Part shown: positions 1-64,000 of the stretch, piece by piece | Layout of the letters: each line of letters opens with the position of its first letter | How positions within the stretch are numbered: position 1 is the first letter of the stretch | Source of the DNA: Betaproteobacteria bacterium | Lineage (GTDB): Bacteria > Bdellovibrionota_B > Oligoflexia > Silvanigrellales > Silvanigrellaceae | Direction: 5' to 3' | Length of the DNA: 64,000 nt | NCBI GenBank assembly: GCA_016868315.1 | Contig: VGHE01000001.1 | Span: forward strand, 310,001-374,000 | Position numbers and translations under genes: made by a program | The notes under the pieces: generated by a model | The model's input: only the letters and a program-made list of their open reading frames with translations | Databases searched by the model: none | Told to the model about the DNA's origin: nothing

Positions 1-1
1 G

Positions 2-286
2 GACGGCAACAACAAGATCCTCAAATTCCGCATGAGTGACCTCAAAGGTCATGACTTTTCAGTGGTTTACAAGGGTGTTCCGCCCGACCTCTTCAAAGAG
101 GGGCAAGGTGTGGTGGTGGAAGGCCGGCTCAATTCAGACGACCTCAAGGCCGACAGCACCATCCAAGCCAACCTTCTCATGGTCAAGCACAGCGAAGTGT
201 ACGACACCAAGGAAGACCACTCTAAAATGCGTGAAGCGCGGCTTGTGGATGATATCCTTAAGCACGAGAACAAAAAGAGCTACTGA
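2..286 (+). CDS. ccmE: Cytochrome c maturation protein CcmE, 3' part
   Basis: C-terminal part of CcmE, the periplasmic heme chaperone that binds heme covalently and passes it to CcmF/CcmH for attachment to apocytochrome c. The reading frame is open from base 2, so the N-terminal anchor lies outside the window. Family hallmarks are the PPDLFKEGQGVVVEG block and the later VKHSEVY, which matches the family's heme-binding AKHDExY motif: the histidine ligand and the tyrosine four residues later are both kept. The C-terminal tail is charged, as is usual. A TlpA/CcmG-like gene follows, which supports a ccm operon, although ccmF is not between them. Confidence 0.9.
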   Translation, partial: DGNNKILKFRMSDLKGHDFSVVYKGVPPDLFKEGQGVVVEGRLNSDDLKADSTIQANLLMVKHSEVYDTKEDHSKMREARLVDDILKHENKKSY

Positions 287-338
287 GCAGACCTCAGCGC
301 GAAGTTGATGCTGCTCCTGAATCCGAGAGGCGTTGGAC

Positions 339-959
339 GTGTCGAAAAAAGTCAGATCCTACAGGGGTTTTTTCATCGGTCTGGTTGTGCTGGCGCTGTT
401 CACTGGCCTTATGGTCTACGCTCTGAACCGCGACGCAAACTACGTCCCAAGTCAGCTTGTTGGTCGTTGGGTGCCGCCTATTGCAGCTCAGACCGCACAA
501 GGCAGCGCGTTCAATTTGAACGAACTGATGGGGCAGGGGCGATGGGTTGTTATCAACTTCTGGAACACCACCTGTGTTGTGTGCCGTGTTGAAGCGCCCG
601 AGCTCGAGCGATTCTGGCGCGAGAATGCTTCGAAGCCTGCTCCTGAGCCGTTTTTTGTCAGCATCAACACCCAAGATCAAATCAACGACATTCTCAGATA
701 CCAACAGGAATTTGGTTTGAGTTTTCCCGTTGTGGCAGACGCAAACGGGAAAATTTCACTCGACTTCGGCGTTTATGGAACGCCAGAAACGTTTTTTGTA
801 GATCCTGCTGGCAAGGTACGCCATCGCGTTGCTGGTGAGGTTGATCGCAATACGATTCTTGCTTTCATTGACTGGCTCGAAAAAAATCCATCGTTGACTC
901 CCATGCAGGTTCTCGAGGGTTTTGGGGAAGTACGCGCCCGCGCAGCATCTGGCGGCTAA
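339..959 (+). CDS. ccmG: Thiol:disulfide interchange protein, CcmG/DsbE (TlpA-like)
   Basis: Membrane-anchored periplasmic thioredoxin-fold protein, expected to reduce apocytochrome c cysteines during heme attachment. The order is a basic N-terminus, one hydrophobic helix at roughly residues 11-30, then a TlpA-like redoxin domain. The active site is CVVC in the WNTTCVVC motif, and a cis-proline context (YGTPETF) lies near residue 150. A TTG at 333 is also in frame, but the GAGAGG ribosome-binding site at 325-330 leaves it only 2 nt, against 8 nt for GTG at 339, so GTG is preferred. It lies 52 nt after ccmE. Another TlpA-family role cannot be excluded, but the ccmE neighbour favours CcmG. Confidence 0.82.
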   Translation: MSKKVRSYRGFFIGLVVLALFTGLMVYALNRDANYVPSQLVGRWVPPIAAQTAQGSAFNLNELMGQGRWVVINFWNTTCVVCRVEAPELERFWRENASKPAPEPFFVSINTQDQINDILRYQQEFGLSFPVVADANGKISLDFGVYGTPETFFVDPAGKVRHRVAGEVDRNTILAFIDWLEKNPSLTPMQVLEGFGEVRARAASGG

Positions 960-965
960 ACGCAC

Positions 966-1316
966 ATGAGCCAAGAGCTTCCCAAGTTTACGCGCATCAA
1001 TGAATCGTTCCCCTGCTTGCAGTGTGGCCACACGGTGCCCTTGGCTCAATCCACCTGCCGCGATCACTGTCCGCGTTGTTTGTGGAGCGTGCACGTCGAT
1101 GTGAATCCGGGCGATCGCAATGCAGACTGTGGCGCACCGCTTCGCCCTGTGTCGTACAGTTCAAACAAGAAAAAAGGATTCATGATTCATTACCGATGCG
1201 TGAAATGTGATATCGAAAAGGTCAATCGGTTTCTCGAATTCGATGAGTTTGAAGCTGACTCCATAGAAGCGCTGTTGAAGTTGAGCGGCGTATCCAACCT
1301 CAAGAAAAAGGTGTGA
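966..1316 (+). CDS. RNHCP domain zinc-binding protein
   Basis: Small soluble protein (116 aa) of the RNHCP family. The defining motif appears as CRDHCPRCLWSVHVD at about residues 34-48. Paired cysteines occur at FPCLQCG near the N-terminus and at YRCVKCD near residue 75, giving the likely zinc ligands. The family's PGDR and CG segments are present as NPGDRNADCG. Its biochemical function is not established. It starts 6 nt after ccmG and is followed 1 nt later by a phosphoesterase gene, so it is probably cotranscribed with both. Confidence 0.85.
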   Translation: MSQELPKFTRINESFPCLQCGHTVPLAQSTCRDHCPRCLWSVHVDVNPGDRNADCGAPLRPVSYSSNKKKGFMIHYRCVKCDIEKVNRFLEFDEFEADSIEALLKLSGVSNLKKKV

Positions 1317-1317
1317 C

Positions 1318-2295
1318 ATGGCAAAAGGGCGATGGCGGTGGCTGCGAAATCCGAGGATGTGGTGGATCATTTTTGTGATTGTGGGCACTACGTTAATTTG
1401 GCAGGCCTGGCAGCAGATTCCGCGTCTGACCATCACCCACGAAATGATGGGGCGCATGAACGACCCTTCAGAGGTACGCCTCATATTTTTAGGCGACACG
1501 GGTACAGGCAGCGATGGCCAAAAAGCAGTTGCGCAGCAATTGGAGAGCCTGTGCAGGAGTGTTGACCCAGCGGGTGTCTTTCTTCTTGGCGACAACTTCT
1601 ATCAAACGGGCGTGGAATCGGTGGCGGATCCGCTGTGGGAATCTCGTTTTGAAAAAATGTATTCGGGCGAGTGTCTCGAAAAAATCCCGTTCTACGCCAT
1701 TCTCGGCAACCACGATTACCGTTCTGTTCCCGAAGCACAGATAGCCTATACGCGCGAGCGTGGTGGGCGTTGGATTATGCCTGCGCGTTATTACTCACTG
1801 CGCTTTGGTTCAATTCTTGAAATTGGCGCGGCAGACACCAACTTTCCAGAACGATGCGGCATTCCGGCGTTCTGCAGTATTGACTGGCTTATGGATAAAC
1901 TGAAGAACTCAACTGCGGCGTGGAAGATTCTTGCTGGTCATCATCCCATTTTCTCAGGAGGCAAGTACCGCCGACTTAAGTGGCTTGCACATTTCACATT
2001 GCCCGAATTGTATTGCCGCAGTGGAGCGTCGGCCTATATCGCTGGGCACGATCACGGTTTGCAGCACCTGCACGGAAAATCAACGCAAGCAAAATGTGAA
2101 ATCGAGCAGTTCGTTTCCGGGGGAGGAGGCGCAGAGCTTTATCCGATCGAACGCATCCCAGATAAAACTCTTTATTCCGAATCTGCGTATGGTGTGTTGA
2201 TTGGGCGCTTCACTCAATTCGAACAACGCTATGAATTTTTCCCCGTCGGAACTGCAGAACCGCAGTACGTTTGGTCAACCAAGAAAGAGCAATAA
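1318..2295 (+). CDS. Membrane-anchored metallophosphoesterase, purple acid phosphatase-like
   Basis: Calcineurin-like phosphoesterase with one N-terminal membrane helix (about residues 14-31), so the catalytic domain is probably periplasmic. The dinuclear metal-site motifs appear in order: GDTGTG, GDNFYQTG, GNHDY, GHHPIFSGG and AGHDHGLQ. This spacing resembles the tartrate-resistant (type 5) acid phosphatase branch rather than Mpp nucleases. The start lies 1 nt after the RNHCP stop, and the stop codon directly abuts the ATG of the next phosphoesterase, implying translational coupling. The physiological substrate is unknown. Confidence 0.85.
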   Translation: MAKGRWRWLRNPRMWWIIFVIVGTTLIWQAWQQIPRLTITHEMMGRMNDPSEVRLIFLGDTGTGSDGQKAVAQQLESLCRSVDPAGVFLLGDNFYQTGVESVADPLWESRFEKMYSGECLEKIPFYAILGNHDYRSVPEAQIAYTRERGGRWIMPARYYSLRFGSILEIGAADTNFPERCGIPAFCSIDWLMDKLKNSTAAWKILAGHHPIFSGGKYRRLKWLAHFTLPELYCRSGASAYIAGHDHGLQHLHGKSTQAKCEIEQFVSGGGGAELYPIERIPDKTLYSESAYGVLIGRFTQFEQRYEFFPVGTAEPQYVWSTKKEQ

Positions 2296-3132
2296 ATGCC
2301 GGAACGTCTGCTAGATTTGGGCAAAACCAATCGCCTTGTGGTGGTCTCCGATGTTCACATGAGAACACCCGAGGACTCCCGCACCGAAATTTTTTGCCGA
2401 TTTCTTGATGAGCTGCGCGATTGCGACACATTGGTCTTGCTCGGCGATATTTTTGATTTCATCAATGCCCGGCAAGTTTTCTATCACCGCCTGTGGGAGA
2501 AAGTCTTTACGCGACTCAAGCGAATCCGCGAGCGCGGTGTTAGGGTTGTGTTCATTGAGGGCAATCACGACTACGGTTTTGAGCATGCTCCGTGCCTCGA
2601 GGTGCGTGAGTGTTTTGATTTTTGCGGTGATTTTGTAGGACGCATTCAGCATTCGGTTTTTGGCAACATGCTGCTGTTGCATTCCGACGACGTCGTGTGT
2701 CCGCCGTCTTACCGTGTGTTTCGTTCACTCGTTAAATCGTCGCTCTTTCAGTCGTGTATGAGCCCGATTCCCGGTTCCGCGACTTCATTCTTGTTTTCAC
2801 GTTATGCTCAACTTTCGCGTTCAAAAGACGCCTACAGGAAGCTTTCAAACTCGTTTTTAACCTCGTGCGTCGAGGAGTTTCTCAGCACAAAAGCTCACAC
2901 ACTGGTAGAAGAGCTTAAGCTCTGTGTCTTTGGTCATATCCACGTCCAGCTCGATGACACACTCAATGATGTGCGTTTTTTGAGCGGCCCTGATTGGTTT
3001 TCGGCACCGAGTGCAATGACCTTTTCTGCCGAGGGACATCTGCATCGAAGTTGGTTGAGGAGCGATGTCTCTGTTCCGGAGAGATTCCTTTTTGCATCGC
3101 AGGGTGTTTCGCCTCAGAGCGCTCCAGCATGA
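2296..3132 (+). CDS. LpxH-like metallophosphoesterase (UDP-2,3-diacylglucosamine hydrolase family)
   Basis: Cytosolic calcineurin-fold phosphoesterase whose motif set resembles LpxH, which cleaves UDP-2,3-diacylglucosamine to lipid X in lipid A synthesis: SDVHM, LLGDIFDF, EGNHDYGF, LLHSDDVVC followed by a YRVFR segment, and VFGHIHVQ. LpxH carries GDTLCTDD..YQ.FR in the matching place, so HSDDVVC...YRVFR is a recognisable variant, and GHIH replaces GHTH. It begins immediately after the upstream phosphoesterase stop (TAA-ATG) and its stop overlaps the next start by ATGA. Lipid A synthesis is likely, but an LpxG-like or other phosphatase role is possible. Confidence 0.72.
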   Translation: MPERLLDLGKTNRLVVVSDVHMRTPEDSRTEIFCRFLDELRDCDTLVLLGDIFDFINARQVFYHRLWEKVFTRLKRIRERGVRVVFIEGNHDYGFEHAPCLEVRECFDFCGDFVGRIQHSVFGNMLLLHSDDVVCPPSYRVFRSLVKSSLFQSCMSPIPGSATSFLFSRYAQLSRSKDAYRKLSNSFLTSCVEEFLSTKAHTLVEELKLCVFGHIHVQLDDTLNDVRFLSGPDWFSAPSAMTFSAEGHLHRSWLRSDVSVPERFLFASQGVSPQSAPA

Positions 3133-4232
3133 TTGTTGTGATCGGCAAGGGGATTTTTGGTCTCAGTGTGGCTGAGTTTCTTTCGCGCGAAGGCCAGTGC
3201 AAAGTCCTGGTACTTTCTTCAAATGAGCATGAAACTGCGTCATCTGCCGCGGCGGCGAATCTGGCAACAAAGGCACAGGTTTTTGCACGCGACCCACACT
3301 TCGCGCTGAAGATTTCGGGAAAGCAAATCTATCGGCGTTGGTTGCAGCAGCTCTGCGCTGAGAGCCCGCAATTTAGAGAGACGAACCTCAGCAAGATTTA
3401 TGTCGAGGGCTCGGGACGCGATTTTTTTTCGAATGAGCAGCTTGCCGAGAAACAGTGGAAAAGGGTGCAGCAATCATCCTCAGAAATCGCCGCGCGCAAT
3501 TTACACCAGCAAGAATTGCAACGCACCGGCGCTGACTCAATTGAATATGGGCGAGAGGCTTGGGTCGATGCAGAGGTGCTGCTGCGCTTGCTTGAGGACG
3601 TGTGTCGTACTCGCGGTGTTGAGTTTTGTGAATGCGACGTCACCGACCTGGTGCACCTTGAAACACTTGGACGCGGCGCTCAGGCATTGATTCTCTGCGC
3701 GGGTAGCAAAACCCCCGCGGTGCTCGAGGCGTGGCAAGTGCGCGAGCTCCCGCCGGCATTTCAAAAAAGCCGGCGCTGGTCTTACGGTGCAACTCTCGCT
3801 TTCGAAGCACCTCAAGTGCAGCTTCCGCAAGGTGTTGCGCTGCTTGAATGGGTGAGCGATGCGGCACTTGAGAAGTTGACCTTCAGCGGAACGCCCGAGC
3901 GTTTTTTTTGCTCGTCCGTTTCGGCGGCGTGCCCTCATCCGCACAACCCGAACACACCCGGCGTGCCAGATGCCGCTCTTCTTGCTCAGCAACAGGCGGT
4001 TGTCGTTGATGCCCTGAAATCATTTTTTGGTCTGGAGTTGAACTCGTTGAATCATTCCTGGCGCTGGGGCACACGGCTTGGATTTGGTCACCGCGAGTTG
4101 GTTGTTGAAGCTCTGCCGCATAGCTTTTCGTTCATCGCGGGGTCTGTTGTGGTTGCATCGGGAGCTCATAAAAGCGGATTTCTCTTTGCACCTTTAATTG
4201 GTTCTCTGGTGCGGCAAAAGTTGCAGGCCTGA
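3129..4232 (+). CDS. FAD-dependent oxidoreductase (DAO / glycine oxidase-like)
   Basis: D-amino-acid-oxidase-fold flavoprotein of 367 aa. The N-terminus has the dinucleotide-binding GKGIFG (GxGxxG) directly after the first strand, followed by an acidic/basic beta-alpha-beta unit. A C-terminal stretch (about residues 325-350) includes SFSFIAGSVVVASGAHKSG, typical of the DAO family's FAD-pyrophosphate contact. ThiO-type glycine oxidases share this layout, but no thiamine genes are nearby, so the substrate is not assigned. The ATG overlaps the stop of the LpxH-like gene (ATGA), making this the last member of a five-gene packed run. Confidence 0.75.
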   Translation: MIVVIGKGIFGLSVAEFLSREGQCKVLVLSSNEHETASSAAAANLATKAQVFARDPHFALKISGKQIYRRWLQQLCAESPQFRETNLSKIYVEGSGRDFFSNEQLAEKQWKRVQQSSSEIAARNLHQQELQRTGADSIEYGREAWVDAEVLLRLLEDVCRTRGVEFCECDVTDLVHLETLGRGAQALILCAGSKTPAVLEAWQVRELPPAFQKSRRWSYGATLAFEAPQVQLPQGVALLEWVSDAALEKLTFSGTPERFFCSSVSAACPHPHNPNTPGVPDAALLAQQQAVVVDALKSFFGLELNSLNHSWRWGTRLGFGHRELVVEALPHSFSFIAGSVVVASGAHKSGFLFAPLIGSLVRQKLQA

Positions 4233-4290
4233 GGCACATAAATCTGTTCTACAATGGAGCAGGTTTCGTCTGCCAACAGGAGGTTCACTC

Positions 4291-5037
4291 ATGCGCAGTT
4301 CTTTGCACACCCTGTCTGCTGTTTTTCTTTCGCTGATTTCCGGGACTGCACTGGCACAGGATGCCCAGACTGGAGCTGCACAAGATACTCCCCCTGCTGT
4401 TCAAGCAGATCCCGCTGCCGCTGGCTCTTCGGGCGAACAATCCGTGGGAAGCGCAAGTGGCGGCTTCATGGGTTTTGGCGAAAAGAAGCTGCAACGTATG
4501 AAAGGCGTTCCTCTGCCAACCCAGCGCTCATCGCGTCCACTTCTTGCATCAGCTCAGACAGCCGGTGTTCGGGAATTCAACCCCTCGTATCCTGTTCGCA
4601 GAAGCAAACCGAACGTGGGTGAATTGAGCACCGACTTTCCTGCACGGATGATATATCTCAACGGCCGCAACATCAGTGCAGTGCGCGAGCAGCAGCTCGA
4701 GGGCGTCAATGTTCGTATTGATGCCAATGGTAATCTTCATATTTCAGCGCCTCAGTATGAGGTTCAGGAATCAACGCATTATCGTCCGCTTCTGCCGCGT
4801 GATGTGCCGCGGGTGAGCAAGCCCGTGCCACAGAACGACGAACCTCTTCTTTCGAGCGGAGGACGTTTTAGTAAGTCTCCCGCGGGAGGCGAAGGCTCGA
4901 ATCTAACCGCTCCGGGTGCAGTTCCTCCGGTTGAAGTCGATGAAGAAAACGATGCACCATCCCAGGCACCGGCTGCTCCGCAAAAGTCCGCCGCCCCCGC
5001 CACCGATAAGGCTCCGGATAATTCACAAAAGCTTTGA
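4291..5037 (+). CDS. Secreted protein of unknown function
   Basis: Not recognised. The start is fixed by AGGAGG at 4278-4283, 7 nt before ATG 4291. The first 25 residues form a Sec signal peptide (MRSSLHTLSAVFLSLISGTA followed by an LAQD cleavage region). The mature protein is rich in Ala, Pro, Ser and Gln, with a moderately ordered central segment at about residues 110-190 and a low-complexity Pro/Ala tail. No catalytic motif or repeat is evident. It stands between the phosphoesterase operon and pepP and may be a periplasmic or surface protein. Confidence 0.6.
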   Translation: MRSSLHTLSAVFLSLISGTALAQDAQTGAAQDTPPAVQADPAAAGSSGEQSVGSASGGFMGFGEKKLQRMKGVPLPTQRSSRPLLASAQTAGVREFNPSYPVRRSKPNVGELSTDFPARMIYLNGRNISAVREQQLEGVNVRIDANGNLHISAPQYEVQESTHYRPLLPRDVPRVSKPVPQNDEPLLSSGGRFSKSPAGGEGSNLTAPGAVPPVEVDEENDAPSQAPAAPQKSAAPATDKAPDNSQKL

Positions 5038-5097
5038 TTGAGGCTGTTTTTTTGATACCACCGGGGTGCGCTTGTGCGCATCTCCGGGGGTAGAACA

Positions 5098-6453
5098 GTG
5101 AAGACGGAATCCAGAACACAACTCAGTGAAGCCAATCTCAAAGCCCTGCGTGAGCGCCGCAGAGAATTCCTGAGCCGTTTGGGGCAGGGCATTGCTGTGC
5201 TGCCTTCCGCTAAGCCCAACAGTGGCCCGGCGGGCGATCGCACTATCTTCCGTCAAGACAGCGATTTCATGTATCTCACCGGATGCCCAGAGCCGCATGC
5301 GCTCGCTGTTTTCATTCCACAGCATCCTGATTTCCAAACAGCGCTGTTCGTGCGCGAGCGCGATGCCTTCACTGAACTTTGGAACGGAGCAATGATAGGC
5401 ACCCAAGACGCCGCCTCCGTTCTGGGTTTCGATCGGGTCTTTCCCCTTTCTGAATTTGAAAAGAAGCTGCCCGAGTGGTTGGTGCACGCTGATAGCATTT
5501 ATTGGGATGCGTCACCGGAACAAGAGTTCTTCGAGCAGCTGCGTCCGGTATTGCAAGGGAGCCGCTTGCGCCGTAATGGTGGCGAGATTTTCAATGTGCG
5601 CGATCTGATTCACGAGCTGCGTCTTTTCAAGGATGAATTTGAAATCGCTGCACTGCGCAAAGCCAACGCCGTTGCCTCTGCCGCACACGAGGCTGCCATG
5701 CGATTCGCGAGGCCAGGAGTGAGCGAATATCAGGTTCAAGCCGTGCTTGAAGCTTCGATGCGTGGGGTCGGTTCATCGCAATTAGGATATCCGAGCATCG
5801 TTGCTGGCGGTGCAAATGCTTGTTGCCTTCACTACAACACCAACAGCTGCAGCGTGAGCGAAGGTGAGCTTCTTCTCATCGATGCGGGCTGCGAATGGAA
5901 TTACTACACGGCCGATGTCACCCGCACCTTTCCGGTTTCAGGGCGATTCAGCGCAGAACAGCGAGCTTTGTACGACTTGGTACTTGATGCGCAGCGCCGT
6001 TCTATTGCTGCAATTCGGCCCGGTGCGAAACTCAGTGAACTCAATGACCTTGCGGGTCGAATTCTCGCGCAGGGGCTTATTCAACTGGGTGTGATTCGTG
6101 CTTCGCTCGATGAGGTTCTTGAGAAAAAACTTCACAAGGAATTTTTCCCGCACGGTCTGGGTCACTGGTTGGGAATGGACGTCCACGACGTTGGTCGCTA
6201 CCGCATTAAAAATGTGGAGCGCCCTTTGGAGGCAGGCATGTGCCTTACTGTTGAGCCTGGCATTTACGTGCAACCGGGCATGCAGGGTGTGGATGCGCGT
6301 TGGCAGGGTATTGGTATTCGCATTGAAGACAACATCCTCGTGACGGCTGGTGGAAGTGAAAACTTCACTCCATGTGTAAAATCCGCCACCGATGTGGAGT
6401 CGATGGTGGGCACAATGCCAGACACCGTGCGGGATTTCTTCCTGGGGCGTTAA
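5098..6453 (+). CDS. pepP: Xaa-Pro aminopeptidase (M24B)
   Basis: Cytosolic metalloaminopeptidase that removes N-terminal residues preceding proline. It has an N-terminal creatinase-like domain (AMP_N: DSDFMYLTGCPEP) and a C-terminal pita-bread M24 domain. The five metal ligands are all visible and at the family spacing: about Asp262 and Asp273 (DAGCEWNYYTADVTRTF), His352 (FPHGLGHWLGMDVHDVG), Glu386 (TVEPGIYV) and Glu410 (IRIEDNILV). GTG 5098 is preferred over GTG 5074 because GGGGGT lies 8-13 nt upstream; this gives 451 aa, close to E. coli PepP. Its stop overlaps the convergent copper-protein gene. Confidence 0.93.
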   Translation: MKTESRTQLSEANLKALRERRREFLSRLGQGIAVLPSAKPNSGPAGDRTIFRQDSDFMYLTGCPEPHALAVFIPQHPDFQTALFVRERDAFTELWNGAMIGTQDAASVLGFDRVFPLSEFEKKLPEWLVHADSIYWDASPEQEFFEQLRPVLQGSRLRRNGGEIFNVRDLIHELRLFKDEFEIAALRKANAVASAAHEAAMRFARPGVSEYQVQAVLEASMRGVGSSQLGYPSIVAGGANACCLHYNTNSCSVSEGELLLIDAGCEWNYYTADVTRTFPVSGRFSAEQRALYDLVLDAQRRSIAAIRPGAKLSELNDLAGRILAQGLIQLGVIRASLDEVLEKKLHKEFFPHGLGHWLGMDVHDVGRYRIKNVERPLEAGMCLTVEPGIYVQPGMQGVDARWQGIGIRIEDNILVTAGGSENFTPCVKSATDVESMVGTMPDTVRDFFLGR

Positions 6454-6956
6454 GCAATAAACGCCTTGCAGGTCTCCATGCAGTCTTTGCAAGCTTCAAA
6501 GCATTCTTTGCACTGTGCATGGTGACCCACGTGTGGCTCACAAGACTTCATGCACTTCTCGCAGGCGGCAATGCAGGCTTTTGCCTGAACGGCGCAAAGT
6601 TCAGAGCTCATGCCTGCAAGACGACTCAGGGCGTCCGACATTGCGGCCACTTCAAGTGCTGATTGCGCGCACTCAACCATGTTCTTCTGACCCTGGGAAA
6701 TAAGTGTGAAGCAGTGACCTACGCACATCTGTGCGACGTGGTTGCAGTGAGCTGCCGCATGATTCAATTCCGAGAACGAAGGCTTTCCGCCTTTCTTTTC
6801 TGATTTTTTGTCTTTGTCGGCAGCCATATGATGGTGATGATGCTTTTTGCCAGCTTCCTGCCCTTTCTTTTCTGCTGCCATTGCGACAGAATTTTTTGCC
6901 ATAAGCAGTGCGCCTGTGGTGGCAGCAAGAATTTTGAGTGAGTCGCGGCGTTCCAT
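6450..6956 (-). CDS. Tat-exported four-helix-bundle copper storage protein (Csp1-like)
   Basis: Cys-rich protein of the Csp/DUF326 four-helix-bundle family, which stores many Cu(I) ions inside the bundle. Fourteen cysteines are spaced for helices: HCNHVAQMCVGHC, then later repeats such as CIAACEKCMKSC and CFEACKDCMETC at the C-terminus. The N-terminus ERRDSLKILAATTGALL is a twin-arginine signal, as in exported Csp1 of methanotrophs. A five-histidine run and a Lys-rich linker (about residues 37-60) precede the bundle, an unusual extra metal-binding tract. It overlaps pepP by 4 bp tail to tail and is divergent from the next gene. Confidence 0.88.
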   Translation of the reverse strand: MERRDSLKILAATTGALLMAKNSVAMAAEKKGQEAGKKHHHHHMAADKDKKSEKKGGKPSFSELNHAAAHCNHVAQMCVGHCFTLISQGQKNMVECAQSALEVAAMSDALSRLAGMSSELCAVQAKACIAACEKCMKSCEPHVGHHAQCKECFEACKDCMETCKAFIA

Positions 6957-7010
6957 GTGTTCCCCCGTGCGATGAGTTGTATGAGCTGAACTGATTGAGA
7001 GGGAGTCATT

Positions 7011-7811
7011 ATGCCAGAGAAATTCAAGCCGAGGAAACCTGTGCTGGTGTTGGGTTGTGGATACGTCGGTCGGGCTCTTGCTGCAGCATTGTCTGGCAAA
7101 ATAAAAATTGTTTTAACCAGCCGCTCAGGCCAGCGCGGTGCGCAGGGCGATGCACTTGCTCCGGAGCTTTTTGATCTCGGCCGGTGCGACACATGGGATG
7201 TGGTTGAGAGCTTCGAGCAAATTGTGTGGACTTTTCCTGCTGCCACTCTCCACACAGACATCCGCACTGCTCTTGATTTCTTTGAAACCAAGAATCTGGC
7301 CAAGAAAAAGGTCATGGTTCTTGGCAGCACATCGAGCTTTGCTCACAAAGTTCCAGGAGAACTCGTTGATGAGAGTTTTCTTCTCGAACTCACTCAACCG
7401 CGTGTGGTTGCCGAAGAGCAGCTCCGGCAACGCTCTGCCTTCATTCTGTGCCTGGCGGGTATCTATGGGCCGGGGCGCGATCCGGCAGACTGGTTGAAAC
7501 GTGGGTTGGTGAAAAACGGCGAGTCGTACATCAATCTGATTCACGTCAATGACATCGTAAAAATTGTAGAGCGCTGGCAAGCTGCACCGGACTCTTTTGC
7601 GGGCAAACGTATTGCTGCATCGGATGGGCGTCACAGACGCTGGAAAGAAGTGTTTGCACTGATGCGTGAAGCTGGCCTGCTGGGCGCAGATGTCAATCCG
7701 TTCGATCTCTCACTTACAGAGAGTGCAGCTTCTAAACGCGTGAACAACACGCTTTTGCAGCAACAACTCTACCCGGGTTCATTTCATCGCTATCCAGAAG
7801 ATGGACTCTGA
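7011..7811 (+). CDS. NAD(P)-dependent epimerase/dehydratase-like protein (extended SDR)
   Basis: Rossmann-fold protein of 266 aa resembling YeeZ-type extended SDRs. The cofactor motif is GCGYVGRAL at about residues 15-23 and a dinucleotide-sensing Arg occurs in TSRSGQRG. The segment LAGIYGPGRDP matches the SDR epimerase IYGPGR block, and INLIHVNDIV matches the family's FIHVDDVA strand. The usual YxxxK is not evident, so catalysis may be lost or altered. GAGAGGGAG lies 5 nt before the ATG. Its substrate is not predictable from the neighbours. Confidence 0.7.
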   Translation: MPEKFKPRKPVLVLGCGYVGRALAAALSGKIKIVLTSRSGQRGAQGDALAPELFDLGRCDTWDVVESFEQIVWTFPAATLHTDIRTALDFFETKNLAKKKVMVLGSTSSFAHKVPGELVDESFLLELTQPRVVAEEQLRQRSAFILCLAGIYGPGRDPADWLKRGLVKNGESYINLIHVNDIVKIVERWQAAPDSFAGKRIAASDGRHRRWKEVFALMREAGLLGADVNPFDLSLTESAASKRVNNTLLQQQLYPGSFHRYPEDGL

Positions 7812-7870
7812 GAATATCGAGCCAATTGAGCACCAAGGCTGATACTTCCTGTTTCAGATTTTTAGCTGAT

Positions 7871-8725
7871 TTACTTAAAGATGGTGTCGAATACGCCGCG
7901 CTTGTTCCAGGTTTCAAAAACCTGCCCGCCGGGGAGAAAATCGACACTCGGGGAATCGTTGTCGATAAGCCCGGAGATCCATTCGGTAGAGAAGAGTTCA
8001 ACTGCCTGAGCATTGTGCTGGTGAGAAAGTCCACAGTACAAGTAGCAGAGCGTGTCCGAGCTTTTGCCTTCGAAATCGCAGTGGCTTGCTGATTTGAGGC
8101 GGAAGCCTTGCGTTTCGAAAAGTCCGGATTCAAGCAGAGGGTAAATGCGCCCGTCAGCATTGCAGCGGCTCGGTTTGGCCAAAATTGTGAAGTACGGGAC
8201 GTCGAGACGTGGGCCAAGCTGTTGCTCGGGATTTTCGCCAATCACCGGGTCGAGCAACAAGACACCGCGCAATTTCAGATGCTCAGTTTGAAGAAGCCCA
8301 GCGACTCGACTCAAAAACCGAGCACCTGCAGAGAAACCTGCCAACAGGAGTTTCTGGGGGAGCGGGTTGCCCTGCGGGTCGACCGTCTTTTTCGCTATGG
8401 CGCGTGCAAAAATCTCTGGAAAGAGTGGGTTGAAAAAATGTTCGTCGGTGAGATCGGGAAGCAGAACTTCGATGTTGCGCAGGGTGAGTGAGCGAGCCAG
8501 TGCCATCATATTGATGGCATGGCGCATCATTCCATGTTGAATAATAACCAGCGCCCGCGGTGCACTCGCGTTCTTTTGTGGCATGAGCCAGGTCAGTTGG
8601 AGTTTGGTTCCATCTTCAAGTGGGAGAGTGTCACTCAGTTTGGAACCGGCAAATGCCTGCGCAGGGCGATATTCGGGCAAAAGAGTCAGCAGAGCCAGCA
8701 GCGACAACTTCAACATCAATTTCAT
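7871..8725 (-). CDS. Exported alpha/beta hydrolase
   Basis: Predicted secreted or periplasmic alpha/beta-hydrolase of 284 aa. The catalytic triad can be placed: nucleophile in GFSAG (LLLAGFSAGARFLSR), acid in LLLDPVIGE, and histidine in SASHCDFEG near the C-terminus. The oxyanion-hole region is probably IIQHGMM. An in-frame ATG exists 32 codons upstream, but ATG 8725 is chosen because GAGGGA precedes it by a few bases and the protein then begins with a clean signal peptide (MKLMLKLSLLALLTLL) ending near AQAFAG. The substrate is unknown; it is likely an esterase or lipase. Confidence 0.72.
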   Translation of the reverse strand: MKLMLKLSLLALLTLLPEYRPAQAFAGSKLSDTLPLEDGTKLQLTWLMPQKNASAPRALVIIQHGMMRHAINMMALARSLTLRNIEVLLPDLTDEHFFNPLFPEIFARAIAKKTVDPQGNPLPQKLLLAGFSAGARFLSRVAGLLQTEHLKLRGVLLLDPVIGENPEQQLGPRLDVPYFTILAKPSRCNADGRIYPLLESGLFETQGFRLKSASHCDFEGKSSDTLCYLYCGLSHQHNAQAVELFSTEWISGLIDNDSPSVDFLPGGQVFETWNKRGVFDTIFK

Positions 8726-8857
8726 GCGTCCCTCTTCAGGCACTCTCTGACACGGTTCGAAACGTTCCTTTTGATGAAAAGGCGAAAATGGCAAAAAGTC
8801 AAAGCATAGCCCGAAAATCAAGGCTTTTCTGAGGAAAGTTTATGCATGTTGCGCGAG

Positions 8858-10120
8858 TTACTTGCTCCACAAAGTCTTGAGCCGCTCTTTAAGGCGCCGT
8901 TCTATTCCTTCATCCGACGGAATGTAGGCTGCACCCATCCGTTGGCGGAGAGCTTCCACTTGAGGCGGAAGATACTGTTCGCGCACAAAGCTTCCAGGGT
9001 AGCTATGCGGGTAGCGGTACTTTTCGTGTCCCTTGAGAACCAGTTGCTCAGGCGGGGCAACCTGTGCGCTGTTCTCCGACTTCTCTTTCCACCAGTGATC
9101 CACTGATTCCAGTGCTACGAGCAGCCGGTTGCTTTTCACAGTCGATGACAAGTAGCAGATGGCCTGAGCCAAGGCATAACGACCTTCGGGCATCCCCACT
9201 TTTTCAAAAGCTTCGAAACAATCGAGGGCAACACGCAGTGCGGTTGGGTCGGCATTGCCCACATCCTCACTGGCAAAAATGATGCAGCGTCGTAGCAAAA
9301 AAAGCGGATCTTCACCCGAGGTGAGCGCCGCATGCGCATAAAAAAGTGCCGCATCGGGGTCGGAGCCACGCATGCTTTTGATCATGGCACTGGCAAAATC
9401 GTAATGGGATTTCGAAGTCCATGCGCGCAGCTGTCCTGCGACGAGGTCTCTCTCAGCTTCAGCGTCATGAGCATTGACGAGGCTCTCGAGCAGATTGAGT
9501 CCGAGTCGAACATCGCCATCGCAGCGTTTGGCGATACAAGGAATCCACTCTGTGTTGATGCGTTCGATTTTGTTGGCATCCTGGTTTGCGCAAGAGGGCA
9601 ACGTGCTCAGGTATTCCTGAAAACTCTTTCTAAAAAGAGCCTCTAGCTCCTCAGGCTTGGGTGGGTGCACCCGAACCGTTCGAATGCGACTCAGTAAAGC
9701 CGGACTCAGCACGCCCGCAGGGTTTTCAGTGGTTGCAGCAAGAAGCCATGCAGAGCCGGATTCGAGCGGCGGCAGAAGAACATCTTGCTGTGGTCGGGTG
9801 AGACGATGAATTTCATCGATGAAAAGCAAGCCTCCCCCGTGAAGGGAGTCGATAGCTTTTTTGATTTCGCTCATACCGTCGCGCACAGCTGAAAGTTGCC
9901 GAAAGGGAACTCCCGTTTGGGACTCAGCCAGCAAAAGTGCAAGGGTGGTTTTACCGCAGCCAGGTGGTCCCCAGAAAACAAGGTGAGCGCGTCGACCGTC
10001 TTTCCATGCCTTTAAGTCGTAATCCCAAAGGCGCCGCGCATGACCTAAAAGTGAGGATTGCAGAGTTTGGAGTGAGGGGCGAAGAGAGTCGGCCCATGGC
10101 CTGCTGTGCAGCTCCAACAC
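8858..10120 (-). CDS. rarA: Replication-associated recombination protein A (RarA/MgsA AAA+ ATPase)
   Basis: AAA+ ATPase related to clamp loaders, acting at stalled replication forks. Walker A is GPPGCGKT (about residues 51-58), Walker B is LLFIDEIHR, sensor 1 is ATTEN and the arginine finger region is LLSRIRTV. The C-terminal half carries the MgsA/RarA tetramerisation domain, including SMRGSDPDAALFYAHA and the RYPHSYPG...YLP tail typical of the family. The N-terminus is less conserved than usual: a short SLLGHARRLWD segment replaces the canonical 'FVGQEHLL' segment. Length (420 aa) fits the family. It appears to be monocistronic. Confidence 0.9.
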   Translation of the reverse strand: MLELHSRPWADSLRPSLQTLQSSLLGHARRLWDYDLKAWKDGRRAHLVFWGPPGCGKTTLALLLAESQTGVPFRQLSAVRDGMSEIKKAIDSLHGGGLLFIDEIHRLTRPQQDVLLPPLESGSAWLLAATTENPAGVLSPALLSRIRTVRVHPPKPEELEALFRKSFQEYLSTLPSCANQDANKIERINTEWIPCIAKRCDGDVRLGLNLLESLVNAHDAEAERDLVAGQLRAWTSKSHYDFASAMIKSMRGSDPDAALFYAHAALTSGEDPLFLLRRCIIFASEDVGNADPTALRVALDCFEAFEKVGMPEGRYALAQAICYLSSTVKSNRLLVALESVDHWWKEKSENSAQVAPPEQLVLKGHEKYRYPHSYPGSFVREQYLPPQVEALRQRMGAAYIPSDEGIERRLKERLKTLWSK

Positions 10121-10201
10121 GCATCATCCCCTTCACTTATCTTCAACACTAAAATCATTTGACTTGGAATGCCACGACTCTGAAGGGGCTGCAAGGCGAC
10201 C

Positions 10202-10257
10202 GATGCCGTGACGAAAGGGACGAGCTGATGCCGTGACGAAAGGGACGAGCTGATGCC
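10202..10257. repeat. 25-bp tandem repeat, 2.2 copies
   Basis: A 25-bp unit beginning GATGCCGTGACGAAAGGG and ending ACGAGCT occurs twice without mismatch (10202-10226 and 10227-10251), followed by six bases of a third copy. It lies in the divergent space between rarA and the next + strand gene. The unit has no internal inverted repeat of note. Confidence 0.95.
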
Positions 10258-10384
10258 TTGTGATGAGGCGAAATGATGCAATAAGGATATTAAATCTTAC
10301 ACGTTAGTAAGGTTCTGGATTTGCAATTCCAGAGTTTAGGAAAAACGAACATAATCTTCCTTCTGGAATTCGGGAGGAAGTGTG

Positions 10385-10693
10385 GTGACTGCCCCACAAG
10401 ATCGGAGTCAGAGTGAACGGATTTTCAAGTTGAGAGTCCGGGAAGATGCCGAGGCGCTGAGTTCCGATGCTCAGTTAAACGCGATGACTGTTGGAGAGCT
10501 CTGGCAGGGCAAAGGGCGTGTGCCGGTCTCGGGCGTTCTGAGTTACCGAGGCCGTGTTGATGGCGTAATCACATTTTTTGTCGATCAGTTTATGAGCGAT
10601 GAGATTTTTCAGCCGGGCGACAGCTTGGTGCTCGCAGGGCAAGACGACGCAACTGCGCCGATTCTCTTAGCGCGGAAGAAGGGGTCAGCGTGA
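10385..10693 (+). CDS. Small conserved-looking protein of unknown function
   Basis: Not recognised; 102 aa, acidic and soluble, with no signal or membrane segment. GTG codons at 10382 and 10385 are both possible; GGAGG at 10373-10377 gives 7 nt to 10385 but only 4 nt to 10382, so the later one is chosen. The C-terminal half (FFVDQFMSDEIFQPGDSLVL) looks like a small beta domain. Its 3' end overlaps the convergent XRE regulator by 9 bp. Confidence 0.55.
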   Translation: MTAPQDRSQSERIFKLRVREDAEALSSDAQLNAMTVGELWQGKGRVPVSGVLSYRGRVDGVITFFVDQFMSDEIFQPGDSLVLAGQDDATAPILLARKKGSA

Positions 10694-10987
10694 TTTCAGT
10701 GAGTGTCCTGCCAAATCCAAAAGACGCTGAGCTTCCATAATGAGAGCCTCAGGTGAGTTGTCTTCAGCACGTTTGGATTTTTGTGGCGACATCAGATCCG
10801 AGGGCGAAGTTCGCAGAGCTTTTGCGATTTCCTCTAGTACGTCTAACGACAAGTTTTGAGGCTCGGTTTCGAGGCGGGATAGATAGCGGATGGAAATACC
10901 CGCTCTGCGCGCCAATTCTGCCTGGGTCAGACCCATTTGCAGTCGGGTGGTTTTGATTTGCTTGGCTACAACATGTTTAAGCGCCAT
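10685..10987 (-). CDS. XRE-family helix-turn-helix transcriptional regulator
   Basis: DNA-binding protein with one Cro/C1-type HTH at about residues 9-63: the helix pair is LTQAELARRAGIS followed by IRYLSRLE, then the typical DVLEEIAKALRTSPSDLM. A short charged tail follows, with no sensor domain, so it probably works as a small repressor. An in-frame ATG 12 codons upstream (11023) is an alternative start; 10987 is preferred because GGAG lies about 10 nt before it. An inverted repeat in the upstream region (11061-11087) is a possible operator. Confidence 0.85.
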   Translation of the reverse strand: MALKHVVAKQIKTTRLQMGLTQAELARRAGISIRYLSRLETEPQNLSLDVLEEIAKALRTSPSDLMSPQKSKRAEDNSPEALIMEAQRLLDLAGHSLKSR

Positions 10988-11307
10988 CGGCGATTTGCTC
11001 CACAGCGAAAGACTCAATTTCATTGCGAGGGTACGCGAGAATCCCCAGGGGGAAAAGAGAACTATCGTGAATTAACTGCATGATAGTGCTGAGAATTTGG
11101 AAAGATTCGCGTCCTGTATAGAAAACTTTTTTTCAAAAAAACGTTTTTATTTGACACTTTGCGGTCATCATTGGCTTTGAGTTTGGAATGTACACGCACG
11201 GGCGTGCGCACTCGGAAGCTAAAAAACCCATTTTGTTATTTTTTTAAGCAAATAACAGCACCCCAGGCATAGCCGCCTGAAGTCGCTGCACCTTTAAAGA
11301 CTGTTGT
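10988..11307. promoter_or_regulatory. Gene-free stretch with several inverted repeats
   Basis: 320 bp without a credible gene, upstream of the XRE regulator and downstream of the transglutaminase-like gene. It holds four inverted repeats: TCCCC-AG-GGGGA (11042-11053); ACTATC/GATAGT with 15 bp between (11061-11087); CGCACG-GG-CGTGCG (11195-11208); and TGTTATTT/AAATAACA with an 8-nt loop (11234-11257). The second has half-sites 21 bp apart, which suits a dimeric HTH repressor. The last, just past the stop at 11308, may end that transcript, although no T-run follows on the minus strand. Confidence 0.5.
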
Positions 11308-13203
11308 TCACCGCTCTTCGAAAATTAACATCACGCCAGACAGACAAACGCGGATGCGGTTTTGAAGCTCGGTGAAATCTCTCGACTTGAGTTCTGCGTT
11401 GGAAATGTAGCGCTCTTTCCTTTTAACAATGGTCTTGCTGATGATCTTGCCATCCGCAGAGGAGAAAATTCTCTCGGCGTCCATCCATGGCGATTTAACC
11501 TGGCAATTCTCGGGTAGCTTACCTACCAGCTTGCGCAAGGGGATAATGCGGGTGGTGCTCACTGTTTCAGGAAAACCCAAATGTACTCCAAGCACCATAT
11601 GCTTTGGCTTTATGGTCAGGATATCCTCCAATTCCATTGAAATCCCAACGCCGATTCCAGCGGTGGTTTTCAGTGGCACATCATGTACTTTCTTCAACGC
11701 TGTGAAACTCACTGGCCGCACCACGGTGTCGGAAACCTCGGGAACAACCATCTTACTCTCGAGCACTTTTCTTCCAACCGATGCAAGGTTCTCAAAGAAT
11801 TCGCGGCGCTCAGTTGCGGTTTTGTTCCTAAGCCGGCGCGCAAGATTTGCCGACGCCTGCGCTGAACTGCTGAAAGAAAACTTGTATTTGACGTGTTCCG
11901 ACTCAATTTCGAGATACTCCATCACAAGCTCAAAGGTGGAGTCAGCGGCGTCAATTTTTGGAATAGTTTCAAATGCGCTAAAGGCTTGGGTCACCACAAG
12001 AGCTTTGTTGCCGGCAAGATCCGTGCGTTTACCACTCGAAAAAGCAAGCGCGTTGGTTGGGTCGAGCCAGTACACATGGCCATGGCGATCTTCCGCCCGG
12101 ACAATCATGTGGTTAAAGTACGCTGTGGTCGCGAGAATCATGGGAGAGTTGTCGGGGCGTCCGCGCCAAACTATCGCCAGATCTGCTTTGTAACCCAGGC
12201 GGCGAATCAGAACTGCAAGGAGTAGTGATAAATCCTTGCAATCGCCAAAGCGTGTGTTGGCTATTTCAGTCAATGAGCGCGGGAAAAGTGAATTTTCGCC
12301 GTTGCGCCAGTCGCCCATGTAGCGAAGAGAGGATGAGATTGCCGTGTGCAGAGAATCCATCTGAGCAACGAATTCTGTGTCCTTGGTTGGCTGTTCCAGC
12401 ATGGGTAAGAATGTCTCGGGCAATTTCTCCGCAAGAGCATTCTGATATCTCGGTGTGAGGTAGTTCATCAGAGCATCCCAGTCTTTGTGAGTGCCTATTT
12501 GTAGCGTCGGAGATGCGGGGTTCTGACTCCACTCGCTGAAATCCGGGTGTTCATTTGTTGATTCAAAATATGCATCCTGGTTTAGCGTCGCAGTAAGTGT
12601 ATGCAGAGAGCCTCGCTTGCTTGTATTGACCGTGAGATATCCCTCTGGACCTGAGATAACCTGATGCAGTGGAAGTTCACTTTCGATGCGTAGAAATTGT
12701 CCTTTGAGGGCTGCAATACCGCCCAAGACATATTCACTGAAATAGAATCCTGGTAAGCGTGGATTGAATTCGATCGCTTCAATTTCATATTCAATGATGC
12801 TGCCCACCTGGACGTCGGGAAAGGCAACAATGATTCGATTCTCCGAAGAAAAGCCGGTGAGTTCAGAGCTCATGGGTTTGTCTTCGATCAGTTTTTTGGG
12901 AACCAGCTTTCTTTTACCATTGGTGACTACCGCAGCACTCACGATGCGCTGGCGTGTTCTTCGACTGTCGTATTCGAAGTCCATGGTCGCAAAGCTCTGA
13001 ATTGCGGATTGCTTGAGGATTTTGAGAGCTGTTTTGCGCAGCACTGTGTTGGATGCATCTTTTTTGATTTTAATGATGTGCTCCGATCGCAATCGAAGAA
13101 CATCTGCTTCCTCGAAGGCTTTCCAACGTGCCCAAGCGGGCTGAGCAAGCGAGGCGGCGATAAGCAATGCAACGAGCAGGAGAGTCTCGATAACTTTAAC
13201 CAT
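11308..13203 (-). CDS. Exported DUF3857 / transglutaminase-like protein
   Basis: Large exported protein (631 aa) with a signal peptide (VKVIETLLLVALLIAASLA, cleavage near AWA), a DUF3857 beta domain over about residues 40-230, and a transglutaminase-like core. The cysteine-protease triad is visible: Cys in RFGDCKDLSLLL, His in YFNHMIVRAE and Asp in YWLDPTN. Proteins of this architecture are common, but their substrate is unknown. The start at 13203 is set by GGAGG 9 nt upstream; an ATG 24 codons earlier would hide the signal peptide. Confidence 0.82.
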   Translation of the reverse strand: MVKVIETLLLVALLIAASLAQPAWARWKAFEEADVLRLRSEHIIKIKKDASNTVLRKTALKILKQSAIQSFATMDFEYDSRRTRQRIVSAAVVTNGKRKLVPKKLIEDKPMSSELTGFSSENRIIVAFPDVQVGSIIEYEIEAIEFNPRLPGFYFSEYVLGGIAALKGQFLRIESELPLHQVISGPEGYLTVNTSKRGSLHTLTATLNQDAYFESTNEHPDFSEWSQNPASPTLQIGTHKDWDALMNYLTPRYQNALAEKLPETFLPMLEQPTKDTEFVAQMDSLHTAISSSLRYMGDWRNGENSLFPRSLTEIANTRFGDCKDLSLLLAVLIRRLGYKADLAIVWRGRPDNSPMILATTAYFNHMIVRAEDRHGHVYWLDPTNALAFSSGKRTDLAGNKALVVTQAFSAFETIPKIDAADSTFELVMEYLEIESEHVKYKFSFSSSAQASANLARRLRNKTATERREFFENLASVGRKVLESKMVVPEVSDTVVRPVSFTALKKVHDVPLKTTAGIGVGISMELEDILTIKPKHMVLGVHLGFPETVSTTRIIPLRKLVGKLPENCQVKSPWMDAERIFSSADGKIISKTIVKRKERYISNAELKSRDFTELQNRIRVCLSGVMLIFEER

Positions 13204-13358
13204 GGTCTGAATCCTCCAAAGATTTCGATTCAGATCGCTACAATGCGCGACGAGGTATGACGTACTCGAGAACAAGAGCTCTCAATTGATTGTCCTTCTA
13301 TTAAATCCTGTATTTATCCAGATTATCTTGGATTTGTTAGCTAAATAGACGCTCTGAG

Positions 13359-13916
13359 CTAAAGGGCATTGAGCATATCGATGAGGTTCTGCCTCTCGGC
13401 TGCGCTCAGTGTCTTGCCGCGTGGCATGTTGCTGCTCTGAATCCGGCTCACGCTGCTCGAGCGGCGGCTGATGACCGCCGCTTTATTACCCACCCAGTCG
13501 CTGTGACAGGCAGCGCAGTGCTGCACCAACTTTTCTGATGCCGCCTTGGGTTCCCAGAGCTCAATATAAACAGGAGGCGGATTAAGTTCGGGATTGATTC
13601 TGTTTTGGGGTGTGGGATTAGCGCTGGGTTCGTTATTGTCTGTGTTGTTACTATTGTCCGTGTTGCTTGTCAGAACTCGACGTTGCCCGGAGTTGCCGCC
13701 CGATGAATTGGTTGTCGAAGACTGTGATTCATTAAACTGAAGTTCGGAGAGTCGGATTCGGCGAACCTCTCTGCCTCCGCCAGCGCAAGTATCACCCTCG
13801 CAATCTGAAGCAGCAACGCGCCGTGGGACGTCGCCCTCCGTGCTGCACGCGAACAACAAAATGAGCAGCATTGGAGTAATGCGCAGGCTCACTGCATGAA
13901 GCAACGATCGTCTCAT
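13359..13916 (-). CDS. Lipoprotein mono-heme cytochrome c
   Basis: Predicted lipoprotein with a lipobox ending LLILLFAC, then about 80 residues of Ser/Asn/Thr-rich linker (including NTDNSNNTDNNEPS), then a small C-terminal cytochrome domain. The heme site is HCAACHSDW (CxxCH), and a candidate distal Met is in SNMPRGK about 35 residues later, followed by the usual terminal helix (LSAAERQNLIDMLNAL). It is probably an outer- or inner-membrane-tethered electron carrier matured by the Ccm system seen at the window start. Partner oxidoreductases are not adjacent. Confidence 0.85.
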   Translation of the reverse strand: MRRSLLHAVSLRITPMLLILLFACSTEGDVPRRVAASDCEGDTCAGGGREVRRIRLSELQFNESQSSTTNSSGGNSGQRRVLTSNTDNSNNTDNNEPSANPTPQNRINPELNPPPVYIELWEPKAASEKLVQHCAACHSDWVGNKAAVISRRSSSVSRIQSSNMPRGKTLSAAERQNLIDMLNAL

Positions 13917-14077
13917 TTTCGCCTCGCCTTATTCAGCTATCGGAGGAAATTGAGTGTCGCTTAAGTGGTACCAGTTATGTATTAATAACTCTAATTATTT
14001 CGCATTGTTGCTCTGTTTTTTGAGGTGAGGTATAGTCTTATAGTGCACTCGGTTTGTGTTTTTAAAAAGGTATTCGA

Positions 14078-14929
14078 ATGATTCCAGTTTATTATAACCC
14101 AATGCAGTCAGTGCGCGAGAACGACTCTTTCAGCCCATCGGCGGGAAAGCCGGAACAGGTTGTTGCTGCTTGGAGAGAACTGGCTCTGCCTTTGATTTTT
14201 CCCTCCTTCGCGCCTGCCACTCGCGATCAAATCAAGTGGGCGCATGAGTCGTCCTATGTTGATGCTGTGCTAGACGGAAGAGTCAATAATGGTTTTGGCA
14301 ATCGAAGTCCTGCAATTGCGCAGGCTCTTCCTTGGGTTTGTGGTTCGATGTTGGCGGCGGCTCTTTGTGCTTACGAGCGCAAGATGATGACTTTCAGCCC
14401 GACTTCCGGTGCACATCATGCTGGCTATGGATTTGGTGGTGGATTTTGCACATTCAATTCGCTCATGATTGCTGGCCTGGGCGTGCACAAGGCAGGTGCT
14501 GCTCGGGTTGGTATCGTAGACTGTGACATGCATCACGGTAACGGGACAGAAAATATTATCCGTGAGTTGGGGGTTTATTTTGTTCAGCACCACTCCTTTG
14601 CACATTCGGGTGCACATCCGCAGCAATCTGATGATGAATTCATTTCCGAATTCACACAGGCTCTGATGCTTTTCAGAGGGTGTGATCTTGTTATTTACAA
14701 TGCTGGCGCCGATCCGCATGTTGACGATCCGCTCGGCGGAATTCTCACGACGGAACAAATGCGCATGCGTGACTTTTTATTTTTTCTCCACATGAAGGAA
14801 TTTAGGATTCCCGTGGTGACAGCCTTGGCTGGGGGTTATCAGCGTGACTCTCAGGGTAGTATTGACCCGGTTTTGAAGTTACACAACAACACAATCCTCG
14901 AATGCTGGCGTGTTATTTCTGAGTACTGA
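14078..14929 (+). CDS. Histone deacetylase family protein (acetylpolyamine/AcuC-like)
   Basis: Zinc hydrolase of the arginase/deacetylase fold, 283 aa. Key motifs are SGAHHAGYGFGGGFCTFN (tandem catalytic histidines), VDCDMHHGNGT (Asp and His zinc ligands), the NAGADPHVDDPLGG block with the third ligand, and GGYQRD with the transition-state tyrosine. Bacterial members deacetylate acetylpolyamines, acetoin-pathway enzymes or other small acetyl amides; which applies here cannot be told. AAAAAGG lies 7 nt before the ATG. No acetoin or polyamine genes flank it, so it appears to stand alone. Confidence 0.87.
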   Translation: MIPVYYNPMQSVRENDSFSPSAGKPEQVVAAWRELALPLIFPSFAPATRDQIKWAHESSYVDAVLDGRVNNGFGNRSPAIAQALPWVCGSMLAAALCAYERKMMTFSPTSGAHHAGYGFGGGFCTFNSLMIAGLGVHKAGAARVGIVDCDMHHGNGTENIIRELGVYFVQHHSFAHSGAHPQQSDDEFISEFTQALMLFRGCDLVIYNAGADPHVDDPLGGILTTEQMRMRDFLFFLHMKEFRIPVVTALAGGYQRDSQGSIDPVLKLHNNTILECWRVISEY

Positions 14930-15126
14930 AATCTTGCCGTCTATCTGTTGGAAAGGGCTCGTGCCTCGGGGAAGATTTAATGGGCAGATTTTTTATTCAT
15001 TTTCTAATTATAAAAACATTTAACACAATATAACTGGATATTTGCATTAATTTATAATGGGCAAATTTAAATGACCGATAAGATATTATCGTTGGAATTG
15101 TAACATCTCTTTGGAGACTCGTAACC

Positions 15127-16380
15127 ATGAACTCACAGAAAGCAGCAATCTCGCTCCTTTTTATTCTCGCTGCAACGGCCTGCGAGATCTCGCCGAACAA
15201 AATTAGTCCTGTGGGAGTGAACCCCTCGAGCTCAGATGCAGAAAAAGAAGATTTGCGTTCTCGTGGGACACCTTCCACACAACCCACTACTCTCCGCGCT
15301 GCGACTCTCCGTGAGATTCTGAGTGCAGCAGAGAAGGCAGCTCCAAGCCTGGTTGATGCGACAGGCGCTGCAGCTGATAAGGCTCCGGGGTTGATTGTGG
15401 GCGTGGTCACAGAAGCCGGGAGTCAGGTGATTGGATTTGGCACGACCCGCGTGGAGGGCGGTCACAAGCCCAATGGTGAGACCTATTTCGGCATTGGTTC
15501 AGTGACCAAAGTCTTTACCGGGCTAGTGCTTGCTGAGGCTGTAAGCAAGGGAGGAGTGACTCTCGAAGACAGCGCCAATAAGTATTTGCCGAGCGACATT
15601 GCTCTTCCTGTGAATGCAATTACGTTGCGACAACTTGCAACTCACACCTCCGGTCTTCCAAATTATCCAGCCAACCTGAAAGATTTTCGTGATAACGATA
15701 ATGATGGTGTACCTGATTCTGATGCAAGCAGCCCTGGTCGCAATTACTGGCAAGAGAACTTGAGCAGCTGGTTGCAAAAAAAACCGAGCTTGAAGTTCAA
15801 GCCTGGGCAAAGCACGCTTTATTCAAACCTCGGCAGCGGTATGCTGAGCCTGGTGCTGCAAGCAAAGATGAATCATTCAAGCTTCGACGTCATGATGAGC
15901 GAGCACATCACCAAGCCTCTGGGCATGAAGCGGACTCAAGCAAACACTCCGGAGATGCAGGGCGAGAATCTCGACAATAAAGCTCAGGGGTACGCTGCCG
16001 GTGCGGAGCTCATCCCAATGCCATTTGCAGATATGGGTGTGCTCGATGGTGCGGGTGAGCTTGTTAGCACGGCAAACGACATGAATAAATTCATGCAAGG
16101 GCTTGCAGGAATCTCGAAAACACCATTGGCCGATTCCTTCAGCGAAGCGAATCGTTCGCTCTCGACCCAAGGAAAATATGAAATGGCTTATTCCAGCGCG
16201 ATTGAAAAATCTGCGAAGGGAGGAACCTATTATTTAAAGCCAGGGAACACTCCCGGCTACTCGGCAATAATTCTGTGGCGTACGAATCCCAAGGTGGGAA
16301 TCGTAGTTCTCTCCAACCGCGGTGGACTCGATAAGGTTAATGAACTTGGCAAGGAGTTGATTGAGCTGGCTGTGAAGTAA
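15127..16380 (+). CDS. Lipoprotein serine hydrolase, class C beta-lactamase fold
   Basis: Penicillin-binding-protein-like hydrolase (417 aa). The lipobox ends ILAATAC, so it is lipid-anchored in the periplasm or outer membrane. Catalytic motifs are SVTK (SxxK, in GIGSVTKVFTG), YSN (YxN, in LYSNLGSG) and a C-terminal GNTPGYSA in place of KTG/HxG. HTSGLPNYP is the usual structural segment after motif one. The family includes D-Ala carboxypeptidases and esterases as well as beta-lactamases; a role in antibiotic resistance is not implied. The upstream region is AT-rich and carries a CGATAA/TTATCG inverted repeat at 15076-15091. Confidence 0.85.
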   Translation: MNSQKAAISLLFILAATACEISPNKISPVGVNPSSSDAEKEDLRSRGTPSTQPTTLRAATLREILSAAEKAAPSLVDATGAAADKAPGLIVGVVTEAGSQVIGFGTTRVEGGHKPNGETYFGIGSVTKVFTGLVLAEAVSKGGVTLEDSANKYLPSDIALPVNAITLRQLATHTSGLPNYPANLKDFRDNDNDGVPDSDASSPGRNYWQENLSSWLQKKPSLKFKPGQSTLYSNLGSGMLSLVLQAKMNHSSFDVMMSEHITKPLGMKRTQANTPEMQGENLDNKAQGYAAGAELIPMPFADMGVLDGAGELVSTANDMNKFMQGLAGISKTPLADSFSEANRSLSTQGKYEMAYSSAIEKSAKGGTYYLKPGNTPGYSAIILWRTNPKVGIVVLSNRGGLDKVNELGKELIELAVK

Positions 16381-16392
16381 GAGTAGCCCTAT

Positions 16393-16854
16393 TTAACGGG
16401 GTGGCTCACGCAAAATCCGGAAGCCCTCAAGCAGCCACGTGCGCACTTCATCGTTGAAGCAAGCAAAGCCTTCAGGCCCAATGGCCTCAGCCATATTGCC
16501 CAAAACCGTGAGCAGATTGGGGTGCATGATGGGGCTTGCTGTGTCTTCACTCAGGGGCTGTCGCGCCATGCAGCTGAGCTGACCCACAGCATAGATGTGA
16601 TGAATGTTGTTGATGAGCTTGGGGCCCAGAATCTTTTGCATCAGAAGTGGCTCTTTTGAGAGCTCCTGCAGAGCATCCACAATACCGGCCGCAGCCGTTT
16701 GAGCTCCAGGGAGGATGTCTTTCATGTAAGACTCAAGCCTCTCAGGAAAGTCAAAATCGTCATTTTCAAGCTTCCATATTTGATGATAATGCAGATAAAA
16801 TGCACCCAAATTATAGCCAAGCTTGAGTGCCGCAGATGATTGTTGTGCGTTCAT
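16393..16854 (-). CDS. Unknown protein, probably all-helical
   Basis: Not recognised; 153 aa, soluble, without signal or membrane segment. The composition and periodicity suggest a helical protein (YNLGAFYLHYHQIWKLE, then LLMQKILGPKLINNIHHIY). AAGGAG lies 6 nt before the ATG, a strong initiation signal. It follows the next upstream minus-strand gene by 57 bp and is probably cotranscribed with it. Both are divergent from the DUF2201 gene, so the three may form one functional group. Confidence 0.55.
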   Translation of the reverse strand: MNAQQSSAALKLGYNLGAFYLHYHQIWKLENDDFDFPERLESYMKDILPGAQTAAAGIVDALQELSKEPLLMQKILGPKLINNIHHIYAVGQLSCMARQPLSEDTASPIMHPNLLTVLGNMAEAIGPEGFACFNDEVRTWLLEGFRILREPPR

Positions 16855-16911
16855 GGCAAACTCCTTCCACTGTTAAATTGAAAGTTGCGTTCCGAGTTTT
16901 TCTCGACCCTT

Positions 16912-17466
16912 CTAGGTCGACTTCTTGCGCGACAGTCTGTGTCGGAGTTTGTTGAGGCGTGTGAGCAAAACGGGATCTCTGACCTGCGTGAATGCGTCTG
17001 ATTTATCCAGATCTCCCAAAAATCGTTTACCTTGAAAATTCCACTGCAAAACCTGAATCCAGAAGACAATAAATTCACTGGTGAGGTCTGGCCGGCTGCG
17101 CAACAGTTCGAAGAACTCCGGCTCGCGGATGGCTGTTTCCATGCCGTCGTATTGGAAATGTTTCTCAACCCCCAGTTGTTCGTCCATGTGGATTTGCAGA
17201 CGTGTCAGAACGCTGATGAGAATCTCTTCTCTTGCTGGGCTGCCGCTGCACAATTCCTTGAAGGTGTCGGAATGTGTCCACACCCAGTGCGCCAGTGTGG
17301 ATGCAATTGTTTGACAACCTGTCGCAAACGTTTCCGCGTCTTGTTCTCGTTCCAAAGTCTCAATGACAGGGGTGAGAAATAAATCATACCTTTCCAACTC
17401 AGACTTTGCCTTTTCAGCGCTCTGCCAGGCGATTTCAAAACAACTTTTTTGTACTTCTTTGTGCAA
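16912..17466 (-). CDS. Unknown protein upstream of the helical protein
   Basis: Not recognised; about 184 aa, soluble, rich in charged helices (for example SAEKAKSELERYD) with a basic C-terminus. The start is uncertain: TTG 17466 has no ribosome-binding site, and the same frame stays protein-like for 20 more codons upstream (AELDLAVDEIFLCAVARTVL) until a TGA at 17527-17529, with no ATG or GTG in between. The N-terminus may therefore be truncated or may use a rare codon. It lies divergent from the DUF2201 gene. Confidence 0.5.
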   Translation of the reverse strand: MHKEVQKSCFEIAWQSAEKAKSELERYDLFLTPVIETLEREQDAETFATGCQTIASTLAHWVWTHSDTFKELCSGSPAREEILISVLTRLQIHMDEQLGVEKHFQYDGMETAIREPEFFELLRSRPDLTSEFIVFWIQVLQWNFQGKRFLGDLDKSDAFTQVRDPVLLTRLNKLRHRLSRKKST

Positions 17467-17590
17467 TACGGTTCTGGCAACAGCACACAGAAATATCTCA
17501 TCTACCGCAAGGTCAAGCTCAGCTTGTCAGCAGAAAAACAAACACAGCTTGACAGAGCCATTGATGTGGGTTGAACGGGAGGGGGTTAAA

Positions 17591-18355
17591 ATGCAGCGCA
17601 CAGAGAAAACCAATGAGCACAGTCCTCTCTTCCTGCAAACACAAAGAGAGAAAATAGAACATGCACTGAGACGCATTCAGGTGCATCATCCGTTTTATTA
17701 TTTCATGTGCGCTGACCTTGAAATGATTGTGGATGAACGATTTGAAACGATGGCCACCGATGGCATCTCACTTTATTACAACCCACGCTTTGTCGACAGG
17801 CTCAAAGCGAATGAAGTGGAGGCAGTTCTGCTCCATGAATTCATGCACGTCATTCTTTTGCATCCGTGGCTCAGCGAAAAAGCTATTTTAAAAGGATACA
17901 ATCGCGACATTTGGACACTCGCCATGGAGTTCGTTGCCAATCGTGAAGTGCGGCACATCAGCGAACAGCGGGTGCGAGCGCGCGGTCAACGTGTCAGTGA
18001 GGTGAACCTGCCCGGTCATTCGCTGGGGGTTGCAGAGCTTTTGGAAATTCAAAAGACCAACATACAAAAAAGAGAAATCTACTTTTTCGACACGCGGCTT
18101 GATGCCATGGATATTGAGGATGTGTATCACTACCTCAGAGTCAGAATTGTGCTGAACGAATCCGAAGCCAACAGCGGAGAGGAAAATTCACAAGTTAAAA
18201 AGGCGCAAGGCAAAGTGAAGAGCCTTGATGGTTGGGCTGTCTCGCGGGATCGCATTGAAGACCTCATTGAAAAACATTTGCGCGGCAAAGAGGATGCAGC
18301 GCGACGCGTGCGCGAGAAATTCATGCTCGCACCCACGATTTTTGGTGCAGAATGA
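17591..18355 (+). CDS. DUF2201 N-terminal metallopeptidase part, ending at an in-frame TGA
   Basis: First part of a DUF2201-type gene. The zincin motif is LLHEFMHVILLH (HExxH) at about residues 79-90, with the conserved WTLAMEFVANREV segment downstream. GGGAGGGGG precedes ATG 17591 by 5 nt. Translation would stop at TGA 18353-18355 after FGAE, but the same frame continues with family-like sequence: the KIHGSL segment, then LTTPELDWRKYLANVAGRL. Full-length relatives fuse this domain to a VWA-like domain, which here continues in frame at 18539. This is either the 5' half of a pseudogene or a gene read through UGA. Relatives are often linked to a MoxR ATPase, but the one here is 31 kb away. Confidence 0.75.
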   Translation: MQRTEKTNEHSPLFLQTQREKIEHALRRIQVHHPFYYFMCADLEMIVDERFETMATDGISLYYNPRFVDRLKANEVEAVLLHEFMHVILLHPWLSEKAILKGYNRDIWTLAMEFVANREVRHISEQRVRARGQRVSEVNLPGHSLGVAELLEIQKTNIQKREIYFFDTRLDAMDIEDVYHYLRVRIVLNESEANSGEENSQVKKAQGKVKSLDGWAVSRDRIEDLIEKHLRGKEDAARRVREKFMLAPTIFGAE

Positions 18356-18538
18356 GCCAAGATTCACGGCTCGCTTTCGGAAAATCTCAAGCTTGCATAC
18401 AACCAGCTCACCACACCAGAACTCGACTGGCGAAAGTACCTTGCCAACGTTGCGGGTCGACTCGCCGACACTGACGAGTTTTGATTCGACGCGCCCAATC
18501 TGCGTCATCCTCTGGCCCGTGAGGTTGTTCAAGCCGGA

Positions 18539-18943
18539 TTGCGGAGTGAAAAACCCGATGGAATTTTCATTGCCATCGACACCTCAGGTTCGGTGGACTG
18601 TAGCATGCTCACTCAATTCTTAAGCGAGTGCGCAGGAATTCTGCGCTACCTTGAAGAGGTCAGTGTCATGGCCGTAGACTGCAAGGCTGCTCCGATACAA
18701 ACTCTTCGTCCGTCTTCTCTTAAAAATATTAAAGTCACCGGCGGCGGAGGAACCGATTTCCGCGAGGTGTTCAAGAGCCTGCACAAAGAGCGGATTATGC
18801 CTGACCTCCTTGTGTATTTCACAGATGGTTACGGCCCATTTCCCGAGACGCCGCCGCGCTTTCCAGTCCTGTGGGTTCTCACTCGGCATTCGGGTGAAGT
18901 GCCCGCAGGATATGGCCGTGTGGTGTATTTGAACCGAGTTTGA
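18539..18943 (+). pseudogene. DUF2201 C-terminal VWA-like domain, separated by two in-frame TGAs
   Basis: VWA-like half of the same DUF2201 protein, in the same frame as the gene starting at 17591; only TGA 18353-18355 and TGA 18482-18484 interrupt it. The MIDAS residues are all kept: DTSGS, GGGGTDF and YFTDG, followed by the family's PVLWVL strand. The first possible separate start is TTG 18539, without a ribosome-binding site. It would lose only the segment before the VWA strand, so independent translation is conceivable but unlikely. The lack of frameshifts and the intact metal site argue against long-standing decay. Confidence 0.65.
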
Positions 18944-18977
18944 TGAGGCGGCGCGTCAAATAAGGAGGAGCTAAAAT

Positions 18978-19610
18978 TCAAGCTGTTTGCTGGATGGGAT
19001 CCAACTCCAAAAAGCCGCGCCTGGGATTCTCTGTGGGACTTGCAGATGGGGTTTGAGGCCGACGATGTTTCTCTATGAGCTCTGCATCTCTACAGGACCC
19101 CGTGTTGCCAAGTTCGTATCCGCTTTTGAATGCATGGAGCACAGTTTCAAGGTGATTCAGATCTTCCGGTACAAAGTCTCTGAGGATAAGATGACCTAAA
19201 ATATGGCATGAAACTGAGTGCCCGCCGTTGCAATTTTCAAGCAACAAATCCAGCGATTTCTCAGTGTCTTTTTCACCTCCGTAGCCATTCGAAAACATTT
19301 GTGAAAGTACAAGGCAGGCCTCAGCAAGTTTGAGGCCACAAGCCATTTCGATATACATTCTGCTCCTCGTCGGTCCCGATTTTTTGTCACCGAGGGTGCT
19401 CAAGTAAGTTGACATGGCGTGGCATGACTCCGCTTCGCCATTGCGGCACTGCTTGTCGAGGGCATCGAGTGCGCTGTTGGTTTCAGGTGTCACTCTGGCC
19501 TCAGCAATTGACTCAGGTTGTGCGGCCTGTGTGGGGTAGAAGTGAACACCAAGAACCCAGATGAGGTTCACAAAAAATGCAGTCAAAAGCGCATAGAATA
19601 TGGTCTGCAT
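18978..19610 (-). CDS. Sel1-like repeat protein with Hcp-type disulfide pairs, membrane-anchored
   Basis: About 210 aa, with one N-terminal membrane helix or uncleaved signal (IFYALLTAFFVNLIWVLG) and then three Sel1/TPR-like helix pairs. Each pair contains a C-x7-C couple (CRNGEAESC, CGLKLAEAC, CNGGHSVSC), the disulfide pattern of Helicobacter cysteine-rich (Hcp) proteins, implying a periplasmic location. ATG 19610 is preferred over GTG 19619 because AGGAG lies 8 nt before it. Sel1 proteins act as interaction scaffolds; the partner is unknown. It is convergent with the broken DUF2201 gene. Confidence 0.75.
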   Translation of the reverse strand: MQTIFYALLTAFFVNLIWVLGVHFYPTQAAQPESIAEARVTPETNSALDALDKQCRNGEAESCHAMSTYLSTLGDKKSGPTRSRMYIEMACGLKLAEACLVLSQMFSNGYGGEKDTEKSLDLLLENCNGGHSVSCHILGHLILRDFVPEDLNHLETVLHAFKSGYELGNTGSCRDAELIEKHRRPQTPSASPTENPRRGFLELDPIQQTA

Positions 19611-19720
19611 TGCGTTCACTCCTGTGGTTGTGGGGTAAAGAGAATCGGTGTTATTTAATGTATCGTCGGCTTACACGTCATGTTGTGGCACGTTTTCGGC
19701 CACAAGGCAGAAAATTTATA

Positions 19721-19743
19721 GAGAAACGCAGTTCTTGTTTCTC
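19721..19743 (-). terminator. Hairpin after the restriction endonuclease gene
   Basis: GAGAAAC and GTTTCTC form a perfect 7-bp stem with a 9-nt loop. On the minus strand an AU-rich tail (TATAAATTTT) follows, so it may end the restriction-enzyme transcript. A second small hairpin (GTGGC/GCCAC) lies next to it. Confidence 0.45.
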
Positions 19744-19793
19744 AATTGGTTTTGGTGACTCATTAAAATACCGAGGCCTGCAAAAAAAGGTTC

Positions 19794-20579
19794 TCACGCA
19801 GCGGGAAAAGCCTGCTGAAAATAATCCGCAAGTATTTCCTCGGCGAGCTTCCTCGATGAGAAGGCATTTTTGCGATTGAGTCGTTCAAGTGAATATTCAA
19901 TCGCGCTTGGAAGGTGCGTGTCAAAGAACTTTGTGATGAATGGCTCTTCAGCAACAATCTTATCGAGAAAAGTGCCGCCATCGACTTTCAGTATTTTTTC
20001 GTTCCTTTGTTCTTTTGTTTGCGTGATATTATTTGGTGGCGTGAAAACTGTTTCGTAACGTCGATTTCCAGAGCAAATCATTTCGACGTAGTATGTTGTG
20101 TATTCAGCATGTGCAGGGTCTTCAAGGAATGCTCTGAGGTTGCCATATATTGCCTTTTTGTCGCTGCCTTTCGTGGTGTTGTGCTTGTTTTTGATTTCTG
20201 CAGCGATTTTCTTTTTACGATTGACAACATCAAGCAGTTGTCCTGTTCCAAGATCCTCCCAATCTTCAAACGATCCAATAACGATTTGGTGTAGGTCCCC
20301 TATCGTATTTTGGAGAGTCTTTTGCCGCTGTCGGATAAGTTCGTTTTTTTTCCAGTCCTGCACTGAACAACCAAGAATGGAACATTCAATCAGGGCAGAG
20401 AAGGGATCGATCTTGTTTTTTTTAATGGTCTGCGCTGAGTCTGCTTTTGCAATGGATTCAAGAAGTGGCTTCATGATTTTGCAATCGAAGTCTTGGTAGA
20501 ACTTATTCTCAATGAACTTCGCTATACCAGCGCCGCCTCTTGTAGAGAGATATTCCACTCCGCATCCATGAGGGCACAT
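19794..20579 (-). CDS. Type II restriction endonuclease, Eco47II/Sau96I family
   Basis: PD-(D/E)XK-type restriction enzyme of 261 aa. Family blocks are visible in order: KIDPFSALIECSILG, LIRQRQKTLQNTIGDLHQ, and the catalytic AEIKNKHNT (E-x-K) preceded by an Asp in QLLDVVN. Enzymes of this family cut GGWCC or GGNCC; which applies here is not predictable. A C5-cytosine methyltransferase is divergently encoded 320 bp away, as expected for a type II system. The ATG has no clear ribosome-binding site and the Cys-rich first 15 residues look atypical, so the true start may differ. Local sequence is more AT-rich than its neighbours, suggesting acquisition by transfer. Confidence 0.85.
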   Translation of the reverse strand: MCPHGCGVEYLSTRGGAGIAKFIENKFYQDFDCKIMKPLLESIAKADSAQTIKKNKIDPFSALIECSILGCSVQDWKKNELIRQRQKTLQNTIGDLHQIVIGSFEDWEDLGTGQLLDVVNRKKKIAAEIKNKHNTTKGSDKKAIYGNLRAFLEDPAHAEYTTYYVEMICSGNRRYETVFTPPNNITQTKEQRNEKILKVDGGTFLDKIVAEEPFITKFFDTHLPSAIEYSLERLNRKNAFSSRKLAEEILADYFQQAFPAA

Positions 20580-20899
20580 GTCGGCATTTGTTAAGCGTTC
20601 TTGAGGATGTCCGCGGTGTGTGACTTCTTACGGTGTCGTTTTCTGAGGTGCGTGCGAATAGCTGTAATTTATGTTTTCTTTCTGTTTTTAGGAGGCTCAG
20701 TGCTCTGACCTCCTCACTCAGCTGGGTACACCACTCAAAGTTCTAATCCATCAAATAGGCCATTTTAAACCGATATTTGCGTTGGTTTGGCCTGAGTCCG
20801 TGTCCCTTGCTGCTCAGCTTGTCTGGCCTGCGAGGTTCTGGTATCCGAGAGGTCGAATCTCAAACTCAAGAAGTCGAACCGGTTTCCCTGGGGGGTGGT
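20580..20899. promoter_or_regulatory. Divergent restriction-modification control region
   Basis: 320 bp between the restriction enzyme (minus) and methyltransferase (plus), with no convincing gene. At 20691-20713 a strong hairpin or operator-like inverted repeat is seen: GGAGG-c-TCAG, loop TGCT, CTGA-CCTCC. No promoter boxes are clear. No separate C-protein gene is present. The methyltransferase carries its own N-terminal HTH, which could bind here, but that is inference. Confidence 0.45.
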
Positions 20900-22210
20900 A
20901 TGGATTTGAAATCCACGATGTCAGCAGAACTTGTTGCTGATATCACATCGGTTTCGAAGGCAACGCTGCGTAAGTGGGAAAAGGCGGGAAAGCTCACCCC
21001 CATCCAGAACCGCGCAACGGGACGTGTCGAATATCAGCTCGAGCAGTTGTTGCAGTTCGAGGCGTTTCGCGGTTTGCAGTCTTCAAATTGGAATGAAGAA
21101 GAAAGAGTTGTTCCGAGCAGAAAGTACACCTCCATTGAATTGTTCGCAGGAGCGGGCGGTTTGGCATTGGGTTTGGAAAAGGCTGGATTTGAGACTCTAG
21201 CTCTCAACGAGTTCGACAAGGACGCCTGCGGAACGCTGCGTGCGAATCGCAGTGGGTGGAATGTTATTGAAGGAGATATTCGAAACGTCGACTTCAAAGC
21301 GTATTCTGGCATTGATTTTTTATCTGGTGGATTTCCGTGCCAGGCATTTTCATATGCAGGCAATCAGCTCGGGTTTGAAGACACCCGCGGTACGATGTTC
21401 TTTGAATTTGCACGTGCCATCCGCGAAACCTCTCCGCGCGTCTTCATGGCCGAAAATGTTCGTGGACTTTCTGTTCATGATGGTGGCCGAACGATGGCAA
21501 CCATCAAGCGAGTCATTTCTGACTTGGGCTACACACTGATCGAGCCCACAGTGTTGAAAGCAATCGTCTACAAGGTACCGCAGAAGCGTGAACGGCTATT
21601 TCTCATTGGTGTGCGCAACGATTTGGCCAAGTCGTTTCAGTTTTCTTGGCCATCACCGTGTCCGCAGGTGTTCGTGCTGCGTGATGCTCTCAAGGCCGGA
21701 GCGTTGTTCAAAGAAGATGTTCCAAAGTCTGAGGGGCAGAAATATCCCAAGAGAAAAAAAGAGATCATGGCGATGGTACCGCAAGGCGGATATTGGCGCG
21801 ATTTGCCCGATGAAATTCAGAGGGAATACATGAAGGCCAGTTATTTTCTGGGCGGCGGCAAAACTGGAATGGCACGGCGGCTCTCTTGGGATGAACCCAG
21901 TCTCACGCTGACTTGCGCTCCCGCTCAGAATCAAACTGAGCGGTGTCACCCTGAAGAAACCCGGCCTCTGACTGTGCGTGAATACGCGCGTATCCAGACT
22001 TTTCCCGACGATTGGGTTTTCTCGGGCAAGTTGGGCAGTCAATACAAACAAATTGGCAATGCAGTTCCTGTGAACCTCGCGTATGCCGTTGGGCGCCGCG
22101 TTGTTGCTCTGCTCAACAGCATGGAAGTCAATGCGGGCCGTTCAGCCACCAAAAACCATCGTAAGATTGCCGCTGCGCGAGAGAATATGCGCTCTATCTT
22201 CGAATTTTGA
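20900..22210 (+). CDS. DNA (cytosine-5) methyltransferase with N-terminal MerR-like HTH
   Basis: C5-cytosine methyltransferase protecting host DNA from the divergent restriction enzyme. Motif I is FAGAGGLALG, motif IV GGFPCQAFS with the catalytic Cys, motif VI ENVRGL, motif VIII QKRERLFLIG, and motif X QYKQIGNAVP near the C-terminus. A target-recognition stretch lies between VIII and IX. Residues 8-50 (ITSVSKATLRKWEKAGKLTP) form a MerR-type winged helix, like the N-terminal regulatory helices of some type II methylases that repress their own promoter. ATG 20900 is chosen for its upstream GGGGGTGG; the longer frame begins with non-conserved sequence. Confidence 0.9.
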   Translation: MDLKSTMSAELVADITSVSKATLRKWEKAGKLTPIQNRATGRVEYQLEQLLQFEAFRGLQSSNWNEEERVVPSRKYTSIELFAGAGGLALGLEKAGFETLALNEFDKDACGTLRANRSGWNVIEGDIRNVDFKAYSGIDFLSGGFPCQAFSYAGNQLGFEDTRGTMFFEFARAIRETSPRVFMAENVRGLSVHDGGRTMATIKRVISDLGYTLIEPTVLKAIVYKVPQKRERLFLIGVRNDLAKSFQFSWPSPCPQVFVLRDALKAGALFKEDVPKSEGQKYPKRKKEIMAMVPQGGYWRDLPDEIQREYMKASYFLGGGKTGMARRLSWDEPSLTLTCAPAQNQTERCHPEETRPLTVREYARIQTFPDDWVFSGKLGSQYKQIGNAVPVNLAYAVGRRVVALLNSMEVNAGRSATKNHRKIAAARENMRSIFEF

Positions 22211-22232
22211 GTTCATGCAGGCATAAAGATTG

Positions 22233-22499
22233 ATGAACGAAGCCGACTGGTACTTGTATTTGCTCGAGTGCGGCGATGGTAGCCTGTACTGTGGCATTGC
22301 AAAAAATGTGGAGCGGCGTGTTGCCGAACACGCTTGTGGCAAGGGAGCGCGCTACACGCGTGGCCGTGGCCCATTCAGAATCGTGTGGCAAACCTCTGAG
22401 CCACTGACCCGGAGTGCAGCGTTAAAGCTCGAGTTGAAAATCAAAGCAATGTCGCGCGAACAAAAGCTAACTTTTGTTGCGGCACGCGAATCGAATTAA
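22233..22499 (+). CDS. GIY-YIG domain protein, UPF0213/YhbQ-like
   Basis: Small single-domain GIY-YIG protein (88 aa). The motif appears as YLYLLECGDGSLYCGIAKNVERRVAEH, with the catalytic Arg in ERRVAEH and the family's GARYTRGRGP segment. Such proteins are found in many bacteria, often near DNA-modification or repair genes. It follows the methyltransferase by 22 nt, and could be cotranscribed with it. TTG 22230 is an alternative start. Confidence 0.85.
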   Translation: MNEADWYLYLLECGDGSLYCGIAKNVERRVAEHACGKGARYTRGRGPFRIVWQTSEPLTRSAALKLELKIKAMSREQKLTFVAARESN

Positions 22500-22504
22500 T
22501 GATT

Positions 22505-23350
22505 TCATCGCGCAATCACACATCTAACACCCGTGTCGGGAGTTGAATTGCGACCCACAGCATAGAGGCCTCCGAGTTGGCCATTGAAGCGAAACGCAAG
22601 CGATAAATTTGCTGCGTGGGCAGTGACCGACCAAAACTGTTGGTTGTGGCACGGCGAAGCGCTGCTCCAGGAAGTGATTGATGCACGGCAAAAATCAAAA
22701 ACCTCTTGGTTTGTCGGGAGACGTTGACCGCGTGCAGCGCAGTAAGCTGCTGCCTCGCTTAATTTGCCATTGCTGTGCCTAAAAAATTGAGCGCCACTGT
22801 GTTCTGCGAAGCTCAGTGCAAGGCGCTTGCCGTTGAGGTTGTAGATCAAATCGTTACCTTCGCGGGCGATGGTCAACCCTTGAGCGACACTCACCACATT
22901 CGGCGAACTGCTGCTATTAAAATTCTCCGAGTCTCCATTGCCACTGAGGGAAAGCCAGGCTTTGGGAATGGTGTCGTCGCAATGACTTTGGCCATTTAAC
23001 AGCCGCCCCAGAGCGTTGTAACAACCGGCCACAGAGCTGTCGAAAGTTATACTGCTCTGCAACCCGAACTGTTCGAGGCGATCGTTCTTTTGTCTAACCG
23101 AAAGTGCTTTGCTGCCTTGTTGCTCCGTGAGCTGAACGAAGGCTTTGAACTTTCCATTGCTGCAGGCTGAAATTGCAACTTGCGATACTCCCGTTCCTTC
23201 GACGTAAACGTTGCCCGAATCACATTTTCCTGAGACCTCCACAAAGCGATCGGCAACAGTGGCGCGCTCGCTTGGCACAACGATTTTGAATGACGAAGAC
23301 TCAGGAGGCGGAGGCAACACTTCTTTCTTTGCTCGATCGGGGGTGTTCAC
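22505..23350 (-). CDS. Ig-like / Lcl-type C-terminal protein (probable lipoprotein, signal cut off by TGA)
   Basis: 281 aa from GTG 23350. After a Pro-rich linker comes an Ig-like beta segment (VSGKCDSGNVYVEG) and a C-terminal domain resembling DUF1566/Lcl_C (AARGQRLPTNQEVFDFC, then WSVT and GVRCVIAR), often found in surface lipoproteins. As written it has no signal peptide, but the same frame extends upstream through a TGA to a lipoprotein-like leader starting at 23530 (see 23351-23530). Function unknown. The gene probably forms an operon with the lipoprotein gene upstream. Confidence 0.6.
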   Translation of the reverse strand: MNTPDRAKKEVLPPPPESSSFKIVVPSERATVADRFVEVSGKCDSGNVYVEGTGVSQVAISACSNGKFKAFVQLTEQQGSKALSVRQKNDRLEQFGLQSSITFDSSVAGCYNALGRLLNGQSHCDDTIPKAWLSLSGNGDSENFNSSSSPNVVSVAQGLTIAREGNDLIYNLNGKRLALSFAEHSGAQFFRHSNGKLSEAAAYCAARGQRLPTNQEVFDFCRASITSWSSASPCHNQQFWSVTAHAANLSLAFRFNGQLGGLYAVGRNSTPDTGVRCVIAR

Positions 23351-23530
23351 GACTACGGCGCTTGCATCATCGGATGACTTTGTTTCCGGTATGGATGCTG
23401 TGAATGATTCTTCCGTTAGGGGAACACCTGTGGGCGTGGTGAGTCGCTTCTCGACTCCGCTTCAGCCTAAGGCAAGGCTGATCACGGAAGTCATGCTGAG
23501 GCTTAAACTTTGGCTCTTGCGACTATTCAT
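23351..23530 (-). other. Lipoprotein leader with TGA at the lipobox cysteine position
   Basis: In frame with the 22505-23350 gene, ATG 23530 opens a 22-codon leader: MNSRKSQSLSLSMTSVIS, then LALG, then TGA (23462-23464), then SGVEKRLTTPTG and on without interruption into the downstream gene. With Cys in place of TGA this is a standard lipoprotein signal (LALG-C). ATG 23530 lies 6 nt after the stop of the upstream lipoprotein gene, as expected in an operon. A 6-bp hairpin (GAGTCG-AGAAG-CGACTC) follows the TGA by 4 nt. Confidence 0.7.
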
Positions 23531-23536
23531 TACATC

Positions 23537-24379
23537 TCAAAGCCCCAGTGTGAAGGTGGTTTTAGCAATGTTGCCCGCGCGATCGCGGACCTGGATTTGC
23601 CCTGGGGGAAGTGATGTACCCGAAGGATAAACAAAGCGGTTGCTGCTCACCCAAGTCACTCCAGCATCAAAAGAATAAGCTTGCGGATGGAGTCCTGATT
23701 CAGCGTCAGTTGCATTGACGGTCACGCTCTCGCCCCCGCCTACTGCTGCGGTGTTTATTGCACCTAACCTCGGTGGGTTTTTGTCGTTCGCGGGGTTGCT
23801 GATGTTCGACAGCATCAGTGTTGACCCATTTGTGCCCGCGCGCATTTCGAGCAATGTTTGCGGCACAGCGTTTGGCGCATCGATTCTGTAAGTGGCTCTG
23901 ACGAGCGCATCAAAATGTGTTGCTTGAATAATCAAAGAGCTCTCAGAAACTGCCGTTCCAGTGCGTCTGCGCACCAAAATGCGCTCCACTTTTCTTGGGT
24001 CTGCGACGGGAAGATTAACGTAGCCCGCTGAGTTGGTTCTAGCACTTGAGGCTTGGAGTCCGGTTTCTTCCATGACGACCTCAGTGTTTGGCAGAGCTAA
24101 GCCACTCGCATCGGTAATGAACGCAGCGAGGTAGGATCCAACCACGGGAACGGGCACAAAAACCTCGGGTGGCGGAGTGACCTGGGCATTCTCTGGATCC
24201 GGCTGAGCGCCGACCGCATCGCAGCAGGGTGGCGCTTCGGAAGGTTGTTGGCTTTTTTTCTTGGAAGAGGGGTTTGAAGAGGCCGGGTTGCGGGTCTCTT
24301 GTCCCTGTGCCCTTGAGTAGTCTGCGTCACCGCAGGCCACCAGTAAGGACACAGTTATAAGAATGAGCCAGTTCAACAC
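23537..24379 (-). CDS. Lipoprotein with carboxypeptidase-regulatory-like and Ig-like domains
   Basis: 280 aa. The signal ends LLVAC (intact lipobox cysteine). A low-complexity Ser/Lys/Pro linker follows, then a beta domain like CNA-B or carboxypeptidase-regulatory domains (LALPNTEVVMEETG), and a C-terminal Ig-like unit with SFDAGVTWV and QVRDRAGNIAK. Such modular lipoproteins often act at the cell surface; no enzyme is indicated. It is the first gene of a two-gene operon with the 22505-23530 gene. Confidence 0.68.
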   Translation of the reverse strand: MLNWLILITVSLLVACGDADYSRAQGQETRNPASSNPSSKKKSQQPSEAPPCCDAVGAQPDPENAQVTPPPEVFVPVPVVGSYLAAFITDASGLALPNTEVVMEETGLQASSARTNSAGYVNLPVADPRKVERILVRRRTGTAVSESSLIIQATHFDALVRATYRIDAPNAVPQTLLEMRAGTNGSTLMLSNISNPANDKNPPRLGAINTAAVGGGESVTVNATDAESGLHPQAYSFDAGVTWVSSNRFVYPSGTSLPPGQIQVRDRAGNIAKTTFTLGL

Positions 24380-24584
24380 GTCTCGGTTACTCCCATAGAA
24401 TTTTTTGGAACATTTTGAACGAGCCTTGATTCGAGAAAATAGTATGCACGATTTCGGGAGCTTGGTGGATGGATTTGACTTACTGTTGATTTTGCCCGAG
24501 CGCCGAAACCAGGCAGTCTGCGCGACTTAAATAGATTATTCTAGGGATTTGTGATGTTTGGACAAGATTTGTGAATTTGAAGTC

Positions 24585-24661
24585 TGGAGCGGGAAACGGG
24601 ACTCGAACCCGCGACCCTCGCCATGGCAAGGCGATGCTCTAGCCAACTGAGCTATTCCCGC
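24585..24661 (-). tRNA. tRNA-Gly(GCC)
   Basis: 77-nt cloverleaf on the minus strand with a 7-bp GCGGGAA acceptor stem, anticodon loop TTGCCAT (anticodon GCC), TTCGAGT T-loop and an encoded CCA end. It is identical to the second copy, 18 bp upstream in transcription order. Confidence 0.97.
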
Positions 24662-24679
24662 ATTCAGACCGGACTTCGA

Positions 24680-24756
24680 TGGAGCGGGAAACGGGACTCG
24701 AACCCGCGACCCTCGCCATGGCAAGGCGATGCTCTAGCCAACTGAGCTATTCCCGC
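24680..24756 (-). tRNA. tRNA-Gly(GCC), second identical copy
   Basis: 77-nt tRNA identical to the neighbouring copy, including encoded CCA. It is the promoter-proximal member of the tandem pair. Confidence 0.97.
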
Positions 24757-24770
24757 TCGAAGTTCTCGGG

Positions 24771-24799
24771 TGTTACTTGACCCTGGCCTTGTTTGTCAA
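24771..24799 (-). promoter_or_regulatory. Putative sigma-70 promoter of the tRNA-Gly pair
   Basis: On the minus strand TTGACA (24794-24799) and GTAACA (24771-24776) are separated by 17 bp, placing initiation just before the first tRNA. The -35 box is perfect; the -10 box is weak. Confidence 0.55.
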
Positions 24800-24898
24800 G
24801 TCTGATTCCAGAGTTCATAGTGTTCCACGGAGAGTGGCTTTTTCTTAGGGTTTTGGGCGGCTGCCGGTGGCGGTAAAGAGCTCGGGGTTAGGTTGCAG

Positions 24899-26698
24899 AT
24901 GAGTCATATGGAACAGCGCTGGCGAGTCTTTGGTAGGCGTCTTTTAGGACGCTTCCTGGCGCACTTTCTGAGTTTCATTGCAGTCTGGGCGTTGGTCATT
25001 CTCGCACAGCGCCTCGGAACGTCAGTCTCGACTCTCGAAGCGGCAGGCATGGCGGCAAAATTCTCGATGTTCTGGTCCGATTTGAGCTTAGGTTTCGCTC
25101 CCGGAGCGGCAACTCTGCTGTGTGTGGCAATTGCATGGAGTTTTTTGGGGATCGCCGTTTCAACCCGCGTGTCGGTTTTGCTCGCCTGCATCTCTATCTT
25201 TGTTGCGGCGAGCTATGCGCGATTTCCTCTTCCCGATCAGGCCTCGGGTTGGTTGATGTGGGCAGGCAGCATGACCCCCAGAGGCATGCAGTTGTTCCTG
25301 ATTGTCAGCCTCGGTTTGGCTTCCTCTCTTCTGCTCGTTCGATACATGACTCGCCGCTATGAAGCTCTCTCGAGCGACGATCGTCTTGCCCTCACACCTG
25401 AGGACGAAGATTTCGCATACCGCGATTTGGTTCAGTCGATGCTCAAGTTTCTTTGTGTTTTGGTTTCTCTGGCGGTGTTATGGCGCATCGCTGACATTCG
25501 CCCGGTTCCAGCCGTCGCTGCGGCAGACCCACGCGAGTTGCGTCCGTCGGTGATACTGCTTTCAACCGATAGCTCACATCACGTTGAACAGCTCAACAAA
25601 CGCATGGGTTCACCGCATTTTTCTTCATGGGTGGTGTTTGGTAGTCCTGAACTCAATGCCAAATTCGATGAAATCTTGCAGTGTCGCTATCCTATTCGCT
25701 TGATGGGGCGGGCACCTGTGGGTGCGCGCAATCCACAGCGGGAAATCAACGACTTCCTTGTTCCTGCGGCTCTCAGTTCATCGGGATATTCGGTCAATCT
25801 TCTCCATGCTGTTTCTGCTGGAGAGGCAAGTGATACGCTCAAGATGTTTTCTCGAGCCTATGCGCACGTTCGTTTTTTTCGTCGCTTTGGCCTGCTGCGA
25901 CCATCACGCGTTTTCCATACGCCTGATGTGCAGTTGGCGCAGATGCGTGAGGCGTTCACTGCTGCAGTGGGGCGTGGCGAACCTGTTTTTATAACCTCAT
26001 CGATGACCACCTCTGCTCAAGTGGGTAGCACGGGCAAAGAATCAGCTGAGTTTGAAACTTTTATTGACGTGCTGAAGCAACAGCAGTGGGGCAACAATCT
26101 GATGATTGTGGTTCTCGAACTTCCACCCCGACAAAATCAGAAAGCACAACTCGATCTTTCACTTCAGAGCACGACTGCCCGAGTTTTTTTCTGGATGCCA
26201 CAGCGCCTTTCGGAAGCCAACCTTGCACCCGCAGCGGCCAAACTCATTCGTGGAATCGACTTGGGGGCAACTCTCACCGCACGCTTGCGCCTTTCCGGAG
26301 TCATGCCCTTTTGTGATGGTGGCGCGCTTTTTGATTTGAGTGAGCGACCATCGCTCTTCCCGCGAGATTTGGTTTATCAGGAGTATGATCTGGGCAATGC
26401 TCGGCCGATTTTCCGGCAGCGCGGTTGGCTCAGCTCCGATGGCTACAGGCTGGAAGTGCTTGAGTCGAACGAGGGAGCAGAGGTGCGTACCTATAAGTTT
26501 TCGATGCAAGAGTTTTTTGCGCGAACTAACTGGCAGGCAGTCAGGGAAACGACTTTGAAAGATGAAATTGTATCGCAGGAGCTCAATCGCCAGATGGATG
26601 ACTTTCTCAGGAGCACAGGTGTCGAGATTCTCAGTTTGGGCGAGGGACGCTCTGCGTATTCCGAACCCTTCAGAAGAATTCGTTTGCTTGAGCGGTGA
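24899..26698 (+). CDS. Polytopic membrane protein with degenerate sulfatase/alkaline-phosphatase-like domain
   Basis: 599 aa: about five membrane helices in the first 200 residues (for example FLSFIAVWALVILAQ, MQLFLIVSLGLASSLLLV, LKFLCVLVSLAVLW), then a soluble domain. That domain opens with SVILLSTDSSHHVEQL, which matches the start of sulfatase/LTA-synthase domains (normally D-S-L-R-A-D), and later has MIVVLELPP. The metal and nucleophile residues of true sulfatases are not evident. ATG 24899 is chosen for AGG 6 nt upstream. A related larger protein follows after 19 nt. Role unknown; envelope modification is possible. Confidence 0.55.
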   Translation: MSHMEQRWRVFGRRLLGRFLAHFLSFIAVWALVILAQRLGTSVSTLEAAGMAAKFSMFWSDLSLGFAPGAATLLCVAIAWSFLGIAVSTRVSVLLACISIFVAASYARFPLPDQASGWLMWAGSMTPRGMQLFLIVSLGLASSLLLVRYMTRRYEALSSDDRLALTPEDEDFAYRDLVQSMLKFLCVLVSLAVLWRIADIRPVPAVAAADPRELRPSVILLSTDSSHHVEQLNKRMGSPHFSSWVVFGSPELNAKFDEILQCRYPIRLMGRAPVGARNPQREINDFLVPAALSSSGYSVNLLHAVSAGEASDTLKMFSRAYAHVRFFRRFGLLRPSRVFHTPDVQLAQMREAFTAAVGRGEPVFITSSMTTSAQVGSTGKESAEFETFIDVLKQQQWGNNLMIVVLELPPRQNQKAQLDLSLQSTTARVFFWMPQRLSEANLAPAAAKLIRGIDLGATLTARLRLSGVMPFCDGGALFDLSERPSLFPRDLVYQEYDLGNARPIFRQRGWLSSDGYRLEVLESNEGAEVRTYKFSMQEFFARTNWQAVRETTLKDEIVSQELNRQMDDFLRSTGVEILSLGEGRSAYSEPFRRIRLLER

Positions 26699-26717
26699 GT
26701 TTCGGAAGAGGGACTGA

Positions 26718-29480
26718 GTGCAGAGGAATTTGAGGGAATCTTTGGTCGTGTTTGTGCGTGCCCTGGTCGAGGCACTCAAGCAGTCCATTGGACGTTTGAC
26801 CTTATGGCTCTCGTGTCATGGGGTGGTCTTGCCTTGGAATACGTGGGCTGAAACGTGTGTATCCAATTCAACCCTGGAGCGTTACCGGCGGCGTGCATTG
26901 GTTGCTCACCTGAGAGTGCAGCGCTACCGCATTGCACGTGGGCCTTATTTTTTGCGCTCCCTGCTCGATTCTACCCTGACTTTAGTTCGGTTCATGCAGT
27001 TTCCATCGTTGGTTGCAATTAAGCTTTTTCTAGCACTGCTCATGTGTCTGCTGCCATTTCTCATCTTTTTTGCGATCAGAATTTATTTGCCCGTGGCACA
27101 GCGCATTCCGCAATTGGAAAGCAGCGTTGATTTAGAAGTGATGAATTCGACGGAGGCGGTCGTACCGCGAGTGTTTCGCCAGCTCAATGTCACTCTCATG
27201 CACGCCAATTCGCAAGCGCAGGAAGTAAATGAGGATTCGTTTTTCTCCTTTAAGCAACTCGATGCTCGCAGTGGGGAAGGATTCCTGATTCAAGGCAAGG
27301 GCAGCGCACACGAGGAGTTTCGGCGCGGTTGGCGACTCTCTCAGGCTGAGGAGCTTGTCGTAACAGTTGCTCCGCAACGCGAAGCACGCAATCTGAATTT
27401 ACAATTCAGACCGATTCCTGACAGCGGCAAACCAGCTCAATGTAAATTGCATATCGTGAATGCAAATGGTCAGGTTGTCTTTGCGAGCAGCTTCGACACC
27501 CTCCTAGCTTCGCGTTTTTCTTTGCTCAAAACCCCTCTGGCACGTGGACTTCAAGAAAAGCTCATGCCTGACTTCGCAATGAACCGTGCACGCTTAAGCT
27601 CTGACCCGGTGTCCATTCCCATGAGTGCGGGTGAATCGCAATTGTCGTTCCGAATGGAACGTATCGACAAAGGTGAAGACAACGCGACCTGCTCGGCACT
27701 GTTACACAATTTTGAGTGGAGTGGAGATAAAATCTCGGCTCCTCAAACGGCCGTCCGAAAATCAATGTTGATGCTTCTCTTTCAATCCATGAATGCCGAT
27801 GTTGCTTCAGACTCCAAGCGCATGCCGTGGCTCTCTGGATTTCTGAAATCATCCGCTACAATGCAGTTCAATCAACATCACGCCATTGACGTGCGAAGCG
27901 ATGAGTCGTTTAAGTCGCTGTTGGGTTTTTCGGGCGGACAGGGTATCTCTCCGACTGATGAAAACTACAATTACATCGAGAAACTCAGACGCAAAGGCTA
28001 CCGTATCGTCTTCGTGGGTGATTTCGATTCTCCTGACTCATACTTTACCCGGGTTGTTCCTGATGTTGCTGTGCGAATCGACAATGAAACCTATGATGCA
28101 CGTCTGACACTGTCGCAGGCTATGAATTTACTGGCTCATGAGGCAAATGCTCCGGTTTTTATGCTGGTTCGTTTGCGCGGCATGAGTGCACCTTGGCGGC
28201 CGTTTTTTTCAGATCTGAATCTTAAAGAAGTCTTTTTCGGTGGTGACGCGCGTGGCGTTATGGATGCGCTTGTTTTTGCGCACCTGCGCACACTCGACAG
28301 CGAGCTTGCACGCTTCTTCGGTGACTTTGAACAGAATGGAGTTCTCTCGAAGTTTGATTTTCTTGTGACTGCCGAGCGAGGCTTTGACCTCGGATATAAT
28401 TTGATTTTCTCAGATCCAATCAAGCCAACCTTCAGCTCCGATCTTCTGCTGAATCAAGAGACGCTCCGTGTTCCCTTGGGCATCCGTCTCGCTGACGTTT
28501 CACCTGAGGGTCTGCCATTCCACTTAAAAAATCAAAACACCATGAGTTCGCACAATGACCTGACCCGCACTCTGTGGGAGGGGCTCGGTGTTCTCGACGC
28601 AAAGTATCCCGCTGAGTCGAGGCGATTGTGGGGACGCGGCGACGCGTTGCTTGCGCGCCGGAGCCGGATGATTGCAGAGACTCGGGAAACCGACGTGGTT
28701 GTGCGTATGCTCCCGGTGCGGAGTCGTTTGCAAGAGGGAGTTCTTTTTGCCGATCCCGATTCTGCCGGCGGCTTTTTGAAATACGTTGCGCAGCCCTTAC
28801 CGAGTCGCATCAGTGCGCCCGATGCTTACGGCTGGCCAGAGAAAAATGCTCTTGATTTTCAGGCAGGAGAGCAGTTCCGGCACGTGTCACGGAGGGGTCA
28901 AAAGGAAGAGGTGATCTTCCGGGTCAACAATAAATTTGTGCGCGAGGCGCGACGGATTATTCGTAAAGAGAGAAATTTTCCATTGCGACTCAGGCTGACT
29001 TCGCATGCGACTCAATCCATCGACTTTGTATTCGAGCAGAAAACCACCGGTGATGGGGTTTTCCTTTCTGAGGTGAGCCCCGCGTTAAAGCTCACAACCA
29101 CACAAGTCGATGCACAAACTCTTCTGCATCGACTCACCGGAACTTTCAAAGAGGGTGAATCTTTTGATTTGAAAGGGGGCGGCAATACTTTTCGGGTTGT
29201 TGAGCACCGCGGTGAAGGAATATTGGTCGCCTGCCCCGAAGCGTTTGTATTCTCGCTCCAGGGTTTGAGCTCTGCTCTGGCGCAGAAGACCGTTTGTCTT
29301 CTTGAGAATCCGGAGCGGGAACGTTTGGAGAACCTCAAGAACTCTGGCAAGAAGGCGATCTCATTTTGGCTGGTGGAAGATGAAAACCAAATCTGTAAGC
29401 TCCAAGACGACTACAAAGGTGGTTCGGAAGAGTACTCCGAATGCCTCGAATCGGCGCCTCACGATGAAGGACGCCGCTGA
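26718..29480 (+). CDS. Large membrane-anchored sulfatase-like protein, divergent
   Basis: 920 aa with one strong membrane helix at about residues 95-118 (LFLALLMCLLPFLIFFAI), a beta-rich region, then a sulfatase-like core (LLFQSMNADVASDSKRMPWL, followed by the SDESFKSLLGFSGGQ strand and a GYRIVFVGD strand). The usual catalytic Cys/Ser and metal ligands are not recognisable, so it may be non-enzymatic. The GTG start has GGAAGAGGGA 5 nt upstream. It forms a tandem with the preceding, similarly degenerate protein, and its 3' end overlaps nth by 17 bp. Confidence 0.55.
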   Translation: MQRNLRESLVVFVRALVEALKQSIGRLTLWLSCHGVVLPWNTWAETCVSNSTLERYRRRALVAHLRVQRYRIARGPYFLRSLLDSTLTLVRFMQFPSLVAIKLFLALLMCLLPFLIFFAIRIYLPVAQRIPQLESSVDLEVMNSTEAVVPRVFRQLNVTLMHANSQAQEVNEDSFFSFKQLDARSGEGFLIQGKGSAHEEFRRGWRLSQAEELVVTVAPQREARNLNLQFRPIPDSGKPAQCKLHIVNANGQVVFASSFDTLLASRFSLLKTPLARGLQEKLMPDFAMNRARLSSDPVSIPMSAGESQLSFRMERIDKGEDNATCSALLHNFEWSGDKISAPQTAVRKSMLMLLFQSMNADVASDSKRMPWLSGFLKSSATMQFNQHHAIDVRSDESFKSLLGFSGGQGISPTDENYNYIEKLRRKGYRIVFVGDFDSPDSYFTRVVPDVAVRIDNETYDARLTLSQAMNLLAHEANAPVFMLVRLRGMSAPWRPFFSDLNLKEVFFGGDARGVMDALVFAHLRTLDSELARFFGDFEQNGVLSKFDFLVTAERGFDLGYNLIFSDPIKPTFSSDLLLNQETLRVPLGIRLADVSPEGLPFHLKNQNTMSSHNDLTRTLWEGLGVLDAKYPAESRRLWGRGDALLARRSRMIAETRETDVVVRMLPVRSRLQEGVLFADPDSAGGFLKYVAQPLPSRISAPDAYGWPEKNALDFQAGEQFRHVSRRGQKEEVIFRVNNKFVREARRIIRKERNFPLRLRLTSHATQSIDFVFEQKTTGDGVFLSEVSPALKLTTTQVDAQTLLHRLTGTFKEGESFDLKGGGNTFRVVEHRGEGILVACPEAFVFSLQGLSSALAQKTVCLLENPERERLENLKNSGKKAISFWLVEDENQICKLQDDYKGGSEEYSECLESAPHDEGRR

Positions 29481-30108
29481 GATTTTCAAAAAGCTACATG
29501 AGCTTTGGCCGAATGCGCATTGCGAACTGGAGCACAACAATCCTTTTCAATTGCTCTTGGCTGTGGTTCTAAGTGCGCAAACCACCGATAAGGCTGTGAA
29601 CAAAGCTCTTGCTCCACTATTTGCGCGTAAATCCGATTTTTCTCCGAGCGACTTGGTGGCGATGGGTGAGAAGAAGTTTTTGAGCGTCATTAAGAGTATC
29701 GGGCTCGCACCCACGAAGGCAAAAAACTCGGTTGCTCTCGCGCGGCAATTGTTGCAATTGCATGCGGGTCAGGTGCCTCTCGATCGCAAATCACTGGAAG
29801 ATCTTCCGGGTGTCGGACGCAAAACCGCAAATGTGGTGTTGAACGTGGTTGCAGGACTGCCAACTATGGCTGTCGATACGCACGTAGCTCGTGTTTCAGT
29901 GCGCCTTGGTTTAGCAAGACGCACTGAAAACCGCGTTCAGATTGAAGAAGATCTGTTAAAAGTTGTGCCGCAAGAGTGGGGTGTTCAAGCACACAACCTG
30001 CTTATTTTTCACGGCCGATATCATTGCACAGCGCGTGCACCGAAGTGCACTGCGTGTCCCGTAGCTCATGAGTGCCGGAAGGTCGGTGTTGCAATCGGAA
30101 AGGCTTAA
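29464..30108 (+). CDS. nth: Endonuclease III
   Basis: DNA glycosylase/AP lyase for oxidised pyrimidines, 214 aa. It has the HhH-GPD fold: hairpin LPGVGRKTANVVL with the catalytic Lys, and the catalytic Asp in VDTHVARVSVRLG. The [4Fe-4S] cluster loop is C-x6-C-x2-C-x5-C (CTARAPKCTACPVAHEC). The ATG overlaps the end of the sulfatase-like gene by 17 bp, implying translational coupling, and its stop overlaps convergent ychF by 4 bp. Confidence 0.95.
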   Translation: MKDAAEIFKKLHELWPNAHCELEHNNPFQLLLAVVLSAQTTDKAVNKALAPLFARKSDFSPSDLVAMGEKKFLSVIKSIGLAPTKAKNSVALARQLLQLHAGQVPLDRKSLEDLPGVGRKTANVVLNVVAGLPTMAVDTHVARVSVRLGLARRTENRVQIEEDLLKVVPQEWGVQAHNLLIFHGRYHCTARAPKCTACPVAHECRKVGVAIGKA

Positions 30109-31214
30109 ACGTTGAACAAAAAGTGCATGACGTCGCCGTCTTTGCAGACGTATTCCTTGCCCTCTTTGCGGTACAACCCTGCTTCTTTGACCTTCGCTTC
30201 GCTGCCGAGCTTGAAGAGGTCTTCGCTCGCATAAACTTCTGCGCAGATGAAGCCTTTCTCAAAATCTGTGTGAATCACACCAGCAGCCTGAGGAGCCTTG
30301 GTGTTCTTTGGAATAGTCCAAGCGCGTACTTCTTGAACGCCCGCGGTAAAATACGTCTGCAGGCCAAGGAGTTCATAGCCTGAGCGAATAAGGCGGTTGA
30401 GCCCTGGCTCTGTTTGCCCGAGAGATTCGAGATATTGCTTCGCTTCCTCGGCTTCGAGCTGTCCCAGCTCTTCTTCCAGGCGTGCAGAAACAACCACAAC
30501 ACCCGAGCCTTCTTTCGCCGCAATCGCTTTCACGGTTTGCACATGTTTGTTTGATTCACCCATGTCAGCGAGGTCAGTTTCGGAGACGTTCGCTGCGTAA
30601 AGAACTGGCTTTGACGTGATGAGATGCAGACTCTTGAGGAATTCGAGCTCATCTTCATTGCATGCAGGCAGAAAAGAGCGGGCGGGTTTGAGTTGTTCGA
30701 GATGAGCGCGCAGTCTCGTGCCGACGTCATGGCTGAGGAGAACTTTTTTGTCGTTACTTTTGAGAGATTTTGACAGCCGATCAACGCTTTTACTGACTGT
30801 TTCGAAATCAGCATAAACGAGTTCAGTGTTAATCGTATCAATATCACGTGCAGGGTCGGTGCTGCCGTCAACGTGAATCACATCACCGTCTTCAAAACAG
30901 CGCACAACGTGAACAATCGCATCGACCTGGCGGATATGGCCAAGGAATTGGTTACCGAGACCTTCACCGCGGCTCGCTCCACGCACGAGTCCAGCAATAT
31001 CAACAAATTCAATAAATGTTGGGAGAACTCGCTTACTTTTGATAATCGCGTCGATTTTTTCGAGCCGCTGATCGGGCACCGCAACCCGGCCGACGTTCGG
31101 GTCAATTGTACAGAAGGGATAGTTCGCGGCTTGGGCTCCTGCTTTAGTTACCGCGTTGAAAAGAGTTGACTTTCCCACGTTAGGAAGCCCGACGATACCG
31201 CAATTGAAGCCCAT
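30105..31214 (-). CDS. ychF: Ribosome-binding ATPase YchF (Obg family)
   Basis: TRAFAC-class P-loop protein with ATPase preference, 369 aa. G1 is GLPNVGKST at residues 9-17, G3 is DIAGLVRGASRGEGLGNQF, and the NxxE variant is represented by LYAANVSE. A central coiled-coil insertion and a C-terminal TGS domain (TDFEKGFICAEV) complete the family architecture. YchF is universal and linked to translation and stress. It appears monocistronic. Confidence 0.96.
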   Translation of the reverse strand: MGFNCGIVGLPNVGKSTLFNAVTKAGAQAANYPFCTIDPNVGRVAVPDQRLEKIDAIIKSKRVLPTFIEFVDIAGLVRGASRGEGLGNQFLGHIRQVDAIVHVVRCFEDGDVIHVDGSTDPARDIDTINTELVYADFETVSKSVDRLSKSLKSNDKKVLLSHDVGTRLRAHLEQLKPARSFLPACNEDELEFLKSLHLITSKPVLYAANVSETDLADMGESNKHVQTVKAIAAKEGSGVVVVSARLEEELGQLEAEEAKQYLESLGQTEPGLNRLIRSGYELLGLQTYFTAGVQEVRAWTIPKNTKAPQAAGVIHTDFEKGFICAEVYASEDLFKLGSEAKVKEAGLYRKEGKEYVCKDGDVMHFLFNV

Positions 31215-31431
31215 AAATCCTCCCTGGGGTTTCCCGCTTTATTCGCTGGATTCTCCATAGCTTTGGGTCTGGGCGGTGGCAAGCCCTCTTCTCGACGTTG
31301 ACAGACGCTGAGAGAGTGCTAAAGGAGAGACCTTGACTTCGGGTCCAAAGGTTGTCGGTAAGGTATTTTTGGGCTTGACGTCGGCTTAAATCAAGCTGTT
31401 CCTCTTTGTATTTACCGAGGATGTAGATAGA

Positions 31432-31947
31432 ATGAACACAACTCAGCAGTCGGTTCAGGAAGCGAGCAAAGCAAGGTCTGGTGCAGAGGCGGGAAGCCTC
31501 GAGAACGTTCGTATCGCTCAGAGCGAACGTACGGTCGAAGGTGCTTCGGCAGAGGGGAGCGGTGCGGAAATCGACAGCTCCGTCGGTCTTCTGGAGCAGC
31601 TGAACATGCCACCTTGTCCAGAGCATTTGCGTGCAATGCTCGAGGAAACCAGCCTCGAGCAGTTGGTCTTCTGGAAATTGCAGGCTCTCTTCGAGCGTTT
31701 CGACGACGAAATTCCTGCGAACATTTTGAAGACCGTTCTCTCACACGTTGAGCGTCCTTTGTTCGCTCTCGTGTTGAAGAAGACCCGTGGCAACCAGTCG
31801 AAGGCCGCTGATGTGTTGGGCTGCAACCGCAACACTCTGCACCGCAAACTGAAGGGATTCAGCATCCAGCCACGCGATGTGCGTAAGGTTCTCAAAACCC
31901 GCAATCGTCGTAGCATTGCGGATCTTCTGAACGAACTCGCAGACTGA
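31432..31947 (+). CDS. Fis-family DNA-binding regulator
   Basis: 171 aa: a poorly conserved, acidic Ser/Glu-rich N-terminal 60 residues, a helical middle, and a C-terminal Fis-type HTH (RPLFALVLKKTRGNQSKAAD followed by VLGCNRNTLHRKLKG). There is no NtrC AAA+ domain, so it is a stand-alone nucleoid-type regulator larger than E. coli Fis. dnaB follows 32 nt after its stop, so the two are probably cotranscribed, coupling a growth regulator with replication. Confidence 0.82.
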   Translation: MNTTQQSVQEASKARSGAEAGSLENVRIAQSERTVEGASAEGSGAEIDSSVGLLEQLNMPPCPEHLRAMLEETSLEQLVFWKLQALFERFDDEIPANILKTVLSHVERPLFALVLKKTRGNQSKAADVLGCNRNTLHRKLKGFSIQPRDVRKVLKTRNRRSIADLLNELAD

Positions 31948-31979
31948 TTGACAAACACTTCGTCGATTAGGGCAGATTT

Positions 31980-33344
31980 ATGGCGCAACTTGAGGAAAGA
32001 CGTTCCAAGAGCGCACTAAATCTGCCCTTTTCGCTTGAAGCTGAAGTCGCCGTTATTGGTGCGGTACTCACCAGCCCCAGCTCCGCAGTAGAGCAGACCG
32101 AAAAGCTCATGCCGGAGTATTTTTTCGTTGAGAGCCACAAGGTCATTGTAGAGGCCTGTCGCGACCTCCTGTTCGAGGGTGTTCCGCCCGACCTCGTCAA
32201 CGTTTACGAAAAACTTCGCTTTCATAACCGTCATCTTGCCGTAGGCGATTTCGAAGGCCTGCGTCAGTTTATGGGCTTCGGTGCCAACTCCGAGAATATT
32301 GGATACTGGCTCGATGTTGTTAAACGCTTCTGGGAACTGCGTTTGGTTGTGGAGAAGTGCTCCGACCTTGCCACTCGTGGTCGGCGAGTTGCAGAGGCAA
32401 GCGTGGAGTCTTTCTTGGCTGAGGCTGAGGAAATCTTCATGCAACTTGCCGCGACACGCGGTCACACAGGGCTCACTCCTGCATCGGTTGTCGTGCGCGA
32501 CACCATTCAAGAGCTCAGCAACCTCATGAACAACCCCGGTGGCTTCACCGGTGTCCCCACGGGATTCACAGACCTCGATACCATCACCGCAGGTTTCCAG
32601 CCGAGCGACCTCATTATTCTTGCGGCGCGCCCAGCGATGGGTAAAACATCGTTGGCACTCAATTTTGCCCAGTACGCGGCGATTGCTGCAAAGAAAAATG
32701 TGGCGATTTTCAGTCTTGAAATGAGCAAACATCAGCTCATGCAGCGTATGCTTTCTACGGCAGCGCGCATTGAATCGCATCGCTTTCGTGACGGCAAAAT
32801 GACCGCCGAGGAATTGCACAGGCTTTATCCCGAGGCTGCAAACTTCAACACCGACCGCCTCATGATCGACGACACGCCGAGCATCAGCTTGCTCGATTTG
32901 CGCAGCAGGTGCCGGCAGATGAAGCGCGAAAAAGGCTCTGTCGACATGATTATCATCGACTACCTTCAGCTCATGACGGCCGGTACAAATCTCGGTTCTA
33001 AGTCATCACGCGAGCGGGAGGTCGGCATGATAAGCCAAGGGCTCAAGGCTTTGGCCAAAGAACTGTCGTGTCCGGTCATTGCACTCGCCCAGCTGAACCG
33101 TGGTCTTGAACAGCGTCCGGATAAGCGTCCTCGCTCATCTGATCTGCGTGAGTCCGGCTCAATTGAGCAAGATGCCGACATGGTCATGTTCATTTATCGC
33201 GACGAGTACTACCACAACGATTCGCCTGACAAAGGTATCGCCGAAGTCATCATCGGCAAGAACCGTCATGGTCCGACCGACACTGTGAAGCTGGCCTTCC
33301 AAAGCGAGTTCACAGCGTTTCACAACCTCGCTAAAAGCTATTGA
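31980..33344 (+). CDS. dnaB: Replicative DNA helicase DnaB
   Basis: Hexameric 5'-3' replicative helicase, 454 aa. The N-terminal DnaB domain begins LPFSLEAEVAVIGAVL. The RecA-like C-terminal domain has Walker A ARPAMGKTSLALNFA (about residue 215), Walker B in MIIIDYLQLM, and the DnaB-type motif SRERE followed by LKALAKEL and QLNRGLEQR. The terminal RDEYY and IGKNRHGPT segments are also typical. No intein is present. Its 3' end overlaps the convergent sensor kinase by 14 bp. Confidence 0.97.
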   Translation: MAQLEERRSKSALNLPFSLEAEVAVIGAVLTSPSSAVEQTEKLMPEYFFVESHKVIVEACRDLLFEGVPPDLVNVYEKLRFHNRHLAVGDFEGLRQFMGFGANSENIGYWLDVVKRFWELRLVVEKCSDLATRGRRVAEASVESFLAEAEEIFMQLAATRGHTGLTPASVVVRDTIQELSNLMNNPGGFTGVPTGFTDLDTITAGFQPSDLIILAARPAMGKTSLALNFAQYAAIAAKKNVAIFSLEMSKHQLMQRMLSTAARIESHRFRDGKMTAEELHRLYPEAANFNTDRLMIDDTPSISLLDLRSRCRQMKREKGSVDMIIIDYLQLMTAGTNLGSKSSREREVGMISQGLKALAKELSCPVIALAQLNRGLEQRPDKRPRSSDLRESGSIEQDADMVMFIYRDEYYHNDSPDKGIAEVIIGKNRHGPTDTVKLAFQSEFTAFHNLAKSY

Positions 33345-35850
33345 TGCCATCCACCAAATAGGCAATCCGCGCGAGCAGCTCCTGCCGGTTCACGGGCTTG
33401 CTGAGGTGTTCATTGAAGCCACAGGCTAAGCTGCGCTCTTTGTCTTCTCGCATGGCGTGTGCGCTTAATGCGACCACCGGGCGGACGAACCCACGTTCAC
33501 GCAGGTAGGCAATCGTTTGGTATCCGTCGAATTCCGGCATCTGAATATCCATGACGATCAGGTCGTAGTGGTTTTCGAGTGCCATCTGCGCTCCGCTCAT
33601 ACCGTTGTCGGTGAGATCAACGTTCGCACCTGCATGTGCCAAGAACCTCTGCACGATCAGGCGATTGTCGGGCGCATCATCGACCACTAAAATCTTTTTG
33701 CCGTCGAGACGGACGCTCGCCGCGGCGAAGCGTGCCTCGGGGTTGGGTTTACGTTGAGACTTGAGTGAATCTTCAAGCTTGAGTTCGTGGGCGGGCCCTA
33801 TATTCAAGCTAATTTCAAATGAGCTGCCAACATCCGGTGTGCTCCACAGCAGGCGTAAATCTCCACCGAGAAGCTGTGCAAGCTTGCGCGACAAGACAAG
33901 ACCAAGGCCTGTGCCTCCAAAGCGACGCCGTGTTGAGCTGTCTGCTTGAACGAAAGGTTGAAAGAGTCTCGATTGCTGTGCGCGATCGAGACCAAGCCCT
34001 GTATCTGTGACAGCGATCTTGAGCATCGATTTTGCAGAGTTAAGTTCGGTGCTGACGGCAATCGAAACGCTTCCGCGAGATGTGAATTTGATGGCGTTGC
34101 CAATGATATTGATGAGGATCTGGCGGAGTTTGGTTCCATCGGTGCGGATGCTTATGGGCAGCACACCCTTGGGTTCGAGTAACAAAGCAACCGCTTTTTC
34201 CCGTGCCTGAAGGCTCAACAATGTGGTCACATCCCCGATAAAACTCAGGGGTTCAATCACCTCTTCGTCGATTTCAAGTCTGCCTGCTTCCACTTTGCTG
34301 AGGTCGAGAATTTCGTCGATGATTTTTGAAAGCTGGCGTCCGTTACGGAGAATCGCCTGAACAGCCGAATATCTTTCCTCGGTGGAGCTTTCTGAGTCAT
34401 CAACGAGCTCTGCAAAGCCCATGATTGCACCCAAGGGAGTGCGGATCTCGTGGCTCATGTTTGCGAGGAACTCACTCTTGGCTTTGTTCGCGGCATCGGC
34501 CTCTTCTTTGGCTTTGCGCAGCGCAATTTGTGCGTTTTTGCCTTCGGTGACGTCTTCGGCGACACCAACAATGCGGTGCACGCGGTTTGCAAGATCTCTG
34601 ACTGCAAATGATTTGAATTTGATCCAGCGCAGCTGTCCTGTTTGCTCTCGAACACGGAATTCAACGCTCGAATCATGACCGAGCGTCAGGTCGCTAAAAA
34701 ATGTTCTTGCGAGCGTCAGATCGGAGGGGTGAATTTTTTTCAGGACATCGGAGAAAAAACTATCGCTCGTAGTGGGAGTGACGTCGATGAGTGGTTTAAA
34801 GACAGGGCTCACATAGACCAAAGCAGAAGCACGAACGTCATAGATCCAAAAGGCTTCCTTCACATTTTCTGCAAGCTGCTCAAATCGTTTTTTCCATTCG
34901 TGTAGCTCTTTTTCTTCGCGTTTGTAGCTACTCACATCACGGATAACCACACAGTAACTTTTCTTTTCCATTGGCTCTGAAGACAGTGCTGAGATCAAAA
35001 CACTGGCCCAGAATCCTTGCCCGTTTTTCTTCACGCGTCGCGCAATTTCCTCGTGGTGTTCAGCGACATCGGCAAGGGCGAGTGTGTTGATTGTGTGGCC
35101 TGAGAGCAGTTCTGTGCGCGGACTCAGAACCGAAATGTGACAGGCGTGAAGCTCCGATTCGTTGTAGCCGAGCACAGTCTGAACCGCCTCATTACAAAAC
35201 TGAATGTAACCGTCTTCGCAGAGCACGAGGATGGCAGCATCCTTAACACCGCTGAGGAGGCGCTTGGTTCGGGTTTCACGGTCGCGCAGGGCATGAATCA
35301 CTGAGTTGTAGGGCGAGACGTCCTCACAGGTGACGAGCAAAAGTCTGCGATTCTTCGGAATTCTCATCGCTTTCAGGAGCGGTTCTTGTTGCTCTTCATC
35401 CACGGCGGTGATTTTGAGTTGGATCCAAACGACCTCGCCGTTGTTGCTGTTTATGCGCAATTTTGTTTCGATTGAGCCTCTTTTGAGAGACTTCATAGAT
35501 TGAAAAATTTCCAAAACATTGCGTCGGTCTTTGGGGTGAATCCAGTCAGGAGCATTACCGTCTACAAGACTCTCTGTGTCGCTGCGGTGCGCAGCCGCGA
35601 ACAGGCGTCGACACATTGTGTTTGCATGCATCAGCTTGCCATCATCCGTCACAAGAAAAAGCGCGAGTGGCAGACTCTCAAACCAGGGTGCGGGCTCCGG
35701 GGGTGGCATAAGCTTGGTGTCAGCTAACTGCTTAGGTTCAGGGCTGGAAGATGCGAAAGCATTGCCGCGTAAAGAACGTTTCAGGGCGGAGAGCAACAGC
35801 ATCCCGAGAAGGATTCCAGCCAACAGTGTGATGAGGTTTGAAACGGTCAT
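33331..35850 (-). CDS. Hybrid sensor histidine kinase with three PAS domains
   Basis: 839 aa: one N-terminal membrane helix (LITLLAGILLGMLLL), three consecutive PAS/PAC modules (about 55-185, 190-315, 320-445), a short coiled coil, HisKA with MSHEIRTPLGA (phospho-His near residue 470), HATPase_c (NIIGNAIKF, DTGLGL, GGTGLGL) and a C-terminal receiver with VMDIQMPEFDG (phospho-Asp). There is only a minimal periplasmic part, so sensing is probably cytosolic. It is divergent from the HD-GYP gene 247 bp away, a plausible functional partner. GAGG lies 6 nt before the ATG. Confidence 0.92.
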   Translation of the reverse strand: MTVSNLITLLAGILLGMLLLSALKRSLRGNAFASSSPEPKQLADTKLMPPPEPAPWFESLPLALFLVTDDGKLMHANTMCRRLFAAAHRSDTESLVDGNAPDWIHPKDRRNVLEIFQSMKSLKRGSIETKLRINSNNGEVVWIQLKITAVDEEQQEPLLKAMRIPKNRRLLLVTCEDVSPYNSVIHALRDRETRTKRLLSGVKDAAILVLCEDGYIQFCNEAVQTVLGYNESELHACHISVLSPRTELLSGHTINTLALADVAEHHEEIARRVKKNGQGFWASVLISALSSEPMEKKSYCVVIRDVSSYKREEKELHEWKKRFEQLAENVKEAFWIYDVRASALVYVSPVFKPLIDVTPTTSDSFFSDVLKKIHPSDLTLARTFFSDLTLGHDSSVEFRVREQTGQLRWIKFKSFAVRDLANRVHRIVGVAEDVTEGKNAQIALRKAKEEADAANKAKSEFLANMSHEIRTPLGAIMGFAELVDDSESSTEERYSAVQAILRNGRQLSKIIDEILDLSKVEAGRLEIDEEVIEPLSFIGDVTTLLSLQAREKAVALLLEPKGVLPISIRTDGTKLRQILINIIGNAIKFTSRGSVSIAVSTELNSAKSMLKIAVTDTGLGLDRAQQSRLFQPFVQADSSTRRRFGGTGLGLVLSRKLAQLLGGDLRLLWSTPDVGSSFEISLNIGPAHELKLEDSLKSQRKPNPEARFAAASVRLDGKKILVVDDAPDNRLIVQRFLAHAGANVDLTDNGMSGAQMALENHYDLIVMDIQMPEFDGYQTIAYLRERGFVRPVVALSAHAMREDKERSLACGFNEHLSKPVNRQELLARIAYLVDGINSF

Positions 35851-36097
35851 TTATCCTCTGGGTCATCTGTGCCTTGGAGCCAAGATTTAACCGGACGCCC
35901 GGCGGTAACATGCGCTTCGTGCGGCCTTCAAGATTAAAAGAAGGAGGGAATGTTATTCCTACCTGAAAATCAGATTTAGCCCCGTATTTTCGTGTTGTTT
36001 CCGGTTGTTGAAATGTCGGTAATTTGCCGCCCCACGGTAAAGTTAAGTTCAACCAAGACCGACAACCCCTTTGATCGCACATGGTCGGAGATATGCT

Positions 36098-38191
36098 TTG
36101 CAGGATAAAGTCGAAATAGTTTGGCTTTTTAGGCCTTTGGGTGCTCCGGTAGGAATCCGGACACATCAGGGCACCGAGCTGAATTTGCGCGACGGGCGCC
36201 CAGAAGAGATCCGCAAGGCATTGGAAGAACTCTCCTCCGCAAAAGCCAATGGCTGCACTTTGTTTGTGTTGAACTCGAGACAACTCTTGAAGATGCGTGG
36301 AGAAATTCTCAACGCGCTGCATTCCTCGCCGGCGCTGGGCCGAGTTGGTTTCGTGCTCGTGGAAAAGGATGCCTCCAGCACCGTGCGCACTTGGAAGAAG
36401 CTCAGGCTTTTAGAATCGAGCGACTGGTTACTTGGTATCGTGAGGCATCCCTTTAGTTTCAACATGCTCATGAGCGAAATCCAACGAGCGGCTCAGAAGC
36501 TCATGACGCAGGCGGTGCAGAACGACCTGAGTTCAATGTTGGCTCTCCGAGATTTGGAAGCCAAGGCCATCAATGAAATTGGCCTCGCCATGACCAGTCA
36601 GTCGTCGGTCGACAGCATGGTGCGTTTGGTGCTTGAGAAGGCTATTGATTTGTCTTCTGCTGATGCTGGTTTTTTTCTGTTGCGGGAAAATCTCGGTGCG
36701 ACACCCCGAGAGAGTGGTCCTGACCTGCGTTTGCTGCGCTCGAGTGGTAACCGTTTCTTCCAGAAAGCCAGGATTTGCAAAAGCCAAAATTTGAAGCTCA
36801 ACAGTGAGCTACTCGACCCGGGGCGCAACGCATCCATTTCGTATGTTTTTAACAATGCTGTGGGACTCGTTTGGGAAGAGGGTTGGCAGGGTCCAGTGCC
36901 ACACGGTGCCAGCGCGAGTCAGGTTGGCCAGGTTTCGCTTCCTCAGCTGCAGTTCGAGTTCGACCCGCGGACTTATAAAATTTCAAGTTATTGCTTGTTT
37001 CCTTTGCGCACGCCCTCGGGTGAAGTCGTCGGTTTTATTCTCTTAGTAAATCGTAAACAGAAAAAGAGTGTTTATCTCGATTCACTCTCCGACGTGGCAC
37101 AGCACGTCACCACATTCAACACTCATGACTTGAATCTCCTCGAAGCAATGGCTGCGCAGGTCGGTGTTTCGCTTGACCATGCGCGGCTTATTCAGGATCT
37201 CAAGAAGGTGTTTGAGAGCTTTGTTGAGGCAAGTGTTGTGGCCATCGAGTCACGCGACCCTTCCACCAAAGGTCACAGTGAGCGGGTTGCTGTACTGACA
37301 CTGGGTCTCGCGGAGGCGGTGAATACAACTTCGGAAGGTCAGTACGCTTCGGTCTCCTTCAATGAAAGTCAGCTCTACGAGATTAAGTACGCTGCACTCC
37401 TGCATGATTTCGGTAAAATTGGTGTGCGCGAGAATATTCTGCGCAAGGAACGTAAACTTTATCACCATGAACTCATGGCAATTCAAGAGCGGTTCTACAA
37501 TCTCGAGAAGCAGCTCAACCTCAAATGCCTCGAAGATTATCTTGAGCGCCTGATGAATCGTGGGCAAGTGCCAAGCCGAGAGGATATCGACCGCATTCAA
37601 CTCAATGTGATGGGTATTTCCCGAAAGCTGCAAAGCTATTGGGAAAGCATTCTGGAGGCCAATGAGCCATCGGTGGTCAGCAATGAGAATTTCCAAAAGA
37701 TACTTGAGATTGCCGCAATACGCGCACTCAATGACGGCGAGGATACTCAGCTCCTGCTCACCGAGGAAGTTGAGAAACTGACTATCAAGCGCGGTTCGTT
37801 ATCATTGTCGGAGCGGCTTGAGATTGAAAGTCATGTGACACACTCGTTTAAGTTTCTTATCAGCATTCCCTGGACGCGCGAGTTGGCCAATGTTCCCGAT
37901 ATCGTCTACGCGCATCATGAACGTCTTGATGGTACGGGTTATCCTCGCCGGCTTGTTTCTGATGAAATACCGATTCAGGCCAAAATCATGGCTATCGCCG
38001 ATGTCTACGATGCTCTTGTGGCGGTTGATCGCCCATACAAGTTGGCACTCCCGCATGAACGGGCTTTGACCATTCTTGAGGGTGAGGTGCGCGAGAAGAA
38101 GCTCGACCCTGATTTGTTTAAGATTTTCGTTGAGGCTCGTGTGGGTGAACTCATCAAGTTGCCCAATGAAGACGAAGAATCAGCCGCTTGA
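36098..38191 (+). CDS. GAF / HD-GYP domain protein, likely c-di-GMP phosphodiesterase
   Basis: 697 aa: an N-terminal receiver-like domain lacking an obvious phospho-Asp, a GAF domain (about 165-370), then HD-GYP. The metal and signature motifs are HSERV, LLHDFGKIG (HD) and HHERLDGTGYP (GYP), expected to hydrolyse c-di-GMP. About 170 residues separate HD from HHE where roughly 60-65 are usual, so a helical insertion of about 105 residues sits inside the catalytic domain. TTG 36098 is chosen over TTG 36071 because GGAG lies 7 nt before it. It is divergent from the hybrid kinase. Confidence 0.85.
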   Translation: MQDKVEIVWLFRPLGAPVGIRTHQGTELNLRDGRPEEIRKALEELSSAKANGCTLFVLNSRQLLKMRGEILNALHSSPALGRVGFVLVEKDASSTVRTWKKLRLLESSDWLLGIVRHPFSFNMLMSEIQRAAQKLMTQAVQNDLSSMLALRDLEAKAINEIGLAMTSQSSVDSMVRLVLEKAIDLSSADAGFFLLRENLGATPRESGPDLRLLRSSGNRFFQKARICKSQNLKLNSELLDPGRNASISYVFNNAVGLVWEEGWQGPVPHGASASQVGQVSLPQLQFEFDPRTYKISSYCLFPLRTPSGEVVGFILLVNRKQKKSVYLDSLSDVAQHVTTFNTHDLNLLEAMAAQVGVSLDHARLIQDLKKVFESFVEASVVAIESRDPSTKGHSERVAVLTLGLAEAVNTTSEGQYASVSFNESQLYEIKYAALLHDFGKIGVRENILRKERKLYHHELMAIQERFYNLEKQLNLKCLEDYLERLMNRGQVPSREDIDRIQLNVMGISRKLQSYWESILEANEPSVVSNENFQKILEIAAIRALNDGEDTQLLLTEEVEKLTIKRGSLSLSERLEIESHVTHSFKFLISIPWTRELANVPDIVYAHHERLDGTGYPRRLVSDEIPIQAKIMAIADVYDALVAVDRPYKLALPHERALTILEGEVREKKLDPDLFKIFVEARVGELIKLPNEDEESAA

Positions 38192-38269
38192 AGCGCCTCC
38201 TCCTGCTACTTGTATCGTCTTCACAATTTTGACACAGTTAAACTCTGTTGCCACACAGAGGAGTCAGGA

Positions 38270-39337
38270 ATGAACCATCACTTTTCCCCGATGGCGCGCG
38301 GTTTGTCTGTTTTATTGGCTGTATCGGCTACGTTGAGCGTGCACGCGGATTCTTTTGGAAATGATCGCGCACTCAACGCTTTCGTGAAAAATGCTCCACC
38401 GCCGTGTGAGGTGCCTGCTCCGAATTTCGATTTCATGGCCGATGCTGCTCGTCCTTTTTCATTTCACAATCTCACCGCGGCCGCGTGGTTTGCGCGCACG
38501 GTGCAGTTGACCTCCGGTTACCGGCAGGAGGCTTGGGAAAAGCTGCCACTCAAACCCGTGCGCGTGCAGGATTTTCGAGCTGATCCTTGGGGGCTTCACG
38601 CCACGCTGTTGGAGTTCGACGATAAAGTTCTGATGATGTACCGCGGAACCGAGGATATTCTTGATTACGTCCTCAACGTAACTTTCTACACCACCCGAAA
38701 AGGGCAGGAGTTGGGTTTGCCGGGTTGGGTGCACGATGGATTTTTGGCTAACTTTAAGCTGAGCTGGAGCCGCGTTCTCGATGCTTTGCGAGAATCAACG
38801 AGCAGCGGTAAGCAGGTTGTTTTCGTTGGTCATAGCCTCGGCGGCGTGATGAGTCAGTATGCGGCTTGGTTGGCAGAAAACGAAGGCATGAAGGTTGTTC
38901 GCGTTTATGCGTTTCAGTCTCCAAACCCTGGTGATGTTGAGTTCAAGGCTGCATTCGAAGAGCGTTTTGCTGATCGCCATTCAAACACGCTTTACGGCGA
39001 AGACGTCACTCCCCACATTCCACCGGTTCAAGAAGCAGCCGATGCGTTTGGCAAAGCCTCCATCAAAAAACTGGGAACGCTTGTTGCGGGGCTTGCGAAG
39101 CGGGCACGCTATGGTGCTCTGACTGAGCGACTCAGGATCGCCGAAAACGGCACCTACAGAGCTGTGCCTGCCGATGCCATCGTGCAAGATGAAATAAACT
39201 ACTGGGATTCCTATCAGTCGAAGAGTGGAGGCAAAGCCTTTCCTCTCGGCCTGGGTGCGCAATCTCCTTTCGTTCTCGACCACGATATCGATCGCGTTTT
39301 ATGCTCACTGGCAAAGCTTAATCGTCAAGCTAAATAG
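38270..39337 (+). CDS. Secreted class 3 lipase
   Basis: 355 aa alpha/beta-hydrolase of the Lipase_3 family with a signal peptide (about residues 10-27, ending VHAD). The nucleophile elbow is VGHSLGG (Ser189), the preceding MMYRGTED strand matches the family's oxyanion region, the likely Asp is in GEDVTPHIPP (about 245) and a His near the C-terminus (DHDIDRVL) may complete the triad. GAGGAG lies upstream of ATG 38270. It is exported and probably degrades glycerolipids. It follows the HD-GYP gene after 78 nt. Confidence 0.83.
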   Translation: MNHHFSPMARGLSVLLAVSATLSVHADSFGNDRALNAFVKNAPPPCEVPAPNFDFMADAARPFSFHNLTAAAWFARTVQLTSGYRQEAWEKLPLKPVRVQDFRADPWGLHATLLEFDDKVLMMYRGTEDILDYVLNVTFYTTRKGQELGLPGWVHDGFLANFKLSWSRVLDALRESTSSGKQVVFVGHSLGGVMSQYAAWLAENEGMKVVRVYAFQSPNPGDVEFKAAFEERFADRHSNTLYGEDVTPHIPPVQEAADAFGKASIKKLGTLVAGLAKRARYGALTERLRIAENGTYRAVPADAIVQDEINYWDSYQSKSGGKAFPLGLGAQSPFVLDHDIDRVLCSLAKLNRQAK

Positions 39338-39423
39338 CGATAAAGCCAGGTTTATTTGAAGAATGTCTTAACCCGTTGACTCCCCACTCCGACACCATGC
39401 GAGATGTGTTCGAGGGGGGGCGT

Positions 39424-40605
39424 ATGTTTTCTCGGTATAGAGTCTTTGCACTGGCTGCCGGATGTCTGTTGTTGAATAGCGTTGCCTGCAAGCAGAAAGT
39501 GAATCATGCACCTGAGGCTGAACTCCTGGCTGTGAATGAGGCTGATTCAGATTACAGCCAGCGGCTCAACGACAGCTCTGCCTTGCGATCGGCAGTTCCA
39601 CTCGATGCGGGTTCGGAATACATCGACGTGCGCGGAGTCGGTGACAGTGCTTGGTCAAATCTCAAGGCAACAACTCCTCCAGCTTCGGGCATGGCGTCAG
39701 CACTGAGAAGTTTCGACCCCACAGGAAAAATCCTCAAAGGTGATCTCAACTTCATCAATTGGGAGTCGAGCGTCGGCACACGCTGCAACTCTTACTATGG
39801 CGTTGACTATGCATTTTTATCGAGTCCCCAGTCGATTCTCGACGCATTTCAGCATGGCTTCAATCTTTTTGGCCTTGCGAATAATCATTCCGAAGACTGC
39901 AGCTCTGCTATTGATATTGAAGGACAAAAAACATCTGGTGCAATTGCTTCACACAAGCAGATGCGTGCTCTTTCGCACCAGAAGCCGATGCTATGGCACG
40001 GAGTGGGGTATTCAGGCGGCGGTTTGTCTTCACCTGCAGTACTGTCGTTTAATGTTAAGGGTCGTGCTGTCAAAGTGGTCTTCGGCTCAGTTGCTTTTCA
40101 GAGTTGGGATTGTGTCGATTCCACTTGCGAGGCACGTATTCAGGGGCTGCTGACCGCCATGAAGAACACACAAGGCGATCTCAAGATACTCTCACTCCAC
40201 TCGCAGGGTTCGGATGCATTCAATCGCGGAAAGAAATGGTCTGAGCGTTTTGTACGTGAGTTTTCTGGTGACATTGTCTTTGCGCATGGCCCGCACACGT
40301 GGGCTGGAGTGAAGGTACTGCAGAAACCTGATGGCCGCAGTGGCGTTGTGTTTCATGGGCTTGGAAATTTCATGCACAATCAGGTTGCTCCCAATCCGGA
40401 TAACCTGATTGGTCGCGTTCTGCTCGATTCCAAAACTCTCCAGCCCAAGCAAGTGCAGGTGATTCCAGTTCTCAACAATGCCGTTAATGTCGATGTGGTT
40501 CTTGCTCCTGCAAGCAAGGCTTTGCCGAAGGCGAATATGGAATGGACACGGGCGGCGCTCTCAGCACACAAGCCCGTGCCCATTGGATTTGCAAACATTA
40601 AGTGA
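39424..40605 (+). CDS. CapA-like lipoprotein (PGA_cap metallophosphatase fold)
   Basis: 393 aa. The lipobox ends NSVAC. The body matches the CapA/PgsA (poly-gamma-glutamate synthesis) family: GDLNFINWESSV (D and E ligands), FGLANNHSEDC (NNH motif), SLHSQGSD and VFAHGPHTWAGV with the later FHGLGNFMHN (GN-F) motif. No polyglutamate synthase genes (capB/C) are nearby, so another polymer or phosphoester substrate is possible. GAGGGGGG precedes ATG 39424; an upstream ATG at 39376 is less well placed. Confidence 0.8.
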   Translation: MFSRYRVFALAAGCLLLNSVACKQKVNHAPEAELLAVNEADSDYSQRLNDSSALRSAVPLDAGSEYIDVRGVGDSAWSNLKATTPPASGMASALRSFDPTGKILKGDLNFINWESSVGTRCNSYYGVDYAFLSSPQSILDAFQHGFNLFGLANNHSEDCSSAIDIEGQKTSGAIASHKQMRALSHQKPMLWHGVGYSGGGLSSPAVLSFNVKGRAVKVVFGSVAFQSWDCVDSTCEARIQGLLTAMKNTQGDLKILSLHSQGSDAFNRGKKWSERFVREFSGDIVFAHGPHTWAGVKVLQKPDGRSGVVFHGLGNFMHNQVAPNPDNLIGRVLLDSKTLQPKQVQVIPVLNNAVNVDVVLAPASKALPKANMEWTRAALSAHKPVPIGFANIK

Positions 40606-40627
40606 ACTCAGGTTGCAAAATGTTGGA

Positions 40628-40665
40628 AAGCTAGCCTCACAGTTTGTGAGGCCAGGCTTCACTTT
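40628..40665. terminator. Putative bidirectional terminator between the CapA-like gene and aconitase
   Basis: A stem GCCTCAC-AGTTT-GTGAGGC (40634-40652) is flanked by AAGC/GCTT extending the pairing, followed on the + strand by CACTTTTT. It lies between two convergent stops 53 bp apart. Confidence 0.65.
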
Positions 40666-42944
40666 TTCTGGCTGGCGGCAATCAGATTGAGTGCACTGCC
40701 TGCCTTGAACCAGCCGATCTGTTGATCGTTGAAGGTGTGGTTGAGCGTAATAGAATCTTTGCTGCCATCGGTATGCTTGATTGTGAGCGTGAGGGTCTTG
40801 CCGGGAGCAAGATTCTCGACGTCGAGATCGAAGCGGTCGTTCTCACGAATCTTGGCGTAGTCATCCGCATGCGCAAAAGTCAGTGGCAGCATTCCCTGTT
40901 TTTTCAGGTTGGTTTCGTGAATGCGCGCAAAACTCTTAGTGACGATCGCACGGCCACCGAGGAAGCGTGGCTCCATTGCCGCGTGTTCGCGAGAAGAACC
41001 TTCGCCATAGTTTTCTTCGCCCACCACAATCCAGCCAATTCTCTGAGCCTTGAGATCACGCGCGACCTGCGGAACTCCAGCGTAGGAATTCTTTGTGACG
41101 TTCAGGACGCTGTCCATTTTCTCATTGAATGAGTTGGTTGCCGTGATGAGCAAGTTGTTCGAAATGTTGTCGAGGTGACCGCGGTACTTCAGCCATTTTC
41201 CTGCTGCAGAAATGTGGTCTGTGGTGCACTTGCCCTTGGCTTTGATGAGCAGAGCGAGGTCGCGAAAATCTTTGCCCAGGTCAGGCCTTTCGAATGCCTT
41301 GAGTGCTTGCAAACGATCGGATGAAGGGTTGATTGCCACGTTCACCTTCGAGCCATCGGCTGCAGGTGGTACGAAGCCAACTTCGTCGGGCACGAAGCCT
41401 TTAGGCGGAAGATCGAGACCCGTGGGCGCGTCGAGCTTCACGGTCTCACCTTTGTCATTCTTCAGGCTGTCCTTGGTAAAATCGAAGTTCAGTGAGCCTG
41501 CCAGTGCAAGTGCCACAACAGTTTCAGGTGAGGCAACGAAAGCGTGTGTCTGTGGGTTGCCATCGTTGCGAGCGGTGAAGTTGCGGTTGAACGAGGTCAC
41601 AATTGAGTTCGGTGTGCCATCCTTCACGTCATGGCGCTTCCACTGACCAATGCAGGGACCGCAAGCATTGGCCAGCACTTTGCCGCCGATAGCCTCGAGA
41701 GCAGCAAGCTGACCATCGCGTTCGATGGTTGCGCGCACTTGCTCAGAACCGGGCGTGATGGTGAACTCGGCTTTTGTTTTGAGTCCTTTTGCTGCTGCCG
41801 CCTTGGCGATGGTCGCAACGCGATCAATGTCCTCGTAGGAGGAGTTGGTGCATGAACCGATGAGTGCAACCGAGAGAGTCTCAGGCCAGTTGTTTTCTTT
41901 GACAGCCTTGGCGAATTGGCTAATCGGGAAGGCTCTGTCGGGAGTGAACGGCCCGTTGATGTGTGGCTCGAGAGTGTCGAGATTGATTTCGATGACTTGA
42001 TCGAAATACTTCTCAGGATTCTTCTCAACGTCGATATCTGCACAAAGCAGTTCAGCATTTTTCTCGGCCATCTGAGCAACAGCGTCGCGACCCGTTTTGC
42101 GCAGGTAGTCGGCCATGCGGTTGTCGAACGGGAACACAGATGTGGTCGCGCCGATTTCAGCACCCATGTTGCAGATTGTGCCTTTGCCTGTGCACGAGAG
42201 CGAGTTACAGCCAGAGCCGAAGTACTCGACAATGGCTCCTGTGCCACCCTTCACGGTGAGAATGCCAGCAAGCTTCAGAATAACGTCTTTCGGTGAAGTC
42301 CAGCCCTTGAGGGAGCCCGTCAGTTTCACACCAATCAGCTTCGGCCATTTCAATTCCCACGCCATGCCTGCCATGACATCGACAGCGTCTGCGCCACCCA
42401 CGCCAATAGCCAACATGCCGAGGCCACCTGCATTTGGAGTGTGCGAGTCGGTACCGATCATCATGCCGCCGGGGAAAGCATAATTCTCAAGAACAACTTG
42501 GTGGATAATTCCTGCGCCTGGTTTCCAGAAGCCGATGCCATATTTGAGCGAGACCGATGAGAGGAATTCATAAACCTCAGCGTTTTCTGTGTTCGCCGTA
42601 GCGAGGTCAGTTTTCGCACCGTTTTCTGCTTGAATGAGGTGGTCGCAATGCACGGTTGACGGCACCGCAACCTTGGGAATTCCTGCGGACATGAACTGCA
42701 GCAGAGCCATTTGTGCGGTTGCGTCTTGCATGGCAACGCGGTCAGGATAGAAGTCGACGTAGTTTTTACCGCGCGTAAAGCCCTGCACGGTTTCTGGCTT
42801 GAGGCCATCGGCCGAAGGGGCAAGGTGTGTGTAGAGGATTTTCTCGGTGAGCGTGAGAGGGCGGTTAAGCGCGCCACGCACCGTCTGGAGGCGCGAACTC
42901 ATGTTGTTGTAAACGCGTTGCATCATGCCGATGTCTTGAATCAT
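40659..42944 (-). CDS. Aconitate hydratase, mitochondrial type
   Basis: 761 aa [4Fe-4S] enzyme interconverting citrate and isocitrate in the TCA cycle. The N-terminus [15 protein letters not shown] and the [15 protein letters not shown] block are mitochondrial-aconitase-like rather than bacterial AcnA/IRP1 (about 890 aa) or AcnB. Cluster cysteines are in SCTNSSYED and ANACGPCIG, with a third expected in GSGCNSLSC. The swivel domain has [13 protein letters not shown] 42944 is preferred (GGAG 9 nt upstream); 58 codons of open frame further upstream are not conserved. No other TCA gene is adjacent. Confidence 0.95.
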
Positions 42945-43164
42945 GGGGATGTCTCCGTGGAAAGATTCGAGGTGAAAAGCACCGCGGTTGAAGATTAGCA
43001 CCCCCTGGGCAGGCCGAAAAGCTATGGAGTGGTTGAAACTTTTGAATTCTGTATTCAAGATTTTGATAGGGGCTGCGGGTTTGTGGGGTGATAGATGCCT
43101 CAGGAATGAATTACGCACCGAAATGCGGCTTTTTTGCGGTTTTTTCTTTTTTTTTTAATCAGGC

Positions 43165-43194
43165 TTGACAAGACCGTGACGCATCAGCTAATCC
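43165..43194 (+). promoter_or_regulatory. Putative promoter of the first tRNA-Glu
   Basis: TTGACA at 43165-43170 is followed after 18 bp by TAATCC, placing initiation some 10-15 bp before the tRNA. The -35 box is perfect; the -10 box is poor. Confidence 0.5.
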
Positions 43195-43210
43195 CCCGAA
43201 ACGCCAGTTT

Positions 43211-43286
43211 GGCCCTTTCGTCTAGAGGCCTAGGACACCTCCCTTTCACGGAGGCGACACGGGTTCGAATCCCGTAAGGGTCACCA
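43211..43286 (+). tRNA. tRNA-Glu(TTC)
   Basis: 76-nt cloverleaf with acceptor GGCCCTT/AAGGGTC (one G-U pair), anticodon loop CTTTCAC (anticodon TTC), T-loop TTCGAAT and encoded CCA. A rho-independent terminator follows directly. Confidence 0.96.
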
Positions 43287-43287
43287 A

Positions 43288-43319
43288 AAAACCGCAGGTC
43301 TTTGATCTGCGGTTTTTTT
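43288..43319 (+). terminator. Rho-independent terminator after tRNA-Glu
   Basis: CCGCAG and CTGCGG form a 6-bp stem (extendable by A-U pairs) with a 9-nt loop, followed by seven T. It starts only a few bases after the tRNA CCA end. Confidence 0.92.
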
Positions 43320-43389
43320 AATTTTATTTATATTCTGGCGCGTAGTCTGGTAGATTTTTCAACGAGCCCCAAAGGGTTCATGGCATGAA

Positions 43390-43416
43390 AAAAGCGGCCT
43401 CTGTGGCCGCTTCTCT
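43390..43416 (+). terminator. GC-rich hairpin just before the second tRNA-Glu
   Basis: GCGGCC-TCTGT-GGCCGC with an A-run before and TTCTCTTT after looks like an intrinsic terminator, yet it lies only 8 nt upstream of the second tRNA. It may be a relic of a duplicated tRNA-terminator unit or a processing signal. Confidence 0.65.
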
Positions 43417-43418
43417 TT

Positions 43419-43495
43419 GACCCTTTCGTCTAGCTGGTCCAGGACATCTCCCTTTCACGGAGGCAACACGGGTTCGAACCCCGTAAGGGTCACCA
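43419..43495 (+). tRNA. tRNA-Glu(TTC), diverged second copy
   Basis: 77-nt tRNA with perfect GACCCTT/AAGGGTC acceptor pairing and anticodon TTC, sharing most stems with the first copy but with a different D-loop (one base longer) and small changes in the anticodon and T arms. CCA is encoded. Confidence 0.95.
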
Positions 43496-43520
43496 GAATT
43501 CAGACTCCAAAGGCCAGCAC

Positions 43521-43991
43521 TCAGGCCTTCTTCGCCCAAGAAGCACACCAGCCGATGGACTTAACTTTACCATTTGCAAAAAGCTGGCAGGAGCCCACGT
43601 CAGCGCCCTCAATTTGACCTGCGGCGGCATAAAACATGCAGTTTGCGCAGTTCTGGCCGGAGAAAGGCACGCCGCTTTTCTCGGTTTGAAGATTTGCTGG
43701 AACGTCAGCTGCGTTGTGCTTGTAGTTGAGTCCTGTGGCGGTGGGATCGGTTTCGCTGAGGAGGGTCAGGGTCTCGCCACCAGCAGCTGCGGGTGTCGCT
43801 GCTGCGTCAGTCGCTGGGGTTGCAGCCGCATCTGCTGCGCCAGCTGCAGTTGGTGCGCTCGCAGGAGCTGCGCCTGTGGTGTCAGGTTTGGAGCACTGGG
43901 TGCAGGCATTGAGCGCGGTGACCGCTGGCAAACCAACAAGAACTCCGAAACTCATTTTCAATGCATCACGACGCGATTTCTTCTGACTCAT
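43521..43991 (-). CDS. High-potential iron-sulfur protein (HiPIP), Tat-exported
   Basis: Periplasmic electron carrier with one [4Fe-4S] cluster, 156 aa. The leader SQKKSRRDALKMSFG is twin-arginine, followed by a long Ala/Thr/Pro-rich linker (about residues 40-85). The HiPIP cysteines are in NCANCMFY, GSCQLF and GWCASW, the standard C-x2-C, C, C pattern. ATG 43991 has GGGAG 7 nt upstream; an earlier in-frame ATG at 44027 is unlikely. It is downstream of fabF on the same strand, separated by hairpins. Together with the lipoprotein cytochrome c it suggests a periplasmic electron-transfer chain. Confidence 0.9.
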   Translation of the reverse strand: MSQKKSRRDALKMSFGVLVGLPAVTALNACTQCSKPDTTGAAPASAPTAAGAADAAATPATDAAATPAAAGGETLTLLSETDPTATGLNYKHNAADVPANLQTEKSGVPFSGQNCANCMFYAAAGQIEGADVGSCQLFANGKVKSIGWCASWAKKA

Positions 43992-44091
43992 GTAGAACTC
44001 CCTTTCACGAAAAAGAACGGCACACATTTTGAATGTACCGCTCTTTTTTATGATGACAAGAAAGCTGTTTGATTTTTAACAACATCACTCG

Positions 44092-44142
44092 GCAGAAATG
44101 TCGTCATTTCTGCAGCCCTGGCACCGCGCTCTACTGCGGTGC
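44092..44142. other. Two perfect hairpins between fabF and the HiPIP gene
   Basis: GCAGAAATG-TCGT-CATTTCTGC (44092-44113) and GCACCGC-GCTCTACT-GCGGTGC (44121-44142) lie side by side. Neither is followed by a strong T-run on the minus strand, so they could be rho-independent terminators of low quality or mRNA-stabilising structures. Confidence 0.6.
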
Positions 44143-44164
44143 TCATGCCCTCAGATAATCTGGA

Positions 44165-45406
44165 TCAAACCAGAGACTTGAAGGCGATGCAGCCGTTGGT
44201 TCCACCAAATCCGAAGGAGTTTGAAATGACTGCTTTGATGCGGCGCTCAACCGCTTTGTGCGGGGTGTAATTCAGGTCACATTCCGGATCGGGATTTTCC
44301 AGATTGATTGTGGGTGGAATGAGGCCTGTGTGCAGAGCCATGACGCTAAACACCGCTTCAATACCACCCGCTGCGCCGAGCAGGTGCCCGGTCATGCTCT
44401 TGGTGGAGCTGATATTGAGATTGCGCGCGTGCGCCCCGAACAGGGTCTTGATGGCTGCTGTTTCGTTCGCATCGTTGGCTTCGGTGGATGTTCCATGAGC
44501 GTTAATATAGCCCACGTCTTCCAGATTAATGCCGCCTGTTTTGAGAGCCTGCGCCATGGCGCGAACCGCGCCCTCGCCACCGGGTGCGGGAGAGGTCATG
44601 TGATAGGCGTCGCCGCTCATTCCGTAACCAGACAATTCAGCATAAATGCGAGCACCGCGTGCTTTGGCGAATTCGAGGTCTTCGAGAATCAACACGCCTG
44701 CGCCTTCACCCATAACGAAGCCACAACGCTGAGCGTCGAACGGGCGTGAAGCGCGAGTCGGTTCGTCGGCGAATTTCGAGCAGAGTGCCTTCATTTTTCC
44801 GAACCCTGCAAAGGCAAGCTGGCTAAATGCAGCTTCGGCGCCTCCTGCAATCATGACTTTTGCACGCCCAGTTTGAATGAGCATCAGCGCTTCACCAATG
44901 GCATGGGTGCCACTGGTGCAGGCCGTGGTCACACAAATGTTGGGACCTTTGGCTCCCGTCTCCATGGCAGTGATGCCGGCGGCCATGTTGGCAATGAAAC
45001 CGGGGATGGTGAAGGGCGAAACACGGCTGGGATCTTTTTCATGCATGGTGATGATTTGGTCTTCAACGTACTGAAGTCCGCCTACACCCACACCAATTGA
45101 AACTCCGGTTTCAAGTTTGATTTCGTCTGAGAGTTTAAGCTGAGCATCTTGAAGTGCCATGCGTGCCGCAGCTACGGACATCTGAACAAATCTTTGGTTC
45201 CTTTTCGCTTCTTTTTCGTTTGAGAAAAAAGGAACTGGGTCGAAATTCTTAACTTCGCCAGCGATCTTTACGGATTGTTTTTCCAAATCGAGCAGGCTGA
45301 CTTTGCTGATGCCACTGACACCATTCAGCACTGCCGACCAGCAGCTTTCAAGATTGTTGCCAACCGGTGAAAGAATACCCAAACCTGTTACTGCAACTCG
45401 CTTCAT
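44165..45406 (-). CDS. fabF: 3-oxoacyl-[ACP] synthase II
   Basis: Condensing enzyme extending acyl-ACP with malonyl-ACP in fatty acid synthesis, 413 aa. The catalytic triad is Cys163 (TACTSGTHAIG), His in NAHGTSTEANDANE and His in MTGHLLGAAGG; the C-terminal glycine-rich FGFGGTNGCI is also present. The start at 45406 gives MKRVAVTGLGILSPVGN, the standard FabF N-terminus. It is not in a fab operon here; the neighbour is divergently transcribed. Confidence 0.95.
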   Translation of the reverse strand: MKRVAVTGLGILSPVGNNLESCWSAVLNGVSGISKVSLLDLEKQSVKIAGEVKNFDPVPFFSNEKEAKRNQRFVQMSVAAARMALQDAQLKLSDEIKLETGVSIGVGVGGLQYVEDQIITMHEKDPSRVSPFTIPGFIANMAAGITAMETGAKGPNICVTTACTSGTHAIGEALMLIQTGRAKVMIAGGAEAAFSQLAFAGFGKMKALCSKFADEPTRASRPFDAQRCGFVMGEGAGVLILEDLEFAKARGARIYAELSGYGMSGDAYHMTSPAPGGEGAVRAMAQALKTGGINLEDVGYINAHGTSTEANDANETAAIKTLFGAHARNLNISSTKSMTGHLLGAAGGIEAVFSVMALHTGLIPPTINLENPDPECDLNYTPHKAVERRIKAVISNSFGFGGTNGCIAFKSLV

Positions 45407-45497
45407 GCTCGTCCTTTCATTGGATGTCACCCCTAGGGGGTGTCTGCGTTGCGGGACTATACGTTTGGGTATAATCCTGTGCAACAACGGGGGGCTC

Positions 45498-46178
45498 ATG
45501 ACACGGCAGTTTTACAAGGCTCTGGGCGATGCGCAGTGTTTTCTCTGGGATTTTGATGGCTGTTTTGCCGATACCGAACGCCTGCATTTCTTTGCGTATC
45601 AGAAGGCTTTTGCTGCAGTTGGGCATGAGATTCGTGAGGCTGAGTATTACCCTTCGTTCACTCACCTTGGCGACGGAACACGCCGCGAAATTGTTACATA
45701 TGGCCTTGATATCGATGAACAAGATATTGCTCGCGGCAAAGCTGAGGCTTATTTGGAGCTCATCCGTTCAGGGCCTGTGCAATGCTTTTCTGAAACCCTT
45801 GCACTTGTGCGAATTATGCATCAGCGAGGGGCAAAAGTAGCAATTGCGAGCAATAGCTCGGAAGATGAAATTCGGACTGTCTTGAGCACAGCAGGCTTTC
45901 CCGTTGCTGAGCTCGATTTGATTGTCGGCAAGACAGCGGGACTCAGAAAGAAGCCGGCTCCCGATATTTTTTTGCACGCTCTCGAGCGCCTCGGGGTCAG
46001 TGCGCAGCGTGCCATTGTTCTTGAAGATTCAAACAGGGGGCTTGAGGCTGCAGCAGCAGCGGGGTGTGCTGCGCTTTGGATCCGCACGCCGTACAATCAA
46101 GGCCTGGAAACGAGTCAACCTCATCTCAGAGCGCTGTCGCACCATGAACTGCTGCAACAACTTGAATCAATTCCATAG
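45498..46178 (+). CDS. HAD-superfamily phosphatase (beta-phosphoglucomutase-like)
   Basis: 226 aa haloacid dehalogenase-fold hydrolase with a helical cap between motif I and II. Motif I is DFDGCFADTE (nucleophile and general-acid Asp; the usual Thr after DG is Cys), motif II ASNSS, motif III the Lys in GLRKKPAPD, motif IV VLEDSNRG. This arrangement is typical of CbbY/PGMB-type phosphatases acting on small sugar or nucleotide phosphates. ATG 45498 has GGGGGG just upstream. It is divergent from fabF and is followed 45 nt later by a lipoate-ligase-like gene. Confidence 0.85.
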   Translation: MTRQFYKALGDAQCFLWDFDGCFADTERLHFFAYQKAFAAVGHEIREAEYYPSFTHLGDGTRREIVTYGLDIDEQDIARGKAEAYLELIRSGPVQCFSETLALVRIMHQRGAKVAIASNSSEDEIRTVLSTAGFPVAELDLIVGKTAGLRKKPAPDIFLHALERLGVSAQRAIVLEDSNRGLEAAAAAGCAALWIRTPYNQGLETSQPHLRALSHHELLQQLESIP

Positions 46179-46223
46179 CACGGTGAAAAATCTCGACTCC
46201 TCAATCTGAAAGGCTCGCTCCGC

Positions 46224-46910
46224 ATGTGGATGGACAATTGGGTCTTGAATCAGCCTTTTCAACACTGGCCCAAATCGAACTCTGCTCCTGAACATCATCG
46301 GGTTCTGTTTCGTTTCTTCGAAACAATGCGACCTGTGGTTGTGCTTTCGAGCTCTAATGCGGCTGCTCGGGAAACCTTCGAGGAGCGCTGCAAAACGCGC
46401 GGAGTTCCGGTTTTGCAGCGCCGCGGTGGGGGGGGGACAGTTGTGTTGGCGCCGGGATGTCTTGTTCTTACGTTCGCTTTTTTTGCCAAAGATATATTCT
46501 CTAATCAGAAATACTTTGCGCTCATTAATCAGCTTTGGGCTGATGCTCTTGCTGAAGCTGGTTTGCCTGGTCTTGTGACGCGCGGGCACTCGGATCTTGC
46601 GCTGGGAGAGAAAAAAATTGCTGGCACCAGTCTATTCCGGAGAAAGCATCTGGTTGTGTACCAGGGGAGTTTGTTGGTGCACCCCGATTTCGAGCTCATC
46701 ACTGAGCTGCTTCAGCACCCGAGCCGTGAACCAGATTACCGTCGCGGGCGCTCACACGATGAGTTTCTGACCTCTGCAGGCCGGCTTGGCTATGCAGGAA
46801 CTACCCAAGAGCTGGCTCTGGCTTGTGCACGCTTTTTCGAAAAACACGCGATTCCACGACTTGAGCGTGAATTTGCTGAACTTGAGTTGATCCCCTCACA
46901 CCAAAGATAA
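46224..46910 (+). CDS. Lipoate-protein ligase A-like protein
   Basis: BPL/LplA/LipB-fold protein, 228 aa. The adenylate-forming loop is QRRGGGGTVVLAPGCLVLTF (family RRxSGGGxVxHD), and the lipoate-binding strand is SDLALGEKKIAGTSLFRRK followed by YQGSLLV (family KisG...HHGTLL). It lacks the C-terminal accessory domain of E. coli LplA, so it may be a transferase or amidotransferase rather than a full ligase. The substrate domain could be a dehydrogenase E2, but none is nearby. Confidence 0.78.
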   Translation: MWMDNWVLNQPFQHWPKSNSAPEHHRVLFRFFETMRPVVVLSSSNAAARETFEERCKTRGVPVLQRRGGGGTVVLAPGCLVLTFAFFAKDIFSNQKYFALINQLWADALAEAGLPGLVTRGHSDLALGEKKIAGTSLFRRKHLVVYQGSLLVHPDFELITELLQHPSREPDYRRGRSHDEFLTSAGRLGYAGTTQELALACARFFEKHAIPRLEREFAELELIPSHQR

Positions 46911-47017
46911 GTTGGTTCTGTTAAAAAAGTGTTGACTGACTGGCCAGTCGCTTGATACATCCCCGACAGCAATCGATACAAGAACTGTCACAACGGGTTT
47001 CCCCGGGGAGAGCGGCG

Positions 47018-47542
47018 ATGAAATTGAAATTTCTGGCTCTATTGGTTTCGAGTGCTCTGCCACGTTTCGCCCTGAGCGCCAGCATGCCCTTGCTGCCCAA
47101 TACGATTGTGCATCCTGCCGATCAAAACCCTTCTGCAGCAGAATCCTGCGCACACACGGCTACCAGCTTGAGTTGCGTTCAGTATCTGTACAACCATGAT
47201 GGGGACACCCTGACGGTGCGCATTGTCAATGTCCACCCCTTGTTGGGGGAGCGAATCTCGGTGCGGGTGCATGGTATCGACACGCCCGAACTTTATTCGG
47301 CTGATCCGTGCGAGCGCCGCGCAGCACGGATCGCTCAGAGAGTGGTCAAAATCCTCTTAACCAATGCCCAGCGAGTCGATTTGGTTTCTGTGCAACGCGA
47401 TAAATACTTCCGAATTCTGGCTGATGTGCGCGCTGACGGTGCGAGCGTCGCGCAGGTGTTGCTGAGTCAGGGGTTGGCTTACCCCTACCATGGTGGAACG
47501 AAAATTTCGTACGATTGGTGTGAAGCTGCCAACGCGCAATAA
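47018..47542 (+). CDS. Secreted staphylococcal-nuclease-like thermonuclease
   Basis: 174 aa with a Sec signal peptide (MKLKFLALLVSSALPRFALS) and an SNase OB-fold. Key residues are in DGDT, then RVHGIDTPEL (Arg, Asp, Thr, Glu of the Ca2+/catalytic site) and DKYFRILADV with the second catalytic Arg. It probably degrades DNA or RNA outside the cytosol. GGGGAGAG lies upstream of ATG 47018. A clear terminator follows the gene. Confidence 0.9.
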   Translation: MKLKFLALLVSSALPRFALSASMPLLPNTIVHPADQNPSAAESCAHTATSLSCVQYLYNHDGDTLTVRIVNVHPLLGERISVRVHGIDTPELYSADPCERRAARIAQRVVKILLTNAQRVDLVSVQRDKYFRILADVRADGASVAQVLLSQGLAYPYHGGTKISYDWCEAANAQ

Positions 47543-47578
47543 TAACTCGGAACCAATCTTGCTCGATGGGAGCTTGGT

Positions 47579-47613
47579 TTGCCCGCGCGAAGGAGTGCGC
47601 AGGCAATTTTTTT
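47579..47613 (+). terminator. Rho-independent terminator of the nuclease gene
   Basis: TTGCC-c-GCGC, loop of 8 nt, GCGC-a-GGCAA forms a near-perfect stem (47579-47606) followed by seven T. It lies between convergent genes. Confidence 0.9.
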
Positions 47614-48622
47614 ATTGTCCTAGATTCTCCAGCTGCGCGAGGCTCACATCTCTGTGACACACAGCTCGTAATGTTTTGGGATTAAGCGCTGAAAGCTGCA
47701 ATCCGTATTTTTGTTTTAGTTCTTCGAGCAAACCAATTGCGGACTCCTGGAATTTCAGAAGAACGATATTGGTTTCAGGATTTGCAACTTCAGCCTGCGG
47801 GAGAAGTGCTTTCAACCACGAGGCAAGAAAACTGGCTTTGCGATGATCTTGTTTGAGCTCGGGGATATGGTTTTCAAGAGCCCACAATGCACCTGCGGCC
47901 AGTATTCCTGCCTGACGCATTGTTCCCCCGAGTCGCTTGCGTAGCAATTTGGCGCGATGAATGTGTTGCTGCGAGGCTATGAGACAACTGCCCACAGGTG
48001 CACCCAGACCTTTTGAGAAACACACTGAGAGCGTATCAAAGAGTCCGCCGTAAACGCTGAGGGGAGTTCCGCTCTCGACGTGAGCATGCCAGAGTCGCGC
48101 GCCGTCCAGGTGGATGGCCAATCCCTTGGTGCGGCACCACGAAGAAAGTTGCTGCAGGTGGCCAAGATCATGAATGCGCCCGCCTGAAAATAAATGGGTG
48201 TTTTCGAGCGCAAGGAGTTTGGTTGCCGGAGCCACAAAAGAGCCTGGGGCGACATAAAGTTCATCCAAGGAATTTATGCTCGGCTTGAAGCCATCGATGA
48301 GCTCAGGGACGACCGGTTGCAGCCCGGCGAGTGCAGCCAAGGCTCCGGTTTCGGCACGAAGAATATGGTTGTCGGCCGCGCAGAAAACCGCGTCTCCGGG
48401 CGCACAGTGCAGCTGTAATGCGATCTGGTTGCTCATCGTTCCCGAGGGAACAAACAGCGCCGCTTCGTGGCCAAAGAGTTCTGCAACGCGCTGCTCGAGT
48501 TCGCGTACGGTTGGATCTTCATCGTAGAAGCTGTCACCCACAACTGCACGAGCCATTACTTCGCGCATCTGCGGAGAAGGGCGCGTCAGTGTGTCCGAGC
48601 GCAGATCCAGAATTGGTTTCAC
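47612..48622 (-). CDS. ltaE: Low-specificity L-threonine aldolase
   Basis: PLP-dependent aldolase (336 aa) splitting threonine or allo-threonine to glycine and acetaldehyde. The family N-terminus DLRSDTLTRPSPQM, the cofactor region HLDGARLWHAH and the PLP-binding Lys in CFSKGLGAPVGS are all clear, as is LRKRLGGTMRQAG. The start codon overlaps the stop of the PilZ gene by 4 bp, so ltaE is expressed with it, a connection without obvious metabolic meaning. Confidence 0.93.
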   Translation of the reverse strand: MKPILDLRSDTLTRPSPQMREVMARAVVGDSFYDEDPTVRELEQRVAELFGHEAALFVPSGTMSNQIALQLHCAPGDAVFCAADNHILRAETGALAALAGLQPVVPELIDGFKPSINSLDELYVAPGSFVAPATKLLALENTHLFSGGRIHDLGHLQQLSSWCRTKGLAIHLDGARLWHAHVESGTPLSVYGGLFDTLSVCFSKGLGAPVGSCLIASQQHIHRAKLLRKRLGGTMRQAGILAAGALWALENHIPELKQDHRKASFLASWLKALLPQAEVANPETNIVLLKFQESAIGLLEELKQKYGLQLSALNPKTLRAVCHRDVSLAQLENLGQ

Positions 48623-49131
48623 ATGGCCGCTTTCAGGAGAATTTCGTGAATGAAACTCTCGAGCGTTGCAAGCTCTTCGCCACTCAGCTGAAGAATACGG
48701 AAAACATAACCCGAGGGTGTTGGTTGCGGAACCTCAACGGCTGCGCGGATTTCTTCGATGCGGCCAATGCCCTTGATAATGCCGCCGCCCGGAGTCTGAG
48801 GGTCGCCAAGGAATAACTGGAATTCCAGCAGCGTTGATTTAGCTTTGAAAGGCTGAGTTTGAGGGTTTTTGACCGTAATGAATAGACCGTGCGGGGCAAG
48901 TTCCGCAGTTTCAAAACGCGAAAAATGCGAGGTTCCGAGACTTCGGACGAGCACTCTCTTTTTGGAAACACATGCTGTGCCGAAGGGACCTTCGGGTTGT
49001 CCGATGACACGTGCAGTTTGGTTCGGTTTGGAGTCGGTGAAATTGAATGCGGCCAAATCATGCGCCGTCATTGCGTCTGTTGCTTTGACGCGCTCTTCGA
49101 GCAGGCTCTCGGGAACTAGTTTGTTGCTCAT
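48619..49131 (-). CDS. PilZ-like domain protein
   Basis: 170 aa with a predicted PilZ beta-barrel over about residues 55-150. The N-terminal c-di-GMP loop appears as KKRVLVR (RxxxR-like) and the second motif as AELAPHGLFI, a deviation from (D/N)xSxxG that raises doubt about nucleotide binding. The strand order GGGIIKGIGRIEEI, then GYVFRILQLSG, fits the family. About 105 nt separate it from the MoxR gene upstream, and it overlaps ltaE. It may act as a c-di-GMP or degenerate adaptor. Confidence 0.65.
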   Translation of the reverse strand: MSNKLVPESLLEERVKATDAMTAHDLAAFNFTDSKPNQTARVIGQPEGPFGTACVSKKRVLVRSLGTSHFSRFETAELAPHGLFITVKNPQTQPFKAKSTLLEFQLFLGDPQTPGGGIIKGIGRIEEIRAAVEVPQPTPSGYVFRILQLSGEELATLESFIHEILLKAAM

Positions 49132-49236
49132 GGTTGACCCTCACCTCGTCCGGCAAACTGCTTCAAACCTGCAGAAGTGCTCGGAACTTGGCGCAAGTCA
49201 CCACAATCATTCATCTCTGTCAAGGCAAAACTGGAC

Positions 49237-50202
49237 TTACAAAATGCTCTCAGCAACCAGCATTTTGCAGACTTCGAGGCTGCTGAGCCGTTCGGTTGTC
49301 GCCTTGAAGTTCAGAACCAAGCGGTGTTGGAGCACCGAAGGGGCAACGGCCTGAATATGTTCCCATTGAACCTGGTTTGCATTGTTCAAGAAAGCTGTTG
49401 CTTTAGCAGCCAACACCAGCGCCTGCGAGGCGCGCGGGCTAGCACCGTATTCTACAAAATTTTTGACCGAGCCAAGCTGGCTGTCAGCTGGGCGTGAGTT
49501 GCGAACTAAACGCACGCACGCTTCAATCAACGCCTGCGGCGTTGGAATCTGTTCGATAGTCTGCCGCGCGTTGACGACCAACGCGGACCCGGGCAGCGGA
49601 GCGAGCTCTTTGTCGATGGTGGATAAAGTGGCAACCTGAACCTCGGTCTCAAAGTTGGGATAACCCACGTCAATGTTCACCAAAAAGCGGTCAAGCTGAG
49701 CTTCGGGGAGAGGAAATGTTCCTTCGTTCTCGATGGGGTTCTGGGTTGCGAAAACATAGAAAGGACGCGGCAATGGGCGGCTTTGGCCATTCAAGCTGAC
49801 CTGCCGCTCCTGCATGGCTTCAAGCAGTGCTGATTGGGTTCGTGGAGACGCGCGGTTGATTTCGTCTGCAAGCACAAACGGAGCAAAAATCGGTCCTGGA
49901 ACGAAACTGATGCGCTTGAGGTCGGGGTTTTTCTCATCGAATTGAATCGTGTCACCGCCCAGGATGTCATAGGGGGTGAGGTCAGGCGTAAACTGAATGC
50001 GCTTGTAGCCGCATCCCAGAGCTTGCGCCAATGAGCGCACCAACGTGGTTTTAGCCACACCCGGTGCACCGGTGAGCAGGGCATGACCACCACACAACAC
50101 CGTAGTGACCACCAGGTCGATGACCTGAGTCTGACCCAACACTTTTGTACCCAACAAACGGCGCAGTTCATTCGTGTTTTCACGGAGCTGGTTCAAATCC
50201 AT
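49237..50202 (-). CDS. MoxR-family AAA+ ATPase
   Basis: 321 aa chaperone-like ATPase. Walker A is GAPGVAKTTL, Walker B FVLADEINRASPRTQSALLE, sensor 1 ATQNP, with the MoxR signature GTFPLPEAQLDRFL and the C-terminal lid ASPRASQALVLAAKA. MoxR proteins usually cooperate with VWA or DUF58 proteins; none is adjacent here, and the DUF2201/VWA gene 31 kb away is broken. ATG 50202 has GAGGGA 7 nt upstream. Confidence 0.93.
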   Translation of the reverse strand: MDLNQLRENTNELRRLLGTKVLGQTQVIDLVVTTVLCGGHALLTGAPGVAKTTLVRSLAQALGCGYKRIQFTPDLTPYDILGGDTIQFDEKNPDLKRISFVPGPIFAPFVLADEINRASPRTQSALLEAMQERQVSLNGQSRPLPRPFYVFATQNPIENEGTFPLPEAQLDRFLVNIDVGYPNFETEVQVATLSTIDKELAPLPGSALVVNARQTIEQIPTPQALIEACVRLVRNSRPADSQLGSVKNFVEYGASPRASQALVLAAKATAFLNNANQVQWEHIQAVAPSVLQHRLVLNFKATTERLSSLEVCKMLVAESIL

Positions 50203-50374
50203 TGGCAAGTCCCTCGATTGGCACCCCAGAAGTGTCCGGGATTGCCAGTAAGCCGTCAAGATTGACCCTGGCGGTACAGTTCCCTAGAACCAGTGAAGCG
50301 TGATTTTTCTGGCAGACACCCACTGAATCGATGCGGAAAGAAAAGGCACTATGACTCACTCCAAGGAAGACCAG

Positions 50375-51445
50375 ATGAAAACTCAAGCCCAGAACACCTT
50401 GCAGGGTCATGTCCGTGCAGGCACCCAAGTCGCCGTGATTGGCCCCGGTGTCTTCGGTCGTGCCTTGGCGAGCTGCGCACTCCAGGGTGGCTCGACCGTG
50501 ACTCTTCTTGGCTTGGATGAAGCAGCCCTCAAAGATGCGCGCGTTGAATTTGGAACCCAGGGCGAAATGAATCTGCTCACCATGGAAGATGCCGCAATCA
50601 CGGCTCTGCAGGGGCGGCGCCTGAATCTTATTATCCTTGCCGTTCCCTGTCAGGCTCTGCGCACGGCATGCACTTGGGTGCGCACAAAGCTCTGGCCTCT
50701 GCTTGCACACGATAACGGACGAACCAGCGTGCTTTGCGCAGCCAAAGGGATTGAACTCGAAACTTTGAAGTTGCCGCATGAAATTCTCGACGAGTGTCTT
50801 CCTGCAGAAGCGGGCAAGGGTTTGCTCAGCGGGCCAAGCTTCGCAAGGGAACTGCATGCCGGATTGCCTACGGCGATTGTCGTTGCGTCACGTGATGAAG
50901 AGGTCAAGCACGTTGCAGAACAATTGCTGCATCGCCCTTATTTCCGGGTTTATGGCACAGGTGACGTGATAGGCGTGGAAATCGGCGGTGCCGTAAAGAA
51001 CGTCATCGCGACCGTGGCCGGTGTGGTGGATGGACTTGAGCTGGGGCACAATGCGCGCGCTGCGGTAGTTACCCGCGGGTTGGGAGAAATGGCGCAGATG
51101 GGTGTGGCGCTGGGCGCAAATCCCATGACCTTTCTCGGACTCAGTGGTCTGGGTGACCTCATTTTGACCTGCACTGGAGATCTCTCTCGAAATCGTCGTT
51201 TTGGACTCACCATTGCGCGGCACAGTGATCGCCCAATGAATCAGGTTCTCGCAGAAATTGGTGAGGTTGTGGAAGGCTACACAACCGCCCGGAGTGCATG
51301 GTTGCTGAGCCAGCGTTTGAAGCTCGATACACCAATTTTGAAAATGGCATATCAGGTTCTTTACGAGGGACGACCTGTGCGTGATGCGGTTCAGCATCTG
51401 CTTAATCGTGAACAAAAAGGTGAATTCGATTGGATCGGCAAATGA
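50375..51445 (+). CDS. gpsA: Glycerol-3-phosphate dehydrogenase [NAD(P)+]
   Basis: Cytosolic enzyme making sn-glycerol-3-phosphate for phospholipids. The N-terminal Rossmann motif is GPGVFGRALA (usually GAGxxG), followed by CAAKGIE, LSGPSFA, the catalytic Lys in GGAVKNVIA, and the C-terminal FLGLSGLGDLILTCTGDLSRNRRFG. ATG 50375 with AAGGAAGA just before it is preferred; ATG 50351 is a close alternative that adds eight residues. Its stop overlaps the mfd start by ATGA, so the two are translationally coupled. Confidence 0.93.
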   Translation: MKTQAQNTLQGHVRAGTQVAVIGPGVFGRALASCALQGGSTVTLLGLDEAALKDARVEFGTQGEMNLLTMEDAAITALQGRRLNLIILAVPCQALRTACTWVRTKLWPLLAHDNGRTSVLCAAKGIELETLKLPHEILDECLPAEAGKGLLSGPSFARELHAGLPTAIVVASRDEEVKHVAEQLLHRPYFRVYGTGDVIGVEIGGAVKNVIATVAGVVDGLELGHNARAAVVTRGLGEMAQMGVALGANPMTFLGLSGLGDLILTCTGDLSRNRRFGLTIARHSDRPMNQVLAEIGEVVEGYTTARSAWLLSQRLKLDTPILKMAYQVLYEGRPVRDAVQHLLNREQKGEFDWIGK

Positions 51446-54400
51446 AGAGAAGTCTCGAAGTTCTGGTTGCACAGGTCGTAAAGCAGCTGTTCGATGAGCC
51501 GGCAAGGCTTCACCTTGTGCTCGTACCAACCGACAACGATGCTTTGATTGTCGAAGAATGTGTGCGCCAGATGGCAGGCGTAGCTCTTGAGCAGAATGAA
51601 GTTGTATCGTTACCTAATTTTATTCAATCGGGTGTTTATCGCTTTGAGTCCTCACGCAGGTTGTTGGCGCGGCGCCTCGGTGCGCTGCACCGCATTCGTA
51701 CTGGTGGAGTGCGCTGTGTTATTGCCTCTGCTCCTGCGCTTATGCGAGTTGTTCCCTCAGCAACATGGTTAGGTGAAAACACTCTTTTCTTGCGCGAAGG
51801 CGATGAGCACGACCAAGATATAGTCTGGGATCGTCTGCAAGCATTGGGCTACCAGACTGTTCAGCGCGTTGAGGAGGTTGGGGAATGTGCTGTGCGCGGG
51901 GGGATCTTGGATCTCTGGACTCCCGGCGAACGTCATCCTGTTCGCTGCGAATTCTTTGGCGATACGGTCGAAAAAATTCGTTCTTTCCGGCCTGCGGATC
52001 AACGTTCCTTTGCCACACTCGCTGAAGTCAGTGTGCTTCCTGCACGCGAATTTGTTTGGCCGGTCGAGGCGCACGTGTCGGCGTGGATTGATCGTTTCAA
52101 CAAGGCCATTCTGGCTCAAGGTTTGCCAGGAACATTGCGCAACGACCTGCTCGAGAATGTGCGCTGCTCGATTCCGTTTCCTGGAATAGATGATCTGAGC
52201 CAACTCTTTTCATCGACAGAATTTGTTCGGCCGCTCGATTTTTTCAGGCAAAACCACGACCGCGCTGTTGCAATTCATCTTCTTGCAGAGACACCTCAGC
52301 TCGAGCAGGGTTTTAAGGAAGTTTTCGATCTCTATGAGAGTGCTTGGCAGTCGGCTTATGGCAAGGCGTTTTTGACCATCAAACCAGAGAAACTCTTTCC
52401 CGCTGCCGACGCTTTTGCGGGTTGGCTTAAAGAGCAGACCGCCGTTGAAAACAAGAGTCCTTATGCATTGCCGCAGCAGGTTGAATCCCGTTTTCTTGCG
52501 GCGGGCAAACGTAAGTTCTCGGAACGCATCCAGCTCGTCAAAGAGCTTTTGAATGAAGATAGTCAGCTCGGGTGTGTTTTTACCAGTGCCTCTCGCGATG
52601 CCTGTCTTGAGTTTGCGGCCCTCTTGCGCGCACAATTTGCCGGCACCTCCAAAGTAGAGGTTCCTGAAGCCGACATTCCAGCGTTCTCACTCAAGGACTT
52701 TTTCACGAAGCCCATGTCGTCTGCCGCCGAACTCTGGCAGGCGCGATTGGCTCGGTTTGGACAGCCGTTTTATTTGCCCGATTCGCGTCAGCTTGTGTTG
52801 CCCGAAGAGTGGCTACGCGGAGTGAGCAAAGACCATTCTCTCGAGGTGTTTAGCGAGGAAGAATCTCGCAATGCATCGCGCGAAGCGACTGAAACACTGC
52901 TCACACAGCACTTCGGAGATTTTTCTGAAGGTGATCTGGTTGTGCATGTGCAGCATGGTATTGCCCGCTTTCGGGGGTTGATGACCATCAAGCTGATGGA
53001 CATCTCGGGCGATTTCCTTGTGCTCGAATACGCCGGCAACGACAAAATATATGTGCCCGTGCACAAGCTCAACATGGTGCAGCGCTACATCGGCGCAGGC
53101 AAAGCCGATGAGTCACTGCTCGATTCGCTCAAGAGCTCACAGTGGGAAAAACGCAAAACCAGGGCGAAGGAAGAGGCACAGAAGCTCGCCAAGGAACTGC
53201 TCGAACATCAAGCCCGGCGCGCGACCACGCCTGGGCATGCTTACGCCACGATTGAAGATAACTACATGCTGTTTGAGGCCGCCTTTCCCTACGATGAAAC
53301 TCCTGATCAGTTGAAAGCAACGCGTGAAATACAGGCGGATATGAGCCGTCCGAAAGCCATGGATCGCCTCCTGTGTGGTGACGTTGGATTTGGTAAAACT
53401 GAGGTTGCGATGCGGGCTGCGTATCGCGCAGTCCTCGATGGAAAACAGGTAGCTTGGCTCGTTCCAACGACCGTGCTGGCTCACCAGCACCACCGCAGCC
53501 TCAAGGAGCGCTTCCAACAGTTCGGTGTTCAGGTTGAGATTCTTGATCGCTCGAGCGGCACCGGGGGAGCAACGAAACTCCTCAAAAAACTTTCCGAAGG
53601 CGGTGTTGATGTTTTGGTGGGAACCCATCGTCTTCTTTCCCCAGATGTAAAATATCGAGATCTAGGTCTTCTGATTGTCGATGAAGAGCAACGTTTTGGT
53701 GTCCTACAGAAAGAGAAAATCAAAACTCTTTCCTACGGAGTCGATGTCCTCACAATGAGCGCCACACCTATTCCCCGCACCTTGCAGATGGCCATGATTG
53801 GTCTTCGGGATCTCAGTCTTCTGACAACACCACCGAAGGCTCGCCTTGCCGTCAAGACGTTTGTTTGTCCATTTGATGAAACCACCATCCGTGATTCCAT
53901 TCGCTATGAACTCGCACGCGGCGGTCAAATTTTCTTTGTCCACAATCGGGTCGAAGATCTTCGCGCTGTGGAACAATATCTCAAGCAGCTCGTGCCCGAG
54001 GCTCGTATTTGCGTGGGGCATGGAAAAATGCCGCAAAAGGAACTCGACAAAACTGTCATCGAGTTCATGGATCAAAAGTTTGATATTCTACTATGTACAA
54101 CCATCATTGAGTCTGGAATTGACATGCCCAATGTCAATACAATTATTGTGCAGGATGCCGACCACTTTGGATTATCTCAGCTCTACCAGCTGCGGGGGCG
54201 TGTTGGTCGCCGTTCAACGCGCGGCTACGCATACTTTTTGATGTCTCCCGGTGCTCGCGATGAAGACGACGGCGTCAAGCGGCTTGAAGTCTTGCGTGAG
54301 CATCAGGATCTGGGCAGTGGTTTTGCAATTGCAAGCCAGGATCTTGAAATGCGCGGTGCGGGCAACATCATGGGTGATGACCAAAGTGGTCGTGTCACAG

Positions 54401-54987
54401 AGGTTGGCCTGGAAACCTATATGCAGATGCTCGACGATGCGATTCGCTCGATGGGTGGACGAAAGGTTCGTTCTTTGCCTGAGGCGGAAATTCAGGTTCC
54501 TGTAGAAGCCCAAATCCCAGAGGATTACGTTCAAAATTCCAAAGAGCGCTTGCGGCTTTATCGGCGCTTTTTTGGAGCACGCAATGAAGATAACCTTCAG
54601 GCACTCACGCTTGAATGTGGTGACAGGTTTGGTCCTCCACCACAGTCGGTTCTCCACTTGGCCGACATGGCCCGGGTGCGGCGTTGGTTGATGAGTTTTG
54701 GTGGTATTGGATTGAACGTCAGCGATGACTTCACCGAGGTGAAGATTAGCCCTGAAGTGCTTCAGGCACGCGATGATGCCGACGCAGAGGCGGTTGTGAA
54801 GCGGATCTTCGACGTGTGTAACCGTCAAGTGAAGGGCGTTCGCCTTACCCCGGATGGGCGATTGCTGTTACCTTTAAAAAGGAAACAGTTCCGTCCTGAA
54901 TCTGGATATACAGGGCTGAGTGAACTGAAGAAGTTTTTGATTTTGTTTGCAGGTGAATCATATGTGGAGGCTGCACCAAAAGCGTAG
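51442..54987 (+). CDS. mfd: Transcription-repair coupling factor
   Basis: 1181 aa SF2 translocase that removes stalled RNA polymerase and recruits UvrA. It has an N-terminal UvrB-like region (ECAVRGGILDLWTPGE), a CarD-like RNA-polymerase interaction domain near residue 498 (VVHVQHGIARFRGL), Walker A GDVGFGKT (about 646), a DEEQ box (about 747; VDEEQRFGV), SATPIPRTL, the TRG motif region and a C-terminal TRCF domain. The length and order fit the family. It is coupled to gpsA upstream, and its end overlaps the next gene by 26 bp. Confidence 0.97.
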   Translation: MKRSLEVLVAQVVKQLFDEPARLHLVLVPTDNDALIVEECVRQMAGVALEQNEVVSLPNFIQSGVYRFESSRRLLARRLGALHRIRTGGVRCVIASAPALMRVVPSATWLGENTLFLREGDEHDQDIVWDRLQALGYQTVQRVEEVGECAVRGGILDLWTPGERHPVRCEFFGDTVEKIRSFRPADQRSFATLAEVSVLPAREFVWPVEAHVSAWIDRFNKAILAQGLPGTLRNDLLENVRCSIPFPGIDDLSQLFSSTEFVRPLDFFRQNHDRAVAIHLLAETPQLEQGFKEVFDLYESAWQSAYGKAFLTIKPEKLFPAADAFAGWLKEQTAVENKSPYALPQQVESRFLAAGKRKFSERIQLVKELLNEDSQLGCVFTSASRDACLEFAALLRAQFAGTSKVEVPEADIPAFSLKDFFTKPMSSAAELWQARLARFGQPFYLPDSRQLVLPEEWLRGVSKDHSLEVFSEEESRNASREATETLLTQHFGDFSEGDLVVHVQHGIARFRGLMTIKLMDISGDFLVLEYAGNDKIYVPVHKLNMVQRYIGAGKADESLLDSLKSSQWEKRKTRAKEEAQKLAKELLEHQARRATTPGHAYATIEDNYMLFEAAFPYDETPDQLKATREIQADMSRPKAMDRLLCGDVGFGKTEVAMRAAYRAVLDGKQVAWLVPTTVLAHQHHRSLKERFQQFGVQVEILDRSSGTGGATKLLKKLSEGGVDVLVGTHRLLSPDVKYRDLGLLIVDEEQRFGVLQKEKIKTLSYGVDVLTMSATPIPRTLQMAMIGLRDLSLLTTPPKARLAVKTFVCPFDETTIRDSIRYELARGGQIFFVHNRVEDLRAVEQYLKQLVPEARICVGHGKMPQKELDKTVIEFMDQKFDILLCTTIIESGIDMPNVNTIIVQDADHFGLSQLYQLRGRVGRRSTRGYAYFLMSPGARDEDDGVKRLEVLREHQDLGSGFAIASQDLEMRGAGNIMGDDQSGRVTEVGLETYMQMLDDAIRSMGGRKVRSLPEAEIQVPVEAQIPEDYVQNSKERLRLYRRFFGARNEDNLQALTLECGDRFGPPPQSVLHLADMARVRRWLMSFGGIGLNVSDDFTEVKISPEVLQARDDADAEAVVKRIFDVCNRQVKGVRLTPDGRLLLPLKRKQFRPESGYTGLSELKKFLILFAGESYVEAAPKA

Positions 54988-56443
54988 ATTTTTGGTTTCG
55001 GGGGCACTGTGCCTTTGTGGTACCCTTATGTCCCACGAGATCTACGCCCAGAGTGCAGAATCTTCAGCTAAAGCTCCACCCTCGAATACAACCACAGCTG
55101 TTCAAGAGCAGCCTGTGAAGAAAAAGAATGCCTCGGCTTTAAAAAAGGCGATCGAGACCGCACTCGAAAATGAGGATTTCTTTGAAGCTGAGGGTTTGCT
55201 CAAGCAGGTCACCGAATCCGTTTTGAAAGAGGATCCCAAGTTTCTTTTCTATCAGGCCGTCGTTGCGAAGGGTTTGTATCGTCTCAATGACGCAGAGTCG
55301 CTTCTAAAACAGTCCTTGCGCAAAGACAAAAGCGACGGTGACGCTCTGTTTGAAATGGCACTGCTGCTCATGGAAAAAAAGAAATGGAAGGATGCCGAGG
55401 TGCTGCTCTACTTGGCGGGCAATGAACGCTCCTTGAGCCAGCGCAGGCAGGTGCTTCTTCCGTACTATTTGGGCGTTGCCTCGTTTGAATCGGGCAAGAT
55501 ATTCAGCGCCCGTAACAGTTTTTCGCGTTTGAATTGGGCCAATGCACTCGATCCTGCCTTAGAGCAGTCGGCCAGTGCATTCCTTGGGCGCATTGCTCGC
55601 GTTCGGCCTTGGAGCATCATTGCACCTCTGACCTGGCAGTATGAATCGAACATGCTGGGAATCTCAGAGGCAACACCTCTCCCCGAGGGCTACAGTCAGC
55701 GGCAGGGGAGCAAAGTCACTGCGGGGCTTTTTACTCAATGGAATGGTCTGGGTGGTGAGAGTTCAGGCGAAGGACCCTGGGGACTCGCTCTGCGGCTCCT
55801 CTCTATTCGAGCGCTTCCCGATGAGTTCAAAGCATTAAATGTTCTGTTCATTGAGCCCGAGCTCAACTGGTCGCGCTTTTTGGGTGAGCGATGGGGGATG
55901 TTCAAGTGGGCGGCTGTCGCCAATCGGATCAGTGTGGGTGGAGAGGCTACAACGGCCTCGGGACTCCTGCGCTTGACTTTCCTCGAGGCCGAAGCCAGCG
56001 CAGGTTATGAGGCAGATCTCCAGAAATCGTCGACTTCGAATCGGTCTGTTTTTCTTTTGCGTGTTTCGCGCGAGTGGCCCGTGTGGGCACGCGGGAGCCT
56101 TTCACTGGGGTTACCGGTTGAGCTCGGAGCAAGAATACCAACCGACAAGCAGGAGCTGGGTGAGCAGAGGCTGGATGCTGCCTTGGCTCCTGCATTGAGT
56201 TGGACACCGATGCGGCGCGTGTCCGTCAAGCTGAGCGAAAAACTAGCCTATGAGAGCGTCTCAACGGCATCCAATGCTACTGTGTCTTTCCTTCGCAATA
56301 CTCCAGGTCTGACAATCTCATACATCGCACAGCCCTATTTGGTTTTGAGCAGCAGCGTTGCATACGAACTCGAGAAGAAATCGAGCGATGCTGATAGTTT
56401 GAAGAAGGCCTCTGCATCTATCTCGATTCTAGGTTTGCTCTAA
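54962..56443 (+). CDS. Exported TPR / outer-membrane beta-barrel-like protein
   Basis: 493 aa: signal peptide (FLVSGALCLCGTLMS, cleavage near IYAQS), TPR-like helices at about residues 55-205 (EDFFEAEGLLKQV, LNDAESLLKQSL, KWKDAEVLLYLAG), then a C-terminal half of alternating aromatic and polar strands typical of outer-membrane barrels (IIAPLTWQYESNM to the end). The start lies within the last 26 bp of mfd, with AGGTG upstream of ATG 54962. The function is not recognised; it may assemble or transport envelope material. Confidence 0.65.
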   Translation: MWRLHQKRRFLVSGALCLCGTLMSHEIYAQSAESSAKAPPSNTTTAVQEQPVKKKNASALKKAIETALENEDFFEAEGLLKQVTESVLKEDPKFLFYQAVVAKGLYRLNDAESLLKQSLRKDKSDGDALFEMALLLMEKKKWKDAEVLLYLAGNERSLSQRRQVLLPYYLGVASFESGKIFSARNSFSRLNWANALDPALEQSASAFLGRIARVRPWSIIAPLTWQYESNMLGISEATPLPEGYSQRQGSKVTAGLFTQWNGLGGESSGEGPWGLALRLLSIRALPDEFKALNVLFIEPELNWSRFLGERWGMFKWAAVANRISVGGEATTASGLLRLTFLEAEASAGYEADLQKSSTSNRSVFLLRVSREWPVWARGSLSLGLPVELGARIPTDKQELGEQRLDAALAPALSWTPMRRVSVKLSEKLAYESVSTASNATVSFLRNTPGLTISYIAQPYLVLSSSVAYELEKKSSDADSLKKASASISILGLL

Positions 56444-56509
56444 AGGCCGTCTGCTCGTGTTCGATTGGAATCGCTCGCGAGGCAGCTTGGCCGAGCCAGG
56501 CGGAAAAAT

Positions 56510-56746
56510 TCAGCTCAGAACTGCACGTACACGCTTGCTGAATTCGCGGATGGCATCTTGAAGACTCTGGCCTTGGTCAACAGCATGCCGCACTTCGATG
56601 GCTTGCAACAGGTCGCTCATAACGTCGCCGGGATCGGCTTTTTGTGAACAGCTGCACGAGCCTGTATTTTCGAGCTCCATGACGAATGCATTGAGTTCTT
56701 CGACAGTATATTTTTGCGCCAACTCGCGCAGAGCCTTGATGTCCAT
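56510..56746 (-). CDS. Small conserved protein, DUF6952-like
   Basis: 78 aa. The N-terminus MDIKALRELAQKYTVEELNA and the C-terminal DAIREFSKRVRAVLS resemble a small family (DUF6952) found beside thioredoxin and peroxiredoxin genes in other bacteria. Two cysteines occur in CSCSQK near residue 31. It follows the thioredoxin gene by 54 nt on the same strand, consistent with a thioredoxin-linked role. Function unknown. Confidence 0.65.
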   Translation of the reverse strand: MDIKALRELAQKYTVEELNAFVMELENTGSCSCSQKADPGDVMSDLLQAIEVRHAVDQGQSLQDAIREFSKRVRAVLS

Positions 56747-56800
56747 GGCTTTGTTTCCTCATGTTTTAGAAGCTGAAGCTCTGGGTTCAAAGCAGGGGTA

Positions 56801-57121
56801 TCAGACTTGAACACCGTTCTCTTTGAGGAAGTTTCTCAGGCTTTCTTCGCGCGTGGTGCAAAGCGAAGCAACGATTTTGCCATCTTTCACGAGTGCCAAG
56901 GTGGGCAGGTTTTCGATTTCAACTTGCTCGCGTGCTTCTGGATTTTTCTCAGCGTCGATCTTGAAGATTTCCATCTTGTGCTCTTCGGCCACACGACGGA
57001 ACATAGGCGCAGCCATGCGGCAGGCTCCGCACCAACTCGCGTAGTAATCCACAAGTGCGAGTTTACTTGCTGCAATGCGTGAAGAAAAATCGGAATCAGA
57101 CAATTCAACGAAGTCAGTCAT
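56801..57121 (-). CDS. Thioredoxin family protein
   Basis: Cytosolic thioredoxin-fold reductant, 106 aa. The active site is WCGAC (Cys31/Cys34; GA replaces the classical GP), and the cis-proline is in ENLPTLALV. The protein follows mltD by 4 nt and precedes the DUF6952-like gene, forming a three-gene operon. Because of the altered active site, it may serve a specific partner rather than be the main thioredoxin. Confidence 0.92.
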   Translation of the reverse strand: MTDFVELSDSDFSSRIAASKLALVDYYASWCGACRMAAPMFRRVAEEHKMEIFKIDAEKNPEAREQVEIENLPTLALVKDGKIVASLCTTREESLRNFLKENGVQV

Positions 57122-57125
57122 GCTT

Positions 57126-58973
57126 TCAATCCCCTCGTTTGCTCCTTCGGGTCGCGAACTTGACTGAACGGGAGCGCTTGCCCGCTGAAGCGCGGAGTTT
57201 GCGCTTCGAGCTTCGCTCGTCCCGTGTCAGGCGTTCGTACTGACCTGAACCAAGTGCAACAGGTATCTTCAAGCTTTGACCTTTTGACAATCGTGCATTG
57301 GGGCGAATCCCGGGATTCGCCTTCAGCAGTGTGGCCAGAGTGATACCGTAGCGACCCGCAAATTGACCCACACTTTCACGTTTCTTGACCCGGGCGGCCA
57401 CATAGAAGGTGCGTGGTGCTTGCGGTAGCGCATCGACTGCGGCAATCGCGGATGCGTAGCTGCTCTCGGGCACGCGCAATAAATAAGGTGCTGTGCCCGT
57501 TCCCGGCGGGGTAATGCCCAAGCGCAGTTCGGGGTTCAGATTCTCAAGAACTTTTGGGTCAACTTCAATGGATGCCGCAAGATCGGGGAGGCGAATTGAC
57601 TTCTCCAGAGCAAGCGAGCGCGTGCGCACAGCTCGGCTCCCTTCAGAAACCTCGAAGCCGAACCGGCTAGGGTTCTTGGAGATGATCATCGCCGCAATCA
57701 GCTTGGGCACGTAGTTGCGCGTCTCGTTCGGCAACCGGCGAGCAGCGGAAAGCGCAAAGAAGCTTGTTTCTTTCTGGCCACGCATGCTGCGTGCCACACG
57801 GCCTTCACCGGCGTTGTAGCTGGCTGCTGCCAAATGCCAATCGCCAAAGAGTGTGTACAGGTATGTGAGGTAGCGTGCCGCTGCAATCGTCGATTTTTCA
57901 GGGTCACGACGCTCATCAACGTAGTCGTTTTGCTTCAGGCCGAAGCTGCGTCCGGTCGCGCGCATGAACTGCCAAGTTCCGGCGGCACGTGCAGAAGAGA
58001 GCGCGCGGTTGTTGAAGCCCGATTCGATCATCGCAAGGTAGATAAGGTCTTTGGGGAGGCCATATTTTTCAAGCACAGGAACGGATTGCGGAATGATATC
58101 CTCGGCTCTGCGCAGCCAGGTGACGAACCCTTTGCGGCCACGAGTCTGGAAGTATTGAATCCACTTGATGACATCTCCATTAATCACGACCGGATAGTCG
58201 AAATCGAGATTGGGGAGAGTGGGCATCAGAAGCTTCGTGTACTCATCGGTGCGCGCATCTTCGAGGGCTTTTCTGAGTTGAGAAGCTTTCTTGTAGCGGT
58301 GTCTGTTTGCTGTCAGGAACTGGTTTTCAAAGATACCTTGCCAGTCTTCCATATAGACACTGCCCTCACACAGGGCGAACTGTCCTTCGATCCCGGTGTT
58401 CAGCAGCAGCTCGGCCATTTCTTCAGGACTGCGCGCAGAGTCTGCATCGAGCGCCTCTTTTTCTGCGTCCACGGCGCTTTCTTCGACCAAAGCAGAATCT
58501 TCGTCTTCCTCATCGGAGTCGAAACTGTTTTCGAACTGAGGATTGGGCTGAGTCAATGCCGCTATGATTGTTTCACCGGTTGTATCGCTTGGCTTTGCGC
58601 TTGCTGAGTTCGAAGAGGTTGTGTTGCTCGTTGCAGTGTTACGCCCCTCGGGCAGCATTCCCGCAGCAGAATTTGAGGAGAGCAGCGTTGTGGCCTGCTG
58701 ACCTGCAAGCTGGTCGCGCTGAGAATTGTCTGGTGTCTTTGGTTGGGGCTTCGCAACAGCTCGGGCAGGAGTCCTGTTCGTTTGAACTCGGGGAACAGTG
58801 CCGGTAATGACCGACTTTTCAAGCATGCTGATCTGAGTGCTGTCGAGCGATAAGCGCGGCGCTGGCCGATGCTGAGTATGGGACTGACATGCAGCAACGG
58901 CAAAGAGTCCCATGGCGAGGGTCAGCTTGATGATTTTGCTCAGCGAGCTGTTTTGTTCTTTTTGACCAGTCAC
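57126..58973 (-). CDS. mltD: Membrane-bound lytic murein transglycosylase D-like lipoprotein
   Basis: 615 aa. The lipobox ends AVAAC, followed by a long disordered Ser/Thr/Ala-rich and acidic linker (to about residue 200), an SLT transglycosylase domain with catalytic Glu317 (LAMIESGFNNRA, then AAGTWQFM), and LysM-like repeats at the C-terminus (VKKRESVGQFAGRYGI, LSKGQSLKIPV). It cleaves peptidoglycan in the periplasm. GTG 58973 is chosen because GGAGG sits 6 nt before it; ATG 58979 would leave no spacer. It is the first gene of an operon with thioredoxin. Confidence 0.9.
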   Translation of the reverse strand: MTGQKEQNSSLSKIIKLTLAMGLFAVAACQSHTQHRPAPRLSLDSTQISMLEKSVITGTVPRVQTNRTPARAVAKPQPKTPDNSQRDQLAGQQATTLLSSNSAAGMLPEGRNTATSNTTSSNSASAKPSDTTGETIIAALTQPNPQFENSFDSDEEDEDSALVEESAVDAEKEALDADSARSPEEMAELLLNTGIEGQFALCEGSVYMEDWQGIFENQFLTANRHRYKKASQLRKALEDARTDEYTKLLMPTLPNLDFDYPVVINGDVIKWIQYFQTRGRKGFVTWLRRAEDIIPQSVPVLEKYGLPKDLIYLAMIESGFNNRALSSARAAGTWQFMRATGRSFGLKQNDYVDERRDPEKSTIAAARYLTYLYTLFGDWHLAAASYNAGEGRVARSMRGQKETSFFALSAARRLPNETRNYVPKLIAAMIISKNPSRFGFEVSEGSRAVRTRSLALEKSIRLPDLAASIEVDPKVLENLNPELRLGITPPGTGTAPYLLRVPESSYASAIAAVDALPQAPRTFYVAARVKKRESVGQFAGRYGITLATLLKANPGIRPNARLSKGQSLKIPVALGSGQYERLTRDERSSKRKLRASAGKRSRSVKFATRRSKRGD

Positions 58974-59065
58974 CGTCATCCTCCAACCCGTGAGTTTTAA
59001 ATCACGTTGGCTTTGCTTAAATTAACGGCATTTCTAATGAGTGAAAAACCGATGCCTCGTTTCCC

Positions 59066-60124
59066 ATGTTACCGACTTCGGCGCAATGGGAAACTTTTCT
59101 CCTGGCCGAATCTAAGGCAGAGTGCGCTCTGCTGTGTCGCGATAATTCTTTAGATGGCGACAATGATTGGTTTTTCATTGTTCAAAAGAGGTGGGTTTTG
59201 GTCGGAAATCTGACACTCGAAAAAATGAAGGTTGGGCTGGAAAGCTATACAAAAGAGCAATTCTTGACTCTTCCAGAAAAACTTGAAGGCCGCCAAAGTG
59301 CACCTTCGGAGCCCCTGCGCATTGCAGCCGAGTATACCCTGGGAGATGCCCCCGTCGCGCGTGGAAAGCGACTGGTGCTGCGTCACGAAGGTTCCTTTCG
59401 CTGCACAATCTGTGCCCGCGAATCCAAGAAGCTCTTTGATGGATGCTGTTATCCCTGCTTCCAGAAATCTGCGCAGGCGGACAGGTGCCTGCTGAACCCT
59501 GTCAATTGCCACTACATGGAAGGAACCTGTCGGGAACCGGAGTGGGGCAAGGAATTCTGCTACCAAGGTCACTACGTTTACCTCGCATTCACAGACAAAC
59601 TCAAAGTCGGCATCACCCGCTGTAGCCAGGTGCCCGTGCGTTGGGTCGACCAGGGTGCGACTATGGCCGTGCTTTTGGCCAAGGTGGGCTCGCGGCATCA
59701 GGCTGGAAAGCTCGAGCATCTTTTGACTCAAAAGTATGCCGACAAAAGTCATTGGTTGAAAATGCTCAAGAGCGGCAATACGCGGCTCGGTGATGCCGAA
59801 TTCGAACGCGGCCGTCGGGAGGCTTTGGCCTTCCTGCGCGATGAACTTGCTGCAACGAGCGGCTCAAAGCATCGCGCTCCATGCCCCACCGGCTTGCCGC
59901 ATGCGGCTGATATCGAGTTATTGGAAACAGCAACAGTGGTTGCGATTGAGTATCCGCTCTGGAGTCCTGTTCCCGAAAAAATAGCTTCACTGAATCTTGA
60001 GAAGGCTCCCTCTATCAGTTCGGAGATTCTTGGAATCAAGGGGCAGTATCTGCTTCTCAGTGACGGTGCGTTCAACGTGAGACGTCACGAGGGTTTCGTC
60101 GTGTCGTGCGAAATCCTGGGCTAG
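59066..60124 (+). CDS. DUF2797 family protein
   Basis: 352 aa protein of unknown function. Family blocks are evident: a zinc-ribbon-like CTICARESKKLFDGCCYPCF, then CLLNPVNCHYMEGTCREPEW, and HYVYLAFTDKLKVGITR with RWVDQGATMA. The Cys pattern suggests two zinc sites. It is convergent with the ABC1-type kinase gene, overlapping it by 53 bp, which is long for a tail-to-tail pair. No functional link is apparent. Confidence 0.82.
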   Translation: MLPTSAQWETFLLAESKAECALLCRDNSLDGDNDWFFIVQKRWVLVGNLTLEKMKVGLESYTKEQFLTLPEKLEGRQSAPSEPLRIAAEYTLGDAPVARGKRLVLRHEGSFRCTICARESKKLFDGCCYPCFQKSAQADRCLLNPVNCHYMEGTCREPEWGKEFCYQGHYVYLAFTDKLKVGITRCSQVPVRWVDQGATMAVLLAKVGSRHQAGKLEHLLTQKYADKSHWLKMLKSGNTRLGDAEFERGRREALAFLRDELAATSGSKHRAPCPTGLPHAADIELLETATVVAIEYPLWSPVPEKIASLNLEKAPSISSEILGIKGQYLLLSDGAFNVRRHEGFVVSCEILG

Positions 60125-62993
60125 GTCTGCCGAGGTTGTGCAACACAATCGATTCGAGTGTGTCGATGCTGATGGGCAGTAGGCTCATTGAAAATTTGCG
60201 TGTCAGGAGGCGCCATCGCGTGAGGCGTACAAGTGCCTCCCACAGCAGAATTCTGAGGCGATGCACAGTGCCGACAGCCAGAGCTGCGATAGGTAAATGA
60301 GCCTTTGTCTTGGCTGCAATCGCAATGAACTTTTGCTCTGCAAACTCTTTTCGCAATTCTAGAGAAAGAAACATGCGCCAGAGGAAGCGGGTGTTCCAGC
60401 CGAGTCCGGAGAGCGGATTGTCCCAGAGCGACGAGAAACGGAGCTGGAAAAGCCTGCGCGCAGCGATTTTAACTTCTCCAATAAGCTTGACCTCATTCAC
60501 GGTTTGACTGTGAACCGGTTTGCTCCATGCCTCAACTGTGCGCCAGTAGTCGTCGAGTGACTTGCGCCGCAACTGTTCAAGACATTCAACGATGGCCAGG
60601 TTTCGGGCGAGGGTTGTGAGTTTCACAAACTCTTGACGTTCCCTGAGCCAAGATGAAGACGGCAATTCAATGAGATACTTCACTCGCGCCGGACGCACCT
60701 TTTCGAGAACAATCAGTTTCAAATCGGAAGAGGTAATGAGTGACACCCCGTCTGCAGTCTGCCTCAGGTTGGCATGCTCTTCTGGGGAAATTCTATGAAA
60801 TCGGATTTCGCAGACGCCCGCCTTCTTCAGTTCATGGAGGCGTTTGGAAAGTGTTCGGAGATCGCGTTCATCGAGCGTCGGGCCGATTTCGATCTCAGGC
60901 GAACGCTGAATGTGCTGAAACAGGATTGCCGTTGAGACTCGAAACACTCGCAGCGCACCAACTTCAAAAACCGTGCTCAGGATATCTCTGATTCCGAAAT
61001 ACTTGCGTAGCTCTAGAGCGAATGAGTTGCGCGCCGAAATCGAGGTTGCAGTGATTGCCACTTGCGTTAGTCCACGCAACGCAGCTTGTACTTCAATGCG
61101 CAGGTCAATCGAATTCTCGGCAAGCACGCGAATAAAATCTGTCATGAAGTGCACAGTGCCGTGGCTGTATTCTTCAGTCTTCATGAGAGAATTGAGTTCG
61201 TCATACAGCTTGTTGCTGTGGAGGTTCTCGGGGTTTGACACAAGGCAATAGAGAGTTTCCATGACGCCGCCAACGTCACGTAACATCAAACGATAGAGCA
61301 TGGCCTTGAAATTGTTTCGTGTCTGCTGATCCCAAATAAAACAGGGGTTCAGGTCAATCATCGACACTGTGAGCGTGTTGTCGTCGAGCAGAATATTTCC
61401 CGGGTGTGGGTCGGCCCAAACAATTCCTTTGTCAAAAAGTAAAAGGAGATATGTCGTGATGAGTCGGTCAGCAATCTCGCGACGCTCGAGATATTTGGTT
61501 TGAACGCTGCGTGTGATTTTTCCACCAGGCATCCGTTCCATGAAAAGATATTTAGAATTCGTCTGAAAGTAGCGGGGAACCACAACGCGAGAATCCGGGG
61601 GAATAGCGTCGCGCACGATGTCGGCGTTCTCTTGTTCGCGCCGGAAATCGAGTTCTGCCGAGCATTGTCGGAAGTATTGTGTGATTCCACGGAGCAATGC
61701 GTCACACATTCCCATCAACTCGGAACGTAACTTTGGTACCAGATGCTGATCATCTGCAATCTGGGTCTGTATCTTTCGCGCGATGTGGGAGAGGTGTGCG
61801 GCCTGAATCTCCAGAAGTTCGTGCAGACCTGGGCGTTGGATTTTGACCAGAATCGTTCTGACTCCCCACTTTTTTCGGCCAGCATCATTGAGCTCAAGCT
61901 CGTAAATCGCTCCAACGCTTGCTGCTGCGAAATGCGGTATGGGGTCGCTCGGGAGAAGCAGATACTCAGCCCATTGTTCCCTGATTTCAGCTTGCGATAA
62001 AACCGCCATCAGATGCGCAAATGAACGCTCAACGCTCGGAAAAACTCCAGAAGCTGCGTCCTGGCTGCTGCGGAGTTCCCGCGCGAGGTTGGGAGGGCAC
62101 ATCTCAGCAAGCACCTGCGCAGTTTTTAGATACAAGCCGCCTAATTCGCGCACGGCGATAGACGCGAGTTTACTGGGTGTAAGTTGGTCGCGCGGAGTAC
62201 AGATGGTGGCAACCAAAGCATTTAGGCTTGCCTCAGGGGGAATGAGCTGCAGCATGTCTTTAAGAAAGGGAAGAATTACTTTTCCCTTGGAGTCGTGTTC
62301 GAGCATCGTTGCGAGCCTTGGCAGCGCAAACTGGTTGAATAAGCTGCGCATCAATTGATCTGAGAAACGTGCAAGCTCTTCTCGATCTTCGCTCGAAAGT
62401 TGGAACAGAGCCGAATAACACTGCTCCCGGATAGCCGGGAACATAGAAGCAGCCTGTTGAGAAAGTGCGGGTATGAATTTCAGAGCCTCTGCGAGTTTCT
62501 TTCCCGTGCTGCCGAATTCACCGCGAAGAAGCTCCAGATTTAAAAGCAGGTAAACGAGCCGGGGATTTTTTTCTACGAGTGCGGCGGCTGTACGAATCGC
62601 AGGTTCGAGCAGACCGTGTACGAATTGATCCGAATCGAGGAACTCGACATCACCGCTGCCGAGATGTTTTGCAAAGATTTGAAAGGTTCTCTCGAATTCT
62701 TCGACAAGGTCATGGCCACTCAGATTCGCAATGAGTGAAAGTCCTGAGCTGTGACGTTTCAACTGAGCGATGGATTGTTTCGAGATGTCCGGGCTCTTTA
62801 TGACCTCTCTGAGAAGCGCGGCCAATGCTCTCGCAAAAAGCGAGGCGTTCTTGCTGACCTGCGCTGCTATTGGGACAACCCAGGCCAGATCTTGGCCACT
62901 GGCACGTTTGACGCGGCCGAGGATTTTTTTGCGTTTCGGTTTTTTCTGCGGAGCGGCCATCTTCCCCGGCTTTCCATGATTGAGATTCACCAT
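60072..62993 (-). CDS. Large ABC1/UbiB-type atypical kinase
   Basis: 973 aa, far longer than UbiB (about 550). An N-terminal helical region of about 280 residues precedes the ABC1 domain: YLKTAQVLAEM in place of the family KxGQ (G to A), AAASVGAIYEL for the Ala-rich nucleotide loop, VKIQRPGL with the catalytic Lys, ADPHPGNILL and MIDLNP for the catalytic and metal Asp. A C-terminal extension of about 330 residues follows. UbiB-family proteins are ATPases in quinone or lipid metabolism, so a lipid or quinone role is inferred. ATG 62993 lacks a good ribosome-binding site; ATG 62960 is an alternative. Confidence 0.8.
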   Translation of the reverse strand: MVNLNHGKPGKMAAPQKKPKRKKILGRVKRASGQDLAWVVPIAAQVSKNASLFARALAALLREVIKSPDISKQSIAQLKRHSSGLSLIANLSGHDLVEEFERTFQIFAKHLGSGDVEFLDSDQFVHGLLEPAIRTAAALVEKNPRLVYLLLNLELLRGEFGSTGKKLAEALKFIPALSQQAASMFPAIREQCYSALFQLSSEDREELARFSDQLMRSLFNQFALPRLATMLEHDSKGKVILPFLKDMLQLIPPEASLNALVATICTPRDQLTPSKLASIAVRELGGLYLKTAQVLAEMCPPNLARELRSSQDAASGVFPSVERSFAHLMAVLSQAEIREQWAEYLLLPSDPIPHFAAASVGAIYELELNDAGRKKWGVRTILVKIQRPGLHELLEIQAAHLSHIARKIQTQIADDQHLVPKLRSELMGMCDALLRGITQYFRQCSAELDFRREQENADIVRDAIPPDSRVVVPRYFQTNSKYLFMERMPGGKITRSVQTKYLERREIADRLITTYLLLLFDKGIVWADPHPGNILLDDNTLTVSMIDLNPCFIWDQQTRNNFKAMLYRLMLRDVGGVMETLYCLVSNPENLHSNKLYDELNSLMKTEEYSHGTVHFMTDFIRVLAENSIDLRIEVQAALRGLTQVAITATSISARNSFALELRKYFGIRDILSTVFEVGALRVFRVSTAILFQHIQRSPEIEIGPTLDERDLRTLSKRLHELKKAGVCEIRFHRISPEEHANLRQTADGVSLITSSDLKLIVLEKVRPARVKYLIELPSSSWLRERQEFVKLTTLARNLAIVECLEQLRRKSLDDYWRTVEAWSKPVHSQTVNEVKLIGEVKIAARRLFQLRFSSLWDNPLSGLGWNTRFLWRMFLSLELRKEFAEQKFIAIAAKTKAHLPIAALAVGTVHRLRILLWEALVRLTRWRLLTRKFSMSLLPISIDTLESIVLHNLGRPSPGFRTTRRNPRDVSR

Positions 62994-63173
62994 CGCTGCA
63001 GTTGATTCGGATCAATTCAATATAAGGTTCAGAGCAGGGATTTTGACGCTGCAGTTGATGAATCGACAAAGTTGGCGCCAGGGTGTCGGTTAAGTTACAG
63101 GAATCATTTGGGAAATAATTCAACCCACAAGAGCTCGCTGAAACACGCACAACTTTGACCTTTAATTTTCCGC

Positions 63174-63225
63174 TTGATGGCCGAACAGGGAGGGTGTAGG
63201 GTGCGTGTACAACTTTAAGTTGTAC
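63174..63225 (+). promoter_or_regulatory. Promoter and palindromic operator of the Rrf2 gene
   Basis: TTGATG (63174-63179) and TAGGGT (63197-63202) are 17 bp apart and followed 4 bp later by GTACAACTT-T-AAGTTGTAC (63207-63225), a perfect 9-1-9 palindrome covering the likely start site. A matching half-site (ACAACTTT) occurs at 63149-63156. Position and symmetry suit autorepression by the Rrf2 protein encoded 56 bp downstream. Confidence 0.7.
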
Positions 63226-63280
63226 GCATGCAGCTGCCTAAGTACACCCGCTGCCGATTCACGCTGAAAGGGAGAATGTT

Positions 63281-63796
63281 ATGAATATTACAGCGAAAAC
63301 CAGATTTGCTTTGAAGGCGCTCATGGACATCGCGTACCACCACGGGGTGGGTCCGGTTCAGCGTCGTCATATTGCTTTAAGACAAGGCATTCCAACGGAC
63401 TACATGGATCAAATTCTGATGCGTCTGCGCAACAGTGGACTTATTCAAAGTCTTCGCGGCCGTGAGGGGGGATACCACCTCGCGCTCGAGGCCGATGAGA
63501 TCTCGGTCTGGGACGTCGTGATGTCGGTCGAAGATGAGCCCTATTCCGCGGGTCCTCACAACCCGGAAGAGAACCTCGCGTACGCCACCGAGTGCATCAC
63601 GGAGCCAGCCTGGGATGCGGTTTCGTCGGCTATCGTCAACCAGCTTAAGAGCTGCAGCATCGGCAAAATGCTCGCCGACGCAGAGGGCAGGATTGTAGCG
63701 AAGGGGCTCGACCCAGTGGATCTCATGGAGCAGCGTCCGAAGAGTCAGTCTCAAACCGGCGGCCGCCCGCTGTTCGGATTGGTTCAAGGCTCCTGA
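63281..63796 (+). CDS. Rrf2-family transcriptional regulator
   Basis: 171 aa winged-helix repressor. The Rrf2 signature is clear: MNITAKTRFALKALMDIAYH, the recognition region PTDYMDQILMRLRNSGLIQSLRG and the wing GGYHLA. The regulatory half has only two cysteines (TEC and KSCS), not the three-Cys cluster loop of IscR, so Fe-S or NO sensing is uncertain. GGAG lies 6 nt before the ATG. A palindromic operator precedes it and a terminator follows. The gene that begins at 63947 may be a sulfur-metabolism target. Confidence 0.9.
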   Translation: MNITAKTRFALKALMDIAYHHGVGPVQRRHIALRQGIPTDYMDQILMRLRNSGLIQSLRGREGGYHLALEADEISVWDVVMSVEDEPYSAGPHNPEENLAYATECITEPAWDAVSSAIVNQLKSCSIGKMLADAEGRIVAKGLDPVDLMEQRPKSQSQTGGRPLFGLVQGS

Positions 63797-63822
63797 AGCC
63801 AGCAACAATATTGTTATCTGGG

Positions 63823-63862
63823 ATTCCCCCTCGTGTTCTTGAATGAGTTGCGAGGGGGTTTT
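63823..63862 (+). terminator. Rho-independent terminator of the Rrf2 gene
   Basis: CCCCCTCG (63826-63833) pairs with CGAGGGGG (63851-63858) across a 17-nt loop and is followed by four T. A 12-bp palindrome AACAATATTGTT lies just upstream (63804-63815). Confidence 0.8.
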
Positions 63863-63946
63863 GCATTTGCTACCCCACTATCGTGTCCGGGCACGAATTG
63901 CTCTTTAGCGATTCGACGTGTTGGAACAAGAGTTTCTGGAGCACCA

Positions 63947-64000
63947 ATGAAAAAGCTGGGCGCGAGTTTGAGGTCTGAGTTTCCGGTGTTTTCACACAAC
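63947..64000 (+). CDS. 5' end of a gene, possibly a class V aminotransferase/cysteine desulfurase
   Basis: ATG 63947 is preceded by GGAG with a 5-nt gap and opens 18 codons to the window end: MKKLGASLRSEFPVFSHN. The basic start followed by LRSEFPVF resembles the N-terminus of SufS/class V aminotransferases (R-x-D/E-FP-I/V-F/L). With the Rrf2 regulator upstream, an iron-sulfur or sulfur role is attractive, but 18 residues are too few to be sure. Confidence 0.4.
   Translation, partial: MKKLGASLRSEFPVFSHN

Follow-up and report, generated by a model that had tools for sequence, protein, structure and literature searches.

A DUF2201 metallopeptidase-VWA gene with two in-frame UGA codons is very probably a recent pseudogene left behind when its ATPase partner was deleted

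A reading frame that is broken twice by TGA, and by no frameshift, raises the question of whether the gene has been inactivated or whether its UGA codons are still decoded. The gene considered here encodes a DUF2201 protein and lies within a window of 64,000 nucleotides, by which we mean the whole stretch of DNA that was analysed (Table 1). An earlier note on this DNA had described a single frame with two internal TGA codons, HExxH and MIDAS motifs and the two-domain layout of DUF2201, and both translation and Pfam searches confirm this description. Specifically, one frame runs from the ATG at 17591 to a TGA at 18941-18943 with codons 255 and 298 as its only internal stops, compared with 5 to 26 stops in each of the other five frames of the same interval. 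The translation carries the motifs HEFMH (HExxH) and DTSGS (MIDAS). Sequence across the stops is family-like, as had also been proposed, with both Pfam domains over their cut-offs: DUF2201_N at residues 19-306 (73.4 bits against a cut-off of 23.2), which spans the first and the second stop, and the VWA-like domain at residues 326-447 (85.1 bits against 26.4). The frame is not the intact one of the DUF2201 family, since TGA occupies two codons that are sense codons in homologues and in the nearest orthologue.

That orthologue is found in only one of 55 related genomes, an uncultured Silvanigrella MAG of the same genus (G001, hereafter the sister genome). Its protein is 74% identical over 437 aligned residues, and the gene has no stops. 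No DUF2201 protein match exists in the second same-genus genome or in 53 more distant genomes, and a Pfam profile search of the related genomes adds one weaker VWA match, in G055. The corresponding codons of the sister gene are TGG and CGC, and both TGA codons can be reached by single transitions, from TGG and from CGA (which, like CGC, encodes Arg). Transitions are the commonest substitution class, and the ancestral second codon was presumably CGA. The second TGA had been placed where a small polar residue precedes an aromatic one. This is borne out in distant homologues, in which the residue before the aromatic position is Ser in 19 and Glu in 12 of about 40. The nearest orthologue has Arg at this position.

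The further proposal that nothing else is wrong with this gene does not hold. About 180 bases upstream, a deletion of approximately 1.2 kb has eliminated most of the partner ATPase gene and cut short a neighbour on the opposite strand. Window positions 16405-17409 align with L003:4892-5896 of the sister genome (76%), and positions 17409-18941 align with L003:7096-8619 (73%). These flanking blocks are collinear, the sequence between them in the sister genome (L003 5896-7096) is missing from the window, and local alignment places the junction near 17409. Lost with this stretch were roughly the first 307 codons for the ATPase and the 5' part of the opposite-strand gene. The sister genome retains an intact ATPase gene (364 amino acids, L003:6168-7262) that ends just before the DUF2201 gene, whereas the window has no intact ATPase gene adjoining its DUF2201 gene. 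Matches to this ATPase in the window's genome are confined to the remnant of residues 308-364 and one distantly related ATPase of MoxR type that is encoded elsewhere in the window. Because the gene is whole in the sister genome and a fragment here, the event was a deletion in the window lineage and not an insertion in that of the sister genome. The truncated opposite-strand gene, which has no Pfam family match, now has an open reading frame that begins within antisense ATPase sequence, and it may be dead too.

Table 1. Features of the DUF2201 locus, in window coordinates; positions in L003 refer to the sister genome (G001)
Feature	Position	Strand	Remarks
DUF2201 gene (putative metallopeptidase and VWA-like), very probably a pseudogene	17591..18943	+	450 codons, interrupted by TGA twice
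First internal TGA, codon 255	18353..18355	+	TGG (Trp) in G001 orthologue; reached from TGG by a single G-to-A transition
Second internal TGA, codon 298	18482..18484	+	CGC (Arg) in G001 orthologue; one C-to-T transition from CGA
Deletion junction, approximate	17405..17415		Left homology ends about L003:5896, right begins about L003:7096
3' remnant of AAA ATPase gene	17401..17571	+	Residues 308-364 of 364, 82% identical to G001; frame differs from that of DUF2201
Opposite-strand gene, 5' end lost in the same deletion	16912..17466	-	198 aa in G001; homology begins after about 23-34 residues
Next opposite-strand gene	16393..16854	-	Collinear with G001 L003:4856-5341; shared synteny on the left

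The significance of the missing ATPase becomes apparent when the distant relatives are considered. An ATPase homologue accompanies the DUF2201 gene, at a distance of up to about 3 kb, in 33 of 40 distant DUF2201 homologue loci, and the ATPase-DUF2201 pair is therefore a conserved module. It has been described that MoxR-type ATPases and their VWA protein partners act as chaperone and co-chaperone (PMC7159879), and by analogy, loss of the ATPase would be predicted to leave a DUF2201 protein without function. The pair in the sister genome resembles these MoxR-vWA couples in that an AAA ATPase gene adjoins a gene for a VWA-domain protein, but by the tests made it is none of the ternary systems of that paper (PMC7159879). 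Furthermore, the sister ATPase matches PF00004 over the cut-off and AAA_5 only below it, and hence 'MoxR-like' would be a tentative label for this protein. Neither protein of the pair is matched by a model in PADLOC or NCBIfam, and our literature search found DUF2201 in four papers only, mentioned once or twice in each.

We conclude that the DUF2201 gene is very probably a recently inactivated pseudogene that has been orphaned by the loss of its ATPase partner. An intact orthologue in a close relative is accompanied by disabling changes here, and the locus is an ordinary instance of an already known kind, the bacterial pseudogene. Recent nonsense changes were among the alternatives listed in the earlier note, and the sense codons of the sister genome support them. 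The ancestor would have carried a two-gene module, with the AAA ATPase gene followed by the DUF2201 metallopeptidase-VWA gene, as the sister genome still does. In the window lineage a single deletion then took most of the ATPase gene and the start of its divergent neighbour, together with the intergenic region that is the presumed site of transcription initiation for the module. A DUF2201 protein lacking its ATPase would most likely be functionless, and the gene would afterwards have acquired its two stops along with several substitutions at residues that are otherwise invariant. The deletion probably preceded the stops, and the truncated product is probably non-functional. Promoter scans gave no match between 17400 and 17590, although scans of this type prove little.

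Some of the changes downstream of the stops are consistent with a pseudogene. Three substitutions in the VWA domain, P392E, F414Y and E416P, occur in the window copy alone, at columns that are invariant in 22 of 22 dereplicated homologues and in the sister gene, and there are no departures unique to the sister gene at columns invariant in the 22 homologues. The excess over the sister gene is small (3 to 0, p = 0.125; 4 to 0, p = 0.06). When relaxation of the rate was tested against distant outgroups, the outcome was mixed, with ratios of window-unique to sister-unique changes of 11:4, 8:12, 11:11 and 16:8, and we have therefore judged relaxed selection by the small sample of invariant columns only. 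Within the limits of that sample, the VWA changes point to relaxed selection.

It is important to note that several observations count against a pseudogene. The small excess at conserved sites is one of them, as is the completeness of the genome that was searched (94.8%). The dN/dS ratio relative to the sister gene is low, at 0.087 overall and 0.063 after the second stop, although dS is near saturation and these ratios are rough. Such values indicate constraint over most of the divergence between the two genes and hence a recent inactivation, which would also explain the lack of a frameshift. Given the codons of this gene and transition biases of 1 to 6, the probability that two of two nonsense changes are TGA is about 0.04-0.08, and two nonsense changes of the same stop type have a probability of about 0.34-0.36. 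The double TGA is thus mildly unusual by chance, and no special mechanism is needed to account for it.

The rival readings differ in what they ask of the two UGA codons. Selenocysteine insertion, some other programmed recoding or a genome-wide reassignment of UGA would account for a frame interrupted by TGA alone, and UGA recoding was the possibility that the earlier note had raised. We consider these explanations to be hardly conceivable given the damage just outside the gene, the sense codons in the sister genome and the absence of recoding machinery among the matches found. The window's genome comprises 3.24 Mb in 27 contigs and is incomplete to the extent noted above, and gene absences from it are not absolute. 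Selenocysteine and suppressor-tRNA readings were rejected by genome searches for selA, tRNA-Sec and a UCA anticodon. The selA gene was not found by a search that was positive in an E. coli control; no genome match to tRNA-Sec exceeded the gathering score, and the eight matches retrieved from below that score are located in the usual tRNAs for Ser, Leu, Arg, Tyr and His; and none of the 42 tRNAs of the genome detected by ARAGORN has the anticodon UCA. Cys occurs at neither TGA site in about 40 homologues, nor in the sister gene with its Trp and Arg. Genome-wide reassignment was rejected on the basis of release factor 2 and of stop codon usage in the window. The prfB gene for this factor is present and intact (458 bits, over the cut-off; G000:C3:159222-160244; L098, about position 1508) and retains the programmed +1 frameshift site GGAGGTCACTTTGAC, where GGAGG and CTT precede the UGA that closes frame 0 (...IRRSL-UGA) and the +1 frame goes on DTPLRRKRMLEIDAESQ. 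This autoregulatory site would make no sense unless UGA were a working stop. Moreover, TGA outnumbers the other stops in the window, terminating 26 of 48 long non-overlapping open reading frames in a mechanically derived set that was not curated for genes.

Readthrough makes fewer demands on the genome. A near-cognate tRNA, for example tRNA-Trp with anticodon CCA, might decode the UGA codons at low efficiency, such that a little full-length protein is made and used. The Trp codon of the sister gene at the first site and the low overall dN/dS would fit this possibility, and Belinky et al. (PMC7918605) consider in-frame stops without other degradation to be poor markers of pseudogenes, with TGA being leaky. 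However, those authors count multiple frameshifts and long deletions as other degradation, and a long deletion has removed the partner ATPase, which by the spirit of their criterion puts this locus on the pseudogene side. Losses would also multiply where two leaky stops follow one another, the sister gene has Arg rather than Trp at the second site, and invariant residues downstream of the stops have changed. We regard functional readthrough as quite improbable, and it is very improbable that readthrough of both codons is so frequent that an ATPase-free DUF2201 protein is produced and selected for. Assembly artefacts can create internal stops (Cooley and Wright, PMC11017572), and one or both TGA codons might be errors of sequencing or assembly. 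This is highly improbable, since two substitution errors in one gene beside an independently visible deletion of its partner would be an unlikely coincidence, and the contig is 555 kb in length. Gene fission, wherein an N-terminal peptidase piece (to codon 254) and a C-terminal VWA piece function as separate proteins, receives some encouragement from the open reading frames at 17363-18355, which spans most of DUF2201_N, and 18539-18943, which spans the VWA domain. Yet the first stop falls inside DUF2201_N, the 42 intervening codons, which still resemble the family, would serve no purpose, no Shine-Dalgarno-like sequence is seen before the GTG and TTG codons that follow the second stop, and the changed invariant residues reside in the VWA piece. 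Working proteins from a split gene are accordingly close to inconceivable here.

Among known systems, the window gene resembles other DUF2201 proteins (Pfam PF13203 and PF09967) in having both domains in the same order and an ATPase remnant directly upstream, and it is distinguished from them by its two stops, the deletion of the ATPase and the three altered VWA residues. Likewise, it shares with bacterial pseudogenes that carry nonsense changes (PMC7918605, PMC11017572) the in-frame stops, the intact sister orthologue and a neighbouring deletion. It differs in having TGA at both stops and, as yet, no frameshift, which is compatible with recent inactivation. A single stop type and the lack of a frameshift had suggested recoding, and the sister genome together with 200 bases of upstream sequence revealed an orphaned gene, which should serve as a caution for similar cases. 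The locus clearly exemplifies how a module of two linked genes decays after half of it is lost, and this would fit a dependence of the DUF2201 protein on its ATPase.

The right flank of the locus has a history of its own. Synteny with the sister genome stops directly after the DUF2201 gene (window 18941 onward), where the sister genome has a NERD-UvrD helicase gene (L003:8653-10389; PADLOC and Pfam matches), whereas the window has a small gene followed by a restriction-modification pair. With different genes in this position in the two genomes, the flank evidently turns over quickly. The small gene (18978-19619, minus strand), for which Pfam gives no explanatory match, encodes a protein that is 31% identical in pairwise comparison (E 5e-24) to that of L003:1909-2586 (minus strand), a gene about 5 kb to the left of the sister DUF2201 gene. 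Both contain repeats reminiscent of Sel1, and synteny does not account for the pair. The type II restriction-modification genes that adjoin the pseudogene (19794-22210) encode an Eco47II-type endonuclease on the minus strand (PF09553, 124 bits) and, on the plus strand, a C5 cytosine methyltransferase (PF00145, 280 bits). In addition, residues 51-103 of the methyltransferase match MerR-type HTH models, by a narrow margin over the cut-off.

Follow-up and report, generated by a model that had tools for sequence, protein, structure and literature searches.

Two described lipoprotein genes come closest to the locus analysed here. In Borrelia burgdorferi B31, bbk46 is reported as a lipoprotein pseudogene with a premature stop at nucleotide 625 (PMC3757035), and in Mycoplasma agalactiae the P48-like gene MAGa1620 is reported to be frameshifted at a polyG tract; this 5′-end lesion severs the signal peptide and lipobox from the mature protein, and the product was detected in the detergent (membrane) fraction (PMC2824730). 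At the level of the mutation itself, imperfect inverted repeats are described as hot spots of template-switch mutation (PMC7202029), and Illumina miscalls are reported after GGC and at inverted repeats (PMC3622629).

The gene characterized here lies in a window of 64 kb, by which we mean the whole stretch of DNA that was analysed (64,000 nucleotides). Like bbk46, it belongs to a lipoprotein family and has an in-frame stop beyond which the frame continues; unlike the stop described here, that of bbk46 lies off the lipobox, and for bbk46 a strain comparison exists and a homologue elsewhere is reported to have a sense codon in place of the stop (PMC3757035). As in MAGa1620, the 5′ lesion separates the signal peptide from the mature protein, but here it is a point-like stop rather than a frameshift, no homopolymer is involved, and the window gene is known from sequence alone, whereas a product of MAGa1620 is reported (PMC2824730). 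Finally, as in the described quasipalindrome template-switch mutations, the site lies within an imperfect inverted repeat and the base concerned in a perfectly paired arm; unlike in those cases, no ancestral sequence demonstrates improved pairing here (PMC7202029).

A TGA codon at the lipobox position

The initial annotation described the frame from ATG 23530 as a 22-residue leader ending in LALG, then TGA, then sequence open into the 22505–23350 gene, with no usable ATG between the TGA and that gene and with ATG 23530 placed 6 nt past the end of the upstream lipoprotein gene. Re-reading the frame bore out this description (Table 1). Behind the TGA, 318 codons are open up to the stop at 22505 and, apart from the TGA, no further lesion is visible in the frame. 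The whole gene contains only two in-frame ATGs, 23530 and 23494, both before the TGA, and the first ATG, GTG or TTG in frame past it is GTG 23350. The Shine–Dalgarno energy at ATG 23530 is −4.7 kcal/mol, against a median of −4.8 kcal/mol for 21 reference ATG genes; at GTG 23350 it is +0.3 kcal/mol, that is, without a Shine–Dalgarno signal. The codon usage of the linker between the TGA and GTG 23350 is coding-like, with an equal score reached by 1.4% of off-frame segments and an equal or lower score obtained by 17% of in-frame segments. Because the linker is coding-like, the ATGs stand only before the TGA and a Shine–Dalgarno signal is found only at ATG 23530, leader, linker and body were formerly one gene. 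This gene and the upstream lipoprotein gene are probably co-transcribed as a two-gene lipoprotein operon; a search for intrinsic terminators found no terminator-like site within 22200–24900.

Table 1. Coordinates of the interrupted gene, its hairpin and the upstream lipoprotein gene within the window
Feature	Coordinates	Strand	Remarks
Lipoprotein-type leader, 22 codons, MNSRKSQSLSLSMTSVISLALG	23465..23530	(-)	Start ATG 23530; leader ends in LALG
TGA in frame at lipobox position +1, where the cysteine codon is expected	23464-23462	(-)	
Linker, 37 open codons from TGA to GTG 23350	23351..23461	(-)	Coding-like; no in-frame ATG, GTG or TTG
Remainder of gene, 281 codons	22505..23350	(-)	From GTG 23350
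15-bp stem-loop	23453..23492	(-)	Encloses the TGA
Upstream lipoprotein gene	23537..24379	(-)	LLVAC lipobox

Scored by the lipobox rule, the leader MNSRKSQSLSLSMTSVISLALG has the features of a signal peptidase II substrate, including a K/R n-region, an h-region and suitable lipobox residues from −4 to −1; the cysteine at +1 is absent and the codon there is TGA. Applying the same leader rule with Cys in place of the stop gave 60 frames (33 with TGC and 27 with TGT) in 464 kb of this one genome, made up of the 64-kb window and 400 kb sampled as 20 pieces of 20 kb. Among the 51 lipoprotein leaders retained by eye out of these 60, the leader ranks at the 71st percentile in its four lipobox positions and at the 20th percentile in the hydropathy of its h-region.

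The coincidence of position, which the initial annotation called striking, stands up to a count of stops. The window holds 3,897 stops, 170 of them with at least 100 open codons behind, and a single one of the 170, the TGA at 23464–23462, has a lipoprotein-type leader ahead. Across the 464 kb there are 27,500 stops, 3,566 of which precede a run of 60 or more open codons; the ATG-only version of the leader rule passes just two, the same TGA and a weak TAG without a convincing hydrophobic core. A second convincing lipobox stop was thus not found in the 464 kb, as against the 60 Cys-lipobox leader frames there. The placement of the TGA exactly at the lipobox position is a real observation, beyond chance. 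Sense codons besides those for Cys also lie one base from TGA; from the leader context and the distant relatives, we infer that the ancestral codon was Cys.

Decoding of UGA and the hairpin around the site

Two readings had been offered initially, a nonsense mutation at the lipobox cysteine and a UGA read as Cys or Sec, together with a proposal to look for UGA-decoding tRNA-Cys variants. A tRNA search returned 42 genes (ARAGORN calls) that include a single tRNA-Cys (GCA) and a single tRNA-Trp (CCA); a UCA anticodon occurs in none of the 42. No tRNA-Sec scored over the cut-off in the genome, the nine sub-threshold matches being Ser, Leu, Arg, Tyr, His and Cys tRNAs. Nor did any protein in the genome pass the cut-off for SelB (best 192.2 versus 242.25 bits), a model that likewise gives sub-cut-off matches in 12 of 14 control genomes. 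For SelA, the genome gave no match. The genome does encode RF2 (458.5 bits, cut-off 370), and TGA is the most frequent stop: of 305 non-overlapping open frames with 200 or more codons in the 464 kb, 186 end in it, as do 32 of the 54 ORFs in the window. Since the genome, a draft of 27 contigs, is 94.76% complete, the failure to find decoding machinery is strong evidence, though short of absolute.

In the examined genome, UGA functions as an ordinary stop codon. Its reading as Sec or Cys was rejected on the tRNA, SelB, SelA, RF2 and stop-usage results, and a genetic code with sense UGA was rejected as well, there being no UCA tRNA, RF2 being retained and TGA not being rare as a stop. Of the two initial readings, the nonsense mutation is therefore the best supported, and for the other no machinery was found. 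In a search of the selenocysteine and lipobox literature, no paper on a selenocysteine lipobox was evident from titles and the beginnings of abstracts.

The TGA is enclosed by a stem-loop whose inner part is a perfect 7-bp inverted repeat (23481–23475 and 23468–23462), the final base of the TGA (23462) pairing with 23481 and closing this inner arm. A 44-nt stretch reaches −23.5 kcal/mol (z −4.51), with none of 200 shuffles equally stable. Among 600 random bases, 3 had a structure as stable, as did 3 of 300 synonymous shuffles and 2 of 60 Cys-lipobox sites, so the feature is not unique to the TGA site. A second hairpin, of 6 bp, starts about 5 nt behind the UGA. In bacterial SECIS elements, the hairpin sits at a set spacing behind the UGA, whereas the strong hairpin here encloses it. 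A mobile or repeated (REP-like) hairpin was also considered and rejected: the 140 bases around the TGA are single-copy in the genome, and the three other matches, of 14–17 nt, are at chance level. The inverted repeat and the GGC context could explain a base change here by template switch or by miscall; a quasipalindrome template-switch origin of the TGA, or a consensus error at the hairpin, is plausible, if unproven.

The gene family and its neighbourhood

A profile search of the 58 genomes of the phylum set gave seven strong places in four genomes, including the genome of the window itself. The three full-length relatives, two in G002 (MAG WB4_1_1462; G002:C154 and G002:C163) and one in G029 (MAG ErkenSummer_bin-3819; G029:C210), all carry a leader with a lipobox Cys (SVSC, AAGC and FLGC, respectively). 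The initial annotation had named as counter-evidence orthologues that lack a leader and begin where GTG 23350 lies; none was seen. The remainder of the frame past the TGA is homologous to the full-length relatives and, as all three of these carry a leader with Cys, the TGA gene is of lipoprotein ancestry. To judge from its relatives, the window probably stems from a bacterium of Oligoflexia/Silvanigrellales type.

The other four of the seven members are irregular, the TGA gene of the window among them. G029:C132 (L097:298–300) has a lipobox leader followed by an in-frame TAG three codons past the lipobox Cys; G004:C100, from an uncultured Silvanigrella (G004), has a TAG before the conserved part and no visible leader; and G029:C317 is a fragment within a 100-codon open frame. 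The TAG of G029:C132 is a second independent break close to the end of a signal peptide. A protein search of the genome contigs gave no close orthologue, and the relatives are distant, the best with 37% identity over 71 residues. Synteny was also compared with G001 and G002, both of the same genus, and did not reveal the gene; in G002, a contig end truncates a homologue of the upstream lipoprotein. The small size of the family, its patchy distribution and its frequent breaks in relatives suggest that its loss is tolerated and that it is dispensable.

Past GTG 23350, the protein comprises a Pro-rich linker, a Cys-containing part that is Ig-like by eye and a weak Lcl_C/FGE-like C-terminal domain. 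Compared with the Lcl_C (PF07603) lipoproteins of Oligoflexia, the relative L104 passes the Pfam gathering cut-off (43.7 versus 34.9 bits) and aligns with the window protein, whereas the window protein itself, at 12.6 bits, falls under the same cut-off. Its AlphaFold2 model (mean pLDDT 45.6) is too weak to support a fold search.

Several other features were observed around the lipoprotein pair. At 19794–22210, an Eco47II-type restriction endonuclease (PF09553, minus strand) adjoins a C-5 cytosine methylase (plus strand) that has an N-terminal MerR-like helix-turn-helix; the two are a type II restriction–modification pair, and the methylase is perhaps self-regulating. Directly upstream of the lipoprotein pair, at 24585–24756, lie two tRNA-Gly (GCC) genes of equal score, and these, with the restriction–modification genes, may mark a variable region. 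Further, the 920-codon frame at 26718–29480 has a sub-threshold Sulfatase match (PF00884, 17.3 versus 25 bits), and its neighbour, a 601-codon frame at 24893–26698, gave no Pfam match at E 0.01.

Origin and consequences of the interrupted frame

Taken together, these results favour a commonplace, recent mutation (or an assembly error) by which the gene is broken, and not a novel reading of the code. We consider it probable that the TGA is a young nonsense allele that hit the lipobox Cys codon of the downstream member of a lipoprotein pair, within a dispensable family. As the frame stays open past the TGA, the event would be recent, but the lack of other lesions is also compatible with an assembly error or with continued reading of the gene, and the conversion of a Cys codon to TGA by simple substitution is a transversion, the rarer class of change, which likewise counts against a nonsense allele. 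A sequencing or assembly error, with a sense codon in the true genome and an intact lipoprotein, is the main rival, unlikely without being negligible: the 318-codon frame is otherwise undamaged, the TGA directly follows GGC inside a stable inverted repeat, and the assembly is a draft, but errors of this sort show strand bias and seldom survive normal coverage, only one convincing case occurs in the 464 kb, and short GGC contexts are reported to be poor predictors of error sites (PMC3622629).

The 281-codon frame from GTG 23350 retains the whole conserved domain, and a short leaderless form starting there could itself be the functional product, with the upstream frame a relic. The missing Shine–Dalgarno signal at this GTG, the linker that remains coding-like, the lipoprotein leader in every full-length relative and the Cys-containing domain, which would suit an exported protein, make this improbable. 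Useful readthrough of the UGA by a near-cognate tRNA, aided by the hairpin and yielding some full-length protein, or decoding of the UGA as Cys or Sec, would account for a stop exactly at the Cys position, for the frame open downstream and for the unusual stability of the hairpin. Nevertheless, no decoding machinery was found and RF2 is present, ordinary lipobox sites can carry an equally stable hairpin, the hairpin encloses the UGA, unlike the spacing in bacterial SECIS elements, and the sole relative with a stop near the lipobox, G029:C132, has TAG at another position; we regard readthrough or decoding as highly improbable. A bolder reading is a programmed switch at a hairpin-enclosed lipobox UGA, where most ribosomes would stop behind the signal peptide and a few read through, a non-Cys residue giving an unlipidated form, and to this we give only the slightest chance.

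According to the nonsense-allele explanation that we favour, the ancestral gene would have encoded a protein that was exported, lipidated and equipped at its C-terminus with a domain resembling Lcl_C; its lipobox cysteine codon would have mutated to TGA, possibly through a quasipalindrome template switch at the inverted repeat. Ribosomes starting at ATG 23530, a usable start, would then stop after the 22-residue signal peptide and, with no good start behind the TGA, the lipoprotein would be lost or made in traces only.

The genetic code or lipoprotein sorting would be touched only if a full-length product were shown. If the TGA is a nonsense allele, the locus represents ordinary gene loss and a model for the triage of a lipobox TGA, in which recoding is proposed only after the tRNAs, the release factor, the usage of stops, the signals at the start codons and the relatives have been checked. 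It also offers a concrete candidate, located in an inverted repeat within a signal-peptide sequence, for mutation by template switch.
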